Shown: positions 1 to 64,000 of the stretch, in pieces
Layout: each line of letters begins with the position of its first letter
Position numbering within the stretch: position 1 is the first letter of the stretch
Origin: a bacterium
GTDB lineage: Bacteria; Joyebacterota; Joyebacteria; Joyebacterales; Joyebacteraceae
Assembly: GCA_025774935.1 (NCBI GenBank)
Contig: JALGZK010000005.1
Span: 1 to 64,000 of the forward strand
Direction of reading: 5' to 3'
Length of the DNA stretch: 64,000 nucleotides
The notes under the pieces: generated by a model
What the model was told of the DNA's origin: nothing
What the model saw: the letters and a program-made list of their open reading frames with translations, nothing else
Database searches by the model: none
Program-made: the position numbers and the translations under genes

Positions 1-96
1 GTCAGGTTCAGCGTGGAGAACGTCCGCCCGAGGGACGAGAACGACCACCTCGGGTACTGGCGCGTCTCGAGCTACCTCGTCGGCTGGGAGGAGTGA
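1..96 (+). CDS. C-terminal fragment of an unidentified protein (truncated by window start)
   Basis: Frame 1 open from base 1 to TGA at 94-96 (VRFSVENVRPRDENDHLGYWRVSSYLVGWEE*); overlaps the next start by 4 nt, as in translational coupling. Confidence 0.5.
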   Translation, partial: VRFSVENVRPRDENDHLGYWRVSSYLVGWEE

Positions 97-1088
97 CCGT
101 GGTGCTGAAACGAAGTCCCCGGAATCCGATCCTGACCCGCGAGGACATCCCGGACGTCCCACCGGCGATGGTCGACGTGACGTCGGTCTTCAACCCCGGC
201 GCCGTGATGCACGACGGGCGGTACCTCCTCATGCTCCGAGTCCAGACGCGGGGCCGCGAGACGCATCTGGTGATGGCGTCGAGTGCGGACGGTGCCGTCT
301 TCGAGATCGAGCGGAGGCCGGTTGAGTTCCGCGGCATCGAGGACGTCGAGGGGACCGTCTACCACGTCTACGATCCTCGGATCACGCGGATCGGGTCGAC
401 CTGCTTCGTCATGGTGGCGATGGACATGGACGGAGGCTGCAGGCTCGGGACCGCGAAGACGGACGACTTCGAGACGTTCGACTTCCTCGGCGTGGGAGAG
501 GAGCCGGACGTCAGAAACGGAGTCCTCTTCCCGGAGAAGCTGGGCGGGCGGTTCGTCCGCCTCGACCGCCCGAACCTCGTTCCGCTTGAAGGGGGCACGA
601 CGTCCGGCTCCACGATCGTGCTCTCGGAATCGGACGACCTCGTCTCGTGGGATACCGTCGGGCCCGTCATGAGCGGCCGGCCCCACTACTGGGACGAGCT
701 GATCGGGTCCGGACCGCCGCCCGTGAAGACTCGAGACGGGTGGCTCCACCTCTACCACGGGATCGCGACGCACTTCGGAAGCGTGAGCATCTACCAGGTG
801 GGCGTCGTCCTCCTGGCGCTCGAGGATCCCTCTCGCGTCCTCGCCAGGAGCCGCGACAACGTCCTCGAGCCGCGCGAGCACTACGAGCTCGTCGGGCAGG
901 TCCCGAACGTCGTCTTCCCGGGCGGGATGATCGTCGAGGAGACGGACGCGGAGGGGTTCGCGCCGCCCGGAGCCAACGTCCGCGTCTACTACGGCGCGGC
1001 CGACACGAGCATCGGGCTCGCGACGACCACGATCGGCGATCTCCTCTCGGCCTGCGAAGACGTGCGCGGGGCAGACCGGTGTCGGTAG
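93..1088 (+). CDS. Glycoside hydrolase family 130-like protein (beta-mannoside phosphorylase type)
   Basis: SPRNPILTREDIPD..TSVFNPGAVMHDGRYLLMLRVQTR..HYWDELIGSGPPPVKTRDGWLHLYHG pattern typical of GH130 five-bladed propellers. Confidence 0.85.
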   Translation: MTVVLKRSPRNPILTREDIPDVPPAMVDVTSVFNPGAVMHDGRYLLMLRVQTRGRETHLVMASSADGAVFEIERRPVEFRGIEDVEGTVYHVYDPRITRIGSTCFVMVAMDMDGGCRLGTAKTDDFETFDFLGVGEEPDVRNGVLFPEKLGGRFVRLDRPNLVPLEGGTTSGSTIVLSESDDLVSWDTVGPVMSGRPHYWDELIGSGPPPVKTRDGWLHLYHGIATHFGSVSIYQVGVVLLALEDPSRVLARSRDNVLEPREHYELVGQVPNVVFPGGMIVEETDAEGFAPPGANVRVYYGAADTSIGLATTTIGDLLSACEDVRGADRCR

Positions 1089-1096
1089 GAGGCAAC

Positions 1097-3874
1097 GTGC
1101 CGTCCGAACCTCGCATCTGCTACATCGTGTCCCACACGCACTGGGACCGGGAGTGGTACCTGTCGTACCACCGGTTCCGCGTGATGCTCGTCGACACCGT
1201 CCGCCTCGTCCTCGATCGCCTCGAAAACGAGGAGGAGTTCCGGCACTTCGTTCTCGACGGGCAGGCGGTCGTTCTCGAGGACCACGTCGAGGTCCGTCCC
1301 GAGGACGGGGAGCGCGTAAGACGGCTCGTCGAGAACGGCGCGCTCTCGGTCGGCCCGTGGTACGTGCTCGCGGACGAGTTTCTCGTGAGCGGGGAGTCGC
1401 TCGTGCGGAGCCTTGCGATCGGTCACAGGGTTGCCGGAGCGTTCGGGCGGGTGCAGAAGGTCGGGTACCTTCCCGACTCGTTCGGGCACGTCGCCCAGAT
1501 GCCCCAGATCCTGAGGGGCGCCGGCATCGGCTCGTTCATCTACATGAGAGGGAACGGCGACGAGCTCGACGAGACGGGACTCGAGTACGTCTGGCGCGCG
1601 CCCGACGGGAGCGAGGTCCTCGCGGTCAACCAGTGGGGCGGGTACGTGAACGCCGCGGGGCTCGGGTACCCGGAGCACTGGTACGCGCTCACGACCAGGG
1701 AGGTCGTGCCGGCGCTCGCGGTCGAGAAGGTGAGGAGGATCTTCGAGGAGACCGCCGCCCGCTCCAACACGGACATCTGGCTCCTGAACAACGGGAGCGA
1801 CCACCTCCCGCCCCAGCGAGACTTCGCGGCCGTCCTGGCCGCGCTCCGCGAGGCGTTCCCCCGGACCGAGTTCCGACACGCGGGGTTCGACGAGTTCATC
1901 GACGCTCTCAGGGCGGACGCCCCGGAGCTCGCGACGTTCTCGGGCGAGCTCGCGCGCGGCAAGTACTACCACCTCCTCTCGGGGGTCTGGTCGGCGAGGA
2001 TGTACCTCAAGCAGATGAACGACGCGGCGCAGACGTTCCTCTCGAACTACGTCGAACCGCTGTCCTCGTACGCGCACTTCGCGCTCGGCGCAGACTACCC
2101 GGAAGGCCTGATCGGCTACGCGTGGAAGCTCCTCCTCAAGAACCACCCGCACGACTCCATCTGCGGCTGCAGCATCGACGAGGTGCACGACGAGATGGTC
2201 CCCCGGTTCAGGGGGGTGAACGAGACGTCCGACCAGGTCGTTCGTCGCTTCTTCGAACGGATCGCCCCGTCGTTCGGCGAGACGGCGGAGGGGGACTGCC
2301 AGACGGTGATCTCGGTCGCGAACCCGCTTCCGTTCAGCCGGAGCGAGATCGTCGAGCGGCTCGTCATCCTCGAGCCGCGCTGCGACCCGGGAGCGGAGCT
2401 GGAGCTCGTCGACGAGACCGGGACCCCGGTCCCCTTCGAGGTCGTCGAGAAGAGGTACCTCGAGCGGTTCTGGGGAATCGACTACCGGACCGAGCCGTTC
2501 TACCGGGAGCAGCGCGACCGCCTCCAGGACTACCTCGATCTCTTCGCCGACCGGATCGTCAGGGAGGGCCCCGAGAGGGAGGGGGCGGACCGCTTCCTGA
2601 CCGTGAGGTTCCTCGCTGAGGACGTCCCCGCCGTCGGTCACGCGAACTACTTCCTTCGTGCACGTGACGGAGGAGCGCCGACGCCGGAGGGCTCCGGGGT
2701 GATCGTCGACGGCGACTCCCTGGAGAACGAGCACTACCGCGTCCGGCTCCGCGGCGACGGGACACTCGACGTCCTCGACAAGGCGACGGGCCGGACGCTC
2801 GAGGGACTGAACCGACTCGAGGACACCGAGGACGTCGGGGACGAGTACGACTACTCGTTGTGCCCGCGCTCCGAGACCGTCACGTCGGATGCCCGGTCGG
2901 CCGGCGATCCGGGGTCCGTCCGGGTGCTCGAGCCCGGGGGCCTCGCAGGAGAGATCGAGGTGGAGTTCGCGCTCCGGCTCCCGGCGTCGATCGCGCCCGA
3001 CCGCTCGTCGAGGGCGACCGAGCGCGTCGTCTGTCCGGCTCGCACGCGGGTGCGGCTCACGCGGGGGAGTCCGCTCATCGAGATCGAACTCCGCTTCGAC
3101 AACCGCGCGCTCGACCACCGTCTGCGCGCCGAGTTCCCGACGACGGTCGTCTCCGACTCCCTCGTGTCCGACGGCCACTTCTACATCAACCGGCGGCCAG
3201 CAGTGGAGGGCGGGGGGGAGGACTGGGTCCAGCCTCCGACGGGCACGCGGCCGCAGCAGGAGTACTCGCTCGTCGAGGACTCCGACCGCGGCTTCGCGCT
3301 CTTCGTGCGGGGCCTCCCCGAGATCGAGCCGTCACGCGGCCCCGGGGGAGACGTGAGGCTGTCGCTCACCCTCCTTCGAGCGGTCGGGTGGCTCTCGCGC
3401 GACGACTTCCCGACCCGCCGGTGCTCGAACGCGGGACCCACGCTGTACACGCCCGGAGCACAGTGCCCGGGCGAACACCGCTTCCGATACGCAATCGCGC
3501 TCTACGAGGGCGACCACCTCTCCGCGCGGATCCCCTGGCTCTCGCAACGCTACCGGACGCCGCTTCCCAGCACGCAGGGAGTCGTCCAGGGCCTCGTGCC
3601 CGGGGGCCCCGGGCTCGTGGATACGAGGAGCCGTCGGGCGCTCGCGAGCGCGATCAAGAGACACGACGAACGGGACACCCTCGTGGTGCGGCTCTGGAAC
3701 CCACACCCGGAGCCCGTGGATGAGCGCCTGGCGTTCGGTCTCCCGGTCAGAGCATCTTGGAGGTCGGACCTCCTTGAGGCACGCCTGGAGTCGCTCCAGC
3801 TCGCTGGCGACCGCGAGGTCCTGGTCGGGCTCGGTCCGCACGAGATCCTCACGCTGGAGATCGAGTTCGAGTAG
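1097..3874 (+). CDS. Alpha-mannosidase, GH38 family
   Basis: GTG start at 1097; N-term VSHTHWDREWYLSYHRFR, GYLPDSFGHVAQMPQIL, LLKNHPHDSICGCSIDEVHDEM are GH38 signatures. Confidence 0.9.
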   Translation: MPSEPRICYIVSHTHWDREWYLSYHRFRVMLVDTVRLVLDRLENEEEFRHFVLDGQAVVLEDHVEVRPEDGERVRRLVENGALSVGPWYVLADEFLVSGESLVRSLAIGHRVAGAFGRVQKVGYLPDSFGHVAQMPQILRGAGIGSFIYMRGNGDELDETGLEYVWRAPDGSEVLAVNQWGGYVNAAGLGYPEHWYALTTREVVPALAVEKVRRIFEETAARSNTDIWLLNNGSDHLPPQRDFAAVLAALREAFPRTEFRHAGFDEFIDALRADAPELATFSGELARGKYYHLLSGVWSARMYLKQMNDAAQTFLSNYVEPLSSYAHFALGADYPEGLIGYAWKLLLKNHPHDSICGCSIDEVHDEMVPRFRGVNETSDQVVRRFFERIAPSFGETAEGDCQTVISVANPLPFSRSEIVERLVILEPRCDPGAELELVDETGTPVPFEVVEKRYLERFWGIDYRTEPFYREQRDRLQDYLDLFADRIVREGPEREGADRFLTVRFLAEDVPAVGHANYFLRARDGGAPTPEGSGVIVDGDSLENEHYRVRLRGDGTLDVLDKATGRTLEGLNRLEDTEDVGDEYDYSLCPRSETVTSDARSAGDPGSVRVLEPGGLAGEIEVEFALRLPASIAPDRSSRATERVVCPARTRVRLTRGSPLIEIELRFDNRALDHRLRAEFPTTVVSDSLVSDGHFYINRRPAVEGGGEDWVQPPTGTRPQQEYSLVEDSDRGFALFVRGLPEIEPSRGPGGDVRLSLTLLRAVGWLSRDDFPTRRCSNAGPTLYTPGAQCPGEHRFRYAIALYEGDHLSARIPWLSQRYRTPLPSTQGVVQGLVPGGPGLVDTRSRRALASAIKRHDERDTLVVRLWNPHPEPVDERLAFGLPVRASWRSDLLEARLESLQLAGDREVLVGLGPHEILTLEIEFE

Positions 3875-4031
3875 CCGCGATGTGAGGAGACCGCGGGCGC
3901 CCTGCCCGGGTCCGTCAGAGCCGCGTGATCGCCCTCACGGAGACCGCATTCCACCCGAGAACCGCAGTCCTCCCCGCAATCGTCATCTTCCCCGGATTCC
4001 GTCCGCCAAACACGCTCCCCCGTCGCGCAGC

Positions 4032-4047
4032 TGGCACACTCGTTGCA
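4032..4047 (+). promoter_or_regulatory. Candidate sigma-54 (-24/-12) promoter
   Basis: TGGCACACTCGTTGCA matches TGGCAC-N5-TTGCA; GG and GC dinucleotides 12 nt apart; in the intergenic gap upstream of the CDS at 4254. Confidence 0.5.
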
Positions 4048-4253
4048 CTGTTCCCTTCGGAAGGATGCGCCCGGAAGGCCTCCTGCGGCTGTTTGTGACC
4101 TCGGGGGCGGACCGGTAAGAGGTCGCCGGCGACGCGGTGACCGTCCCGCACGTGCGGACGGCGACCGCGCGGCACGCCTGCGCTCGCGGCCCGGGCGCGC
4201 CTTCATCTCGGCCGATCGAACAGGGAAGCTCTCCCCAGAAGGAGGAGTGAGAG

Positions 4254-5372
4254 ATGCGACGACTGGCAACAGTGCTTGCGGCGCTCGTGCTGATCCTCGG
4301 GCTCACGGCGACGTCCGCCGGCAAGCCCGTGAAGAGCCCCGAGGGGTGGTCCGCGCCGACGCGCGGGCTCCTCGACTGCACGATCTCGCCCGGACTCAAC
4401 TGCGCGGGCGTGGTCGTCGGGGACAACATCGGCGCCCCGAACAACGTCAGCTTCTACGGGTGCACGTCGTGGAACGAGAGTGGCGGGGAGGTCGTCTACG
4501 AGTTCGTCATCGAGCGAGTGTGCTACTCGTTCACGGCGACGCTCCTGAACACCACCGCCGACCTCGACGTGTTCATCGTGGGAAGCTGTGACGAGAACGA
4601 CTGCATCGCGTACGGCGACACGTACGCAACGAGCCCGTGCATCGAGCCCGGGACCTTCTACGTGGTCGTCGACGGGTACAATGGCGCCGAGGGGTACTTC
4701 GAGCTCGAGGTCGAGTGCGAGGTCTGTGGCTGCCCCGAGCCCCCGTGCGCACCGATGGTCTTCCACTGCAACGAGCTCGACTTCAACCTCGACAGGGCCG
4801 ACTACACGACCGAGGCCTGTGAGGGCGGAGCCTCGTGCTGGGAGTGGGGGATGCCGCTCGAGGGGACCATCCCCGGCATCGCCTGCGAGGACAAGGAAGT
4901 CACGAACATCCTCGGGACGTTCCTCATAGGACCGTACACGACGTGCGGCGAGAGGGCTATCGTGGGTCCGTTCTCCATCAACGCCGATTGCTGGTGCCTA
5001 GAGCTCTGCCACTACTACGACACCGAGCCGCGATACGACGGCGGGAACGTGAAGATATCGATCGACGGCGGGGCAACGTGGGAGATCATCGTCCCCGCGC
5101 GTGGCTACGACGACATCGGGTCGAGCTTCGGCGCTGCGTGCATCGCAGACCAGCCGATCTTCACGGGGCACGGGAGTGCGCACAGCTTCCAGACCGACTG
5201 CTTTGACCTGAGCGAGTACACCGGCAAGGAGGTCCTCATCGCTTTCGACTTCGGAGCCGACGGCTCCACTGCCTACGTCGGCTGGTACATCCAGTGGGTC
5301 ATGGTCGGCGGCCACAACGTCTCGCCGACGGAAGACCGGACGTGGGGTTCGATCAAGTCGCTCTACAAGTAG
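4254..5372 (+). CDS. Secreted pre-peptidase C-terminal (PPC)-like domain protein with C-terminal TWGSIKSLYK motif
   Basis: Signal peptide MRRLATVLAALVLILGLTATSAG; CYSFTATLLNTTADLDVFIVGSCDENDCIAYGD...GTFYVVVDGYNGAEGYFELEVEC PPC-like; ends SPTEDRTWGSIKSLYK. Confidence 0.75.
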   Translation: MRRLATVLAALVLILGLTATSAGKPVKSPEGWSAPTRGLLDCTISPGLNCAGVVVGDNIGAPNNVSFYGCTSWNESGGEVVYEFVIERVCYSFTATLLNTTADLDVFIVGSCDENDCIAYGDTYATSPCIEPGTFYVVVDGYNGAEGYFELEVECEVCGCPEPPCAPMVFHCNELDFNLDRADYTTEACEGGASCWEWGMPLEGTIPGIACEDKEVTNILGTFLIGPYTTCGERAIVGPFSINADCWCLELCHYYDTEPRYDGGNVKISIDGGATWEIIVPARGYDDIGSSFGAACIADQPIFTGHGSAHSFQTDCFDLSEYTGKEVLIAFDFGADGSTAYVGWYIQWVMVGGHNVSPTEDRTWGSIKSLYK

Positions 5373-5460
5373 GAACGAGGGGGAGCGGGACGGGGGCAAG
5401 GACGCTGCGCCCGGTTCCCGCACGCTGCCCGCCGCGGACGCGGCTCGCAGGAGGACCGAG

Positions 5461-6573
5461 ATGAGAACCGGAGTCGTGCTTCTGGTCGTCGCGCTCATGC
5501 TGAGCGCAGGAACCGAAGCGATGGCCGAGAAGGAGAAGTACTTCGTCCAGCCTCAGTGGTGGTCGAGGTCGATCCTCGAGTGCGCGAACGCGATCCCGAT
5601 CGCGTGCTACGACAACGTGACCGGCACGAATGTCGGAGCCCCCAGCGACGTCGAGTCCTACTCGTGCGTCGGGTGGCTCGAGAGCGGCGGCGAGGTCGTC
5701 TACGAACTCGTTCTCGACGAGCCGGTCTGCTACTCGGTCACCGCCTCGCTCGCCGACATGGCCTGCGACCTCGACGTGTTCATCCTGGGCTCCTGTGACG
5801 AGGCAGACTGCCTGGCCTTCGGCAACACGGTCGCGGAGACCCAGTGCCTCGGTCCGGGAACTTACTACATCGTCGTCGACGGATACGGTGGGGCCGACTG
5901 CGAGTACACGCTCTCGGTGAGCTGCGAGGAGTGCGAGTGCCCGGCGGCCGAGTGCTGCCCCGTCGACTTCGTGTGTTACGAGATCGACTTCGGAGTCGAC
6001 TCGGGCGGGTTCTCGACCGAGCTTTGCGAGGGAACCACTGTCTGGGAGTGGGGGATGCCCTCCGGCATCCCGACGACCGCCTGCGACGGGGTCCCCGTTA
6101 CGAACGTCCTCGGCACCGTCCTCGGCGGGAACTACCTGCCGGGCTCGGGCGAGAGAGCGATCGTCGGGCCCTTCGACCTGACAGACGAGTGCACGTGCCT
6201 CGAGCTCTGTCACTTCTACGACATCGAGACCGGCGGCTATGACGGCGGCAACGTCAAGATCTCCGCGGACGGCGGGGCGACCTGGGAGATCCTGTTCCCG
6301 GCTCGCCTCTACGACAGGGACGCGAACACGTGGCCGGTCTGCGTGGCAGAGGAGCCGGTCCTGAGCGGCCACCAGTTCAACCTCGAGTTCGTCCGGGACT
6401 GCTTCGACCTCTCGGACTACGTGGGCGGCCAGGTGCTCATCGCGTTCGACTTCGGGTCGGACGGCTCCGTGCAGTATCCTGGCTGGTACATCCAGAGCCT
6501 CCGAATAGGCGGAGACCAGTCGTCTCCGGTCGAGGACTCCTCCTGGGGCGGAATCAAGTCCAAATATCGGTAG
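5461..6573 (+). CDS. Secreted PPC-like protein, tandem paralog of 4254..5372
   Basis: Same domain order and motifs (SATLADLDVFILGSCDEADC; GERAIVGPF; GGNVKISADGGATWEI; VLIAFDFGSDGS); ends SPVEDSSWGGIKSKYR. Confidence 0.75.
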   Translation: MRTGVVLLVVALMLSAGTEAMAEKEKYFVQPQWWSRSILECANAIPIACYDNVTGTNVGAPSDVESYSCVGWLESGGEVVYELVLDEPVCYSVTASLADMACDLDVFILGSCDEADCLAFGNTVAETQCLGPGTYYIVVDGYGGADCEYTLSVSCEECECPAAECCPVDFVCYEIDFGVDSGGFSTELCEGTTVWEWGMPSGIPTTACDGVPVTNVLGTVLGGNYLPGSGERAIVGPFDLTDECTCLELCHFYDIETGGYDGGNVKISADGGATWEILFPARLYDRDANTWPVCVAEEPVLSGHQFNLEFVRDCFDLSDYVGGQVLIAFDFGSDGSVQYPGWYIQSLRIGGDQSSPVEDSSWGGIKSKYR

Positions 6574-6608
6574 GACCCGGGCGAGCACGGGGCCGGAAGA
6601 GCGCACCT

Positions 6609-6640
6609 GAGGGGGACGGGCAAAGCCCGTTCCCCTCGTC
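6609..6640 (+). terminator. Hairpin, probable terminator
   Basis: GAGGGGGACGGGC-AAA-GCCCGTTCCCCTC just downstream of the CDS ending at 6573; weak T tract. Confidence 0.45.
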
Positions 6641-6705
6641 CGTTAGGGGAAGGCCTGGGCACGTGCCGGCTCCCGGCATCGAGGGAGCCCTTTCCGAGAA
6701 GTCCC

Positions 6706-6734
6706 TTGCCAGAATGCCCGCCGCGTGGTACACT
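6706..6734 (+). promoter_or_regulatory. Sigma-70-type promoter for first paralog
   Basis: TTGCCA - 17 nt - TACACT. Confidence 0.55.
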
Positions 6735-7065
6735 GGCCGCGAGTCGGGAAATAGCGATGGCGTTTCGGCGCTCTCGACACCCCAACCCGTGCGAGAACGA
6801 GTGTTTCTGCGGACGGGTGCCTGTGTTCTGCTGCAGGAGTTCGCCCTCCGCAGGAAGAAGCTCTTCCGGAAGTGCATCTGGCTGTGTCAATGGGATTGCG
6901 CGAGCGATAGATCATGTCTCCCTCCACGGAAACCCCGCGGCGCGGTGTTCACCGACGCTGTGAGGCTCCGACGCAGCGCGGCTGGCGGCGCGGGCGGGAG
7001 GTGGGGAGACCAGGTACGAAGGCAGAGCCGGATAGCCTTCGGCTGGCAATGGGGGGACGGAACGA

Positions 7066-9933
7066 ATGAAGAACGTATCTCTGGTCATGCTGGCGGCGGG
7101 GATGGTCCTGATCGCGGTCGGCGCCTGGGCGACCCCGGGCGACGGCACGGAGTTTCAGAGCGCCATGCCGGTGTATTCCCACTCGGGGACCGCTGGTGGA
7201 TTCACGGGGACGAGGCTGGAGACCCTGTGGATCTTCGATGCCGACTTCTCGACCGAGACGGGCGACAATGCTGGATGGACCACGTTCGACCGCAGCGGAA
7301 CGATCGCGACGGAGAACTACTGGCACCACGACACCATCAGAATCGGCGGATTCGCGCATCTCGGCGACTCGACCTGGTGGTGTGGCACGTACAACGAGTG
7401 CTGGCGCCAGCCGCGCGGGTACGCGAACGAATGGGTGATGGTGCTCGAGCGCGGGTTCCCTGAGATCGAGGCGAACACGGACCCCGGCGATGTTCTGACG
7501 CTCGACTGGGACCAGCGGTTCGCGATGGAGCACGACTACGACTACGGTTACGTCGAGGTCTCAGACGACGCGGGCACCACGTGGACCACGCTCTACAGCG
7601 CCAACAACCCGGGTTTCGCGGGCAAGCCAGGCCTTTCGCAGGACTGGGACAGCCCCGCCCACGGGCACAAGACGCTCGACCTCTCGACGTACGCGGGGCA
7701 GAACATCGAGCTCCGCTTCCGTTTCGAGTCTGACGAGGCCTACTCGTCTCAGGATCAGTACAACAACGGCCCGCCGAACAACTCCGTCCTGGACGGCGCG
7801 TGGCAGCTCGACAACATCACGTGGACGGGTCCCGGCGGTGCCTTCTGGCTCGACGACTGCGAGTCGGGCAACATGGGCTGGGTCCACGACGACGTCGAGG
7901 CCGCGGGTCAGACGGGCATAGTCTTCTACCGGGGCGAGCTCGGAGTGGACTTCGTGACCGGCAGGCCGTTCACGTGCGACGACCGTCAGGGCTGGATGTA
8001 CGCGGCGGTCGACCCGTTCACGAGCACGATGGTCGACGAGCAGTACTCGTGGCTCATGAGCCCGCCGATCGACATCAGCGGCGCGCCGAAGCTGGTCGGG
8101 CACTGGGACTTCTGGCTCGACATGCCGCGAGAGTCGAACGACATCTGTAACCTGAACGTCGCGTCGAACGACGACTACGCGTGCGTGACGGATCCCTCCG
8201 GATTCGTCGACGAGTCGCCGGGTTGGTGGTACGGCGACGCCGGCTGGCGCGTCAGGTACGACGACTGGGACGCCTTCGCAGGGAACGACTGGCTCGCCAT
8301 CCTCTGGGAGGAGCAGAACGATGAGCTTCCGGAGCCCGGCGGTCAGCACTGGGCCGGCATCATCTTCAACCGGCAGCGCGTCGGGATTCCGTCGGGAGAC
8401 GCGGGAACCACGTTCCAGTGGGACACGTGGAACGCGTTCAACGACTGGTTCGACTCGCAGCTCTCGGAGGCCATGCTGGACAGCGCCCGGCTCCTCGTCA
8501 AGGACGACGACGGCATTGCCACGCTCTACGTCGTAGCAACGAACGACGAAGGGGCCACGTACAACTCCTACAACTGCCACCGCGAGGACCCCGAGAGCAA
8601 CACCTTCATCTGCTCACCGCCGTACATGGAGATGACTCCCGGGTCCGAGATCCACTATTACTTCGAGGCGACCGACGAGCTCGGCAACGTCTCGGTGCTG
8701 CCTCCGGGAGCGCCCGACCAGTGGTTCGAGATGTCGATCCTGCCGATCAGCGCGACTGTCTCCAACCAGGGCGTCCTGCTGGTCGACAAGCACGGTCGCT
8801 ACTCGAGCGGAGCGGATCGCGAGACCGGCTGGGGCGGATCGTACGCGGAGTTCAAGTATCGCCCGACGACGGACAGCCACACGCTGTTCTACTACGAGGA
8901 GATGCTCGGTATCCTCGGCTACGACTACGAGATCTACGACGTCGAGGTGCCGTCGGGCAGCACGGACCAGTCGAACGGTCCTGACAGCTCGGGGTACAAG
9001 TACTACGACACCCAGATCTGGTTCACGCACTCCTTCAACGCCTACACGATCAAGGCCCCAGACCAGTTGAACCTGATCAACTGGCTGAACCAGGCCGGGG
9101 CGGGGAAGGACCGGAACCTGGTTCTGACCGGAAACGACATCGGCTTCGAGCTGATCGAGGGCGAGAAGGAGACGTTGGCGTTCTACGAGACGTGGATGGC
9201 GACCGATTACATCGAGAATCAGGTCGGCGTGTCGACCGTTGACAGTCTGCCTGGTCTCGAGGACGCGACGGGCGGGTCGTTCATGACCCACGACGACGGC
9301 GAGGCGATCGCGCTCGCTGCCTGTCCGAACCCGCTCGAGAAGTTCGACGTCATCCAGCCGTTCGCCGGGATCCCTGGGACGGAGCAGGCCCTGCAGTACA
9401 TCAAGACGGACGAGTCGACGAGACCGGCCGGCGTGGCCTACACGCACCAGACCCTCGGCTACAACACCGTCAACTTCGGTTTCGGCATGGAATACATCAT
9501 GGACGGTGTGGCGAACGGAGGCTCGGCGAACTACACGCCCGAGGGCTACTACCACACGGGCATCGAGGACCGGGTCAATCTGATGGAGAACGTCATGACC
9601 TTCCTCAACAAGACGCCCGACGGCGACGGCACGGGGGTCGACGGCGCGCTCAACCGGAACGTCCTGAGCGCGGCCTATCCGAACCCGTTCAACCCGGTCA
9701 CCAAGATCGCCTACAGCGTGAGGGAGGCCGGCCCCGTTACGATCCGTGTCTACAACGCGTCCGGCAGGACAGTGCGGACGCTCATGGACAGCGAGCTCGA
9801 CGCGGGGGCCTCGGGACACGTGGTGTGGGACGGCACGAACGACGGCGGTGAGAGGTGCGCGAGCGGCGTGTACTTCTACCGCATCGAAGCGCCGGGCTTC
9901 GCCACCTCGAGGAAGATGGTGATGCTCAAGTAG
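7066..9933 (+). CDS. Large secreted protein, paralog 1 of 6, with FlgD-like C-terminal sorting domain
   Basis: Signal peptide; ETLWIFDADFSTETGDNAGWT..NYWHHDTIRIGGFAHLGDSTWWCGTYNECWRQPRGY; LLVDKHGR; YYDTQIWFTHSF; tail YPNPFNPVTKIAYSVREAGPVTIRVYN..GVYFYRIEAPGFATSRKMVMLK. Confidence 0.9.
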   Translation: MKNVSLVMLAAGMVLIAVGAWATPGDGTEFQSAMPVYSHSGTAGGFTGTRLETLWIFDADFSTETGDNAGWTTFDRSGTIATENYWHHDTIRIGGFAHLGDSTWWCGTYNECWRQPRGYANEWVMVLERGFPEIEANTDPGDVLTLDWDQRFAMEHDYDYGYVEVSDDAGTTWTTLYSANNPGFAGKPGLSQDWDSPAHGHKTLDLSTYAGQNIELRFRFESDEAYSSQDQYNNGPPNNSVLDGAWQLDNITWTGPGGAFWLDDCESGNMGWVHDDVEAAGQTGIVFYRGELGVDFVTGRPFTCDDRQGWMYAAVDPFTSTMVDEQYSWLMSPPIDISGAPKLVGHWDFWLDMPRESNDICNLNVASNDDYACVTDPSGFVDESPGWWYGDAGWRVRYDDWDAFAGNDWLAILWEEQNDELPEPGGQHWAGIIFNRQRVGIPSGDAGTTFQWDTWNAFNDWFDSQLSEAMLDSARLLVKDDDGIATLYVVATNDEGATYNSYNCHREDPESNTFICSPPYMEMTPGSEIHYYFEATDELGNVSVLPPGAPDQWFEMSILPISATVSNQGVLLVDKHGRYSSGADRETGWGGSYAEFKYRPTTDSHTLFYYEEMLGILGYDYEIYDVEVPSGSTDQSNGPDSSGYKYYDTQIWFTHSFNAYTIKAPDQLNLINWLNQAGAGKDRNLVLTGNDIGFELIEGEKETLAFYETWMATDYIENQVGVSTVDSLPGLEDATGGSFMTHDDGEAIALAACPNPLEKFDVIQPFAGIPGTEQALQYIKTDESTRPAGVAYTHQTLGYNTVNFGFGMEYIMDGVANGGSANYTPEGYYHTGIEDRVNLMENVMTFLNKTPDGDGTGVDGALNRNVLSAAYPNPFNPVTKIAYSVREAGPVTIRVYNASGRTVRTLMDSELDAGASGHVVWDGTNDGGERCASGVYFYRIEAPGFATSRKMVMLK

Positions 9934-10181
9934 GACGGACGTTCGGGCAGCCCCCGACGGGGGGAGACCCGGAGGTTCTTGCGGAGGAAGGGGGGCGGAC
10001 GCCGTCCGCCTCCCGCTCCTCCAGCGGGTTGCCACGAGCAACGAGCGCCCCCCCGAGTGCGCGGGCCGTGCCGGACTGCCCGCCCAGCGAGTATTCCCCC
10101 CCCGATGTGTCCTCTGCAGCCAGGCTGGGTTCTCGCCTGTCGGAAGGGTACTGATTGACGATTGCTGACAGTCTGGGACGG

Positions 10182-10210
10182 TTGTCAGGGACGCCGCTCG
10201 ATGGTATAAT
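10182..10210 (+). promoter_or_regulatory. Sigma-70-type promoter for second paralog
   Basis: TTGTCA - 17 nt - TATAAT. Confidence 0.65.
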
Positions 10211-10292
10211 CTGTGCGTTTGGGAGCGGTGTCAGGGTTTGGCGGTTGGTGAGACAGATGAGCTGGATCACCACTCAACAGGGGGAGGTGCAC

Positions 10293-13139
10293 GTGCGTAG
10301 GGAGGGCAGACATCTCGCTCTCGTCGGAACGGTGCTGATCCTCGCTCTCGCGGCAGGGGGCGCCGGGGCCTCGAGCTCCGACATCCTCTCGTCGGCCGAC
10401 GAGTTGAGGACGATACCGACGAGCGGGAGCTTCGAAGGGACCAGGCTGGAGACGCTCTGGATCTTCGATGCCGACTTCTCCACCGAGACGGGCGACAACG
10501 CCGGCTGGACGACGTGGGACCGGAGCGGAACGCTCGGGAGCCAGAACTACTGGCACCACGATACGATCCGGATCGGCGGATTCGCGCACCTCGGCGACAG
10601 CACGTGGTGGTGCGGCACGTACAACGAGTGCTGGCGCCAGCCACGCGGCTACGACAACGACTGGCTTCAGATCCTGGAGCGCGATTGCCCGGAGATCGAG
10701 GCGAACACGGATCCTGGCGATCCCCTGACCCTGGACTGGGATCAGCGGTTCGCGATGGAGCACGACTACGACTACGGCTACGTCGAGATCTCCGACGACG
10801 GCGGAAGCACCTGGACCACGCTGTACACAGCGAACAACCCGGGCTTCGCCGGTAAGCCAGGGACGTCCCAGGACTGGGACAGCCCTGCGTACGGTCACGT
10901 CTCGCTCGACCTCTCTGCCTACGCGGGTCAGACGCTCGGCCTGAGGTTCCGGTTCACGTCGGACGGCGCGTACTCGTCCGCCGATGAGCTGAACAACCCG
11001 CCAGCGAACTCCGTTCAGGACGGTGCGTGGCAGATCGACAACATCGCCCTGGCCGGTCCCGGCGGCACCTTCTGGATCGACGACGTGGAGTCGGGCGCCG
11101 ACATGGGCTGGGTCCGCGAGGACGTTCCCGCGTCGGGCCAGACGGGCGTGACGTTCTGGCGCGGTCAGTTCGGGATCGACTTCGTCACTGGACTCGACTT
11201 CTCGTGCGAGGACAGGCCGGTCGGCACGTGGATGTACGCTCCCGTCGACCCATTCACGAGCACGATGGTCGACAACGAGTACGCGTGGCTCATGAGCCCG
11301 CCGATCGACGTCAGCGGCGCCCCGAAGCTCGTCGGCAACTGGGACTACTGGGGTCACGCGCCCGATGCCACCGGCGATCGGTACAACATCTACCTCGCCT
11401 CAAATGACGTTCAGGCGTGCGTGACCGACCCCGGAGGCTTCATCGACGAAGCGCCGGGCTGGTGGTTCTCTGGAATCGGAACCTGGAGAACGAAGTTCGA
11501 CAATTGGGACGCGTTCGCCGGCAACGACTGGCTCGCCATCCTGCACGCAGCGAGGAACGACACGACAGACGCCAACGGCGAGCACTGGGGTGGCTACTTC
11601 CTGAACTACCAGAGGCTCGGAATCCCCTCCGGAGACGCCGGTACGCAGTTCGAGCGGAACATGTGGGAGTGGTACGGCGACTGGTTCCAGGACGGCCTGG
11701 TGGAGGCGTACCTCGACACTGCCGAACTCAAGATCGTCGACGACGACGGCATCCCGACGGCGTTCGTGCTCGCCTCGAACGACGACGGGCAGACGTGGGA
11801 GGCGTACGCGGGCCGCAGGATGGACCCGAACGACCCGCTGAACAACTGGTGGTACTTCCCTCCGCCCTACAACCAGATGACGCCAGGGAGCGAGATCCGC
11901 TACTACTTCGAGGCGACCGACGGGGTCGGGAACGTGGCGACGTTGCCCTCCGACGCTCCGACGTCCTCGTACGAGGTCTCGGTCCTGCCGATCCTGGGGT
12001 CTGTGGTCGACCCGGCCATCCTGCTCGTCGACAAGCACGGCCGCGCCACGCCGGGCGAGGAGCGCTACTTCGGGACGATCCTGAGCTCGGAGTACTACTA
12101 CCGCGAGATGCTCGAGATCCTGGGGTACGAGTACGACAAGTTCGACGTGTGGGTGCCGTCCGGAAGCAGGAACTCCAACGGTCCCGACAGCGCGGGCATG
12201 AAGTACTACGACACCCAGATCTGGTTCACGAACTACTTCGACGCCAACGCCATCAAGCAGGTGGATCAGAAGAACCTGATCGACTGGCTGAACGCGTCGG
12301 CTGGTGGTGCCGAGCGGAACCTGCTCATGACCGGCAACAACATCGGCTTCGAGCTGATGCAGACCGGCGTGGAGACGCTGGCGTTCTACGAGACCTGGCT
12401 TGCCTCGGACTACATCGAGAACTCCGTGGGCTCCGTGCTCGTGGACAGTGTGCCGGGAGTCGAGGATCACGCGGGCGGGACGGACTTCCTGACCCACGAT
12501 GATGGCGAGTGCATCCTCCGTGGCGCGTGTCCGATCGTCCACGACTTCGACGTGCTCGATCCGCAGTCCGGCATCCCGGGTACAGAGACGGTGGCCGACT
12601 ACATCCGGCAGGACGCGACGCGCAAATCCGCCGGTGTGGCCTACACCAACCAGACCATGGGGTACCAGACGGTCAACCTCGGCTTCGGGATGGAGTTCAT
12701 GATGGACGGCACCTACGACGGTGGGGCGTCCAACTACACCCCCGAGGGCTACTACCACACGGGGGTCAGTGACCGCGTGAACCTCATGCGGAACATCCTG
12801 GAGGTCTACTTCAACAAGACGCCGACCGGTGACGAGACGGGCGTCGTCGACGGCGGGTTCAGGAACACGCTCTCTCAGGCGTATCCGAACCCGTTCAACC
12901 CGACGACCAAGATCGCCTACTCGATCAGAGAGGCCGGTCCCGTGTCTATCCGCGTCTACAACGTCGCGGGGAAGACGGTCCGCACGCTCCTCGACGCCGA
13001 GGTCGAGGCGGGCGCCTCTGGGTTCGTGGTCTGGGACGGCGCGAATGACTCGGGGCAGAGGTGCGGAAGCGGAGTCTACTTCTACCGCATCGAGGCTCCT
13101 GGTTTCGCGACGTCGCGCAAGATGATCATGCTGAAGTAG
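10293..13139 (+). CDS. Large secreted protein, paralog 2 of 6, FlgD-like C-terminal domain
   Basis: Preferred GTG start at 10293 after AGGGGGAGGTG ribosome-binding site (the ORF track start at 10155 lies upstream of the promoter); ends ATSRKMIMLK. Confidence 0.9.
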   Translation: MRREGRHLALVGTVLILALAAGGAGASSSDILSSADELRTIPTSGSFEGTRLETLWIFDADFSTETGDNAGWTTWDRSGTLGSQNYWHHDTIRIGGFAHLGDSTWWCGTYNECWRQPRGYDNDWLQILERDCPEIEANTDPGDPLTLDWDQRFAMEHDYDYGYVEISDDGGSTWTTLYTANNPGFAGKPGTSQDWDSPAYGHVSLDLSAYAGQTLGLRFRFTSDGAYSSADELNNPPANSVQDGAWQIDNIALAGPGGTFWIDDVESGADMGWVREDVPASGQTGVTFWRGQFGIDFVTGLDFSCEDRPVGTWMYAPVDPFTSTMVDNEYAWLMSPPIDVSGAPKLVGNWDYWGHAPDATGDRYNIYLASNDVQACVTDPGGFIDEAPGWWFSGIGTWRTKFDNWDAFAGNDWLAILHAARNDTTDANGEHWGGYFLNYQRLGIPSGDAGTQFERNMWEWYGDWFQDGLVEAYLDTAELKIVDDDGIPTAFVLASNDDGQTWEAYAGRRMDPNDPLNNWWYFPPPYNQMTPGSEIRYYFEATDGVGNVATLPSDAPTSSYEVSVLPILGSVVDPAILLVDKHGRATPGEERYFGTILSSEYYYREMLEILGYEYDKFDVWVPSGSRNSNGPDSAGMKYYDTQIWFTNYFDANAIKQVDQKNLIDWLNASAGGAERNLLMTGNNIGFELMQTGVETLAFYETWLASDYIENSVGSVLVDSVPGVEDHAGGTDFLTHDDGECILRGACPIVHDFDVLDPQSGIPGTETVADYIRQDATRKSAGVAYTNQTMGYQTVNLGFGMEFMMDGTYDGGASNYTPEGYYHTGVSDRVNLMRNILEVYFNKTPTGDETGVVDGGFRNTLSQAYPNPFNPTTKIAYSIREAGPVSIRVYNVAGKTVRTLLDAEVEAGASGFVVWDGANDSGQRCGSGVYFYRIEAPGFATSRKMIMLK

Positions 13140-13198
13140 GACGGGCTGTCTCGGGCCCGGATCGGGTCGGAGGGAGCTCGGTAGGCAGACAAGCACGG

Positions 13199-13235
13199 AA
13201 GGAGGGGACGGGAGACCCCGACCCCTCCTTCTTGC
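13199..13235 (+). terminator. Probable rho-independent terminator
   Basis: AAGGAGGGG..ACGGGAGACCCCGA..CCCCTCCTT CTTGC stem-loop. Confidence 0.55.
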
Positions 13236-13472
13236 TGTTCTGGCGCAGCTCGGCCGGCTTTGCCGGCCCAGCCGGACCGGAGCGGTTTGGAGAGCGGTCC
13301 GGCGGAGTCGTCTTCCTGCGGGAAGACACCCAACCATTGCAGGATGGGTTGTGTCAGAAGCGATGGAGGGACGGATCCCGTCCCTGGCCGTGTCGGCACG
13401 CCTGCACGGCCGCGTAGTCCGATGAGCGGCAGTGACAACGGTGAGCGGATCACCCACCTATAGGGGGTAAGT

Positions 13473-16358
13473 GTGCGAATGCATGGCAGACCACTCGCAA
13501 TGGCGGCGGTCGGTCTCGTGCTCGTGCTCGCGGGGAGCGTAGCGTCGGCAAACAGCTACGACACCGAGATCCCGAGCAGCATGAGAGCGCGATCCGGACG
13601 GGGAGCGCCCGAGACCGGGTTCAGGGGGGCAAGGGACGAGACCCTGTGGATCTTCAACGCCGACTTCACGACCGAGACGGGCGACAACGCAGGCTGGACG
13701 GTCTGGGACAGGAGCGGGACCGTCGCTGTCGAGAACTACTGGCACCACGACACGATCAGGATCGGGGACTTCGCTCACCTGGGGGACAGTACGTGGTGGT
13801 GCGGAACCTACAACGACTGCTGGCGGCAGGCCCGGGGCTACGGCAACGACTGGCTGCAGATTCTCAAGCGGGACTTCCCTGAGGTCAACGCCAACACCGA
13901 CCCCGGCGACGAGCTGTTCCTGGACTGGGACCAGCGGTTCGCGATGGAGCACGACTACGACTACGGCTACATCGAGATCTCCGGCGACGGTGGCGCGACC
14001 TGGACGACGCTCCACTCCGTGACCAACCCCGGGTTCGCGGGGAAGCCGGGGATGTCCCAGGACTGGGACAGCCCCGCGCACGGCCACGTGTCGCTCGACC
14101 TGTCGTCCTACGCCGGGCTCGACGTCTCACTGAGGTTCCGGTTCGAATCTGATGGCGCCTACTCCTCCGAGGATCAGGGGAACAACCCGCCCAACAATTC
14201 CGTGCAGGACGGCGCGTGGCAGATCGACAACATCACGTGGGCCACCACGAGCGGCGACTTCTGGACCGACGACTCGGAGTCCGGCAACATGGGCTGGGAA
14301 CACGAGGACGTCGTGGCTTCCGGGCAGACCGCCGTCGTGTGGTGGCGCGGCCAGTTCGGGCTGGACTTCGTCACGGGGCGTTCCTTCACGTGCGAGGACA
14401 GGGCGGTCGGCACGTGGATGTACGCGCACGTCGACCCGTTCACGAGCCAGATGGTCGACGCGCAGAACACGTGGCTTATGAGCCCGCCGATCGACATCAG
14501 CGGCGCTCCGAAGCTCGTCGCTCACTGGGACCAGTGGGCCGACATGCCCGAGCCGACCGGCGATCTCCACGACGTCTACGTGGCGTCGAACGACGACTAC
14601 GCCTGCGTCACCGATCCGGGCGGCTTCGTCGACGAGGACCCGGGCGCGTGGTTCGCCGACCCGGCCTGGTACAACGACGTCGACGACTGGGACGCGTTCG
14701 CCGGAAACGACTGGCTCGCGTTCTACTGGGCTGCGTGGAACGACACCTCGGACGCCAACGGCGAGCACTGGGCCGGTCTCATCCTCAACTTCCACAAGAT
14801 CGGCATCCCCGCCGGCGACCCCAGCACGACGTTCGCGATCGACAGTTGGACCAACTTCAACGACTGGTTCCAGGAGCAGCTCTCGGACGCCATGCTCGAC
14901 AGCTGTCGCATCCTCGTCAAGGACGACGACGGAGTCGCGAGCGTCTCCCTTCTGGCGTCGAACGACGGCGGGCAGAGCTGGCAGTCCTACGCCTGCCGCA
15001 AGGAGGACCCCGGCGATCCCGCGAGCAACTGGTGGATCGCACCGCCTCCCAGCGGAGAGATGACGCCGGGGAGCGAGATCCTCTACTACTACGAGTCACT
15101 GGACGGGCTCGGGAACGCCGCCGTAGAGCCGGCGGACGCTCCCGACGTGACCTACGAGATGTCGATCCTGCCGCTCAACGCGACGGTCTCGAACCCGGGC
15201 ATCCTCCTCGTCGACAAGCACGGCCGGTTCACTCCGGGAATGGACCGCAAGACGGGGTGGAGCGGCAACTACGACGAGTTCAGGCACCGCCCGACGTGGG
15301 ACAGCCACTCCCTGTTCTACTACCAGGAGATGCTCGAGATCCTCGGGTACGAGTACGAGGTCTACGACGTCGAGGTCCCCTCGGGGAGCATCCTCTCGGA
15401 CGGGCCGGACAGCGCGGGCATGAAGTACTACGACACGCAGATCTGGTTCACGAACGAGTACAACTCGCGCACGGTCAACCCGCCCGATCAGAGCAACCTG
15501 ATCAGCTGGCTGAACCAGGCCGCGATCGGCAAGGAGCGGAACCTCCTCCTGACCGGGAACGACATCGGCTACGACCTCATGGCGAGCGGGAACGAGACCC
15601 TCGCGTTCTACAACACGTGGCTCGCCTCGGACTACATCGACAACTCCGTCGGGGCCGTGCTCGTGGACAGCGTGCCGGGGATCGAAGACCACGCCGGTGA
15701 CTTCAGCTTCATGACGCACGACGACACCGAGGCCATCCTCCAGGGTGGTTGCCCGAACCTCGGTTACTTCGACGTGGTCGAGCCCTTCTCCGGGATCATC
15801 GGGACCGAGATCGTGGCCGACTACATCAAGACGGACACCAGCACGCGGCCGGCAGGTGTGGCGTACACGCACCCGACGCTGGGCTACCAGACCGTGAACC
15901 TCGGGTACGGGATGGAGTACCTGATGGACGGGACGTATGACGGCGGCTCCCTGAACTACACGGCTGAGGGTTACTTCCACTCGGGCATCGAGGACCGCGT
16001 GGACCTCATGCGGAACATCATGCTCTACTTCGGCCAGTCGCCCAGCGGCGACGGAACGGGGATCGTCGACGGCGGCTACAGGAACGCCCTGAGCCAGGCC
16101 TACCCGAACCCGTTCAACCCGACGACCTCGATCGCCTACAGCGTGAGGGAAGCGGGCCCAGTTACGATCCGTGTCTACAACGCGGCGGGCCGCACGGTGC
16201 GGACGCTCCTCGAGACCGAGCTCGAGGCGGGCGCTTCGGGCCAGGTGGTCTGGGACGGCGCGAACGACGCGGGGGAGAGGTGCGCAAGCGGCGTGTACTT
16301 CTACCGCATCGAGGCGCCCGGCTTCGCCACCTCGAGGAAGATGGTGATGCTGAAGTAG
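13473..16358 (+). CDS. Large secreted protein, paralog 3 of 6, FlgD-like C-terminal domain
   Basis: MRMHGRPLAMAAVGLVLVLAGSVASA signal; same domain order; tail YPNPFNPTTSIAYSVREAG..SRKMVMLK. Confidence 0.9.
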   Translation: MRMHGRPLAMAAVGLVLVLAGSVASANSYDTEIPSSMRARSGRGAPETGFRGARDETLWIFNADFTTETGDNAGWTVWDRSGTVAVENYWHHDTIRIGDFAHLGDSTWWCGTYNDCWRQARGYGNDWLQILKRDFPEVNANTDPGDELFLDWDQRFAMEHDYDYGYIEISGDGGATWTTLHSVTNPGFAGKPGMSQDWDSPAHGHVSLDLSSYAGLDVSLRFRFESDGAYSSEDQGNNPPNNSVQDGAWQIDNITWATTSGDFWTDDSESGNMGWEHEDVVASGQTAVVWWRGQFGLDFVTGRSFTCEDRAVGTWMYAHVDPFTSQMVDAQNTWLMSPPIDISGAPKLVAHWDQWADMPEPTGDLHDVYVASNDDYACVTDPGGFVDEDPGAWFADPAWYNDVDDWDAFAGNDWLAFYWAAWNDTSDANGEHWAGLILNFHKIGIPAGDPSTTFAIDSWTNFNDWFQEQLSDAMLDSCRILVKDDDGVASVSLLASNDGGQSWQSYACRKEDPGDPASNWWIAPPPSGEMTPGSEILYYYESLDGLGNAAVEPADAPDVTYEMSILPLNATVSNPGILLVDKHGRFTPGMDRKTGWSGNYDEFRHRPTWDSHSLFYYQEMLEILGYEYEVYDVEVPSGSILSDGPDSAGMKYYDTQIWFTNEYNSRTVNPPDQSNLISWLNQAAIGKERNLLLTGNDIGYDLMASGNETLAFYNTWLASDYIDNSVGAVLVDSVPGIEDHAGDFSFMTHDDTEAILQGGCPNLGYFDVVEPFSGIIGTEIVADYIKTDTSTRPAGVAYTHPTLGYQTVNLGYGMEYLMDGTYDGGSLNYTAEGYFHSGIEDRVDLMRNIMLYFGQSPSGDGTGIVDGGYRNALSQAYPNPFNPTTSIAYSVREAGPVTIRVYNAAGRTVRTLLETELEAGASGQVVWDGANDAGERCASGVYFYRIEAPGFATSRKMVMLK

Positions 16359-16389
16359 ACCGAGCGCGGGCAGGATGAACGACCACTGC

Positions 16390-16424
16390 AGGCGGGGGGC
16401 CCCGTGGGGCTCCCCGCCTCTCTG
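16390..16424 (+). terminator. Probable terminator hairpin
   Basis: AGGCGGGGGGCCCC-GTG-GGGCTCCCCGCCT followed by CTCTGTGT. Confidence 0.5.
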
Positions 16425-16477
16425 TGTCCCGGAGCCACTCCCAGGATGCGGTTCCCGGAAGCGGCCAGGAGGGCATC

Positions 16478-16506
16478 TTGAGGAATCAGCGCGTTTGTGG
16501 TATAAT
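16478..16506 (+). promoter_or_regulatory. Sigma-70-type promoter for fourth paralog
   Basis: TTGAGG - 17 nt - TATAAT. Confidence 0.65.
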
Positions 16507-16599
16507 GAGGCTGATTCGACCATGCGGGCTCCGGGGAGACCCGGACGCCGCCCGCGACCGATGAGCGGGACCCCACGGCTCGGGGAGAGAGCACTTCTG

Positions 16600-19458
16600 A
16601 TGAGACACCGCACCCTCCCGGCCATGATGGTGATCCTCGTGGCTTCGTACGCCCTCGCGAGCGCGAGCACGTCTGGCGACGCGCCGCGCAGCCGTCTGCC
16701 CCGAGGCGACTCCTCGTCGCACGCCGACGGCCTCCACAAGCCCGCCCGCCTCGAGACCCTGTGGATCTTCGAGGCCGACTTCGAGAACGAATCCGGCGAC
16801 AACGCCGGCTGGACCGTTCACGACATGAGCGGGACGGTCGGGTACGCGAACGCGTGGCACAAGGACACGATCCGAATCAACGGGTTCGCGTACCTGGGCG
16901 ACAGCACGTGGTGGTGCGGGAAGTACAGCGACTGCTGGGTCCAGCCGCGGGGCTACGGCAACAGCTGGCGGATGATACTCAAGCGGAGCTTCCCCGAGGT
17001 CGCGGCTCAAACGGACCCCGGCGACCCTCTGACACTCGAGTGGGACCAACGCTTCGCGATGGAGAACGACTACGACTACGGGTACGTCGACGTCTCGTCC
17101 GACGGGGGCTCGAGCTGGACGACGCTCCACACTGTGAACAACGGAGGATTCGCGGGGAAGCCCGGCTTCTCGAGCGATTGGGATCACCCGAGCCACGGAC
17201 ACGTGTCGCTCGATCTGTCAGCTCTCTCCGGACAGACGCTCGACGTCCGGTTCAGATTCGAGTCCGACCTCATCAATTCGTCGCAGGACACGCCCGACAA
17301 CCCGCCCTCGCACTCGTTCCTCGACGGCGCGTGGCAGCTCGACAACATCGAGTGGACCGGTCCCAGCGGCGCGTTCTGGCTCGACGACTGCGAGTCGCCC
17401 GGGAACAACGGATGGGACAACTCCGACCCGACGTCGACGGGCCAGACTGGAGTCGTCTGGTGGCGCGGGCAGTTCGGCTACGACTTCGTGACGGGACGCT
17501 CGTACACCTGCGACGACCGGCCGATCGGGACGTGGATGTACGCGCCCGTCGACCCGTTCACGAGCGCGATGGTCGATAACGAGCACACGGTCCTCATGAG
17601 CCCGCCCATCGACATCTCGGGGGCGCCCAAGCTCGTGGGCAAGTGGGACTGCTGGGCCGACGCACCGCTCGCGACCGGGGACGTCTTCGACCTCTTCCTC
17701 GCCTCGAACGATCTCCAACACTGCGTCCTCGAGGAAGACGGTTTCGTCGACGAGGAGTTCGGGGCGTGGTACGCCGAGGCGGACTGGTACACCCGCACCG
17801 ACGACTGGGACGCCTTCGCCGGGAACGACTGGCTCGCGATCCAGTGGATCGTGAGGAGCGACCCGGCGAGCGGGAACGGCGAGCACTGGGGCGGCCTCTT
17901 CCTGAACTGGCAGAAGGTGGGGGTCCCGTCGGGCGACGCCGGGACGACGTGGGAGAGGTCCGACTGGGAGAACTTCAACGACTGGTTCTGGGAGCACCTC
18001 GACCAGGCCCTCGAGGACACGACCCGGATCCTGATCAAGGACGACGACGGCATCGCGTCCGCCTATGTGGTAGCGACCGCCGACGGCGGCGCCTCCTGGG
18101 AGTCATACGCCTGCTACCGCGAGGACCCGGGGAACCCCGGCAACCTCTGGTGGCACGCGCCGCCGCCCTCGAGCCAAATGGCGAGGGGGAATGAGATCCG
18201 GTACTACTTCGAGGCGACCGACGGGGTCGGCAACGTCTCGACCTTCCCGGCCGGCGCTCCGGGCGAGACCTTTGAGATGTCGATCCTCCCTCTCGCGGCG
18301 ACGACCGACCAGCCCGGCATCCTCCTCGTCGACAAGCACGGCCGCGCCACGCCGGGAGCGCTCCGGTACGCCGGAGAACAGCTCGAGAGCCTTGCACTTG
18401 CCGAGAGCTCCGAGCGCTACTACCGCGAGATGCTCGAGATCCTCGGATTCGAGTACGAGATCTACGACGTCGAGGTGCCGTCGGGGAACATCCTCTCGGA
18501 CGGCCCGGACACGACGGGAATGAAGTACTACGACACGCAGATCTGGTTCACCAACGACTTCGACGCGTTCACGCTCAACCCAATCGACCAGTACAGCCTC
18601 ATCGAGTGGTTGAGCCGATCGGCGGAGGGGAAGGAGAGAAACCTCCTCCTCACCGGGAACGACATCGGCTACGAGCTCGTCGAGACGGAGCGCGAGACGC
18701 TCGCTTTCTACGGGACGTGGATCGCCTCGGAGTATCTGGACGACGCGGTCGGCGCCGTCACGGTCGACAGCGTCCCGGGCCTCGAGGACCACGCCGGCGA
18801 CAACGCGTTCATGACGCACCTCGACGGGGAGTGCATCGCCCGCGGCGCGTGCCCGCTCCTGAACTCGTTCGACGTCGTCGAGCCGTCGTCGGGGCTCGCG
18901 GGGACTGAGACCGTCGTCGACTACATCCGCCTGAACGGCGAGCGCAGGCCGGCGGGCGTGGCGTACACTCACCCGACGATGGGATACCAGACGGTTAACC
19001 TCGGTTTCGGCATGGAGTTCATGATGGACGGCACGTTCGACGGGGGATCGTCCAACTACACTCCTGAGGGGTACTACCACACGGGTATCGAGGACCGCGT
19101 CGACCTCATGCAGAACATCATGGCCTTCTTCGCCAAGACGCCGACGGCCGATGGTACCGGCATCGCGGGGGGAGCCGCCGCCGACGTCCTGTCGGGGGCG
19201 TACCCGAACCCGTTCAATCCATCGACGACGATCGAGTACGGCGTGAGGGAAGCCGGCCGCGCGTCGATCCGCGTCTACAGCGTCTCGGGCAGGCTCGTGC
19301 GAACGCTCCTCGACGAGGAGCTCGCGGCGGGCGACTCGGGCGTCGTCGTGTGGGACGGCGAAGACGAAACTGGGAACAGATGTGCGAGCGGCGTGTATTT
19401 CGCCCGGATCGAGGCCCCGGGCTTCAGCCGCGCGCGGAAGATGGTGATGCTGAAGTAG
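16600..19458 (+). CDS. Large secreted protein, paralog 4 of 6, FlgD-like C-terminal domain
   Basis: ATG at 16600 (MRHRTLPAMMVILVASYALASA signal); same domain order; tail ARKMVMLK. Confidence 0.9.
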   Translation: MRHRTLPAMMVILVASYALASASTSGDAPRSRLPRGDSSSHADGLHKPARLETLWIFEADFENESGDNAGWTVHDMSGTVGYANAWHKDTIRINGFAYLGDSTWWCGKYSDCWVQPRGYGNSWRMILKRSFPEVAAQTDPGDPLTLEWDQRFAMENDYDYGYVDVSSDGGSSWTTLHTVNNGGFAGKPGFSSDWDHPSHGHVSLDLSALSGQTLDVRFRFESDLINSSQDTPDNPPSHSFLDGAWQLDNIEWTGPSGAFWLDDCESPGNNGWDNSDPTSTGQTGVVWWRGQFGYDFVTGRSYTCDDRPIGTWMYAPVDPFTSAMVDNEHTVLMSPPIDISGAPKLVGKWDCWADAPLATGDVFDLFLASNDLQHCVLEEDGFVDEEFGAWYAEADWYTRTDDWDAFAGNDWLAIQWIVRSDPASGNGEHWGGLFLNWQKVGVPSGDAGTTWERSDWENFNDWFWEHLDQALEDTTRILIKDDDGIASAYVVATADGGASWESYACYREDPGNPGNLWWHAPPPSSQMARGNEIRYYFEATDGVGNVSTFPAGAPGETFEMSILPLAATTDQPGILLVDKHGRATPGALRYAGEQLESLALAESSERYYREMLEILGFEYEIYDVEVPSGNILSDGPDTTGMKYYDTQIWFTNDFDAFTLNPIDQYSLIEWLSRSAEGKERNLLLTGNDIGYELVETERETLAFYGTWIASEYLDDAVGAVTVDSVPGLEDHAGDNAFMTHLDGECIARGACPLLNSFDVVEPSSGLAGTETVVDYIRLNGERRPAGVAYTHPTMGYQTVNLGFGMEFMMDGTFDGGSSNYTPEGYYHTGIEDRVDLMQNIMAFFAKTPTADGTGIAGGAAADVLSGAYPNPFNPSTTIEYGVREAGRASIRVYSVSGRLVRTLLDEELAAGDSGVVVWDGEDETGNRCASGVYFARIEAPGFSRARKMVMLK

Positions 19459-19540
19459 TGTGCGCGCCGCGTGGGCCGCGGCGCACGAGACGAGCGCGAG
19501 GCCGTCAGGGAGGCGTCCTCGCAGGCAAGGGGGTGAACGA

Positions 19541-22411
19541 ATGAGAACGAGACCTCTGGTCATGCTGGCGGTCGTTCTCACGCTCGCGGTCGTGGTTGCC
19601 GTCGCCCAGGCTGAGGGGCCCGGAGCCGAGTACCGGAGCGCGAGGGCGGTCCGGGGTGACCCCGCGCCAGGGGGCGCGTTCAGAGAGGCGAGACTGGAGA
19701 CCCTCTGGATCTTCTGGGCGGACTTCGAGGATGAGATCGGCGACAACGCCGGCTGGACGACGTACGACCGGTCGGGCACGCTCGACGCCGAGAACTACTG
19801 GCACCACGACACGATCCGCATCGGCGGGTTCGCGCACCTCGGGGACACCACCTGGTGGTGTGGAACCTACGCCGACTGCTGGCTCCAGCCGCGCGGCTAC
19901 GGCAACGACTGGTTGCAGATCCTCGAAAGGAGCTTCCCGGAGATCGAGGCGAACACGGACCCCGGAGACCCGCTCTTCCTGGACTGGGACCAGCGGTTCG
20001 CGATGGAGCACAACTACGACTACGGCTACATCGACGTGTCGTCGGACGGGGGCTCGACCTGGACGACCGTCCACACCGTGACGAACCCCGGCTTCGCGTC
20101 GAAGCCAGGGCTGTCGCAGGACTGGGACAGCCCCGCCCACGGACACATGTCGCTCGACATGTCTTCCTTCGCGGGCACGACCATCGACCTGCGGTACCGC
20201 TTCGTGTCCGACGAAGCCTATTCCTCGGCGGACCAGTACAACAACGGGCCACCCAACAACTCGGTGCTGGACGGAGCCTGGCAGCTCGACAACATCACGT
20301 GGACCGGCCCCGGGGGCGCCTTCTGGCTCGACGACTGCGAGTCGGGCAACATGGGCTGGATCCACGACGACACGGTGGCCGCCGGCCAGACCGGGATCGT
20401 CTATTTCCGCGGACAGTTCGGCCTCGACTTCGTGACGGGCCGCGACTTCACGTGCGAGGACCGCCCGGTCGGAACCTGGATGATGGGGGCGGTCGACCCC
20501 TTCACCAGCACCATGGTCGACGGGCAGGCCTCGTGGCTCATGAGCCCTCCGATCGACATCAGCGGCGCGCCGAAGCTCGTCGCCCACTGGGACCAGTGGT
20601 GCGACATGCCTGCCACGTCCGGAGACGTCTGCAACCTGTCGCTTGCCTCTGACGACGTCTACGACTGCGTGACCGATCTCGGCGGGTTCGTGGACGAGGA
20701 CCCCGGCTGGTGGTACGCGGATCCCGACTGGTACGAGGAGTGGGACGACTGGGACGCCTTCGCCGGAAACGACTGGCTGGCCATCCTCTGGCAGCAGCAG
20801 AACGACTCGCCGCCGGAGCCCGGAGCGCAGCACTGGGCGGGCCTGATCCTCAACATCCAGAAGGTCGGGATCCCCTCGGCCGACCCGAGCACCTCGTTCC
20901 TGGCGGACGACTGGAACTGGTACAATGACTGGTTCCAGGAGCAGCTGTCCGAGGCCATGCTCGATAGCGCGCGCCTGAAGGTGAAGGACGACGACGGTGT
21001 CGATGCGGTCGTCCTCATGGCCTCGAACGACGGCGGGACGACCTGGAGCACGTACGGTGGGCACAAGGAGGACCCGCAGAGCGACTGGTGGGTCATGCCG
21101 CCGCCCTCGGCGGAGATGCTGCCCGGCAGCGAGATCCGCCTCTACTTCGAGGCGACCGACGGGCTCGGCAACGTCTCGCTCTTCCCCGAGGAGGCGCCCG
21201 ACCTGTGGTACGAGATGTCGATCCTGCCTCTCGAGGCGTCGGTCTCGAACCCGGGAATACTCATCGTCGACAAGCACGGAAGGCTCACCCCCGGAGAGAC
21301 GCGGGCGACGGGCGGCGCCGGAGTCTCCGCCGTCACCAGGCCTCTGCCCAGCGCGGCGTCCGAGTCGTACTACGCCGAGATGCTCGGGATCCTCGGGTAC
21401 GAGTACGAGGTCTACGACGTGGAGGTCCCCTCGGCAAGCTCGGTGCACTCGGACGGCCCGGACAGCGCAGGCTACAAGTACTACGACACGCAGATCTGGT
21501 GGACGAACGACTTCAACGCGTACACGGTCAAGCCACCCGACCAGGTGAATCTGATCAACTGGCTGAACGAGTCCGCGGCGGGGAAGGAGAGGAACCTGCT
21601 CCTCACCGGGAACGACATCGGCTTCGAGATCATCTCGACCGGCACCGAGACGCTCGGGTTCTACGGCACGTGGCTCGCGTCGGACTTTCTGGAGAACTCC
21701 GTCGGCGCGGTGCTCGTCGACAGCGTTCCGGGGGTGCTAGACAACGCGGGTGGCTTCGCGTTCATCACGCACGACGATGCCGAATTCATCATCCGCGGGG
21801 CCTGCCCGGTCCTGAACAAGTTCGACGTGATCGACATAGCGGGCGCGGCGGCAGGTGCGGAGCTGGTGGCCGACTACATCCGTCAGGACTCGGCGACGAA
21901 GCCCGCGGGTGTCGCGTACACGCACCCGACGATGGGCTACCAGACGGTGAACCTCGGGTTCGGCATGGAGTTCGTCATGGACGGCACGTACGACGGAGGC
22001 TCGTCCAACTACACGGCCGAGGGCTACTACAAGACCGGCATCCACGACCGCGTGAACCTCATGCAGAACATCATGACCTACTTCGCGAAGACCCCGTCTG
22101 GCAACGGAACGGGGATCGTCGACGGCGGGCCGAGGAACGAGCTCTCGCCGGCGTACCCGAACCCGTTCAACCCGGTCACCAAGATCGCGTACTCTGTGAA
22201 GGAGACCGGGCCCGTCGCGATCCGCGTGTACAACGCGGCGGGCAAGCTGGTGCGGACCCTCCTCACCGAGGAGCTCGAGGCGGGCGACTCGGGCGTCGTC
22301 GCGTGGGACGGCTCCGACGACGCGGGGGAGAGGTGCGCGAGCGGTGTCTACTTCTACCGGATCGAGGCGTCCGGGTTCAGCGCCTCCGGGAAGATGGTGA
22401 TGCTGAAGTAG
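19541..22411 (+). CDS. Large secreted protein, paralog 5 of 6, FlgD-like C-terminal domain
   Basis: ATG at 19541 (MRTRPLVMLAVVLTLAVVVAVAQA); only 82 bp after the previous stop; tail ASGKMVMLK. Confidence 0.9.
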   Translation: MRTRPLVMLAVVLTLAVVVAVAQAEGPGAEYRSARAVRGDPAPGGAFREARLETLWIFWADFEDEIGDNAGWTTYDRSGTLDAENYWHHDTIRIGGFAHLGDTTWWCGTYADCWLQPRGYGNDWLQILERSFPEIEANTDPGDPLFLDWDQRFAMEHNYDYGYIDVSSDGGSTWTTVHTVTNPGFASKPGLSQDWDSPAHGHMSLDMSSFAGTTIDLRYRFVSDEAYSSADQYNNGPPNNSVLDGAWQLDNITWTGPGGAFWLDDCESGNMGWIHDDTVAAGQTGIVYFRGQFGLDFVTGRDFTCEDRPVGTWMMGAVDPFTSTMVDGQASWLMSPPIDISGAPKLVAHWDQWCDMPATSGDVCNLSLASDDVYDCVTDLGGFVDEDPGWWYADPDWYEEWDDWDAFAGNDWLAILWQQQNDSPPEPGAQHWAGLILNIQKVGIPSADPSTSFLADDWNWYNDWFQEQLSEAMLDSARLKVKDDDGVDAVVLMASNDGGTTWSTYGGHKEDPQSDWWVMPPPSAEMLPGSEIRLYFEATDGLGNVSLFPEEAPDLWYEMSILPLEASVSNPGILIVDKHGRLTPGETRATGGAGVSAVTRPLPSAASESYYAEMLGILGYEYEVYDVEVPSASSVHSDGPDSAGYKYYDTQIWWTNDFNAYTVKPPDQVNLINWLNESAAGKERNLLLTGNDIGFEIISTGTETLGFYGTWLASDFLENSVGAVLVDSVPGVLDNAGGFAFITHDDAEFIIRGACPVLNKFDVIDIAGAAAGAELVADYIRQDSATKPAGVAYTHPTMGYQTVNLGFGMEFVMDGTYDGGSSNYTAEGYYKTGIHDRVNLMQNIMTYFAKTPSGNGTGIVDGGPRNELSPAYPNPFNPVTKIAYSVKETGPVAIRVYNAAGKLVRTLLTEELEAGDSGVVAWDGSDDAGERCASGVYFYRIEASGFSASGKMVMLK

Positions 22412-22452
22412 AACGCACATCTTCGCGCCCACGCGGCGCGCCGCAGGAACCG

Positions 22453-22486
22453 AGAGGGGACGGCACTTTGCCGTCCCCTCTTTCCT
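22453..22486 (+). terminator. Probable rho-independent terminator
   Basis: AGAGGGGACGGCA-CTT-TGCCGTCCCCTCT followed by TTCCT. Confidence 0.7.
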
Positions 22487-22717
22487 ATAGAGAGACGCGC
22501 ACTGATACCCGCCGAGGTCGAGTGATGCTCAGCCCCCTCCCGAATGCGTTCAAACCCCTTCGACTCAGGCGGTGTCTTATATTGCGGGAGCGCGCTTCGC
22601 GTTCGGGGCGCGTTCGCTTCGTGAGCATGGAATCGAGAAGTTGGTGCTACCGATGAGCACCCAGCGGTGAATGATGAGCGGATCACACGGTTTGTGGAAA
22701 GGGAGGTGACGGAGAGC

Positions 22718-25555
22718 ATGCACAGCAAGCCTCTCGTCTTATTGGCGATCGCCTGCATCATGGCGATCACAGCGGCCGGGGCAGCGGGCAAGGGAGCGGA
22801 GGACACCGAGCTCAGAACCCAGTGGGGCGCGCAACCGACGACGTACTCGGGCGACGCGTTCAGGGGTGCGAGGCTGGAGACGCTCTGGATCTTCGACGCG
22901 AACTTCGAAGACGAATCCGGCGACAACGCAGGCTGGCAGGTGTTCGACAACAGCGGAACGGCAGCCGTGGCGAACTACTGGCACCACGACACGATCCGCA
23001 TCAACGGGTTCGCACACCTCGGGGACAGCACGTGGTGGTGCGGGACGTACAACGCCTGCTGGAGACAGCCCCGGGGCTACGGCAACAACTGGATCCAGAT
23101 CATGGAGCGGAGCTTCCCGGAGATCGAGGCCAACACGGATCCGGGCGACGACCTGTTCCTCGACTTCGACCAGCGCTTCGCGATGGAGCACGACTACGAC
23201 TACGGGTACGTCGACATCTCCGACGACGGCGGTGGTTCGTGGACGACGGTCTATACCGCGAACAACCCGGGCTTCGCAGGGAAGCCGGGGCAGTCCCAAG
23301 GCTGGGACAGCCCGGCGTACGGCCACATCTCGCTCGACCTCTCGAGCTACGCCGGCCAGACCCTGGACATGAGGTTCCGGTTCGAGTCGGACGGCGCCTA
23401 CTCGTCGGAGGACGAGCTGAACAACCCGCCGAACAACTCCGTCCAGGACGGCGCCTGGCAGCTCGACAACATCACGTGGGCCGGCCCTGGCGGCGACTTC
23501 TGGCTCGACGACGCCGAGTCCGGCTACCTCGGATGGGAGCGTCCGGACCAGCCGGCGTCCGGTCAGATAGGCGTGACCTGGTGGCGCGGGAGGTACGGCC
23601 TCGATTTCGTGACGGGCCGCGACTTCACGTGCACCGAGCGCGAGGTCGGCAGCTGGATGTACGCTCCGGTCGACCCGTTCACGAGCACGATGGTAGACAA
23701 TGAGTGGGCGTGGCTGATGAGCCCGCCCATCGACGTGAGCGGAGCGCCGAAGCTCGTGGGGCGCTGGGACTTCTGGGTCGACGCGCCGCCGAGCACGGGC
23801 GACCTCTTCAACCTCTACCTAGCCTCCGACGACGTCACCGACTGCGTCCAGGACCCCGGCAGCTTCATCGACGAGGACCCGGGCTGGTGGTACGTCGAAC
23901 CGCCGGGATGGTACGACGTCGACGACGACTGGGACGCGTTCGCGGGCAACAACTACCTGGCTGTCCTGTGGGCAGTCCGGAGCGACACGAGTGACGCGTC
24001 CGGGGCGCACTGGGGCGGCATGTTCCTCAACCGTCAGATGGTCGGCATCCCCTCGGGCGACGCCGGGACGGCATGGACGCACCACCAGTGGCTCGACTTC
24101 AACGACTGGTTCCAGGACGACCTCGACGAGGCGATGCTCGACTCGGCGTTTATATCCATCCGAGACGACGACGGCATCGATGCCGTCAACCTGATCGCGT
24201 CGAACGACGGCGGGACGACCTGGAGCACCTACGCCTGCAGCAGGCAGGACCCGAACGACCCCGAGAACTACTGGTGGATCGCGGGCCCGCCGGCGGCCGA
24301 GATGGTGCCCGGGAGCATCATCAGGTACTACTTCGAGGCGATCGACGGCGTGGGCAACATCGCCACCGATCCCTCCGACGCGCCCGACAGGCTCTACGAG
24401 ATGTCGATCCTGCCGATCGAGGCGACGGTGTCGAACCCCGGCATCCTCCTCGTCGACAAGGTCGGCTACAGGACCGTCGGCGCGAACCGGAACTACGACT
24501 GGCGCGTCGAGGACTACTACGAGCACGCGCTCGAGATCCTGGGATACGAGTACGAGAAGTACGACGTAGAGGTCCCCTCGGGCAGCAGGCTCTCGGACGG
24601 TCCAGACCCGACGGGCATGAAGTACTACGACACCCAGATCTGGTTCTCGTGGTATCTCGCCCAGTACACGATGAATCCCCGCGACCAGAGGAACCTCGTC
24701 GAGTGGCTGAACCAGTCGGCCGTCGGCAAGGAGAGGAACCTCATGATCACGGGGAACAACATCGGCTTCGAGCTGATGGAGGTCGGCCGTGAGACGCTCG
24801 GGTTCTACTCGACTTGGCTCGCGTCCGACTACCTGGCCAACACGGTCGGCGCCGTGATGGTCGACAGCGTGCCGGGTCTCGAGGACTTCGCGGGCGACTT
24901 CGACTTCATGACGCACGACGACCAGGAAGCCATCATCCGAGGGGCGTGTCCGCTCCTGCACGACTTCGACGTCGTGGGGCTCTCGTCCGGCATGCCCGGG
25001 AACGAAGTCATCGCCGACTACATCAAGATGGACTCCGAGCGGCGGAACGCCGGCGTCGCCTACACGCACCCGACGATGGGGTACCAGACCGTGAACCTCG
25101 GGTTCGCGATGGAACAGGTCATGGACGGCACGTACGACGGCGGGTCGGCCAACTACACGCCCGAGGGCTACTACCACGACGGTCTCGAGGACCGCGTCGA
25201 CCTGATGGAGAACATCCTGGCCTACTTCGCGAAGACCCCGACGGCCGACGGCACCGGGGTCGTCGACGGCGGGTACCGGAACGTGCTCTCCCAGGCGTAT
25301 CCGAACCCGTTCAACCCGGTGACGAAGATCTCCTACAGCATCAGGGAGGCAGGGCCCGTCGCGATCCGCGTCTTCAACGCCGCCGGACGGGAAGTCCGCA
25401 CGCTCCTTGAGAGCGAGCTCGACGCGGGCGCGGCCGGCTTCGTCGTCTGGGACGGAACGGACGGTGCGGGGAAGAGGTGCGCAAGCGGCGTCTACTTCTA
25501 CCGGATCGAGGCGCCGGGATTCGCTGCCTCGAGGAAGATGGTGATGCTGAAGTAG
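22718..25555 (+). CDS. Large secreted protein, paralog 6 of 6, FlgD-like C-terminal domain
   Basis: Preferred ATG at 22718 (MHSKPLVLLAIACIMAITAAGAAG); same domain order; tail SRKMVMLK. Confidence 0.9.
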   Translation: MHSKPLVLLAIACIMAITAAGAAGKGAEDTELRTQWGAQPTTYSGDAFRGARLETLWIFDANFEDESGDNAGWQVFDNSGTAAVANYWHHDTIRINGFAHLGDSTWWCGTYNACWRQPRGYGNNWIQIMERSFPEIEANTDPGDDLFLDFDQRFAMEHDYDYGYVDISDDGGGSWTTVYTANNPGFAGKPGQSQGWDSPAYGHISLDLSSYAGQTLDMRFRFESDGAYSSEDELNNPPNNSVQDGAWQLDNITWAGPGGDFWLDDAESGYLGWERPDQPASGQIGVTWWRGRYGLDFVTGRDFTCTEREVGSWMYAPVDPFTSTMVDNEWAWLMSPPIDVSGAPKLVGRWDFWVDAPPSTGDLFNLYLASDDVTDCVQDPGSFIDEDPGWWYVEPPGWYDVDDDWDAFAGNNYLAVLWAVRSDTSDASGAHWGGMFLNRQMVGIPSGDAGTAWTHHQWLDFNDWFQDDLDEAMLDSAFISIRDDDGIDAVNLIASNDGGTTWSTYACSRQDPNDPENYWWIAGPPAAEMVPGSIIRYYFEAIDGVGNIATDPSDAPDRLYEMSILPIEATVSNPGILLVDKVGYRTVGANRNYDWRVEDYYEHALEILGYEYEKYDVEVPSGSRLSDGPDPTGMKYYDTQIWFSWYLAQYTMNPRDQRNLVEWLNQSAVGKERNLMITGNNIGFELMEVGRETLGFYSTWLASDYLANTVGAVMVDSVPGLEDFAGDFDFMTHDDQEAIIRGACPLLHDFDVVGLSSGMPGNEVIADYIKMDSERRNAGVAYTHPTMGYQTVNLGFAMEQVMDGTYDGGSANYTPEGYYHDGLEDRVDLMENILAYFAKTPTADGTGVVDGGYRNVLSQAYPNPFNPVTKISYSIREAGPVAIRVFNAAGREVRTLLESELDAGAAGFVVWDGTDGAGKRCASGVYFYRIEAPGFAASRKMVMLK

Positions 25556-25638
25556 CGGCCTCGCGGGATCGCCACATGCGCGATCGCGCGTCGCGCGACC
25601 GCGCACGGCGGAACCGCAACGAGCAGAGACACACCGAG

Positions 25639-25675
25639 GAACGGGGAGCCCGACAGGGCTCCCCGTTCTCTCTCT
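25639..25675 (+). terminator. Rho-independent terminator
   Basis: Perfect 13-bp stem GAACGGGGAGCCC-GACA-GGGCTCCCCGTTC then TCTCTCTC. Confidence 0.7.
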
Positions 25676-25774
25676 CCGCAGGGAACCGGCGGCTTTCAGA
25701 GGTGCACGGCGACCCGGGACGTTGTAGACTCGCGGATGTCTCGACTAGAACCGCGCAACCACACGGAGGAGAGC

Positions 25775-26122
25775 ATGAAGCACGTGAAGCGGGGCGAGCG
25801 GGAGCCGAGGCCGGTCTCGGTCGAGGGTGCGTCGGGCGTGAGCAAGGCCGACCTCATCGCCAAGTCGGACGGGGCGCCGGGTGCCGTGATGCGGCTCTTC
25901 GAGATCGCGGCCGGCGGGAACACGCCCTTCCACGCGCACGACTGGGAGCACGTCGTCTACGTCCTCGAAGGGCAGGGAACACTGGAGACCCGAGGGAAGA
26001 GTACGGATTTCGGTGCGGGGGACACCATTCTGGTCGAGCCCGACGAGGAGCACAACTTCGTGAACCGGGGAGGGGAGCCGCTCAGGTTCCTCTGCGTCGT
26101 GCCCCTCAGGGGGGACGCCTAG
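25775..26122 (+). CDS. Cupin domain protein
   Basis: ATG at 25775; GGNTPFHAHDWEHVVYVLEGQGTLETRG..GDTILVEPDEEHNFVNRGGEPLRFLCVVP cupin motifs. Confidence 0.85.
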   Translation: MKHVKRGEREPRPVSVEGASGVSKADLIAKSDGAPGAVMRLFEIAAGGNTPFHAHDWEHVVYVLEGQGTLETRGKSTDFGAGDTILVEPDEEHNFVNRGGEPLRFLCVVPLRGDA

Positions 26123-26165
26123 GCCCTGAGGCCCCCTGAATCCGCTCACCGGGCGCAGAAAGTGC

Positions 26166-26194
26166 TTGCGCCCGGCCCGACCTTTGCATATACT
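26166..26194 (+). promoter_or_regulatory. Sigma-70-type promoter of the pyr operon
   Basis: TTGCGC - 17 nt - TATACT, directly upstream of the PyrR-like leader. Confidence 0.65.
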
Positions 26195-26216
26195 GTCGTC
26201 CGGAGACATGAAGCCG

Positions 26217-26249
26217 CCTTTTAATCTAGCACTGCGAGGCTAGAAAGGG
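26217..26249 (+). promoter_or_regulatory. PyrR-binding RNA element (pyr leader)
   Basis: CCTTTTAATCTAGCACTGCGAGGCTAGAAAGG: outer CCTTT/AAAGG, inner TCTAG/CTAGA stems and GCGAGGCT loop, matching the known PyrR-site pattern (..GAGAGGCU..). Confidence 0.75.
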
Positions 26250-26261
26250 TGCGGAAGAACG

Positions 26262-26316
26262 AACGCAGAAGGACGGGCGGTCGCGAGCGTTAGCTCGCGG
26301 GGCCCGTTTTTGCGTT
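26262..26316 (+). terminator. Leader terminator/attenuator upstream of pyrB
   Basis: AACGCAgaaggACGGGCggtcGCGAGCgttaGCTCGCggGGCCCGTTTTTGCGTT: stem-loop ending in T5, between PyrR site and pyrB start. Confidence 0.75.
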
Positions 26317-26342
26317 TGGCACCCGGCCTCGAGGAGGAGAGA

Positions 26343-27311
26343 GTGCGCTGGACCCGGAAGCACCTCCTTGGCCTCGAGGGGGTCGGGCGCGACGAGATCG
26401 TCGCGATCCTGGACGCCGCCGCGAAGTTCAGAGAGATCCTCGACCGTCCCGTCAAGAAGGTCCCCACCCTCAGAGGGATCACGATCGTCAACCTCTTCTT
26501 CGAGCCGAGCACTCGGACGCGCATGTCGTTCGAGCTGGCCGAGAAGAGGCTCTCCGCGGACACGCTCAACTTCGCTGCGTCGACCTCGAGCGTGAAGAAG
26601 GGCGAGACGCTCCGCGACACGGCGAGGAACATCGAGGCGATGATGGTCGACATGGTCGTCATGCGCCACCCGTCGCCGGGCGCCCCGCACTTCCTGACCC
26701 ACCATCTCGACGCGTCGATCATCAACGCCGGCGATGGTCCACACGAGCACCCCACGCAGGCGCTCCTCGACCTCTTCACGATGCGCGAACGCCTCGGTGA
26801 CCTCGACGGGAAGAGGGTCACGATCGTCGGCGACATCCTGCACTCTCGCGTCGCTCGTTCCAACGTCTGGGGACTCACGGCGCTCGGGGCCGAGGTCACG
26901 CTCTGCGGGCCGACGACGTTCATGCCCGTCGAGATCGAGAAGATGGGCGCGCGGGTATCGACCGATATCCGCGAGTCGACCGTCGACGCGGACGTCGTGA
27001 ACGTCCTCCGCATCCAGCGGGAGCGACAGGAGGGCGGGTTCCTGCCGAGCCTCCGCGAGTACACGAACCTCTTCGGGATCACGGCGGAGCGCGTCGCCGG
27101 AATGAGACCCGACGTCGTCATCATGCACCCCGGTCCGATCAACAGGGGCGTCGAGCTGATGACCGACGTCGCCGACGGCGACCGGTCCGTCATCCTAGAC
27201 CAGGTCACGAACGGAGTGGCCGTGAGGATGGCGATCATCTACCTGCTCTCCAGGGTACGCGCAGCGGAGAGAATCGAGGAGTCCGAGATCCTGGCGGAGG
27301 TAGGGTTATGA
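26343..27311 (+). CDS. pyrB: Aspartate carbamoyltransferase catalytic subunit
   Basis: GTG start at 26343 after GAGGAGGAGA; NLFFEPSTRTRMSFELAEKRL, GDGPHEHPTQALLDLFTM, MHPGPINRGVEL. Confidence 0.95.
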   Translation: MRWTRKHLLGLEGVGRDEIVAILDAAAKFREILDRPVKKVPTLRGITIVNLFFEPSTRTRMSFELAEKRLSADTLNFAASTSSVKKGETLRDTARNIEAMMVDMVVMRHPSPGAPHFLTHHLDASIINAGDGPHEHPTQALLDLFTMRERLGDLDGKRVTIVGDILHSRVARSNVWGLTALGAEVTLCGPTTFMPVEIEKMGARVSTDIRESTVDADVVNVLRIQRERQEGGFLPSLREYTNLFGITAERVAGMRPDVVIMHPGPINRGVELMTDVADGDRSVILDQVTNGVAVRMAIIYLLSRVRAAERIEESEILAEVGL

Positions 27312-28657
27312 GGAAGATACTGATCACGGGCGGGCGGGTGATCGATCCCGCCACCCGCACCGACGACCACGTCGACGTCCTCCTGGCGGAGGGCCGAGTA
27401 GCGGAGTGGGGGAAGGGGATCGAGGCCGGCGGTGAGACGCTCACGGTCGACGTCGACGGCGCGATCGTCGCGCCGGGACTCGTCGACATGCACGTGCACC
27501 TGAGGGACCCGGGTCGGGAGGACGAGGAGACGATCGAGAGCGGAACGGCCGCGGCCGCGCACGGCGGCGTCACCGCGGTGGCCGCGATGCCGAACACCGA
27601 GCCCGCGATCGACACGCCGTCGTGGGTAGAGTACGTCCGCTCACAGGAGACGCCGATCGCGGTCTACCCGATCGCGGCGATCACGGTGGGCCGGGAGGGG
27701 AAGACCCTCACTGGGATGGCCGAGCTCGCGGAAGCGGGGGCGGTCGCCTTCTCCGACGACGGGAGCCCCGTCGTGAGCCCCACGGTCATGAGGCGCGCCC
27801 TCGAGTACGCCTCGATGGTCGGACTCCCGATCATCTCGCACTGCGAGGACCTCGATCTCAAGGGGTCGGGCGTCATGAACGAGGGGCTGGCCTCGACGCT
27901 CTCGGGCCTCCGGGGCATTCCGGCGGCGGCCGAGGAGGTCGCGGTCGCCCGCGACATCATCCTCGCGAGGACGACGGGCGCCAAGCTCCACATCGCGCAC
28001 GTCTCGACGGAGGGATCGGTCGAGCTCGTGAGGAGGGCGAAGGAGGACGGGATAGCGATCACCTGCGAGACAGCCCCCCACTACTTCAGCCTGAACGACG
28101 ACGACGTCAGAAGCTACGACACGAGCCTCAGGGTCAGCCCTCCGATCAGGAGCGCCGCCGACCTCGCGGCGATCAAGGTGGGCTTGGCCGACGGAACGAT
28201 CGACGCCATCGCGAGCGACCACGCGCCGCACTCGGTAGAGGAGAAGCAGGTCGAGTTCGACGCCGCGCCCCCGGGCATGATCGGCGTCGAGACGCTCCTC
28301 CCGGTCACGCTCACGAACCTGGTCCAGTCAGGGACCGTCACGCTCGAGCGGGCGGTCGAGCTCCTCTCCACCGACCCCGCAAGCATCCTCAACATCCCGC
28401 ACGGCACGCTCGAGGCGGGTTCGAGGGCCGACGTCACGGTGTTCGACCCCGACTGGGCGTGGGAGGTCACGGCGGACTGGTTCCGATCGAAGTCGAAGAA
28501 CTCGCCCTTCATCGGGCGCACACTCCAGGGCAGGGTAATCCTGACCATCTCAGAAGGGAAGATCGTCTTTGAGGAGAACGCCACTTCCGACAACGACGAT
28601 GGCGAGGCTCACGCGGAAGGTGAGCATCGACCCGAGGAACTACCTGTTCACGTTTGA
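27308..28657 (+). CDS. pyrC: Dihydroorotase
   Basis: GLVDMHVHLRDPGREDEETIESG, SDHAPHSVEEK; overlaps pyrB stop by 4 nt. Confidence 0.95.
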   Translation: MRKILITGGRVIDPATRTDDHVDVLLAEGRVAEWGKGIEAGGETLTVDVDGAIVAPGLVDMHVHLRDPGREDEETIESGTAAAAHGGVTAVAAMPNTEPAIDTPSWVEYVRSQETPIAVYPIAAITVGREGKTLTGMAELAEAGAVAFSDDGSPVVSPTVMRRALEYASMVGLPIISHCEDLDLKGSGVMNEGLASTLSGLRGIPAAAEEVAVARDIILARTTGAKLHIAHVSTEGSVELVRRAKEDGIAITCETAPHYFSLNDDDVRSYDTSLRVSPPIRSAADLAAIKVGLADGTIDAIASDHAPHSVEEKQVEFDAAPPGMIGVETLLPVTLTNLVQSGTVTLERAVELLSTDPASILNIPHGTLEAGSRADVTVFDPDWAWEVTADWFRSKSKNSPFIGRTLQGRVILTISEGKIVFEENATSDNDDGEAHAEGEHRPEELPVHV

Positions 28658-29393
28658 GGTCGACCGGCGATTCCCGAAGCCTCTGCCGGGGCAGTTCGTG
28701 CAGGTGGCCTCGTCGATCGAGCTAACGCTGAGGCGTCCGTTCTCGGTGGCCGGCGCGTCGAGGCCGGGCGAGGTCGAACTCCTGGTCGAGCTCAGGGGGA
28801 AGGGAACGCGCACCCTGGCCGCGAGGCACGAGGGGTCGACCGTGTCGCTCCTCGGTCCCATGGGGAACACGTTCAGCGAACCGTCGACCGGTGAGGTCGC
28901 GGTCCTGGTCGCGGGAGGGATCGGCGTCGCGGGACTCAGATACCTCGCGCACGAGCTAGCGGAGGAAGGCAAGCGGCTCGTCATCCTCGTCGGGGCGCGG
29001 ACGCGCGACGCGCTCCTTCTGGGCGACCTCCTTCCTTCGGCGACCGAGGACGATAGGGTCCGGGTCGCATTCTCGACCGACGACGGGAGCGCGGGGCACT
29101 GGGGCACGGTGTGCGAGCTCCTCGAGAGCGAGCTCGACGCGCTCGGCGAGGACCGCATCGCGAGCCCCAGGCTCTACTGCTGTGGGCCGCCGGCGATGCT
29201 CCGGGAGGCCGCGGCGATCGCTGCCGCGCGGGAGATCCCCTGCGAGGTCCTCCTCGAGGAGATCATGGCCTGCGGAACCGGAGCCTGCAGGGGATGCGTC
29301 GTCATGACGAAGCACGGATACCGCACGGTCTGCTCGGACGGTCCCGTCTTCGACGCAGCGGAGCTCGTCTTCGAGGAGGCGCCGAATGCCTGA
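28599..29393 (+). CDS. pyrK: Dihydroorotate dehydrogenase electron transfer subunit
   Basis: LRRPFSVAGA, LVAGGIGVAGLRYLA, CCGPPAMLREA, EEIMACGTGACRGCVV (2Fe-2S). Confidence 0.93.
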   Translation: MARLTRKVSIDPRNYLFTFEVDRRFPKPLPGQFVQVASSIELTLRRPFSVAGASRPGEVELLVELRGKGTRTLAARHEGSTVSLLGPMGNTFSEPSTGEVAVLVAGGIGVAGLRYLAHELAEEGKRLVILVGARTRDALLLGDLLPSATEDDRVRVAFSTDDGSAGHWGTVCELLESELDALGEDRIASPRLYCCGPPAMLREAAAIAAAREIPCEVLLEEIMACGTGACRGCVVMTKHGYRTVCSDGPVFDAAELVFEEAPNA

Positions 29394-30333
29394 TCTCAGA
29401 GCGACACTCGGCAGGCTCAGGCTCTGTAACCCGACCGTCCTCGCGTCGGGGACGGTGGGATACGGCCCCGAGTACGCCTCTCTCATCGACTACACGACGG
29501 TCGGCGCCATCGTGACGAAGACGATCACGCCCGAGCCGCGCGCGGGGAACGCGCCCCCGCGGCTCAAGGAGACGCCCGGCGGACTCCTGAACGCGATCGG
29601 CCTCGAGAACGTCGGACTCGAGCGATTCCTCTCGGAGAAGCTCAGGGAGGTCGCGACCGTGCCCGCCGCCCTCATCGCGAGCGTCGCGGGCTTCACTGTG
29701 AACGAGTACGCGGAGCTGACCGGCGCCGTCACGGCCCGCGAGGAGATCGACGCCGTCGAGCTCAACATCTCGTGCCCGAACGTCGAACGCGCAAGGCGTC
29801 CCGTCTGGGACGACCCCGAGGCGGTCGCGGAGATCACGCGGGCGGCGCGCGCGACGACGGAGAAGACGCTCCTCCTCAAGCTCTCTCCGAACACGGCAGA
29901 CATCCTGAGCGTCGCGGAGGCGGGGGAGGCGGCGGGCGCGGACGCACTCGTCGTCGCGAACACGCTCAGCGGCATGCGGATCGACGTAGAGGCCGGGACG
30001 CCGTCGCTCGGGAACACGACCGGCGGGCTCTCGGGGCGCGCGCTCCTCCCGGTCAACCTCGCGAACGTCTGGAAGATTGCGGGATCGGTGTCGATCCCGA
30101 TCGTCGGCTCGGGCGGGATCGCGGACCCCGGGGACGCCCTCGAGTATATCCTGGCGGGCGCGTCGGCGGTCCAGATCGGAACGGCCCTCTTCGCTGATCC
30201 GGAAGCGCCTGGGCGAATCGTCGACGGCCTGGCCGAGTACATGCGGGCGCACGACATCGAATCGATAGAGGGATGCACAGGACTGGCAAGGAAGGAGAAG
30301 GAGCGAGAATGGCAGCGAACAACAGCAGACTGA
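29386..30333 (+). CDS. pyrD: Dihydroorotate dehydrogenase catalytic subunit
   Basis: TPGGLLNAIGLENVGLERFL, ELNISCPNVE, LLKLSPNTADI, IPIVGSGGIADPGDALEYILAGASAVQIGTALF. Confidence 0.95.
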   Translation: MPDLRATLGRLRLCNPTVLASGTVGYGPEYASLIDYTTVGAIVTKTITPEPRAGNAPPRLKETPGGLLNAIGLENVGLERFLSEKLREVATVPAALIASVAGFTVNEYAELTGAVTAREEIDAVELNISCPNVERARRPVWDDPEAVAEITRAARATTEKTLLLKLSPNTADILSVAEAGEAAGADALVVANTLSGMRIDVEAGTPSLGNTTGGLSGRALLPVNLANVWKIAGSVSIPIVGSGGIADPGDALEYILAGASAVQIGTALFADPEAPGRIVDGLAEYMRAHDIESIEGCTGLARKEKEREWQRTTAD

Positions 30334-31007
30334 TACTAGCCCTCGACGTCCCCACCCGCGCTCGGGCGATCGAGCTCGCGGGCCAGACGGGAGAGTACGT
30401 CTCCCACTTCAAGGTCGGGAGCCGGCTCTTCACGTCCGAGGGGCCGTCGCTCGTGCGCGAGATCAAGGACGCGGGCTACGGGGTGTTCCTGGACCTCAAG
30501 TTCCACGACATCCCCAACACGGTCGCAGAGGCGGCCACCGCCGCGACGGCGCTCGGCGTCGACATGTTCGACGTCCACGCGTCGGGCGGCCTCGACATGA
30601 TGGAGGCCGCGGTCGAGGCGAGCCGCGAGGAAGCGGAGCGGATGGGAATAGCGCCGCCCAAGATCCTCGCGATCACGGTCCTGACGAGCAGGCCCTCGAC
30701 CGTGGAAGAGGTGCTGGCGCTCGCGGAGCGCGCGAGGGCGGCGGGCGTCCACGGCGTCGTCTCGTCGGCGTGGGAGGCGAAGGCGATCCGGGAGAACATG
30801 GGGACCGACTTCCTCATCGTGACGCCGGGCATCAGGCCCGCGTGGTCGGCGAAGAACGACCAGCGGCGAGTCGCGACGCCCGAGGTCGCGATCGCGAACG
30901 GAGCGGACTACATCGTCGTCGGCCGTCCGATCAGGAACGCCGAGGACCCGACCGGCGCGGCGAAGATCATCATCGACGAGATGGCACCAGCGGAGGTGCC
31001 CCAGTGA
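30309..31007 (+). CDS. pyrF: Orotidine 5'-phosphate decarboxylase
   Basis: LILALDVPTRARAIELA, VFLDLKFHDIPNTV, TPGIRP, YIVVGRPIRNAEDP. Confidence 0.95.
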   Translation: MAANNSRLILALDVPTRARAIELAGQTGEYVSHFKVGSRLFTSEGPSLVREIKDAGYGVFLDLKFHDIPNTVAEAATAATALGVDMFDVHASGGLDMMEAAVEASREEAERMGIAPPKILAITVLTSRPSTVEEVLALAERARAAGVHGVVSSAWEAKAIRENMGTDFLIVTPGIRPAWSAKNDQRRVATPEVAIANGADYIVVGRPIRNAEDPTGAAKIIIDEMAPAEVPQ

Positions 31008-31594
31008 GCACAGCAACGACCCAGCGAGCGGTAGACCTCATGCTCCAGGCGGGCGCCCTCATGAAGGGCCACTTCAGGCTCACCTCCGGCCTCCACAGCG
31101 ACGAGTACTGCCAGTGCGCCAAGGTCCTCGAGCGCCCGGAGATCGCGGGCGAGCTCGGGCAGATGCTCGCGGACCGCTTCCGGGACGAGAAGGTCGACGT
31201 CGTGGTCTCGCCGGCCATCGGCGGCATCGTCATCGGCTACGAGGTGGCGAGGGCCCTCGGGGTCCGGGCCATTTGGGCCGAGCGGGACGGCGGAAGCATG
31301 ACCCTGAAGCGCGGGTTCCGGTTGACACAGGGGGAGCGCGCCCTCATCATCGAGGACGTCGTGACCACGGGGGGCTCCGTGAAGGAGGTCGCCGCGGTCG
31401 TGGCCGACTCGGGAGCGGACCTCGTGGGCTTCGGGTTCATCATGGACCGGAGCCGCGAGCCGATGAACCTCCCGGCGCGCACGGAAGCGCTCCTCGAGGG
31501 GCGCAAGATGAAGACGTACCAACCGGACGACTGCCCTCTCTGCTCTGAGGGAATCCCGATCGAGAAACCGGGGAGCCGTCCGGTTCAGTCGTAG
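31004..31594 (+). CDS. pyrE: Orotate phosphoribosyltransferase
   Basis: GTG at 31004 overlapping the pyrF stop; GHFRLTSGLHSDEYCQCAKV, ERALIIEDVVTTGGSVKEV. Confidence 0.93.
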   Translation: MSTATTQRAVDLMLQAGALMKGHFRLTSGLHSDEYCQCAKVLERPEIAGELGQMLADRFRDEKVDVVVSPAIGGIVIGYEVARALGVRAIWAERDGGSMTLKRGFRLTQGERALIIEDVVTTGGSVKEVAAVVADSGADLVGFGFIMDRSREPMNLPARTEALLEGRKMKTYQPDDCPLCSEGIPIEKPGSRPVQS

Positions 31595-31703
31595 AGCGAC
31601 GCGCGCGACACGCGCCGGCGCCTCGGAACCAGAAACACCTCGCCGCGTACGGATCGAACAGCCGAATACCACACGACGCACCGAGCCCGTAAAGGAGGTC
31701 TCG

Positions 31704-32864
31704 ATGGGGTTCTATATTGGTCGAGGACGCAAGGCCAGAAGAGCGTTCGGCTTCGACGAGGTCGCCATCGTTCCGGGAAGGGTGACGATCAACCCGGAAG
31801 AGGTCGACACGACGTGGGAGCTCCGTGACCTCAAGTTCCCCGTGCCGATCCTGGCCGCGGCCATGGACGGCGTCGTCGACACGAGGATGGCGATCGAGAT
31901 GTCGAAGCTCGGCGGTCTCGGCGTCCTCAACCTCGAGGGAGTTCAGACTCGCTACTGCGAGCCCGATAAGGTCCTCGACGAGATCGCGAGCGCGGGTCCG
32001 GACGTCGCGACCCAGCTCGTGCAGAAGCTCTACTCTCCTCCGATCCAGGAAGAGCTCATCGCGAAGCGGATCGAGGAGATCAAGGACGGGGAGGCGGTGG
32101 CGGCGGTGTCGTGCACCCCGATGGCGGCGGCGAAGTACGGGAATCTGGCGGAGGAGGCGGGTGCGGAGATCTTCGTCGTGCAGTCGACGGTCGCGACGAT
32201 CGACCACATCTCGACCGAGTACGAGACGCTCGACCTCGAGTCGTTCATCGACTCGATGTCGATCCCGGTCATCGTCGGGAACTGCGTCACCTACGACGTG
32301 ACGCTCGACCTCATGCAGGCGGGAGCGGATGCGGTTCTGATCGGCGTCGGCCCCGGCGCGGCGTGCACGACGCGCGGCGTCCTCGGGATCGGCGTCCCGC
32401 AGGTCACCGCGACCGCGGACGCGGCCGCGGCGCGCGACCTCTTCTACAAGAGGACCGGCAAGTACGTCCCGATCATCACCGACGGCGGCATGGACACCGG
32501 CGGCGACGTCTGCAAGGCGTTCGCTTCGGGCGGCGACGCCGTCATGATCGGGTCGGCCATGGCACGCGCGAAGGAGGCGCCCGGGCGCGGGTACCACTGG
32601 GGAATGGCGACGCCGCACGTGAACCTGCCGCGCGGCGCGAGGGTCAAGACTGGAACGAGCGGGACGCTCGAGGAGATCATCGTCGGACCGGCGAGGACTG
32701 ACGACGGGACGCAGAATCTCCTCGGCGCGATCAAGACGTGCATGGGATCGGTCGGCGCGAAGAACATCTTCGAGCTTCAGCAGGCGGAGCTCATTATCGC
32801 CCCGTCGATCCGCTCCGAAGGCAAGCTCATGCAGCGGGCGCAGCAGGTCGGGATGTGGAGGTAG
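31704..32864 (+). CDS. guaB3: GuaB3-type IMP dehydrogenase family protein (no CBS pair)
   Basis: [69 protein letters not shown]; ~386 aa without CBS domains. Confidence 0.85.
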
Positions 32865-32931
32865 CGTGGCGGAACGAGGAGGGAGCGGCGCGGCCGGAGC
32901 GGCGGCGACGGCCGACCGGGGCGCGGAAGGG

Positions 32932-34476
32932 ATGGGAAGCGTGAAGAGAACCCGCGTCGTCATCCTCGACTTCGGGTCGCAGTACACGCACCTGATCGCG
33001 CGGCGCATCCGCGAGTGCGGGGTCTACTCCGAGGTCCTGAGGTTCGACGCGGCATCGGCGGAGATCGCCGAGAGCACGGGCGCGATCGTGCTATCGGGAG
33101 GCCCCTCAAGCATCTACGACGAGGACGCCCCGAAGCCCGATCCGGCGATCTACGACCTGGGCGTCCCGGTCCTCGGGATCTGCTACGGCATGCAGGCGAT
33201 GTCCGAGGCACTCGGGGGGAAGGTCGCGCGCGGAACGACGCGCGAGTACGGCCCGATGGGGTTCAGCCCGGAAGGCGAGCACAGGCTCTTCGACGGGCTC
33301 GCCGAGTCGAACCAGGTCTGGATGAGCCACGGCGACGAGGTCGTCGCGCCGCCGGACGGGTTCGAGGTCCTGGGCCGGAGCGCCGACGGGAAGATCGCGT
33401 CGATCGGCTCGGACGAGCGCAAGCTCTACGGGCTCCAGTTCCACCCGGAGGTCGTCCACACGGAGCGCGGGAAGCGGCTCCTCGAGAACTACGTACACGG
33501 GATCGCGGGGATACCCTCGAACTGGTCGCCCGAGTCGTTCGTCGAGGAGGCCATCGAGGCGATCCGGGCCGAGGTCGGCGACTCGACGGTCGTCTGCGCG
33601 CTCTCGGGCGGCGTCGACTCGTCGGTGATGTCGGTGCTCATCCACCGCGCGATCGGCGACAGGCTCGTCCCGATCTTCGTCGACAACGGCGTGCTCAGGA
33701 AGAACGAGGAGCACGACGTCATCGGCCGGCTCGCTGGTGGCCTGGGCCTCAAGGTCGACAAGGTCGACGCACGCGAGCGCTTCCTCACGAAGCTCGCAGG
33801 CGTCGAGGACCCCGAGAGGAAGCGCAAGATCATCGGCACGGAGTTCATCCGCGTCTTCGAGGAGGAAGCGAACAGGATCGGCGGCGTCGAGTACCTCGCG
33901 CAGGGGACGCTCTACCCGGACGTCATCGAGAGCGTCTCCGTGAAGGGCCCGTCCGCGACGATCAAGAGCCACCACAACGTGGGCGGGCTCCCCGAGCGCA
34001 TGCACCTCAAGCTCATCGAACCCCTGAAGACGCTCTTCAAGGATGAGGTCAGGAAGGTCGGCGCCGAGCTCGGCATCGATCCCGACATCCTCGGGCGGCA
34101 CCCGTTCCCGGGGCCCGGGCTCGCGGTCCGGATACTGGGCGAGGTCACGGCTGAGCGCGTTGCGCTGCTCCAGGAGGCGGACGCCATCGCGATCGAGGAG
34201 ATAAGGAACGCGGGGCTCTACGACGACATCTGGCAGGCGTTCGTCGTGCTCCTGCCGGTCAAGACCGTGGGCGTCATGGGCGACGAGCGGACGTACGAGC
34301 ATGTGGTCGCCGTCCGCGCGGTCCACTCGCTCGACGGAATGACCGCGCACTGGTTCCCGATGCCGCACGAGGTCCTCGAGAGGATGTCGGCGAGGATCAT
34401 CAACGAGGTCAGGGGAGTCAACCGCGTCTGCTACGACATCAGCTCGAAGCCGCCCTCGACGATCGAGTGGGAGTAG
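32932..34476 (+). CDS. guaA: GMP synthase (glutamine-hydrolysing)
   Basis: VVILDFGSQYTHLIARRIRE, GICYGMQAM, CALSGGVDSSVMSVLIHRAIGD, SSKPPSTIEWE end; preferred ATG at 32932. Confidence 0.97.
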   Translation: MGSVKRTRVVILDFGSQYTHLIARRIRECGVYSEVLRFDAASAEIAESTGAIVLSGGPSSIYDEDAPKPDPAIYDLGVPVLGICYGMQAMSEALGGKVARGTTREYGPMGFSPEGEHRLFDGLAESNQVWMSHGDEVVAPPDGFEVLGRSADGKIASIGSDERKLYGLQFHPEVVHTERGKRLLENYVHGIAGIPSNWSPESFVEEAIEAIRAEVGDSTVVCALSGGVDSSVMSVLIHRAIGDRLVPIFVDNGVLRKNEEHDVIGRLAGGLGLKVDKVDARERFLTKLAGVEDPERKRKIIGTEFIRVFEEEANRIGGVEYLAQGTLYPDVIESVSVKGPSATIKSHHNVGGLPERMHLKLIEPLKTLFKDEVRKVGAELGIDPDILGRHPFPGPGLAVRILGEVTAERVALLQEADAIAIEEIRNAGLYDDIWQAFVVLLPVKTVGVMGDERTYEHVVAVRAVHSLDGMTAHWFPMPHEVLERMSARIINEVRGVNRVCYDISSKPPSTIEWE

Positions 34477-34507
34477 GACGCCGCCCAGGGGCGGCAGTGG
34501 AGACGAC

Positions 34508-35908
34508 ATGATCGAGAGATACTCGACACCCGAGATGACCGCCGTGTGGGACGAGCGCGTCAAGCTCGCCCTCTGGGTCAAGATCGAGATCGAGGCCGTG
34601 AAGGCGTGGGCCGAGCTCGGAATGGTACCCCCGGACGCCGCGGAGAGGATCGAGAAGAAGGCTTCGGTCTCCATCGAGCGCATGAAGGAGCTAGAGGAGG
34701 AGACGCACCACGACGTGATCGCGTTCCTGAAGGCGGTGGGCGAGGAGGTGGGGGAGGACGCGCGCTACATCCACGCCGGCATGACGTCGTCGGACATCCT
34801 CGACACGACGATCGCCGTCCAGATCTCGCGGTCCGGCCAGCTCGTCCTCGAGGAGCTCGACGCCCTCACGGCGGCCGTCCGCGACCTCGCGCTCGAGCAC
34901 AGGGCGACGCCCGTCATCGGGCGGTCGCACGGCGTCCACGCCGAGCCGATGTCCCTGGGCTTGAAGTTCGCCTACTGGTGGGACGAGCTCTGCCGGGCGG
35001 GCGACACGCTCGCGCTCGCCGTCGGGAGCGCCGCGGTCGGGAAGCTCTCCGGAGCGGTCGGCACGTACGCCAACCTCGACCCCGGGATCGAGACGCGCGT
35101 CATGAACGCGCTCGGCATACGTGCGGCGGGCATCTCCTCCCAGATCGTCTCCCGCGACCGGCACGCGCGCTACCTCTCGGCGCTGGCGCTCCTCGGGAGC
35201 GTGATCGCGAGGCAGGCGCTCGAGATCAGGCTCCTCGCCCGGACCGAGACGAGCGAGATCCTCGAGGGGTTCGGGAAGAAGCAGAAGGGGAGCTCGGCCA
35301 TGCCGCACAAGAAGAACCCCATCAAGTGCGAGCAGATGTGCGGCCTCGCGAGGCTCCTCAGGTCGAACGCCGCGGCAGGACTCGAGAACATCGAGCTCTG
35401 GCACGAGCGCGACATCTCGCACTCGTCGGTCGAGCGCGTGATCCTGCCAGACAGCTCGATCCTCGCGCACTACATGATCCGGAAGTTCACGAGCGTCGTG
35501 CGGGCGCTCGACATCCGTCCGCAGCGGATGCTCGACAACCTGATGGCGACCGAGGGTCTCTTCTTCTCCGGGACGGTCCTCACGAAGCTCGTGTGGGCGG
35601 GCCTCTCCAGGGACGAGGCCTACGACCGAGTGCAGGCGGCCGCGATGGCCGCAAGGGAGAAGCACTCGACGTTCCGCGAGGAGATCGAGAAGGACGAGCG
35701 TGTGCTCGAGCTCCTGGGGCGCGACGGCCTCGCCGACGCGTTCCTTCTGGAGCGGCACCTCGAGAAGACCGACGCCGTGTTCGAGCGCCTCGGGCTGACG
35801 GAGATGGCGGAGGAGAACGAAGCCGAGAGAGAGGCCGCGCTCGAGAAGGTCATCGCGGGCGCCGCCAGCGACGACGGGTCAACACCGACGGGGGAGGAAT
35901 CGAACTGA
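34508..35908 (+). CDS. purB: Adenylosuccinate lyase
   Basis: HHDVIAFLKAVGE, HAGMTSSDILDTTIAVQ, GRSHGVHAEPMSLGLKFAYW, KGSSAMPHKKNPIKCEQMCGLARLLR. Confidence 0.95.
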   Translation: MIERYSTPEMTAVWDERVKLALWVKIEIEAVKAWAELGMVPPDAAERIEKKASVSIERMKELEEETHHDVIAFLKAVGEEVGEDARYIHAGMTSSDILDTTIAVQISRSGQLVLEELDALTAAVRDLALEHRATPVIGRSHGVHAEPMSLGLKFAYWWDELCRAGDTLALAVGSAAVGKLSGAVGTYANLDPGIETRVMNALGIRAAGISSQIVSRDRHARYLSALALLGSVIARQALEIRLLARTETSEILEGFGKKQKGSSAMPHKKNPIKCEQMCGLARLLRSNAAAGLENIELWHERDISHSSVERVILPDSSILAHYMIRKFTSVVRALDIRPQRMLDNLMATEGLFFSGTVLTKLVWAGLSRDEAYDRVQAAAMAAREKHSTFREEIEKDERVLELLGRDGLADAFLLERHLEKTDAVFERLGLTEMAEENEAEREAALEKVIAGAASDDGSTPTGEESN

Positions 35909-36612
35909 TGAAGAAGACGAAGCCGCTCTACGAGGGAAAGGCCAAGGTCCTCTGGGAGACAGACTCCGCGGGTCACATGGTCCAGGAGTTCAAGAACGAC
36001 GCGACGGCCTTCGACGGCACGAAGCACGAGGTCGTCCAAGGCAAGGGCAGCTTCAACAACAGGATCTCGTCGCACCTCTTCCGCCTTCTCGCGAAAGCCG
36101 GGGTCCGGACGCACTTCGTCGAGGAGATCAGTGACACGGAGATGATCGTCGAGAGGCTCGACATGCTCAAGGTCGAGGTGGTCGTCCGGAACATCGCGGC
36201 GGGTTCGATGGTGCGGCGCCTCGGAGTCGAGGAGGGCCGGAAGTTCGACCCGCCGATCGTCGAGTTCTACCTCAAGGACGACGACCTGCACGACCCGATC
36301 CTCGCCGAGGAGCACGTCCGCGCGCTCGAGCTCGCGACGCCCGACCAGATCGAGACCATGAAGCGGAGCGCGCTCACGGTGAACGACGTCCTCGGGGGCT
36401 TCCTCAAGGAGAAGGGCATCGACCTCGTCGACTTCAAGCTCGAGTTCGGGACGAAGGACGAGGAGCTCGTCCTCGGTGACGAGATCTCGCCCGACACCTG
36501 CCGCTTCCACGACAGCAAGACCGGCAGGATCATGGACAAGGACAGGTTCCGCCAGGACCTCGGAGGGTTCATGGAGGCCTACGGGGAAGTCCTGGACCGC
36601 GTGAGTTCGTAG
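35908..36612 (+). CDS. purC: Phosphoribosylaminoimidazole-succinocarboxamide synthase (SAICAR synthetase)
   Basis: MKKTKPLYEGKAKVLWET, NDATAFDGTKHEVVQGKGSFNNRISSHLFRLL; TGATG overlap with purB. Confidence 0.95.
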   Translation: MKKTKPLYEGKAKVLWETDSAGHMVQEFKNDATAFDGTKHEVVQGKGSFNNRISSHLFRLLAKAGVRTHFVEEISDTEMIVERLDMLKVEVVVRNIAAGSMVRRLGVEEGRKFDPPIVEFYLKDDDLHDPILAEEHVRALELATPDQIETMKRSALTVNDVLGGFLKEKGIDLVDFKLEFGTKDEELVLGDEISPDTCRFHDSKTGRIMDKDRFRQDLGGFMEAYGEVLDRVSS

Positions 36613-36617
36613 ACCGG

Positions 36618-38093
36618 GTGAGCACCCGGCGGCGACGCCGGGGAGCGAGGGGAGACCTCTTGCTGGACGCGTGGAACGAGGAGTGCGGCATCTTCGGGGT
36701 CGCGGGCAACCCCGACGCCGCGAGGTTCACCTACCTCGGGCTCTACGCCCTGCAGCACCGGGGGCAGGAGAGCGCGGGCATCGTGACGTGGGACGGCCTC
36801 CGGGCCTTCCAGCACAAGGCCATGGGGCTCGTCAACCACGTCTTCCACGACGAGGCGATCCTCGACAGCCTGCCGGGCCACGTCGCGCTCGGGCACGTCC
36901 GCTACTCGACGACGGGGCAGAGCAAGCTCGACAACGCGCAGCCCATCCTCGTCCGGTTCCGCGGCGGGCCAATCGCGGCGGCGCACAACGGGAACCTCGT
37001 CGACTCGGACCGCGTGCGCTCGAACCTCGAGGCGAACGGCTCGATCTTCCGGACGACGACGGATACCGAGACGATCCTCCATCTCGTCGCGCGCGCCTAC
37101 GCCAGACGCTCCACGCGCACAGTCGAGGACATCCCCGAGGTTCTGCGAGAGGCGCTGGCCGACGTCGAGGGAGCATACTCGCTCCTCCTCATGATCGACG
37201 GCCGGCTCGTGGCCGTCAGGGACCCGCGCGGCTACCGGCCGCTGTGCTTCGGGAAGCTCAGGAGCGGGGGATGGGTCGTGGCCTCCGAGAGCTGCGCGCT
37301 CGACATCGTCGACGCGGAACTCGAGAGGGAGGTGAGGCCGGGCGAGATCCTCATCCTGAACGGGCCGGAACCGATCTCCGCGCGGCTCGAGCCGGAGGAG
37401 CACCCCCGGTCCCACTGCATCTTCGAGTACATCTACTTCGCGAGGCCCGACTCGTTCATGGGCGGGGTCTCGGTCGACCACGTCCGGAGAAACCTGGGCA
37501 GGCACCTCGCGCTCGAGCACCCGGTGCAGGCCGACTTCGTGTTCTCGGTCCCCGACTCGAGCAACTCCTCGGCGATGGGCTACAGCGAGGAGTCGGGGAT
37601 CCCCCTCGAGATCGGCCTCATCAGGAACCACTACATCGGGCGGACGTTCATCCATCCGAGGCAGTCCGTCCGCGACTTCGGCGTACGGATCAAGTACAAC
37701 CCGGTGGCCGACACGCTCGCCGGGCGCCGCGTCATCGTCGTCGACGACTCGATCGTCCGCGGCACGACGAGCCAGAAGCTCATGCGCATGATCCGCGCGG
37801 CGGGCGCCAGGGAGATCCACCTCCGCGTCGCGTCGCCTCCGATCAGGTTCCCGTGCTTCTACGGGATCGACACACCCACGAGGGAGGAGCTCGTGGCGGC
37901 CTCCAACGAGGTCCCGGCGATCGCCGAGTTCATCGGCGTCGATACCCTGGGCTACCTCTCGTTCGACGGCCTCCTGAGCTCGGTGCCGCCGCCCAGAGAG
38001 AACTACTGCGTCGCCTGCTTTGACGGAAGCTACCCGCACAAGTGCGTCCTTGAGACCGGCGTTGCCGCAGCCGCGGATGGGAGATGCGCCTGA
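36618..38093 (+). CDS. purF: Amidophosphoribosyltransferase
   Basis: EECGIFGVAGNPDAARFTYLGLYALQHRGQESAGIV, GHVRYSTTGQSKLDNAQP, VVDDSIVRGTTSQKLMRM; exact start uncertain (36618 or 36660). Confidence 0.95.
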   Translation: MSTRRRRRGARGDLLLDAWNEECGIFGVAGNPDAARFTYLGLYALQHRGQESAGIVTWDGLRAFQHKAMGLVNHVFHDEAILDSLPGHVALGHVRYSTTGQSKLDNAQPILVRFRGGPIAAAHNGNLVDSDRVRSNLEANGSIFRTTTDTETILHLVARAYARRSTRTVEDIPEVLREALADVEGAYSLLLMIDGRLVAVRDPRGYRPLCFGKLRSGGWVVASESCALDIVDAELEREVRPGEILILNGPEPISARLEPEEHPRSHCIFEYIYFARPDSFMGGVSVDHVRRNLGRHLALEHPVQADFVFSVPDSSNSSAMGYSEESGIPLEIGLIRNHYIGRTFIHPRQSVRDFGVRIKYNPVADTLAGRRVIVVDDSIVRGTTSQKLMRMIRAAGAREIHLRVASPPIRFPCFYGIDTPTREELVAASNEVPAIAEFIGVDTLGYLSFDGLLSSVPPPRENYCVACFDGSYPHKCVLETGVAAAADGRCA

Positions 38094-39658
38094 TGAGCGT
38101 GAAGAGAGCACTGATCAGCGTCTCGGACAAGACGGACGTGGTCGAGTTCGCGAAATCCCTCCAGGACATGGGCGTCGAGATCGTGTCGACGGGAGGGACG
38201 TGCAGGGTCCTGAACGCGGAGGGGGTCTCGTGCCGCGAGGTCTCGGACCTCACCGGCGCGCCGGAGATCCTCGGGGGCAGGGTGAAGACCCTCCACCCGC
38301 GGATCCACGGGGCGATCCTCGCGCAGCCGAAGAAGGAGAGCCACGTCGCCACGCTCGAAAAGGAGGGCATCGAGTCCATTGATATGGTCGTCGTGAACCT
38401 CTACCCGTTCGAGAAGGTCGCCGCGGCGGCCGGCTCCACGCTCGACGAGGCGCTCGAGCAGATCGACATCGGCGGGGTCACCCTCCTCAGGGCCGCCGCC
38501 AAGAACTTCGAGAACATCGTCGTCGTGAGCGAGCCCGCGCAGTACTCGTGGATCACCGAGTTCCTCTCGGGAGACGGCGAGGTCCCGCTCGACGCGCGGC
38601 GGAAGCTGGCGGTGCAGGCGTTCGCCGCTACCAGGAACTACGACCGCGCCATCCACAAGTACCTCGCCGGCGCCGCCGACCCGCACGTCGACTTCCCCGA
38701 CTTCCTGAACCTCGAGTACGAGAAGACCGCCGACACGCGCTACGGGGAGAACCCCCACCAGAAGGCGGCCGTCTACCACACGAGGGCGCGGGACAGGGAG
38801 CCGTCGGTCGTCACGTCCGAGCAGCTCTCCGGCAAGGAGCTCTCCTACAACAACTACATGGACCTGGACGCGGCGCTCGCGATCGTGAGGGAGTTCCCCG
38901 AGCCAGCGGCGGCGGTAATCAAGCACGCGACGCCCTGCGGGGTCGCGTCGGCACCGACGATCGCGAAGGCCTACGAGAGGGCGCTCGCGTGCGACCCGAT
39001 CTCGGCGTTCGGGAGCATCATCGCGCTCAACCGGAGCGTCGACATGGAGGTCGGGACGCTCATCCACGAGACGCGCTTCGTCGAGGCCGTGATCGCTCCG
39101 GACTACTACCGGAACGCGCTCGAGCTCATGCGCGCGAAGAAGAACCGGAGGCTCATCCGCGCGTACTTCCCCGACATCACCGACATCCACCTGAAGCCCG
39201 AGCGGCAGATGCGCTCGCTCCTCGGGGGAGGGCTCCTCGTCCAGGACGTCGACATCGAGGACGTGCGGGCCGACGAGCTCCGGACCGTGACCGAGCGCGA
39301 GCCCACTGACGAGGAGATGAAGTCGCTCCTCTTCGCGTGGCGCGTCGTGAAGCACGTGCGCTCGAACGCGATCGTCCTCGCGAAGGACACGGAGACGGTC
39401 GGCATCGGCGCGGGCCAGATGAGCCGCGTCGACGCGAGCGTCCTCGCCGTCTGGAAGGGTGGCGACAGGGTCAGGGGGTGCGTGATGGGCTCGGACGCCT
39501 TCTTCCCGATGAGGGACGCGGTCGACGCCGCGGCCGAGGCCGGGATCACGGCCATCATCCAGCCCGGAGGGTCGAAGGGCGACGAGGACGTCATCAAGGC
39601 GGCGAACGAGAAGAACATCGCGATGGTATTCACGGGACTCAGACACTTCAGGCACTAG
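38093..39658 (+). CDS. purH: Bifunctional AICAR formyltransferase/IMP cyclohydrolase
   Basis: MSVKRALISVSDKTDVVEFAK, GGRVKTLHPRIHGAIL, RYGENPHQKAAVY, HGTPCG-like KHATPCGVA, FRH end. Confidence 0.95.
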   Translation: MSVKRALISVSDKTDVVEFAKSLQDMGVEIVSTGGTCRVLNAEGVSCREVSDLTGAPEILGGRVKTLHPRIHGAILAQPKKESHVATLEKEGIESIDMVVVNLYPFEKVAAAAGSTLDEALEQIDIGGVTLLRAAAKNFENIVVVSEPAQYSWITEFLSGDGEVPLDARRKLAVQAFAATRNYDRAIHKYLAGAADPHVDFPDFLNLEYEKTADTRYGENPHQKAAVYHTRARDREPSVVTSEQLSGKELSYNNYMDLDAALAIVREFPEPAAAVIKHATPCGVASAPTIAKAYERALACDPISAFGSIIALNRSVDMEVGTLIHETRFVEAVIAPDYYRNALELMRAKKNRRLIRAYFPDITDIHLKPERQMRSLLGGGLLVQDVDIEDVRADELRTVTEREPTDEEMKSLLFAWRVVKHVRSNAIVLAKDTETVGIGAGQMSRVDASVLAVWKGGDRVRGCVMGSDAFFPMRDAVDAAAEAGITAIIQPGGSKGDEDVIKAANEKNIAMVFTGLRHFRH

Positions 39659-39698
39659 GCAGGGGCCCGGGGCCCCGCCGGAACGAGGCGAGACGATC

Positions 39699-40253
39699 AT
39701 GGAGAGAGACGAGAGGCCACTGGTCGCGATCGTGATGGGGAGCGATTCCGACCTTCCGACGATGCGCGAGACGGGAAACATGCTCGAGAAGCTGGGTGTC
39801 CGCTACACGACGCGGATCACCTCTGCCCACAGGTCGCCGAAGCGCACGCACGCGCTCGCGGAGTCGCTCGAGGACGACGGGATCGAGGTGGTGGTGGTCG
39901 GGGCGGGCCTCGCTGCGCACCTGGCAGGCGTGATCGCGGGCGTCACGACGCTCCCGGTCATCGGCGTGCCGATGGAGGGCGGAAGCCTCAGAGGGATCGA
40001 CGCGCTCTACTCGACCGTGCAGATGCCGGGCGGCGTCCCTGTGGCGACCATGTCGATCGGGAAGCACGGGGCGAAGAACGCCGGCATCTTCGCGGCGCAG
40101 ATCCTTGCCCTCAAGGACGCACCCCTCAGGAAGCGGCTCAAGGCGTTCAAGGAAGAGCTCGAGCGCTCGGTCGAGGAGAAGGACCGCGCCATGGCGAGGG
40201 ACCTCGCGGCGGCGGGCGCGACGAACGACACCACGGAAGAGAGAGATCGATGA
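39699..40253 (+). CDS. purE: N5-carboxyaminoimidazole ribonucleotide mutase / AIR carboxylase
   Basis: VAIVMGSDSDLPTMRETGNMLEKLGV, SAHRSPKRT, STVQMPGGVPVATMSIGKHGAKNAGIFAAQIL. Confidence 0.95.
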   Translation: MERDERPLVAIVMGSDSDLPTMRETGNMLEKLGVRYTTRITSAHRSPKRTHALAESLEDDGIEVVVVGAGLAAHLAGVIAGVTTLPVIGVPMEGGSLRGIDALYSTVQMPGGVPVATMSIGKHGAKNAGIFAAQILALKDAPLRKRLKAFKEELERSVEEKDRAMARDLAAAGATNDTTEERDR

Positions 40254-41536
40254 GCAGCATCGTCATTGTGGGAGCTCAGTGGGGCGACGAGGGCAAGGGC
40301 AAGATCACGAACGGCCTGGCCTCGAACGCCAACATGGTCGTGCGGTTCCAGGGCGGAAGCAACGCCGGGCACACCGTCGACGTGAACGGCGAGCCGGTTG
40401 TCTTCCATCTCCTTCCGTCCGGAATCTCCGTGCAGGGCGTGCTGTGCGTGATCGGCCCCGGGGTCGTCGTGGACCCGCTCGGCCTCGTCGAGGAGATCGA
40501 CGGCGTGCGGTCGAGGGGTATCGAGGTCGGCGAGAACTTCCTCATCGACGTCGGCGCGCACATGGTGATGCCCTATCACAGGGCCGTCGAGGCCGCGGAG
40601 GAGGAGTCCCGCGGCGGCAGCGCCATCGGGACGACGCGCAAGGGGATAGGACCGGCGTACTCGGACCGCTACTCGCGGGAAGGACTTCCCATCGGGATGC
40701 TCGCGTCGTTCGGCGAGTTCGAGGAACGCCTCAGAGCGATCGCCGCCCGCAAGAACGAGATCCTCACGAGGCTGCACGGGGCGGAGCCGCTCGACATCGA
40801 CGCGATCGTCGACGACATGCGGCGTGCCGCCGACAGGCTCGTGCCTCATCTGGCGGACACGCCGGACCTCGTTCGCGAGGCGGTCGCCTCGGGCTCGAAC
40901 GTCATCTTCGAGGGCGCGCAGGGCACGCTCCTCGACATCTCGTTCGGGACCTACCCGTACGTCACCTCGTCGCACACGTCGGCCGCAGGGGTCGCCCCGG
41001 GAACCGGCGTCCCTCCGTCGATGGTGGGGGAGGTCCTCGGCGTCGCGAAGGCGTACATCACGAGGGTCGGGGCGGGTCCGTTCCCGACCGAGCTGCCTGA
41101 CGGCGAGGGCGAGACGATCAGAGATCGCGGCCAGGAGTACGGCGCGACGACGGGGAGGCCCCGCCGATGCGGCTGGCTCGACATCGTCGCGCTACGATAC
41201 GCGATCGGGGTGAGCGGGATGGATCGGCTCATCATCACGAAGCTCGACGTGCTCGACGCCTTCGAGACGATCCCGATCTGCGTGCGGTACAGGATCGACG
41301 GGGTCGAGACGGACCGCTTCCCGAGAAGCGCCGTGGAGCTCTCGCGCGCCGAGCCCGTCTATGAGGAGATGCCCGGCTGGCAGGCCGACACGACGGCCGC
41401 CCGCAGGCACGACGACCTGCCGCCCGAGGCGATGGCCTACCTCAGGCGCATCGAGGAGCTGACGGGCGTCCCCGTCGCCGCGGCCTCGGTCGGCGCCGCG
41501 GCCCACGCGGTCGTGCAGTTCGCGGAGATCCTCTAG
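40250..41536 (+). CDS. purA: Adenylosuccinate synthetase
   Basis: IVGAQWGDEGKGKITNGLA, RFQGGSNAGHTV, GTTRKGIGPAYSDR, FEGAQGTLLDISFGTYPYVTSS. Confidence 0.97.
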   Translation: MSSIVIVGAQWGDEGKGKITNGLASNANMVVRFQGGSNAGHTVDVNGEPVVFHLLPSGISVQGVLCVIGPGVVVDPLGLVEEIDGVRSRGIEVGENFLIDVGAHMVMPYHRAVEAAEEESRGGSAIGTTRKGIGPAYSDRYSREGLPIGMLASFGEFEERLRAIAARKNEILTRLHGAEPLDIDAIVDDMRRAADRLVPHLADTPDLVREAVASGSNVIFEGAQGTLLDISFGTYPYVTSSHTSAAGVAPGTGVPPSMVGEVLGVAKAYITRVGAGPFPTELPDGEGETIRDRGQEYGATTGRPRRCGWLDIVALRYAIGVSGMDRLIITKLDVLDAFETIPICVRYRIDGVETDRFPRSAVELSRAEPVYEEMPGWQADTTAARRHDDLPPEAMAYLRRIEELTGVPVAAASVGAAAHAVVQFAEIL

Positions 41537-41570
41537 CCCGACGACCCCGCCCTCCGGAGCCCATCGGCCC

Positions 41571-41640
41571 GGAACGTCGCTCCCACGGGACTCAGACAGG
41601 CGGCGCTTCGCGCCGAACTCGTCCGCGGGAGCGACGTTCC
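41571..41640. repeat. 14-bp perfect inverted repeat with nested inner hairpin
   Basis: GGAACGTCGCTCCC (41571-41584) and GGGAGCGACGTTCC (41627-41640), with GGCGCTTCGCGCC inside; intergenic. Confidence 0.7.
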
Positions 41641-41675
41641 GCGCCACCAATCCCCCCGAAGAAGCCCGGACCGCC

Positions 41676-43391
41676 ATGCTGAGAACGCCCGATGAGCTCG
41701 AACGTACGCTGGGCCGGATCGACGGCCGCGGCTACCGCGCCTACAAGGACATCCAGGGCTCCTACGACTTCCCCGGATTCACCCTCCACATCGATCACGT
41801 CCAGGGCGACCCGTTCGCGGCGCCGAGCCGCGTGAGGATCGTCGTCGCGCAGGACCGGGCGGGGTTCCCGACCGCCGTCCGCGACACGCCGGAGAGGAAC
41901 CGGGCCCTCTGCCATTTCCTCACGATGGCGGTCGCGCGCGCGTGCGACGACGCGTCGAGGCGCTCGGGGAGCGGGAAGAGCGGGCTCGTCACGGTCGACC
42001 GGGCGGGGCAGGAGGTCCTCGAGCGGACGTCGGTGAACGTCGACGGCCAGGCCGTCGAGGCGCGCATCACGGTGGGACTCCCCGCGGCCGGACGGCGCAT
42101 CCTCGGAAGACAGGCAGCCGCGATCCTCCTCGACCTGATGCCGCGCGTCGCCCGCGACGCGCTCGTTGCATCGAGCCTCGATGCCGCGGCGCTCGAGCGC
42201 CACGTGCGGACAGTCGAGGACCAGACCGTCCTCCGCGACTCCCTCCGGGGGCAGGGCATCGTCGCGTTCGTCGGCGAGGGCTCGATCCTCCCAAGGAGGA
42301 GCGGCGTCGACCCGAGGCCGATGGGGAAGGGCGCCGTCCCGTTCGAGTCGCCGGAGTCGCTCCGGCGGTCGTTCGACCTTCCGGGCGCCGGGAGCGTGAC
42401 CGGCATGGGCGTGCCCGAGGGCATCACGCTCATCGTCGGCGGCGGGTACCACGGGAAGTCGACCCTCCTCGCCGCGATCGAGCTCGGCGTCTACGACCAC
42501 GCACCGGACGACGGGCGCGAGATGGTCGCGACCGTCCCGGACGCCGTCAAGATCAGGGCGGAGGACGGACGGAGCGTCCAGGGCGTCGACATCTCGCCGT
42601 TCATCACGAACCTCCCGTTCGGCGCCGACACCGCGAGCTTCTCGACGGAGGACGCGTCGGGGAGCACGTCGCAGGCGGCGAACATCGCCGAGGCGCTGGA
42701 GTGCGGGACGTCGCTCCTCCTCATCGACGAGGACACGTCCGCCACGAACTTCATGATCCGCGACCACCGCATGCAGGAGCTCGTCGCGAAGGACAAGGAG
42801 CCGATCACGCCCTTCATCGACAAGGTCCGCCAGCTCCACGACGAACGCGGCGTCTCGACGATCGTGGTGGTCGGCGGTGTCGGCGACTACTTCGACGTCG
42901 CGGACACCGTCGTCATGATGGACAGCTACCGGCCGGTCGACGTGACCGACCAGGCGAGGGCGATCGCCGCGAAGTACGCGGCCGAGCGAGCGCGCGAGGG
43001 AGGGGAGACCTTCGGCCGCGTGTCGGCGCGGGCGCCGGTCCCCGGAAGCCTCGACCCGCGGCGCGGGAAGCGCCCCGAGAAGGTCGACGCGAAGGGGATC
43101 TCGACCATCCTATTCGGCCGGACGACCCTCGACCTCTCGGGTCTCGAGCAGCTGGTCTCGGTCTCCCAGACGAGGGCGATCGGGGACTCGCTCGTCCTCA
43201 TGATGAAGCGGTTCATGGACGGGAAGACCACGGTCGCCGAGCTCCTCGACCTGCTCGAGCGCCAGTTCGACGAGAACGGGCTGGACGCGCTGTCCCCCAG
43301 GAAGCTCGGATCGTACGCGAGGCCCCGCAGGCAGGAGGTCGCGGCGGCGCTCAACCGCCTCAGGACGCTCCGGATCGGCCAGGTCGGGTAG
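41676..43391 (+). CDS. Predicted ATPase of the ABC class (ABC_ATPase family)
   Basis: LERTLGRIDGRGYRAYKDIQGSY, PEGITLIVGGGYHGKSTLLAAIELGVYDHAPDDGRE, STSQAANIAEALECGTSLLLIDEDTSATNFMIRD. Confidence 0.9.
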   Translation: MLRTPDELERTLGRIDGRGYRAYKDIQGSYDFPGFTLHIDHVQGDPFAAPSRVRIVVAQDRAGFPTAVRDTPERNRALCHFLTMAVARACDDASRRSGSGKSGLVTVDRAGQEVLERTSVNVDGQAVEARITVGLPAAGRRILGRQAAAILLDLMPRVARDALVASSLDAAALERHVRTVEDQTVLRDSLRGQGIVAFVGEGSILPRRSGVDPRPMGKGAVPFESPESLRRSFDLPGAGSVTGMGVPEGITLIVGGGYHGKSTLLAAIELGVYDHAPDDGREMVATVPDAVKIRAEDGRSVQGVDISPFITNLPFGADTASFSTEDASGSTSQAANIAEALECGTSLLLIDEDTSATNFMIRDHRMQELVAKDKEPITPFIDKVRQLHDERGVSTIVVVGGVGDYFDVADTVVMMDSYRPVDVTDQARAIAAKYAAERAREGGETFGRVSARAPVPGSLDPRRGKRPEKVDAKGISTILFGRTTLDLSGLEQLVSVSQTRAIGDSLVLMMKRFMDGKTTVAELLDLLERQFDENGLDALSPRKLGSYARPRRQEVAAALNRLRTLRIGQVG

Positions 43392-43434
43392 CGGGGCCGA
43401 GCCGGGCCACGTGCCTCCAGCAATGATTTCCGCT

Positions 43435-43464
43435 TGACCCCGAAAGACCCCTCGGAATAGGATG
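43435..43464 (+). promoter_or_regulatory. Candidate sigma-70 promoter upstream of folE2
   Basis: TTGACC - 18 nt - TAGGAT. Confidence 0.4.
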
Positions 43465-43557
43465 GGCCACCGTTGCCGGGCCCGGCGCCGCACGGACCCG
43501 CTCGCACACCGCATCAGCGCATCACGCCCGGCTGACCGAGTCACCGGAGGCTCTCCG

Positions 43558-44352
43558 ATGGCCAGCATTCAGGACGGTCACGACGACAGGGAGATCGCCC
43601 TCGACCGCGTCGGAGTCGTCAACGTCGTCTACCCCGCGACCGTGCCCGAGCGCGGGGGAGGGGTCCGGTCGACGGAGGCCACGTTCGCCCTCTTCGGAGA
43701 ACTGGCCGAGGACGCACGGGGCACGCATCTCAGCCGCTTCGTCCGCGTCCTCCAGTCCGACGAGAGGATCCTCGAGCCGGAGCACCTCGAGAGACTGCTC
43801 TCGTCGCTCCGCGACGCCCTCGGCTCCGCGTCGGCATCGGCGGAGGTCGAGTTCACGTACTTCGTCCCGAAGGTCTCGCCCGTCTCGGGCGAGAAGAGCC
43901 TGCTCGCGTGCGAGGCCTCGTACGAGGCGACCCTCGGTGCCGGCAGCACCGGCGGCGCGGGCGCCGCGGGCTTCGACGTCGTCCTCACCGTCGACGTGCC
44001 CGTCATGACCGTCTGCCCGTGCTCGCTCGAGCTGACCAGCGGACCCGCGCACACCCAGCGCGGCCACGTGGCTGTCTCCGTGAGATTCAACGGGCAGGTC
44101 TGGATCGAGGAACTCGTGGAGCTGGCGGAAGACTGCGCGAGCGCGCCCATGTTCCCCATCCTCAGAGGGGAGGACGAGCGCGCGGTCCTCGAGGCGGCGT
44201 ACGCCAAGCCCGTGTTCATCGAGGACCTCGTCCGCTGCGTCGCCGAGCGGCTGGACTCCGACGTACGTGTGACGTGGTACCGCGTGGAGGCCGAGAACCT
44301 CGAGAGCGTGCACGAACACGATGTCTATGCCTGCGTTGAACGGGAGAGATAG
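43558..44352 (+). CDS. folE2: GTP cyclohydrolase, FolE2 type
   Basis: ALDRVGVVNVVYPATVPER, EFTYFVPKVSPVSGEKSLL, VPVMTVCPCSLELTSGPAHTQRGHV, ENLESVHEHDVYA. Confidence 0.9.
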   Translation: MASIQDGHDDREIALDRVGVVNVVYPATVPERGGGVRSTEATFALFGELAEDARGTHLSRFVRVLQSDERILEPEHLERLLSSLRDALGSASASAEVEFTYFVPKVSPVSGEKSLLACEASYEATLGAGSTGGAGAAGFDVVLTVDVPVMTVCPCSLELTSGPAHTQRGHVAVSVRFNGQVWIEELVELAEDCASAPMFPILRGEDERAVLEAAYAKPVFIEDLVRCVAERLDSDVRVTWYRVEAENLESVHEHDVYACVERER

Positions 44353-44377
44353 AGGGCAGACGGGGAAGGAGGACGCC

Positions 44378-44632
44378 GTGGACAAGAAGGAGATCGGGCG
44401 GATCTCTCACTACTTCGGCAAGCCCCAGGTGGCCGCCCTGGTCCTGACGGACGATCTCAAGACCGGGGACAGGATCTCGATCGAAGGGCACACGACCGAC
44501 TTCGAGATGGTGATCACCTCGATGCAGATCGAACACGACGTGATCACCGAGGCGAAGGCGGGCGACAACATCGGGATCAAGGTGCCGGAGAAGGTACGGG
44601 AGCACGACACGGTCTACAAGATCATCGAGTAG
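44378..44632 (+). CDS. Small EF-Tu domain-2-like protein (translation-factor-like)
   Basis: GTG at 44378; ISHYFGKPQVAALVLTDDLKTGDRISIEGHTTDFEMVITSMQIEHDVITEAKAGDNIGIKVPEKVREHDTVYKI. Confidence 0.75.
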   Translation: MDKKEIGRISHYFGKPQVAALVLTDDLKTGDRISIEGHTTDFEMVITSMQIEHDVITEAKAGDNIGIKVPEKVREHDTVYKIIE

Positions 44633-44654
44633 TCAACCGAAACGGGATCGCCAC

Positions 44655-45359
44655 ATGGAAGCTACAAGGTGCGCCGTGGCGCTCGCCGCGCGAGGCCACG
44701 CACGCGACGGACGCCAGCTCTCGGATCCGGGGACGATGGACCGCCTGAGGGCTGCCGCGACAGACCTCGGCGAGCACGCGCTGGGAGTCCTGATCGGTCC
44801 GTCGGTCGTCACCGAGGACGGGCTCCTGCTCCTCTCGCTGGCCGCTCCGGAGGCAGTGCTGGCGGCGGTGCAGGGCATCGCCGCCTCGATGCGCCCGACG
44901 AGAACGACGTTCTGCGCGGTGGCCGTGCCAGCGGAGACGGGAGGACAGACGTTGGCGACGCTGCCGGTCGACGGGGCCCTCATCGCCGCGGACACCGCGG
45001 CCGACCGCGCGTCGTCCTCGATCCTCGACACCGACCCGCGGGAGTGCCGCGTCGTCGTGTACCTGCCGAACGAGGAGCCGCAGACCGGTGCCCTCATCGA
45101 TCTGGTCCTCGAGAGGTATGACTCCATGACGGACCGGCAGCGGCAGATCGTGGCACTCATCCGGAACAGCGACACGCAGCAGGAGGTCGCGACCCATCTC
45201 GACATCTCCCGCCAGGCCGTCAATCAGAGCCTCGCGGCGTCGGGCTGGCTCCACGTGCGCCGCGCTGAGGAGGTCATCAAGAGCCACCTCGCCGGCGTGC
45301 GGGAGAGGCTCGTGGTGACGATGCCCGACCCGACCGTCGTCCGGACGCCGGCCGCCTAG
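44655..45359 (+). CDS. SatD-like protein with C-terminal helix-turn-helix
   Basis: C-terminal MTDRQRQIVALIRNSDTQQEVATHLDISRQAVNQSLAASGWLHVRRAEEVI HTH; overall layout resembles the SatD family. Confidence 0.55.
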   Translation: MEATRCAVALAARGHARDGRQLSDPGTMDRLRAAATDLGEHALGVLIGPSVVTEDGLLLLSLAAPEAVLAAVQGIAASMRPTRTTFCAVAVPAETGGQTLATLPVDGALIAADTAADRASSSILDTDPRECRVVVYLPNEEPQTGALIDLVLERYDSMTDRQRQIVALIRNSDTQQEVATHLDISRQAVNQSLAASGWLHVRRAEEVIKSHLAGVRERLVVTMPDPTVVRTPAA

Positions 45360-45407
45360 GCGTCGAACGCGGATCCGAGCCGGGCGCGGGCCCGGAGGGA
45401 GAGACGG

Positions 45408-45926
45408 ATGCCACGTCCTGCCCCCGCGGCGACGGCCGTCGCCGCTCTGTCCCTCATCGCGCTCTTCGGCTGCGCGGGAACCACGACCTACGTATCCGAG
45501 GAGCCACCGCCGGTCGTGACCGCCGAGGCGTGGTACTCACCCCGCCTGACCGCGGTGCGCATCGCCGTAGAGAAGGCGGTCACCGACGAGGGCATGGTCC
45601 TGAACACTCGCCGAACGACCGACACGCGCGTGGTCGCCCGCAAGGAACAGCTTCCCCACGAGTCGGGGAGGACCGTCGGCCTCGTCTCGGACGCCCTCCC
45701 GTACTACGTCATCGACCTGAGCCTCACCGCCGGCGACAGCACCCACGTCGCCGCCACACTCTCGGCCACCTGCACCGAGTGCGACGGAACGGTGCTCTAC
45801 GTCTGGGATCGGCCAGACGATCTCGTGAGGCGCGTCCTGGTCCAGGTGCAGGGGCTCCTCAACGAGAAGTACGCGCGCTTCAACTACCCGACGAAGTTCG
45901 AACCGCCCGAGGCGACGGAGCGCTGA
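45408..45926 (+). CDS. Putative lipoprotein of unknown function
   Basis: N-terminal lipobox-like LIALFGCAGT; no recognised domain. Confidence 0.6.
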   Translation: MPRPAPAATAVAALSLIALFGCAGTTTYVSEEPPPVVTAEAWYSPRLTAVRIAVEKAVTDEGMVLNTRRTTDTRVVARKEQLPHESGRTVGLVSDALPYYVIDLSLTAGDSTHVAATLSATCTECDGTVLYVWDRPDDLVRRVLVQVQGLLNEKYARFNYPTKFEPPEATER

Positions 45927-46082
45927 CGTGATGGGGCGGCGTCGCTTCCGTGAAGCCCCGGAAGCGGCGTGGGAGGGCACAGAGACGCGTTCCGCCGTCA
46001 AACCATTATACCTGACTCCTGCGGAAACGGGGCCTTGAGGGACGTTTGGGGGCAGTGGAACCCTGGGAGTCAGACTGACTGA

Positions 46083-46124
46083 AAAAGCCTCTCAGAGAGC
46101 GCATTTCGGGCTCTCAGGCCTTTC
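46083..46124 (+). terminator. Imperfect hairpin, possible terminator
   Basis: AAAGCCTctcaGAGAGCgcatttcggGCTCTCAGGCCTTT. Confidence 0.4.
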
Positions 46125-46137
46125 TGGAGGGTGTTCT

Positions 46138-47202
46138 GTGACGGTTTCCCCGCTGTCAGCGGGCCTGGCGGTGGCCGCGGCGTTCGCGGCCGCCGTCCTC
46201 ACCGTGCCGGCCCCGCTGAGCGCCGAGGAGGACGACGCGCACGCCTCGGCGTCAGCCGAGGCGCTCTACGTGCGCTCGACGCGGCCGGTGCGCGGGAGCG
46301 ACATGAGACGTGCGCTCGACGATCTCGAGCGCGCGCTCGTGCTCAGGCCGGGCTGGCTCCCGGCGAGGCGGGAACTGGCGGTCGCCGTCCTCCGGTCGGG
46401 CGACTTCGAGCGGGCGCTCGACCTTTTCGGCGCCCTCGCGGGAGGGAGCGTCGCGGACGGGATCGCGTCGGGCGACCTCTCGGCGGCGGACGTCCCGGCA
46501 TCGGTGGACGCCGAGGCGCTCTTCGGTGTCGGGATCGCCAGGCACTACCTCGGGCAGACCCGCGAGGCGGAGCGCACGTACCGCACCTACGCCGACCTCG
46601 TGGGCCCGACCTCGGCCGAAGCGGCGAGGGCGTACTTCCGGCTCGCCGAGCTCTTCCGCACGGCGGAGGCGGTCTGGGGGAGTGCCGAGGCCGAGGAAGC
46701 GAAGGCGCTCGCGATCGACCCGCGCGTGGCCTCGGAGAACCTCTTCCCGGCGTACCCGGCGCCCGAGGAGATCCCGGAGCTCGCCCCGTACCTGCGTACG
46801 ATCTCGCTGAGTCCGGGACGGGTCACGGAGCCGGGAGCCTACGACGCACTGCCGGCGCTCCTCTCGTGGTCGCCGACCGCCTCGGACCCGCAGGCTGCGG
46901 GGGGCGACTCCTCGTGGGTCGCCTCGCCGGTCCCGGTCGAGATCCTCGTGGACGCCGGAGGGCGTCCAGCCGAGATCGGACCCGCGACGCCGTCCGACCC
47001 ACTGCCCGGCTTCGACGCAGCGGCCGACGCGGTCCTGTCGTGGCGCTTCGAGCCCGCCGTCGCGGCCGGCCGCGACACCTCCGCGTGGATCCTTTTCGAG
47101 ATCGACGTCCTGCATCCGGAGCAGACCGACGCCGCGGAGTCCGACACCACCGCGGCGGCCGGAGTCGGCGAAGGAGACCACGAAGGAGGCCGCGACCGGT
47201 GA
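46138..47202 (+). CDS. Secreted protein with TPR-like repeats and TonB-C-like domain
   Basis: Signal-like N-terminus; RALDDLERALVLRPGWLPARRELAVAVLRSGDFERALDLF TPR; PVEILVDAGGRPAEIGPATPSDPLPGFDAAADAVLSWRFEPAVAAGRDTSAWILFEIDV TonB-C-like. Confidence 0.6.
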   Translation: MTVSPLSAGLAVAAAFAAAVLTVPAPLSAEEDDAHASASAEALYVRSTRPVRGSDMRRALDDLERALVLRPGWLPARRELAVAVLRSGDFERALDLFGALAGGSVADGIASGDLSAADVPASVDAEALFGVGIARHYLGQTREAERTYRTYADLVGPTSAEAARAYFRLAELFRTAEAVWGSAEAEEAKALAIDPRVASENLFPAYPAPEEIPELAPYLRTISLSPGRVTEPGAYDALPALLSWSPTASDPQAAGGDSSWVASPVPVEILVDAGGRPAEIGPATPSDPLPGFDAAADAVLSWRFEPAVAAGRDTSAWILFEIDVLHPEQTDAAESDTTAAAGVGEGDHEGGRDR

Positions 47203-48107
47203 GACCGATCGTGCAGTACTCGGACCGGTACTACGCGGACATCGGGGGTCACGTCTTCCCGATGATGAAGTACCGGCTCATCCACGCGCGGCTCCTCGAG
47301 AAGGGGCTCGCCGGTCCGTCCGACTTCGAGGAGCCCGAGTCTGCGACACCGGAGGACGCGCTCCTCGTTCACACGCCCGACTACGTCGGGAAGCTCCTGA
47401 ACGGAACGCTGTCGCCGAGGGAGATCGCGACGCTCGAGCTCCCGTACTCGGAGGCGCTCGTCGAGGCGTCCTTCCTGGGTGCGGGCGGAACGATCGCGGC
47501 GGTGAGGTCGTCCGTGGAGAGAGGTGTCGGCGTGAACCTCGCCGGGGGCTTCCACCACGCCTACGCCGACCACGGCGAGGGCTTCTGCGTTCTGAACGAC
47601 GTCGCGATGGGAATCGCGCGAGCGCTCGAGGACGGGCTCGTCGCGAGAGCCGCAGTGATCGACTGCGACGTGCACCAAGGAAACGGCACCGCGTCGATCT
47701 TCGGACGGGACGACCGCGTGTTCACGTTCTCGATCCATCAGGAGATGAACTACCCCTACGTCAAGCCGCCGAGCGACCTCGACGTCGGGCTCCCCAACGA
47801 AGCCGACGGCGAGCTCTATCTGAGCCAGCTCGGGCGCGCCCTCGAGGAAGTGCTCGACGGGTTCGGACCAGAGCTCGCGCTCTACGTCGCGGGCGCCGAC
47901 CCGTATCGGGGCGACCTGCTCGGCGGCCTGGCTCTCACGATCGAGGACCTCGCGGCTCGCGACCGCGCGGTCATGACCGCCTGCGCGGAGAGGGGAATCC
48001 CCTTCGCGGTGACCCTCGCCGGGGGATACGCGTCGGACACCAACGACACCGTGACCATCCAGAGCGGGACCGCCGCCGCCGCGCTCGCGATCGGGGAGGG
48101 CCTCTAG
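47199..48107 (+). CDS. Histone deacetylase superfamily protein
   Basis: GTG at 47199; GGFHHAYADHGEGFCVLNDVAMGIARAL, AAVIDCDVHQGNGTASIF, VAGADPYRGDLLGGLALTIEDLAARD. Confidence 0.92.
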   Translation: MRPIVQYSDRYYADIGGHVFPMMKYRLIHARLLEKGLAGPSDFEEPESATPEDALLVHTPDYVGKLLNGTLSPREIATLELPYSEALVEASFLGAGGTIAAVRSSVERGVGVNLAGGFHHAYADHGEGFCVLNDVAMGIARALEDGLVARAAVIDCDVHQGNGTASIFGRDDRVFTFSIHQEMNYPYVKPPSDLDVGLPNEADGELYLSQLGRALEEVLDGFGPELALYVAGADPYRGDLLGGLALTIEDLAARDRAVMTACAERGIPFAVTLAGGYASDTNDTVTIQSGTAAAALAIGEGL

Positions 48108-48108
48108 C

Positions 48109-49920
48109 GTGGGGCGGCGCCAGCGGGACCCGCGCCCCGTCCACGAGCCGCCCGGACGCGCATCGAGCGGCGAGTGGATCGCCGCCGCGGTCCTCGTCGC
48201 GGTCGCCCTCGCGCTCCGCCTCGTCTTCCTCGCGCAGGTCAGCGACCACGTGCTCTTCTCGTCCCTCACGGGAGACCCCGCTGCGTACCACGCCCGGGCG
48301 ATGGAGATCCTCGCGGGGAACGCGGTCCCCCCGCACGCGTACTTCCACTCGAGTCCGCTCTACCCGTTCTTCCTCGCCATCGTGGCTCGCTTCGCAGGCC
48401 CCGGCTACCACGCCGCCCGCGTCGTCCAGGCCGTGATCGGGTCGGCGTCGGTCCTCCTCGTGTGGCAGCTCGGCCGAGTGACCGTCGGGCGCAGGGCGGG
48501 GCTCGTGGCCGGCCTCCTCGCCGCGCTCTACGTCCCGTTCATCTTCTTCGTGGCGGAGACGCTCGAGATCACGATCGTGATCGCCTTCGCGACGGCGATG
48601 CTCATCGCACTCCTCGGGGCGGCCGAGACCGGAAGCGTCGGCCGCGCAGCGGCGGCGGGCGTGCTGCTCGGGCTCGCCTCGCTCGGGAAGCCGAACCTCC
48701 TCCTCTTCGCGCCGGTCGGGTCGGTCTGGCTCTACCTGCAGGACCCGAGAGGCCGTGGCCTGCGCCCGCCGCGCGCGACGCGTCGGGGCCGGGGAGCTGC
48801 GGGCCGCCACGGCCGGAGGCGGGTCCTCCCGGCGGCGGCCTTCTTCGTCGCGTGTGGGCTCACCATCCTGCCCGCGACAGTCCACAACTACAGGGCCGAG
48901 GGCGACCTGATCCCCGTCTCCTCGAACGGCGGGATCAACCTCTGGATCGGCAACAACCCGCGCTCTCCGGGGATCTTCAACGTCCCGCCCGAGATGCGGT
49001 TCGACCTCCGCGTCGCGTCGAAGGCGGTCGCGGAGCGCGCGGTCGGCCGCGAGATGACGTCCGGCGAGGTGTCCCGGTTCTGGACACGCGAGGCGCTCCG
49101 GTTCGTGAGGGAGCGCCCGGGCGCGGCGCTCGCGCTCACGGGCCGGAAGCTGGCGCTCTTCTGGAACCACTACGAGATCCCCAACCACTACCACTCGTAC
49201 TACGTGGCGCTCGCAGCACCCGTCCTCCGCATCCCGGTCGGGACGTTCGCGGTCGTTGCGCCGCTGGGGCTCATGGGGATCGCCCTCGCGCTCGCGCGGG
49301 GGCGGCGGGTGGGACTCCTCGTCGCGTTCGGCATCACGTTCATGCTCTCGGTTCTGCCGTTCTTCGTAACGGGACGCTACCGCCTCGCGATCGCGCCGGT
49401 CCTTCTCGTGGGCGCCGGGTACGCGGTGACGGCCCTCGTCGAGACCGTCCGGCGGCGGGACCGGAGGGCCCTGGCGCTCGGGGCGGGCGGACTGGCGCTG
49501 CTGGCCGTCGCCGTGAACGTGCGGATCTTCGAGATGGGGTTCGCGCACATGCACAACACGGTCGGGGCACTCCTCGGAGAGGGCGGCGACACGGAGGGCG
49601 CGGCGACCGAGTTCAGGCGCGCCATCAAGGACAACCCGCGGGACCTCTCCGCCCGGTACAACCTCGGGACCGCGCTCCTCGAGCTCGGGCAGTGGGAAGA
49701 GGCGGCCGTTCAGTTCATGGTCGCGACGGAGGGCCACCCGCGCTACCATGAGGCTTGGATCGGCCTGGGCAAGGCCCGCGCCGGACAGGGCAGGACGGCC
49801 GACGCAAGGGAGCTCTGGGAGCGCGCGCTCGCGCTCGACCCGCCACCGGCGGTGGCCGCGGAGGTCGACTCGCTCATCGGGACGCTCGAGGACGCGCGCC
49901 CGGCGGGAGGGGATCGCTGA
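48109..49920 (+). CDS. GT39/PMT-like multi-pass membrane glycosyltransferase with C-terminal TPR
   Basis: LRLVFLAQVSDHVLF..GDPAAYHARAMEI, multiple TM segments, then AATEFRRAIKDNPRDLSARYNLGTALLELGQWEEAAVQF TPRs. Confidence 0.75.
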   Translation: MGRRQRDPRPVHEPPGRASSGEWIAAAVLVAVALALRLVFLAQVSDHVLFSSLTGDPAAYHARAMEILAGNAVPPHAYFHSSPLYPFFLAIVARFAGPGYHAARVVQAVIGSASVLLVWQLGRVTVGRRAGLVAGLLAALYVPFIFFVAETLEITIVIAFATAMLIALLGAAETGSVGRAAAAGVLLGLASLGKPNLLLFAPVGSVWLYLQDPRGRGLRPPRATRRGRGAAGRHGRRRVLPAAAFFVACGLTILPATVHNYRAEGDLIPVSSNGGINLWIGNNPRSPGIFNVPPEMRFDLRVASKAVAERAVGREMTSGEVSRFWTREALRFVRERPGAALALTGRKLALFWNHYEIPNHYHSYYVALAAPVLRIPVGTFAVVAPLGLMGIALALARGRRVGLLVAFGITFMLSVLPFFVTGRYRLAIAPVLLVGAGYAVTALVETVRRRDRRALALGAGGLALLAVAVNVRIFEMGFAHMHNTVGALLGEGGDTEGAATEFRRAIKDNPRDLSARYNLGTALLELGQWEEAAVQFMVATEGHPRYHEAWIGLGKARAGQGRTADARELWERALALDPPPAVAAEVDSLIGTLEDARPAGGDR

Positions 49921-49957
49921 GACCGGACCGGCGGGACGGAGCGCCGGACGAGAAGGA

Positions 49958-50785
49958 GTGAACGTCGTGGAGGACGGAGCCCGAGAACGCGCCACGGACG
50001 CGGCCATCGTCTTCGAGAACCTCGCCAGGTCGTTCGGCGAGATCGAGGCTGTGAAGGACGTGACCCTCACGATCCCGAGGGGCCAGATCTGCGGCTACCT
50101 CGGTCCGAACGGGGCCGGCAAGACGACGACCGTGAAGATGGCGACGGGCATGCTTGAGCCCACGGCCGGCAGGGCGATCGTCGAGGGGTTCGACATCGTG
50201 CAGGAGCCGCTCGAGGCAAAGCGCGTGATAGGCGTCGTCCCCGAGACCGGGGCGCTCTACACGACGCTCACGCCGAACGAGTACCTCGCCCTCGTCGGCA
50301 GGCTCTACCACATCGACCGCGACGAGACCGAGGCGAAGGCCCACACGTTCCTCGAGCTCTTCGGGATCGAGGACGCCGCTGACCGCCTCATGACCACCTT
50401 CTCGAGGGGCATGAAGCAGAAGGTCCTCATCTCCGCGGCCCTCCTGCCGAACCCGAGCGTCCTCTTCCTCGACGAGCCCCTCTCGGGGCTCGACGCGAAC
50501 ACCGCTCTCGTACTCAAGGAGCTCCTCCGCGACCTCGCCTCCCAGGGCCGCACGATCTTCTACTGCTCGCACATCCTCGAGGTCGTGGAGAAGGTCTGCG
50601 ACCGTGTGGTCATCCTCGTCAGAGGCGAGGTCATCGCGGACGGAAGGGTCGAGGAGCTCAAGGACATGACCCACCAGGGCTCGCTCGAGGATGTCTTCAG
50701 CGAGCTCACCTCGAGCGAGGACCTGGCCCAGATCGTCAGGGCGTTCTCGCGGAGCGTCACCGGAGACGGGGAGCGTAGCGCGTGA
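49958..50785 (+). CDS. ABC transporter ATP-binding protein
   Basis: GTG at 49958; GYLGPNGAGKTTTVKMATGML, FSRGMKQKVLISAALLPNPSVLFLDEPLSGLD. Confidence 0.92.
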   Translation: MNVVEDGARERATDAAIVFENLARSFGEIEAVKDVTLTIPRGQICGYLGPNGAGKTTTVKMATGMLEPTAGRAIVEGFDIVQEPLEAKRVIGVVPETGALYTTLTPNEYLALVGRLYHIDRDETEAKAHTFLELFGIEDAADRLMTTFSRGMKQKVLISAALLPNPSVLFLDEPLSGLDANTALVLKELLRDLASQGRTIFYCSHILEVVEKVCDRVVILVRGEVIADGRVEELKDMTHQGSLEDVFSELTSSEDLAQIVRAFSRSVTGDGERSA

Positions 50786-52434
50786 CGACCGGAGCGGACT
50801 CCACTCGGAAGGGGAGGAGAGCGACCGCGGTCGACTGGGAGCAGTTCCGCGCGCTCCTCGTCGCGAGCGTCAGGCTCGACCTCCGCTCGACGCGCATGCA
50901 GCGCGGACGGGCCGCGAAGTTCCCTCCGGTCGCGGCGGCGTTCGCCACCTACCTCGTCATGGGCACGCTTCTGGCCCTTGCGGTCATGTCCACCGAGGAC
51001 ATCTTCGTCTTCTCCCTCTTCACGCTGTCGGCGGCCATGTTCATGACGGCGCTCCTCGTCATCATGGAGTACAGCTCCGTCGTCGTGCACCCGGACGACT
51101 TCGACATACTGGGACACCGCCCGATCTCCTCGAAGACCTACTACTGGGCGAAGATCGCGAACCTCGGCCTCTACGTCGCGGCCACGGCGTTCGCGCTATC
51201 GATCCCGGCGGCGATCGTCGCGGGTGTCAGATACCCCCCGGGCGCGGCGCTCACGGCGGTCTATCTCCTCGTGGCGCTCGCGGCGTGTCAGGCGACCTCC
51301 GCCCTGGTCGTCCTCATCTACTCGGTCGCGATCAGGGTCTTCAACTACGAGAAGTTCACCCGCGCGATCACGTACGTCCACACGCTCTCGACGCTCGTGA
51401 TCGTCTTCGGGTACGTCCTCCTCCCGAGGGTGCTGGCGAAGGACGTCATGCTCATCAGCGTCGAGCGGGGCGCGTGGGTCTACGCGATGGCGCCCGCGTG
51501 GTTCGCCGGAGCGGTGGAGCTCGCGGCGGGGGAGGCAGGCCGACAGACCCTCGTCCTCGCGGGGGCGGCTGTCGCGTCGGCGGCCGCGCTCATCTGGGCG
51601 GCGATGAACACAATCTCTCTCGACTACTCGAGGAGGATCTCGGCGCTTGCGACGGCCTCGGCGAAGGCGGTCGAGGAGGCCGGCCGCAGGAGGAGCCTCG
51701 GACGCCTGGGACTCCCACTCTGCAGGACGGACGAGGAGCGGGCCGGGTTCGAGCTCATGCGGAGCTACATGACACGCGACCGCAAGCTGCGCGCCAGGAT
51801 CTACCCCGCGTTCGGGCTCCCGCTCGCCGTCTACATCTACGGGATCATCACGGACGGCCTCCACGACCCGTTCGTCCCTCAGGCGGTCTCCGGAGGGTTC
51901 CCGGCGCACCAGCTCCTCGGGTTCTACAGCGTGTTCATCACGCTCTTCTTCGCCACGGCGATCGCGCAGACCGACCAGTGGGAGGCGAGTTGGGTCTTCT
52001 TCGCTGCTCCGGTGCGCTCCAGGGCGGGCATCGTCACGGGCGCGAGGAAGCTCATCATCTGGCGCTACCTGCTCCCGTTCTTCGTGTTCCTGTTCATCCT
52101 CCTGGCGTTCGCGATGCCGCCCGCGAAGGCGGCGATGTACGTCCTCCTGAACCTGCTCCTCGCCCTGACTGCGTTCGCGCTCCTCTCGATGACCTCGCCC
52201 CACATGCCGCTCTCGCAGTCCCTCGAGAAGGCGAAGCAGGCCCGGCAGATCGGTCTCATCATGCTTCTCGGGATGTCGATGGCCGCGCTCACGGCCATCC
52301 TGGAGCTCATGAAGCAGGTCCCTCAGGCCGGGCTCGTGGTCTACCCGGCGCTCGTCGTGCTGGCCCTGGGGGCGGAGCTCCTCCTCAGGCGCAGGCTCGA
52401 CCGGCGGCTTGCCGGAGAGGAGTTCCCGGGCTAG
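50782..52434 (+). CDS. ABC transporter membrane (permease-like) protein
   Basis: Overlaps ATPase by 4 nt; many hydrophobic segments. Confidence 0.7.
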   Translation: MTTGADSTRKGRRATAVDWEQFRALLVASVRLDLRSTRMQRGRAAKFPPVAAAFATYLVMGTLLALAVMSTEDIFVFSLFTLSAAMFMTALLVIMEYSSVVVHPDDFDILGHRPISSKTYYWAKIANLGLYVAATAFALSIPAAIVAGVRYPPGAALTAVYLLVALAACQATSALVVLIYSVAIRVFNYEKFTRAITYVHTLSTLVIVFGYVLLPRVLAKDVMLISVERGAWVYAMAPAWFAGAVELAAGEAGRQTLVLAGAAVASAAALIWAAMNTISLDYSRRISALATASAKAVEEAGRRRSLGRLGLPLCRTDEERAGFELMRSYMTRDRKLRARIYPAFGLPLAVYIYGIITDGLHDPFVPQAVSGGFPAHQLLGFYSVFITLFFATAIAQTDQWEASWVFFAAPVRSRAGIVTGARKLIIWRYLLPFFVFLFILLAFAMPPAKAAMYVLLNLLLALTAFALLSMTSPHMPLSQSLEKAKQARQIGLIMLLGMSMAALTAILELMKQVPQAGLVVYPALVVLALGAELLLRRRLDRRLAGEEFPG

Positions 52435-52447
52435 GTTGAGAATGCCC

Positions 52448-52476
52448 TTGCGGGCCCGGGAGCCGTCGGATAGGAT
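52448..52476 (+). promoter_or_regulatory. Candidate sigma-70 promoter for the small-protein cluster
   Basis: TTGCGG - 17 nt - TAGGAT. Confidence 0.45.
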
Positions 52477-52561
52477 TCGCAACGGTTCCGGGGTTCCTGC
52501 ATCAGAGGAAGAGAACCTGGGGCGGACCCGAGGATTCGGCAACTACACACAGGAGAACCCA

Positions 52562-52792
52562 ATGACGGACGGAGCGATCAAGAGCGACATGCCGATCAGC
52601 GACGTGGTGAGGAAGCACCCGGAGACCATCCCCGTGTTCATGAAGCACGGGCTGCATTGCATCGGCTGCGCAGTCGCGGCCTTCGAGTCGATCGCCGAAG
52701 GCGCGGCAGCGCACGGCATCGAGGTCGATGCCTTGATGAACGACCTGAACGAGGCCGCGGCCGCGGGGCAGGCGCCCGAGGCCCAGGCCTAG
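52562..52792 (+). CDS. DUF1858-type protein
   Basis: ISDVVRKHPETIPVFMKHGLHCIGCAVAAFESIAEGAAAHGIEVDALMNDLNEA; CxxC-containing. Confidence 0.85.
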   Translation: MTDGAIKSDMPISDVVRKHPETIPVFMKHGLHCIGCAVAAFESIAEGAAAHGIEVDALMNDLNEAAAAGQAPEAQA

Positions 52793-52869
52793 AAGGAAAC
52801 GGCTTCAGAAGCACCAAGCGGATTCCTGTTGCGAATCACACCGGGGTGACAGGAGAAGGAGGGGAGCCC

Positions 52870-53151
52870 ATGAGGGTGGAGGACCTGACTGGCTGGCTGG
52901 ACACCCAGGAGGGGTGGGACTACCAGCTGGACGACGAGGGAGTTCTCATCAAGAACGAACGGCTGCAGACGCTCACGCACGCGAGCTTCGATGCCATCGA
53001 CCGGAACGACCTCGAGACCGTCACCGCGGCATGCGCGCAGGGCAAGGACATCGACCAGATCACCCGCGTGACGGGGTACTTCTCCCGCATCAGCGGCTGG
53101 AACAAGGGCAAGGCCGGAGAGCTCCAGGACAGGTACAGGAGCAAGGTCTAG
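52870..53151 (+). CDS. Small protein resembling the C-terminal tail of anaerobic ribonucleotide reductase (NrdD)
   Basis: DQITRVTGYFSRISGWNKGKAGELQDRYRSKV resembles the NrdD C-terminal VTGYxxxVxxWNKGKxxELxDR block. Confidence 0.65.
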   Translation: MRVEDLTGWLDTQEGWDYQLDDEGVLIKNERLQTLTHASFDAIDRNDLETVTAACAQGKDIDQITRVTGYFSRISGWNKGKAGELQDRYRSKV

Positions 53152-53239
53152 CTCCGAATGGACGTTAGACGCGGACGCCCGGCGGGAAGCTCTCGCCGGG
53201 TGTCTTGCGAGTGACCCCGAGGGAAGGGAGCGAGTACGG

Positions 53240-53440
53240 ATGCCGGACTTCTGCGAGAACCGCGACGCGAACCTCGACGACTGCACCTGCACGTATGACC
53301 CGTGCTCCCGCAAGGGTCTCTGCTGCGAGTGCGTCCGTCACCACCGGAGGGCGGGCGAGATCCCCGGGTGCTTCTTCAGCGAGAGGGACGAGCAGACCTT
53401 CGACCGGTCGATCGCGAGGTTCGTCGCGTCCCGGTCCTGA
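53240..53440 (+). CDS. Small Cys-rich protein (DUF6485-like)
   Basis: FCENRDANLDDCTCTYDPCSRKGLCCECVRHHRRAGEIPGCFFS. Confidence 0.75.
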   Translation: MPDFCENRDANLDDCTCTYDPCSRKGLCCECVRHHRRAGEIPGCFFSERDEQTFDRSIARFVASRS

Positions 53441-53497
53441 CACCGGGATCGGGGAGCGCGTGGGAGTGCGGACCGGCCGGGCGATGGGGGAGAGGCG

Positions 53498-53845
53498 ATG
53501 CCGCCCAGGATCGAGCGCTACTCGTTCGGGAAGATAACGATCGACGGAGAGACGTACCGGGCGGACGTCATCGTCCTGCCGGAGCGCGTCATTCCTGACT
53601 GGTGGAGGAGGGCGGGCCACAGCCTCGCAATGGACGACCTCCGCGACGTGATAGCGAGGAGGCCGAGGGTCCTCGTGGTCGGCACGGGAGACACCGGCGC
53701 CGTGGACATCCCGGACGAGACCCGCCTTGCGCTCGAGGGACGTGGGATCGAGCTCATCGCGGAACCGACCGCGCAGGCGGTCGAGACCTACAACCGCCTC
53801 TCGCCCTCGGGGGACGTCGCGGCAGGGTTCCACCTCACCTGCTGA
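53498..53845 (+). CDS. MTH938/NDUFAF3-like domain protein
   Basis: RIERYSFGKITIDGETYRADVIVLPERVIPDWWRRAGHSLAMDDL..PRVLVVGTGDTGAVDIPDE..AVETYNRLSPSGDVAAGFHLTC. Confidence 0.85.
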   Translation: MPPRIERYSFGKITIDGETYRADVIVLPERVIPDWWRRAGHSLAMDDLRDVIARRPRVLVVGTGDTGAVDIPDETRLALEGRGIELIAEPTAQAVETYNRLSPSGDVAAGFHLTC

Positions 53846-53904
53846 GGGCGCCTCCCCGGCCGAATAATCCCGAAAAACACCGCCTTTTGACCTCCTTCTC
53901 TTCC

Positions 53905-53934
53905 TTGACGCATAATCACCCACTGTGGTATAAT
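53905..53934 (+). promoter_or_regulatory. Sigma-70-type promoter
   Basis: TTGACG - 18 nt - TATAAT, followed by ~290-nt leader to the CDS at 54230. Confidence 0.65.
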
Positions 53935-54229
53935 GCAAGGTAGAGATGTGGATGCTCTCGTCTTCTGGGGACAAGGGACGAGGCAAATCCACGTCTATAC
54001 GTCCATGCATCGTCCGTAGGGAGGACAGGCCGCGAGGACGTCGGCCTGGTCTTCCAGAGACGAAAGGAGGTACGGCGAGTCCTGCTGGACACCCGGTCAT
54101 CGCCCGGTCGTCAGCACGACGGAACGACCGTCGTCGGCAACGTGCGAACGCAGCAGTGCGATGGGTTTGATCGGGCTTCGGGTGGACGGGAACGAAGTTG
54201 TTAATGTTGAGCACTCGTATCTGGAGGGA

Positions 54230-54841
54230 ATGATGAAGAAGCTGCTTCTCATTCTGTTGGTTGGTCTCTTCGCGGTTCCGGCCGCGAACGCGGCAGTCGT
54301 GACGTACGGCTGGGAGGACGGCGGCACGATCCTCAGCCAGTACGGCGACATCACAGCCACGAACGTCGGTGACGTGGTCCACACCGGCGCCCGCTCGCTC
54401 TACCTGGTCGACCAGCAGGCGAGCGGTACGCCCGAGGTGTTCGTCGCGTGGGTCGTCGGTCTCACCGACGGCGACGAAGTCACCGCCACCATCTGGCGCT
54501 ACGACACGACGCCCGGCGCGTCCCCGTCCTGCAGGATCTGGGGTGGGTACACGTCCGTCGGCGGCACGATCGACGACTACGCCGGCAGCGCCGGTGGCAA
54601 CAGCGACTACGGCCCCGGCACCGGCTGGGACCAGACCGGTCACACCTGGACGTTCGACTCGAGCGGCGGCACGCGCGACGGTCTCGTCATCAAGGTGCGC
54701 ACGTACTCGTCTCCCGGCGACTTCGTCTGGGTCGACGACCTCGAGGTGATCTACCCCGACGGAACGACCGCGTACATTCCGGAAGCCGCGTCGCCGGTCG
54801 AGGACAGCACGTGGGGCGGCATCAAGGCCCTGTACCGGTAG
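54230..54841 (+). CDS. Small secreted protein with C-terminal TWGGIKALYR motif (copy 1)
   Basis: MMKKLLLILLVGLFAVPAANA signal; SYGWEDGGTILSQYGDITATNVGD..SLYLVDQQASGTPE; ends SPVEDSTWGGIKALYR. Confidence 0.8.
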   Translation: MMKKLLLILLVGLFAVPAANAAVVTYGWEDGGTILSQYGDITATNVGDVVHTGARSLYLVDQQASGTPEVFVAWVVGLTDGDEVTATIWRYDTTPGASPSCRIWGGYTSVGGTIDDYAGSAGGNSDYGPGTGWDQTGHTWTFDSSGGTRDGLVIKVRTYSSPGDFVWVDDLEVIYPDGTTAYIPEAASPVEDSTWGGIKALYR

Positions 54842-54896
54842 TCCGAGAGACCGCGCGCCTTCCGATTGGCGCGAGGTCACTCTCTTGCTGAACAGG

Positions 54897-54930
54897 AGGC
54901 CCCGCCTTTCGAGGCGGGGCCTCTCTGCGT
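54897..54930 (+). terminator. Rho-independent-type terminator
   Basis: AGGCCCCGCCT-TTCG-AGGCGGGGCCT then CTCTGCGTT. Confidence 0.65.
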
Positions 54931-55060
54931 TCCGGCTCGCCGTGTTCGGCTCTCGGTGTTCCGGGCGGGCCGGGGAGGCGTGCGCACGAGGGCCCGAGCC
55001 CGAATCTAGCCCCCTCACGGGCACCGCGCGGGGGAGAGCGGCCGGTTTCCGGGTTTCCTC

Positions 55061-55089
55061 TTGACACCTCAGAGGGGGGATAGTACATT
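55061..55089 (+). promoter_or_regulatory. Sigma-70-type promoter
   Basis: TTGACA - 17 nt - TACATT upstream of CDS at 55157. Confidence 0.65.
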
Positions 55090-55156
55090 CAGATAGTGAC
55101 TCTTGATAAGTTATTACATTGGCGCACATTGTGTGCGTCGAGATGAGGAGGGAGGA

Positions 55157-55765
55157 ATGAAGACGCGTCTTGCTATAGCAATTGCGGTTCTTCTGGTCTC
55201 CGCTCCGGCGCTCGCCCTGACCACTTCGTACGGGTGGGAGGACGGCGGGACGATCCTGAGCCAGTTCGGCGACATCACCGCCACGAACGTGGGCGATCAG
55301 GTCCACAGCGGCGACCGCTCGCTCTACCTGGTCGATCAGCAGGCAAGCGGCACGCCTCAGGCGTTCGTGGCCTGGGTGGTCGGACTCACCGACGGCGACG
55401 AGGTCACGGCCTGCTTCTGGCGCTACGACACGAGCCCGGGAGCGTCGCCGTCCTGCAGGATCTGGGGTTCCTACACGGCAGTCGGAGGGACGATCGACGA
55501 CTACGCCGGGAGCGCCGGCGGCAACAACGACTACGGACCCGGCGAGGGCTGGGACGAGGTCTGCCACACGTGGGTCTTCGACTCGGACACCGGCGCCCGT
55601 GACGGGCTCGTCGTCCAGGTGAGAACCTACTCGAGTCCCGGCGACTTCGTCTGGATCGACGACCTCGAGGTCACGGCGCCCGACGGCACGGTGATCCACG
55701 TGCCGACGGTGACGCCGGTGAACGAGAGGACGTGGTCGGGCATCAAGGCCCTCTACGGCCCCTGA
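55157..55765 (+). CDS. Small secreted protein, tandem copy 2 of 54230..54841
   Basis: Near-collinear with copy 1 (GWEDGGTILSQFGDITATNVGDQVHSGDRSLYLVDQQASGTPQ); ends TPVNERTWSGIKALYGP. Confidence 0.8.
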   Translation: MKTRLAIAIAVLLVSAPALALTTSYGWEDGGTILSQFGDITATNVGDQVHSGDRSLYLVDQQASGTPQAFVAWVVGLTDGDEVTACFWRYDTSPGASPSCRIWGSYTAVGGTIDDYAGSAGGNNDYGPGEGWDEVCHTWVFDSDTGARDGLVVQVRTYSSPGDFVWIDDLEVTAPDGTVIHVPTVTPVNERTWSGIKALYGP

Positions 55766-55823
55766 TAGTCGAGCACTCCAGAACGAACCGGACGCACAGT
55801 GATTCTGTGCGCGCACGACCGAG

Positions 55824-55860
55824 GAAGGCTCCGTCGCGCCAGCGGCGGAGCCTTCTCGTT
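55824..55860 (+). terminator. Terminator hairpin
   Basis: AAGGCTCCGTCGC-GCCA-GCGGCGGAGCCTT CTCGTT. Confidence 0.55.
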
Positions 55861-55918
55861 GCAGAACCTCACTCTGCGGTCCCGGACGAAGGAACTTCCC
55901 CGAAGGAGCGGCCAGACG

Positions 55919-55966
55919 CCCGTCCACCACGCCACTTGGGGCTCGATCAAGGCGCTCTACCGGTAG
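55919..55966 (+). pseudogene. Orphan coding tail (remnant) carrying TPVHHATWGSIKALYR-stop
   Basis: In-frame ACGCCCGTCCACCACGCCACTTGGGGCTCGATCAAGGCGCTCTACCGGTAG-type tail aligns to the last residues of 54230 and 55157 products, with no recognisable gene body upstream. Confidence 0.5.
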
Positions 55967-56137
55967 GCAGCGAACCAGGCGAGGGCCGCCCGGACGTCGT
56001 TCCGGGCCTCGTTGACAGCGCTCCTGGACCGTGCTAGATTCGACGGAAACGAGACCCGCCGGGGGAGGGGTACAGCCGCCCCCGGCGATTTCCGGACCCC
56101 GGAACCACCCGATACACAGGAACCATCGGAGGAGACG

Positions 56138-56821
56138 TTGGGCAAGAGGAAGCGCATATCCAAGAAGGGGCTCAAGCACGACGCCCTGCTCGAGACCGCC
56201 GCGAAGGGATCGAAGTTCGTCGAGCACCACCTGAACACGGTCGTCATCGGCGTCATCGCCGTGGTCGCCGTCGTCGCCATCGTGACCCTGTTCGTGCGCT
56301 CACGCCGCGGGACCGAGCTTGCCTCCAGCGCCGCCCTTGCCACGGCCACACAGACTCTGAACTCCGGCCTCACCGCGCAGGCCGCGCAGGAGTTCGAGTC
56401 CCTGATCGCGGAGTACGGCGGAACCAGGAGCGCCGGCGCCGCCACCTGCTACCTCGGCACGATCTACTTCCACGAGGGCAGGGTCGACGAGGCCAACGAC
56501 CTCTTCAACGAGTACCTCGACCGCTTCGGCCCGTCCGGCAGCCTCGGCATCGTCGCCCTCGAGGGGAAGGCGGCCGTCCTCGAGCAACAGCGCGACTTCC
56601 TGGGCGCCGCCGCCATCCACGAGGAGCTCGCTGACCGCTCCGCCGAGATCGAGCCCTCGGCCGTCCGGTACCTCCTGGCGGCCCTCCGGAACTACCGCTC
56701 GGCGGGCGACTGGCCCTCTGTGCAGGACGCCGCCACCCGGATGCTCGACGCGTATCCCGAGAGTCCGCGCGCGCCCGAGGCGCGCGTGCTCCTCGCGGAA
56801 GCGGAGACGCATCCCGGGTAG
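56138..56821 (+). CDS. Membrane-anchored TPR protein (YfgM-like)
   Basis: TTG start at 56138 after GGAGG; HHLNTVVIGVIAVVAVVAIVTLFV TM helix; YLGTIYFHEGRVDEANDLFNEYLDRFG TPR. Confidence 0.7.
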   Translation: MGKRKRISKKGLKHDALLETAAKGSKFVEHHLNTVVIGVIAVVAVVAIVTLFVRSRRGTELASSAALATATQTLNSGLTAQAAQEFESLIAEYGGTRSAGAATCYLGTIYFHEGRVDEANDLFNEYLDRFGPSGSLGIVALEGKAAVLEQQRDFLGAAAIHEELADRSAEIEPSAVRYLLAALRNYRSAGDWPSVQDAATRMLDAYPESPRAPEARVLLAEAETHPG

Positions 56822-56845
56822 AAGGACGTACTCTCCATAGAGTCG

Positions 56846-56889
56846 TCACACGCGCCGCCGGGGGAGACTCGGCGGCGCGTTCGTGTGAC
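56846..56889 (+). terminator. Hairpin downstream of the TPR gene
   Basis: TCACACGCGCCGCCG..CGGCGGCGCGTTCGTGTGA. Confidence 0.5.
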
Positions 56890-56974
56890 CTCACCGCACC
56901 AGCCCAGAAGCCCCAAACGCCCGCGCGGCCCCCGCGTGCCCCCGGGAGCGCCGCCCCGTGGCGCCTCTCTCAAT

Positions 56975-57002
56975 ATGTCGCATAATTCATATTATGTAAA
57001 CT
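56975..57002. other. Putative chromosome dimer resolution site (dif), XerC/XerD target
   Basis: ATGTCGCATAA-TTCATA-TTATGTAAACT; 20/28 identical to E. coli dif GGTGCGCATAATGTATATTATGTTAAAT, right arm identical to the recalled B. subtilis dif right arm TTATGTAAACT; located at the strand switch. Confidence 0.85.
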
Positions 57003-57085
57003 GACATATGAAACGAGGACTGCCCCACCGTTACCGAGGGTCAGCGGCACGCCGCGAGGGCCCGGGCAGACGCCTGGGACGCGAT

Positions 57086-57117
57086 CGCCCCGGCAGAGGC
57101 CCTGCCCTGCCGGGGCG
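57086..57117 (-). terminator. Hairpin downstream of leuS
   Basis: CGCCCCGGCAG (57086-57096) / CTGCCGGGGCG (57107-57117). Confidence 0.4.
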
Positions 57118-57164
57118 CTATGTGCTGGTTCGGTAGGTGGTGCGGATTCGGAGCGGCTGCGCGC

Positions 57165-59660
57165 CTACTTCACCACCAGGTTCACGAGCCGATCCGGAAC
57201 GAAGATGACGCGCTTGAGCTCCCTGCCCTCGAGGTGCTTCGCCACGCGTTCGTTCGACTGCGCCAGAGCCACGACGGCGGCCTCCTCGGAGCCGCGCGGG
57301 ACCTCGACGGTGCCCCTGAGCTTGCCGTTGATCTGGATGGCGATCGTGACGACGTCCTCCCGGGCCGCCTCCTCGTCGAATGCGGGCCACGGCTCCGCGA
57401 AGATCGAGCGCGTCGAACCCGCTCGCTCCCAGATCTCCTCCGCGAAGTGCGGGACCATCGGCGCCAGGAGGAGCACGATGTTCCGCACGGCCTCCCTCAC
57501 GGCCGCCTTCTCGAGCCCCGAGGGCTTCGCCCCGGAGAGACCGTCGACGAGCGCGCGCGTGCCGTTCGAGAGCTCCATGACCGCGGCGACCGCCGTGTTG
57601 AAGTGGAAGTCGTCCATGTCGCGGGTGACCTTGCGGATCGTCTGGTGCGTCTTCCTATGCAGCTTGTCCACGTTGTCAGGGAGCTCGGGAGCCGCCAGGA
57701 GCTTCGCGTCGGCCGAGCCGTTCGACGCGTCGAACGGCCACTCCCCCACAAGATTCCAGACGCGATTCAGGAACCGGTACGCACCTTCGACGGCCGTGTC
57801 GCTCCACTCCGCGTCGCGGTCGGGCGGGCCGATGAACAGCGTGTACAGACGCTCGGTGTCGGCGCCGTAGCGCGCGATGAGCTCGTCGGGCGGCACCACG
57901 TTGCCCTTCGACTTCGACATCTTGGTGCCGTCCTTGTTGATCATGCCCTGGGAGAAGAGCCGCTCGATCGGCTCGTCAAATCCCGTGAGCCCGAGGTCGT
58001 GGAGCACCTTCGTCATGAACCGGACGAAGATGAGGTGTCCGGTCGCGTGCTCGATGCCGCCGATGTACTGGTCGACCGGGAACCAGTGGTTCACGTCGGC
58101 CGTGACGAACGGAGCGCGCTCCTCGTCCGGCGAGACGTACCGGAAGAGGTACCAGCTCGAGTCGACGAACGTGTCGAGCGTGTCGGTCTCCCTCCTCCCC
58201 TTCCCGCCGCACTTCGGACACAGAGCGTCGAGGAAGCTCTCTGATGTTGTGAGCGGCGACTCACCTTTCCCGCTGAACGTGACGTCGGTCGGGAGCAAGA
58301 CCGGGAGGTCCTCCTCGGGAACGGCGACCGGTCCGCACGCGTCGCAGTAGATGACGGGGATCGGCGTCCCCCAGTAGCGCTGCCTCGAGACGAGCCAGTC
58401 GCGGAGGCGGTAGCTCACCGTCCGCCTGCCGATGCCCTTCGTCTCCATCCAGTCGGCGATCTTCTCCAGCCCGTCTCGGTTCGGAATCCCGTCGAACTCG
58501 CCCGAGTTAACCTGGACGCCGTCCTCGACGTAGGCCTCCCCCATCGCGTCGACCGAGAGCGGGTCGCCCGGCCGGTCGATCACCACCCGAATCGGGAGCC
58601 CGTACTCGCGAGCGAACTCGAAGTCTCGCTGGTCGTGGGCCGGGACCGCCATCACCGCGCCGGTGCCGTACTCCATGAGGACGTAGTTCGCCACCCAGAG
58701 CTGGACCCTCTCTCCGTTCACCGGGTTCAGAACGTGGCGGCCCGTCCAGACGCCGACCTTCTCCACGTCGGCGGCGCCCCGCTCGATCGCGGCCTGCGCC
58801 TTGACCTTGTCGGCGAACGCAAGGACCTCGGTCTCGCGCTCGGTCCCGGCGACCACCTCCCGGAGCATCGGATGCTCGGCGGCCATGACCATGTACGTCA
58901 CTCCGAACGTGGTGTCCACGCGCGTCGTGAAGCACGGGAGCGGATCCCCGGTCTCGGCGACCGTGAAGTCGATCTCGACGCCCTCGCTCCTGCCTATCCA
59001 GTTCCGCTGCATGATGCGGACGCGTTCGGGCCAGCCCTCGAGCCGGTCGAGCCCCTCGAGAAGCCTGTCGGCGTAGTCGGTGATCTTGAAGAACCACTGC
59101 TCCAGGTCGCGGGTCCCGACGACGCTGTCGCACCGCTCGCACTTCCCGTCGACCACCTGCTCGTTCGCGAGCACCGTCGCGCACGACGGACACCAGTTCA
59201 CCGACGCGCCCTTCCGGTACGCGAGCCCGTGCTCGAAGAGCTTCACGAAGATCCACTGGGTCCAACGGTAGAAGGAGGGCTCGTGCGACGCGAACTCGCG
59301 GTCCCAGTCGTACCCGATCCCCCACGCCCGGAACTGCTCCTTCATCTTGACGATGTTCTGGTCGGTCCAGACGGGCGGGTGGATGCCCCGCTCGATGGCG
59401 GCGTTCTCCGCAGGAAGACCGAACGCGTCCCAACCCATCGGGGTCAGCACCGACCTCCCCCGCATCATCTCGTAGCGGGCCACCGCGTCGCCGATGATGT
59501 AGTTCCTCCCGTGTCCGACGTGGAGGTCGCCAGACGGATACGGGTACATCACCAGGCAGTAGTACTTCTCCGAAGCGTCGGTGGCGCAGCGGAAGAGACC
59601 GTCGTCATCCCACCGGGTCTGCCACTTCGGCTCGATCTCGGCGAACGGGTAGCGTTCCAT
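57165..59660 (-). CDS. leuS: Leucyl-tRNA synthetase
   Basis: MYPYPSGDLHVGHGRNYIIGDAVARY, GWDAFGLPAENAAI, MSKSKGNVVPPDELI (KMSKS). Confidence 0.97.
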   Translation of the reverse strand: MERYPFAEIEPKWQTRWDDDGLFRCATDASEKYYCLVMYPYPSGDLHVGHGRNYIIGDAVARYEMMRGRSVLTPMGWDAFGLPAENAAIERGIHPPVWTDQNIVKMKEQFRAWGIGYDWDREFASHEPSFYRWTQWIFVKLFEHGLAYRKGASVNWCPSCATVLANEQVVDGKCERCDSVVGTRDLEQWFFKITDYADRLLEGLDRLEGWPERVRIMQRNWIGRSEGVEIDFTVAETGDPLPCFTTRVDTTFGVTYMVMAAEHPMLREVVAGTERETEVLAFADKVKAQAAIERGAADVEKVGVWTGRHVLNPVNGERVQLWVANYVLMEYGTGAVMAVPAHDQRDFEFAREYGLPIRVVIDRPGDPLSVDAMGEAYVEDGVQVNSGEFDGIPNRDGLEKIADWMETKGIGRRTVSYRLRDWLVSRQRYWGTPIPVIYCDACGPVAVPEEDLPVLLPTDVTFSGKGESPLTTSESFLDALCPKCGGKGRRETDTLDTFVDSSWYLFRYVSPDEERAPFVTADVNHWFPVDQYIGGIEHATGHLIFVRFMTKVLHDLGLTGFDEPIERLFSQGMINKDGTKMSKSKGNVVPPDELIARYGADTERLYTLFIGPPDRDAEWSDTAVEGAYRFLNRVWNLVGEWPFDASNGSADAKLLAAPELPDNVDKLHRKTHQTIRKVTRDMDDFHFNTAVAAVMELSNGTRALVDGLSGAKPSGLEKAAVREAVRNIVLLLAPMVPHFAEEIWERAGSTRSIFAEPWPAFDEEAAREDVVTIAIQINGKLRGTVEVPRGSEEAAVVALAQSNERVAKHLEGRELKRVIFVPDRLVNLVVK

Positions 59661-59721
59661 GTCTTCGAAGCCTCGTTCGGCGCGGAGCGCCTTCGCGCCC
59701 CACTGGCGGGTACCCCCGCCG

Positions 59722-59765
59722 CGAAAGAAGACGAGGCCGGCACAGGGACGTTGGTGCCGGCCTCG
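59722..59765 (-). terminator. Rho-independent terminator of the OMPP1-like gene
   Basis: On -: GAGGCCGGCAC..GTGCCGGCCTC followed by GTCTTCTTTCG. Confidence 0.6.
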
Positions 59766-59792
59766 ATATGCGTCGTGCTCGGCAGTCCCTCC

Positions 59793-61151
59793 CTAGAACC
59801 CGTAGGTAAGGGAGAAGCTGGGTATGATCACGTCTTCCAGGTGCTTGCCGAGCTGGTTGTTCGGGTCCAGGATCCTGCCCTGCTCGATGGTCCGCTCGTC
59901 GCTCAGCTGGTACACGAGCCCGAAGTCGACCGTCCAGACGTCCTGCCGCCACCCGACACCGAGTCCGATGATGCTCTTGTCCGTCTGCGGCAGCGCGAAG
60001 TTGTACGTGCTGTCGGGCGCGGGGTTCGGCTGGTTCCGGTATCCGAGCCTCAGCGATATCGACCGCGACAGCCGGTAGTCGAAGCCGATCCCGAACTCCC
60101 ACGTGTCCTCCCAGAGGAACTCGGTGACGTTCGTATCCCCGGGGAGCTCCTCGCTCGTCACGCGAGTGATCTTCTGCAGTTCGCTCCACTGCGTCCAGTG
60201 GGCGTCCGCGGTTACCGTCAGCCCCTCCATCAGGAAATCGCGGTACGCGATTCCGCCGCCGTACCACGGCGCGTAGGTCATCTCGAACTTCTCGTTCTGC
60301 TTCGGCGACTGGAGCTCCGGGACGTCCGAGTCGATCTTCACCCACCCGTCGTGATCCACCGAAATGGGGAGTCTGCCCGTTGCACCGATGCTCAGGAACT
60401 CGGTCGCGCGCCACAGGAAGCCGATCGTCGCGCCGAACGACCATCCGGTCGCGTCCTCCTCGAACTGCCAAGGGTAGATCTCGGACGACTCCGCGTAGGA
60501 GATCTCGTGCCAGCCGCCGTACGCGACCTTCCAGTGGCTGTAGAGCGCGTGGCCGGTGACCCCGACCGAGATGCCCGGCGCGAACTCCTTCGCGAGGGCG
60601 GCCGAGATCATGTACGCCTTCACGCTGGTATCGTAGTCGGGCGGAGCACCCATGACCTTGCGGTAACCCGCCGGATCGTCGGGGAGCGTCGCGTAGTCCT
60701 CGATCAGGTCGTCCCAGACGCTCTGACCGGACCACTTGGACCCGTACTCCGCGACGGTGTACGCTCCGGCTCCCAGCTTCCAGCTCCCTACGTCTGTGTA
60801 GGCGTAGAAACCCGGCGCCCAGTGATGGACGAGGTCCGCGGTCGCCTCGATCTCAGAGCTCACGGGGATGTGGTAGTCCGTCGCCCCACGGAACAGCACA
60901 CGACCCTCGCGGGACGCCATCGGCATGGCGTCGGCGAGCCTCACCGTCACCTCCACGCCCTCGATCTGCGTGATCCCAGCCGGGTTGTAGTGGATCGCGC
61001 TGAAGTCGTCGGCGAGGCCCATGAAAGCGGCGCCCATCGAGGCGGCCTTCACGCCGACCTCGGGCACGTAGAAGCCGTTCGCCAGGGCCACCCCTGGCCC
61101 CAGGACGAGCGCGATGACACACCCAACCACTACGCTGGCGATAAGACGCAT
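59793..61151 (-). CDS. OMPP1/FadL-like outer membrane protein
   Basis: MRLIASVVVGCVIALVLGPGVALANGFYVPEVGVKAASMGAAFMGLADDFSAIHYNPAGITQIEG; C-terminal SFSLTYGF beta-signal. Confidence 0.88.
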   Translation of the reverse strand: MRLIASVVVGCVIALVLGPGVALANGFYVPEVGVKAASMGAAFMGLADDFSAIHYNPAGITQIEGVEVTVRLADAMPMASREGRVLFRGATDYHIPVSSEIEATADLVHHWAPGFYAYTDVGSWKLGAGAYTVAEYGSKWSGQSVWDDLIEDYATLPDDPAGYRKVMGAPPDYDTSVKAYMISAALAKEFAPGISVGVTGHALYSHWKVAYGGWHEISYAESSEIYPWQFEEDATGWSFGATIGFLWRATEFLSIGATGRLPISVDHDGWVKIDSDVPELQSPKQNEKFEMTYAPWYGGGIAYRDFLMEGLTVTADAHWTQWSELQKITRVTSEELPGDTNVTEFLWEDTWEFGIGFDYRLSRSISLRLGYRNQPNPAPDSTYNFALPQTDKSIIGLGVGWRQDVWTVDFGLVYQLSDERTIEQGRILDPNNQLGKHLEDVIIPSFSLTYGF

Positions 61152-61301
61152 TTCGGTTCCTCCTCGCGGCACGCAGGGGCGCGCGTCGCGCGGTCCGGCC
61201 GCAAATATCCAAAGGGGGCGCCCCGAGGCGCTCCCGGCGGGTGGCTAGTCCCTAAGTGAATAGCACAGCGCGAATAGCGCCGTCAAGCCATTTCTGGGGC
61301 C

Positions 61302-62006
61302 TCAGGCCCCGGAGCGGCTCCTCCCCCTCCCGTGGTCGCACTCGAGGCGGACGGGGCACTCGGGGCAACGAGGCTCCCGCGGCTTGCAGACCGCCCTCCC
61401 CAACCGAATGAGATTCACGTGGAGCGAGAGCGCCCGGCGGGACGGAGCAAGCGGCTGGAGGGCTTCGTAGGTCGCATCGCGGCTCTTCGGGTGCCCGACG
61501 ACACCGAGCCTCCCCACGACCCTGTGGACGTGGGTGTCGACTGGCACGACCTCCCGGCCGAGGTCGAAGAGCGCCACGCACGCGGCCGTCTTCGTGCCAA
61601 CGCCGTTGAACCCCCGGAGGTACTCGATGACCTCGTCGGTCGGCCTCTTCCGGAGGAACCCCAGATCGAGCCCGCCTGTCTGCGCCCTGATCTCCCGGAG
61701 GATCGCCTTGATGCGGCGCGCCTTGATCTTCGCGAGACCCCCGGGCCGGATCGCGGCCTCGATCGACCGCACGTTGGCGCGCTCGACCTCCCCCCATCCA
61801 GAGAACCGCTCGCGGAGGAGCTCGTACGCTCGTCCGGAGTTCACGTCGCTCGTGTTCTGGGAGAGGATCGTCGCAACGAGGCTTCCGACGAGGTCGGGAT
61901 CGGGGCGCCGCCGCGGGCGCCCGAACTCGCCTTCGAGAAGCAGGGTGATCCGCTCGACGCGCGCCCTGATCCGGGCGCCGTCTGCGTCACGTGCCGCTCG
62001 CGGCAT
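61302..62006 (-). CDS. nth: Endonuclease III (HhH-GPD, 4Fe-4S)
   Basis: ILSQNTSDVNS, GFNGVGTKTAACVALFDLGREVVPVDTHVHRVVGRLG, Cx6Cx2Cx5C (CKPREPRCPECPVRLEC). Confidence 0.92.
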   Translation of the reverse strand: MPRAARDADGARIRARVERITLLLEGEFGRPRRRPDPDLVGSLVATILSQNTSDVNSGRAYELLRERFSGWGEVERANVRSIEAAIRPGGLAKIKARRIKAILREIRAQTGGLDLGFLRKRPTDEVIEYLRGFNGVGTKTAACVALFDLGREVVPVDTHVHRVVGRLGVVGHPKSRDATYEALQPLAPSRRALSLHVNLIRLGRAVCKPREPRCPECPVRLECDHGRGRSRSGA

Positions 62007-62994
62007 TCCCCGCCCCTCTCACGAGGTCGTACACGAGGAGGCTCACCGTCGGGACCGGAGGCATCCCCCTGCGGATGTCCATGTCAGCACGGTAGAACCG
62101 TTCGACGCCGGCGGCGTACTCCCGCGAGCTCCTGACCCGAGCCAGCTCGCGGACGTCCGGGACCCCCGACAGCAGTCCCCCCTGTCGCCAGCCACCGTAC
62201 CCGCCACCTCCCCTCCCGCCGCCCCGCGCGATCCAGAGGGAGACCCACAGGCCGTGGAGCTGCGAGACGAGCTGCGCGGGTTCCATCCCTCCGTCGACCA
62301 GCTCCTCGAGGAGGGCGAGGGCGTCGCCGGCCTCCCGCGACGCGATCGCGACGGCGAGGTCCCGAAGCGTCGACGCGCGCGCGCCGACCGCCTGTTCGAC
62401 GTCGTCGAGCGTGATGGAGGTCCTCTCCTCGAGAAAGCACGCCAGCTTGTCGAGCTCGTTCGCGATCCGGTTCAGGCTGCCCTCGGTCCAGTCGACGAGC
62501 GCCTCGAGAGCGTCCTGCTCGAGCGTCTTGCCTCTCTCCTTCGCCATCTTCGCCACAAGCTGGCCGAGGATCTCCGGCGCGGGCCTCGCGCACTCGACGA
62601 CCGCGGCCGTCGAGAGGATCGTCCGTTCGAACTTGTTCTTGCCCGACAGTCGCTCGAAGCTCACGAGCGCCAGGCAGGAATTCTCGACCGGGTCCGCCGC
62701 GTAGTCGAGGAGCTTCGAGCGCTCGGAGGGGTTCATCCGCTCGAACTCGTAGACGACCGTGAGGCGGCGTGGGGAGAGCATCGGGGCCGTTGCCGCGTGG
62801 GCGGCCACCGTGTCGGCAGTGGCCTCCCGTCCGGCGAGGCTCACGAAGTCGAAGGCCTCGCTCCCGGGCGCGAGCACGTGCTTCTTCAGGAGGTCGACCC
62901 CGAGGCGCGCGAGGAACGGCTCCTCGCCGTGAAGGACGAGGACGGGCGGGACGGAATCGTCTTTGAGGGCAACCTGGAACTCGGCGAAGGTCAT
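61987..62994 (-). CDS. holA: DNA polymerase III subunit delta
   Basis: VLVLHGEEPFLARLGVDLLKKHVL, RRLTVVYEFERM, TEGSLNRIANELDKLACFL. Confidence 0.88.
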   Translation of the reverse strand: MTFAEFQVALKDDSVPPVLVLHGEEPFLARLGVDLLKKHVLAPGSEAFDFVSLAGREATADTVAAHAATAPMLSPRRLTVVYEFERMNPSERSKLLDYAADPVENSCLALVSFERLSGKNKFERTILSTAAVVECARPAPEILGQLVAKMAKERGKTLEQDALEALVDWTEGSLNRIANELDKLACFLEERTSITLDDVEQAVGARASTLRDLAVAIASREAGDALALLEELVDGGMEPAQLVSQLHGLWVSLWIARGGGRGGGGYGGWRQGGLLSGVPDVRELARVRSSREYAAGVERFYRADMDIRRGMPPVPTVSLLVYDLVRGAGNAASGT

Positions 62995-63127
62995 CGTCTC
63001 GGGATCGCTGTCCGTCCCGGTGGTGGGACGGGCTCGGATGTCGGTTCGGGCCCGATTCTCGCCACGGGCCTGGGCTCGCTCTGCTTCTGGATCAGGGTTC
63101 CGTCGGGGCCGGCCCGGCGCCGGCGCG

Positions 63128-63649
63128 TCACCACCCCTGCACGGTCTTGCTGAGGAAAGACTGGGACAGGTTCAGGATCGCGGCCGCCCTCGCCTCCCCC
63201 TCCGTCGAGAATTCCCCCGTCTCCGGATCGACGTTGTAGACGGCCCATCCCTCGACGTCGCCCTCCCACTCCGTCTCCTTGCTCCGGAGATTGACGTAGG
63301 AGAGCCGGGCGACCACGCGGACCTTGTACTCCTTGGGATTCCCCTGCGCGTCGTAGGAGACCACCGGGCGCTCGTAGCTGACGACCGCCCCCCTCACGAT
63401 GGTGTCGGCCTCCTCCTCCCCCACCACCCGCAGCGTCGCGTTGTCCTGGAACTCCCGGATGATCGCGTCGGTCACATCCTGCTCGAGGCCGAAGTCGAGC
63501 GTCTGGTTCTCGAGGATCGGGACGGCCACGGTCGACGCGCCTTTCGGACCTCGTCCGCCACCCGTCGCCGAGAAGCTGTAGTTGGAGCAGCCGCACGCAC
63601 AGACGATCAGGGCGCACACGACTGTTCCGACCAGGACCGACGTCCTCAT
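63128..63649 (-). CDS. LptE-like lipoprotein (LPS assembly)
   Basis: Lipobox-like VCACGCSNYSFSATGG; STVAVPILENQTLDFGLEQDVTDAIIREFQDNATLRVV. Confidence 0.75.
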   Translation of the reverse strand: MRTSVLVGTVVCALIVCACGCSNYSFSATGGGRGPKGASTVAVPILENQTLDFGLEQDVTDAIIREFQDNATLRVVGEEEADTIVRGAVVSYERPVVSYDAQGNPKEYKVRVVARLSYVNLRSKETEWEGDVEGWAVYNVDPETGEFSTEGEARAAAILNLSQSFLSKTVQGW

Positions 63650-64000
63650 TGCGTCTTGCCTCTGAGTCTCTTGCGGAGTGTGTTCCTGCTGATGCCGAGC
63701 AGCTTCGCCGCCTGGACCTGGTTCCCGCCCGACCTCTCGAGCGCCTCCTCGGCGAGCACCCTCTCGACCTCGGAGACGATCGTCTCGTCCACGTCCACGG
63801 AGCCCGCCGTGGCGTGCTTCCGGAAGGCGCTCCGGACGCTCGCAGCGAGGTCACCGGTCATCGGCGCCTCCGTCTCCTCCCACTCCGGCCCGTCGCCCTC
63901 GAAGATGTCGAAGTCCTCGGGGGCGAGAACTCCGGTGCGGTTCAGGGCGACCGCCCGCTGGATGGCGTGCTCGAGCTCGCGGACGTTCCCGGGCCACGGG
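63646..64000 (-). CDS. Sigma-54-dependent transcriptional activator, C-terminal part (truncated by window end)
   Basis: On -: PWPGNVRELEHAIQRAVALNRTGVLAPEDF then Fis-type HTH GGNQVQAAKLLGISRNTLRKRLRGKTQ. Confidence 0.85.
   Translation of the reverse strand, partial: PWPGNVRELEHAIQRAVALNRTGVLAPEDFDIFEGDGPEWEETEAPMTGDLAASVRSAFRKHATAGSVDVDETIVSEVERVLAEEALERSGGNQVQAAKLLGISRNTLRKRLRGKTQ

Follow-up and report, generated by a model that had tools for sequence, protein, structure and literature searches.

The dif site is the spot near the terminus at which bacteria separate sister chromosomes that have been accidentally fused. The proposed course of events would begin when an odd number of crossovers joins the sister chromosomes as a dimer. 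FtsK, located at the division septum, would then translocate the DNA in the direction of the terminus, with polar G-rich motifs as its guide, until it meets XerC and XerD on the 11-bp arms of two dif copies. The gamma domain of FtsK would activate XerD, and strand exchange by the recombinases at the 6-bp centre would restore two monomers. A review of the XerCD/FtsK pathway describes translocation of FtsK to XerCD-dif, activation of XerD by gamma, and resolution of the dimers (PMC5357621); XerCD binding, activation and recombination at the site described here are presumed by analogy with this known pathway. The closest described systems are E. coli dif with XerCD/FtsK and B. subtilis dif with CodV-RipX, and the two dif reference sequences were checked in PMC3025954 (Kono et al. 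2011).

A 28-bp site with the 11-6-11 layout, ATGTCGCATAATTCATATTATGTAAACT, lies at 56975-57002 (+) of the window, the whole stretch of 64,000 nucleotides that was analysed, and is almost certainly the chromosomal dif, of the XerCD/FtsK type, in a relative of Candidatus Eisenbacteria. It shares 20 of 28 bases with E. coli dif, a figure given in the original prediction and obtained again on recounting at exactly the predicted position, and 21 of 28 with B. subtilis dif. The 11-6-11 layout, the CGCATAA left core, the TTATGT right core and the set of xerC, xerD and ftsK-gamma are alike in E. coli, whereas 8 of the 28 bases differ and the right arm ends in TAAACT here and in TTAAAT there. Against B. 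subtilis, the right arm is identical over all 11 bases, as had been predicted, while the left arm is of the CGCATAA type here and reads CCTAGAA in B. subtilis. By analogy with the E. coli orientation, the left arm ATGTCGCATAA (56975..56985, +), whose CGCATAA is invariant in 19 genomes, would be the XerC-binding arm, and the right arm TTATGTAAACT (56992..57002, +), nearly invariant in the relatives, would be the XerD-binding arm. The central region TTCATA (56986..56991, +), the part of the site that varies among relatives, would by the same analogy be where the strands are exchanged.

The match score is far above chance: on both strands of the 333,840-bp contig, the next-best 28-mer elsewhere reaches 17/28 against E. 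coli dif and 16/28 against B. subtilis dif, and a relaxed dif pattern matched nowhere when the window was shuffled 100 times. The claim that the site is the only clearly AT-rich spot held in part, in that the lowest-GC 28-nt region of the window contains it, but a second stretch at about 55061-55120 is nearly as AT-rich, with 38% GC compared with 37% at the dif site (60 nt). An outer palindrome, ATATGTC...GACATAT, around the window's dif was considered and dropped, as the relatives do not conserve it.

In the whole draft genome (3,244,105 bases, 40 contigs), only this one match with three or fewer mismatches was found, so the genome-wide search for rival 28-mers yielded none. Of the 20 genomes of the phylum, 16 contain a single match to a 24-base version of dif, and in three more a relaxed core is matched perfectly and once; the relaxed core was not found in G018, which is 57% complete and is the sole exception among the 20. 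The conservation anticipated for the site is therefore borne out, with a single copy in 19/20 phylum genomes and the same convergent gene junction around it. In all 19 genomes the left arm keeps CGCATAA and the right arm keeps TTNTGTAAAC (N = A or C) unchanged, the centre varies, and the flanking intergenic DNA diverges while the dif core stays the same. Constant arms with a variable centre between them are what two recombinase arms flanking an exchange region should look like. A chance AT-rich spacer that happens to resemble dif was weighed on the ground that the site lies between convergent genes, a setting in which AT-rich terminators may be found; such a coincidence is extremely improbable given the weak next-best match and the empty shuffles, and the conservation of the 28-mer, with its core invariant in 19 genomes amid diverging flanks, refutes it by itself. 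The exact core CGCATAA-N5-ATTATGTAAAC was also found in Aminicenantes, Myxococcales, KSB1, Gemmatimonadales, Desulfuromonadales, Bacilli and others.

The dif site is flanked by two genes that both point towards it. On the left is a gene for a TPR-domain protein (56012..56821, +; TPR_21 above the Pfam cut-off), whose coordinates are those of an ORF call with the true start possibly downstream, and on the right is leuS, for leucyl-tRNA synthetase (57165..59660, -; Pfam editing and catalytic domains). The TPR gene adjoins dif in 16 relatives, at 45-79% identity, and leuS does so in 16 relatives, where the contig permits; neighbours missing from the remaining relatives are accounted for by short contigs or short flanks. 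The convergent TPR-dif-leuS junction is the same in all relatives whose contigs show the flanks, spanning eight genera. An additional ORF between dif and leuS is placed by the gene caller in two relatives (G001:C25 and G012:C165). Xer-using mobile elements are known to carry dif-like sites (PMC5357621), and the 28-mer could in principle be a Xer scar or attachment site left by an integrated element such as an IMEX, a plasmid or a Xer-using phage. This origin is most unlikely: the site is present in a single genome copy and lies where GC skew and gene orientation switch, and the retention of the same flanking genes in eight genera refutes it.

Further left of dif, a tandem pair of similar secreted-type proteins of a family that was not recognised is encoded at 54161-54841 and 55103-55765, and a short remnant ends at 55966; homologues are kept there in the relatives. 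Several predicted secreted proteins, including the two paralogues just left of dif, end in (P-V-E-x-x-)T-W-G-x-I-K-x-L-Y-R-stop. The T-W-G-x-I-K-x-L-Y-R motif occurs on the plus strand at 54812-54841, 55733-55765, 55937-55966 and 5343-5372; a DNA pattern for it has 30 matches in the organism's own genome and between 3 and 27 in every one of 19 relatives, and its reversed control has none. Outside the family, it was found in 2 of 18 genomes, one of other Eisenbacteria (4 matches) and one of Latescibacterota (1). The motif resembles a sorting tag and may be an undescribed C-terminal tag; a literature search on it found no paper.

Strand polarity, too, switches close to the site, as expected of the terminus region. 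Cumulative GC skew on the 334-kb contig rises to a maximum at 55,740, 1.2 kb from dif, and then falls steadily over the remaining 277-278 kb or so, in agreement with the proposal that the window reaches the terminus region, and a maximum near dif is likewise seen in six relatives whose contigs span the site. In these seven genomes, the maximum is offset by 0.9-1.9 kb to the XerC side of dif. Displaced termination was considered as the cause and rejected, since a conserved neighbour gene with a C-rich sense strand, the TPR gene, fills the interval in all seven; the offset is probably caused by the composition of this gene, and is thus not independent evidence for displaced termination. It has been argued that replication forks need not meet exactly at dif (PMC3025954); dif marks the segregation terminus. 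Gene orientation also switches at the site, with 211 of 224 genes on the contig pointing towards dif (35/35 on the left, 176/189 on the right) in an ad hoc call by a home-made, unbenchmarked codon-usage gene caller.

The KOPS of E. coli, GGGNAGGG, is oriented towards dif here as it is in E. coli, with 90 copies towards and 12 away, and rearranged words of the same letters are also skewed, by 2.6-12 fold. In eight relatives the ratio is 96:13, with the bias shared by similar G-rich words, and copies outside leading-strand genes, pooled from four genomes, are divided 31:8. A search for a lineage-specific KOPS was given up, as the skew extends to every one of the 56 words that six G, one A and one N can form and is stronger for GGGGAGG than for KOPS. 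The GGGNAGGG count records polarity; it is indistinguishable from general leading-strand G-richness and is no proven KOPS.

The proteins of the pathway, whose genes had been proposed as a check, are all encoded in the genome. A XerC candidate (C1:339388) scores 344 bits against the NCBIfam XerC equivalog cut-off of 335, and a XerD candidate (C1:359975) scores 354 bits against the XerD cut-off of 330; both are on contig C1, each lies below the equivalog cut-off of the other, and the XerD aligns along its length with the E. coli XerD structure 1a0p. The FtsK gene (C1:294062) has an FtsK_gamma match of 92 bits, the Pfam cut-off being 30.6, and its gamma domain was aligned to the solved structures 2j5o and 2ve8. 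Against the NCBIfam model of full-length E. coli-type FtsK, the N-terminally truncated query scores 452 bits with a cut-off of 1566, the match covering motor and gamma. An alanine in the gamma motif GYARAGR, where E. coli-type proteins have asparagine, was tried as a mark of the lineage and discarded, being common in other phyla.

Single-recombinase systems, namely XerH/difH, XerS/difSL and XerA, have been described (PMC5357621), and contig C16 carries a gene for a third tyrosine recombinase, which raises the question whether the dif belongs to such a type. The probability of this is minute: two separate genes pass the XerC and XerD equivalog cut-offs, the XerS profile scores far below its cut-off, and the site matches the classical dif. 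The third recombinase itself (G000:C16:5350-5949) has an open frame of about 370 residues, and several relatives also have a third. The original reading as an XerCD/FtsK dif is supported by the single copy, the skew peak, the conservation and the genes for XerC, XerD and a gamma-bearing FtsK. What the DNA itself shows is a unique and conserved site with constant neighbours, placed where strand polarity switches, in a genome that carries xerC, xerD and ftsK. Several equally good matches elsewhere, no skew inflection within a few kilobases and no conservation in relatives had been named beforehand as outcomes that refute the dif reading; all three were examined, none refuted it, and nothing was found against a chromosomal dif.

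Two features set the system of this family apart. The first is a pyrimidine-rich tract that abuts the XerC arm at 56963..56972 (+), positions -12 to -3 relative to the site. Its pyrimidine content averages 0.87 over 19 genomes, where the background is 0.51 (sd 0.05), and exceeds that of every other one of 1,800 windows within 900 bp, in statistics computed after the fact on a window picked by inspection of the alignment. Averaged by genus (eight genera), the content is 0.79 against 0.51, with 0.66 as the largest value away from dif; the tract is weak, at 0.6, in genera g4 and g8. The distance from the end of the TPR match to dif varies from about 45 to 363 bp, whereas that from the tract to dif is fixed in most relatives, so that the tract is anchored to dif. 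When 79 sites found by the same core pattern in other genomes, almost all of them from other phyla, were averaged, no tract was seen; the dif sites of other phyla share the exact core but on average have no pyrimidine tract beside the XerC arm. The tract was not seen in the genome of other Eisenbacteria that was examined (L134). A reading of the tract as the Shine-Dalgarno sequence of a gene on the opposite strand was rejected, since none of the sequences read has a start codon after it.

The second feature is an acidic tail after the gamma domain of FtsK, by which the protein differs from E. coli FtsK. A tail of 38-118 residues follows gamma in 16 of 16 readable relatives, 3 of the 16 tails running to the contig end, and consists of 37-72% Asp/Glu, mostly 50-72%, the shortest (L081) being weakly acidic. 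The set of tails comprises L074 (ftsK on G000:C1) and L066-L081. Seventeen FtsK proteins from other genomes, including that of other Eisenbacteria (G032), end 0-13 residues past the approximate end of gamma. No relevant paper on such a tail was found among open-licence papers. Tract and tail are two lineage-specific features that may be new. One tentative and rather unlikely proposal is that the family has modified its dif/FtsK machinery, the tract serving as an accessory element and the acidic tail altering how FtsK finds or activates XerCD-dif. A functional link between tract and tail is speculative and amounts to a guess, because both features mark one single clade.

As a dif, the site is unremarkable and adds one more example of a familiar element; a literature search turned up no paper in which Eisenbacteria and XerC are both named. 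By the evidence of sequence, the canonical XerCD-dif-FtsK system is extended to a family of uncultured Eisenbacteria, in whose draft genomes dif provides an anchor for the terminus and for strand orientation. The FtsK tail and the pyrimidine tract, being natural variations on an activation step that has been studied in depth, could teach something new.
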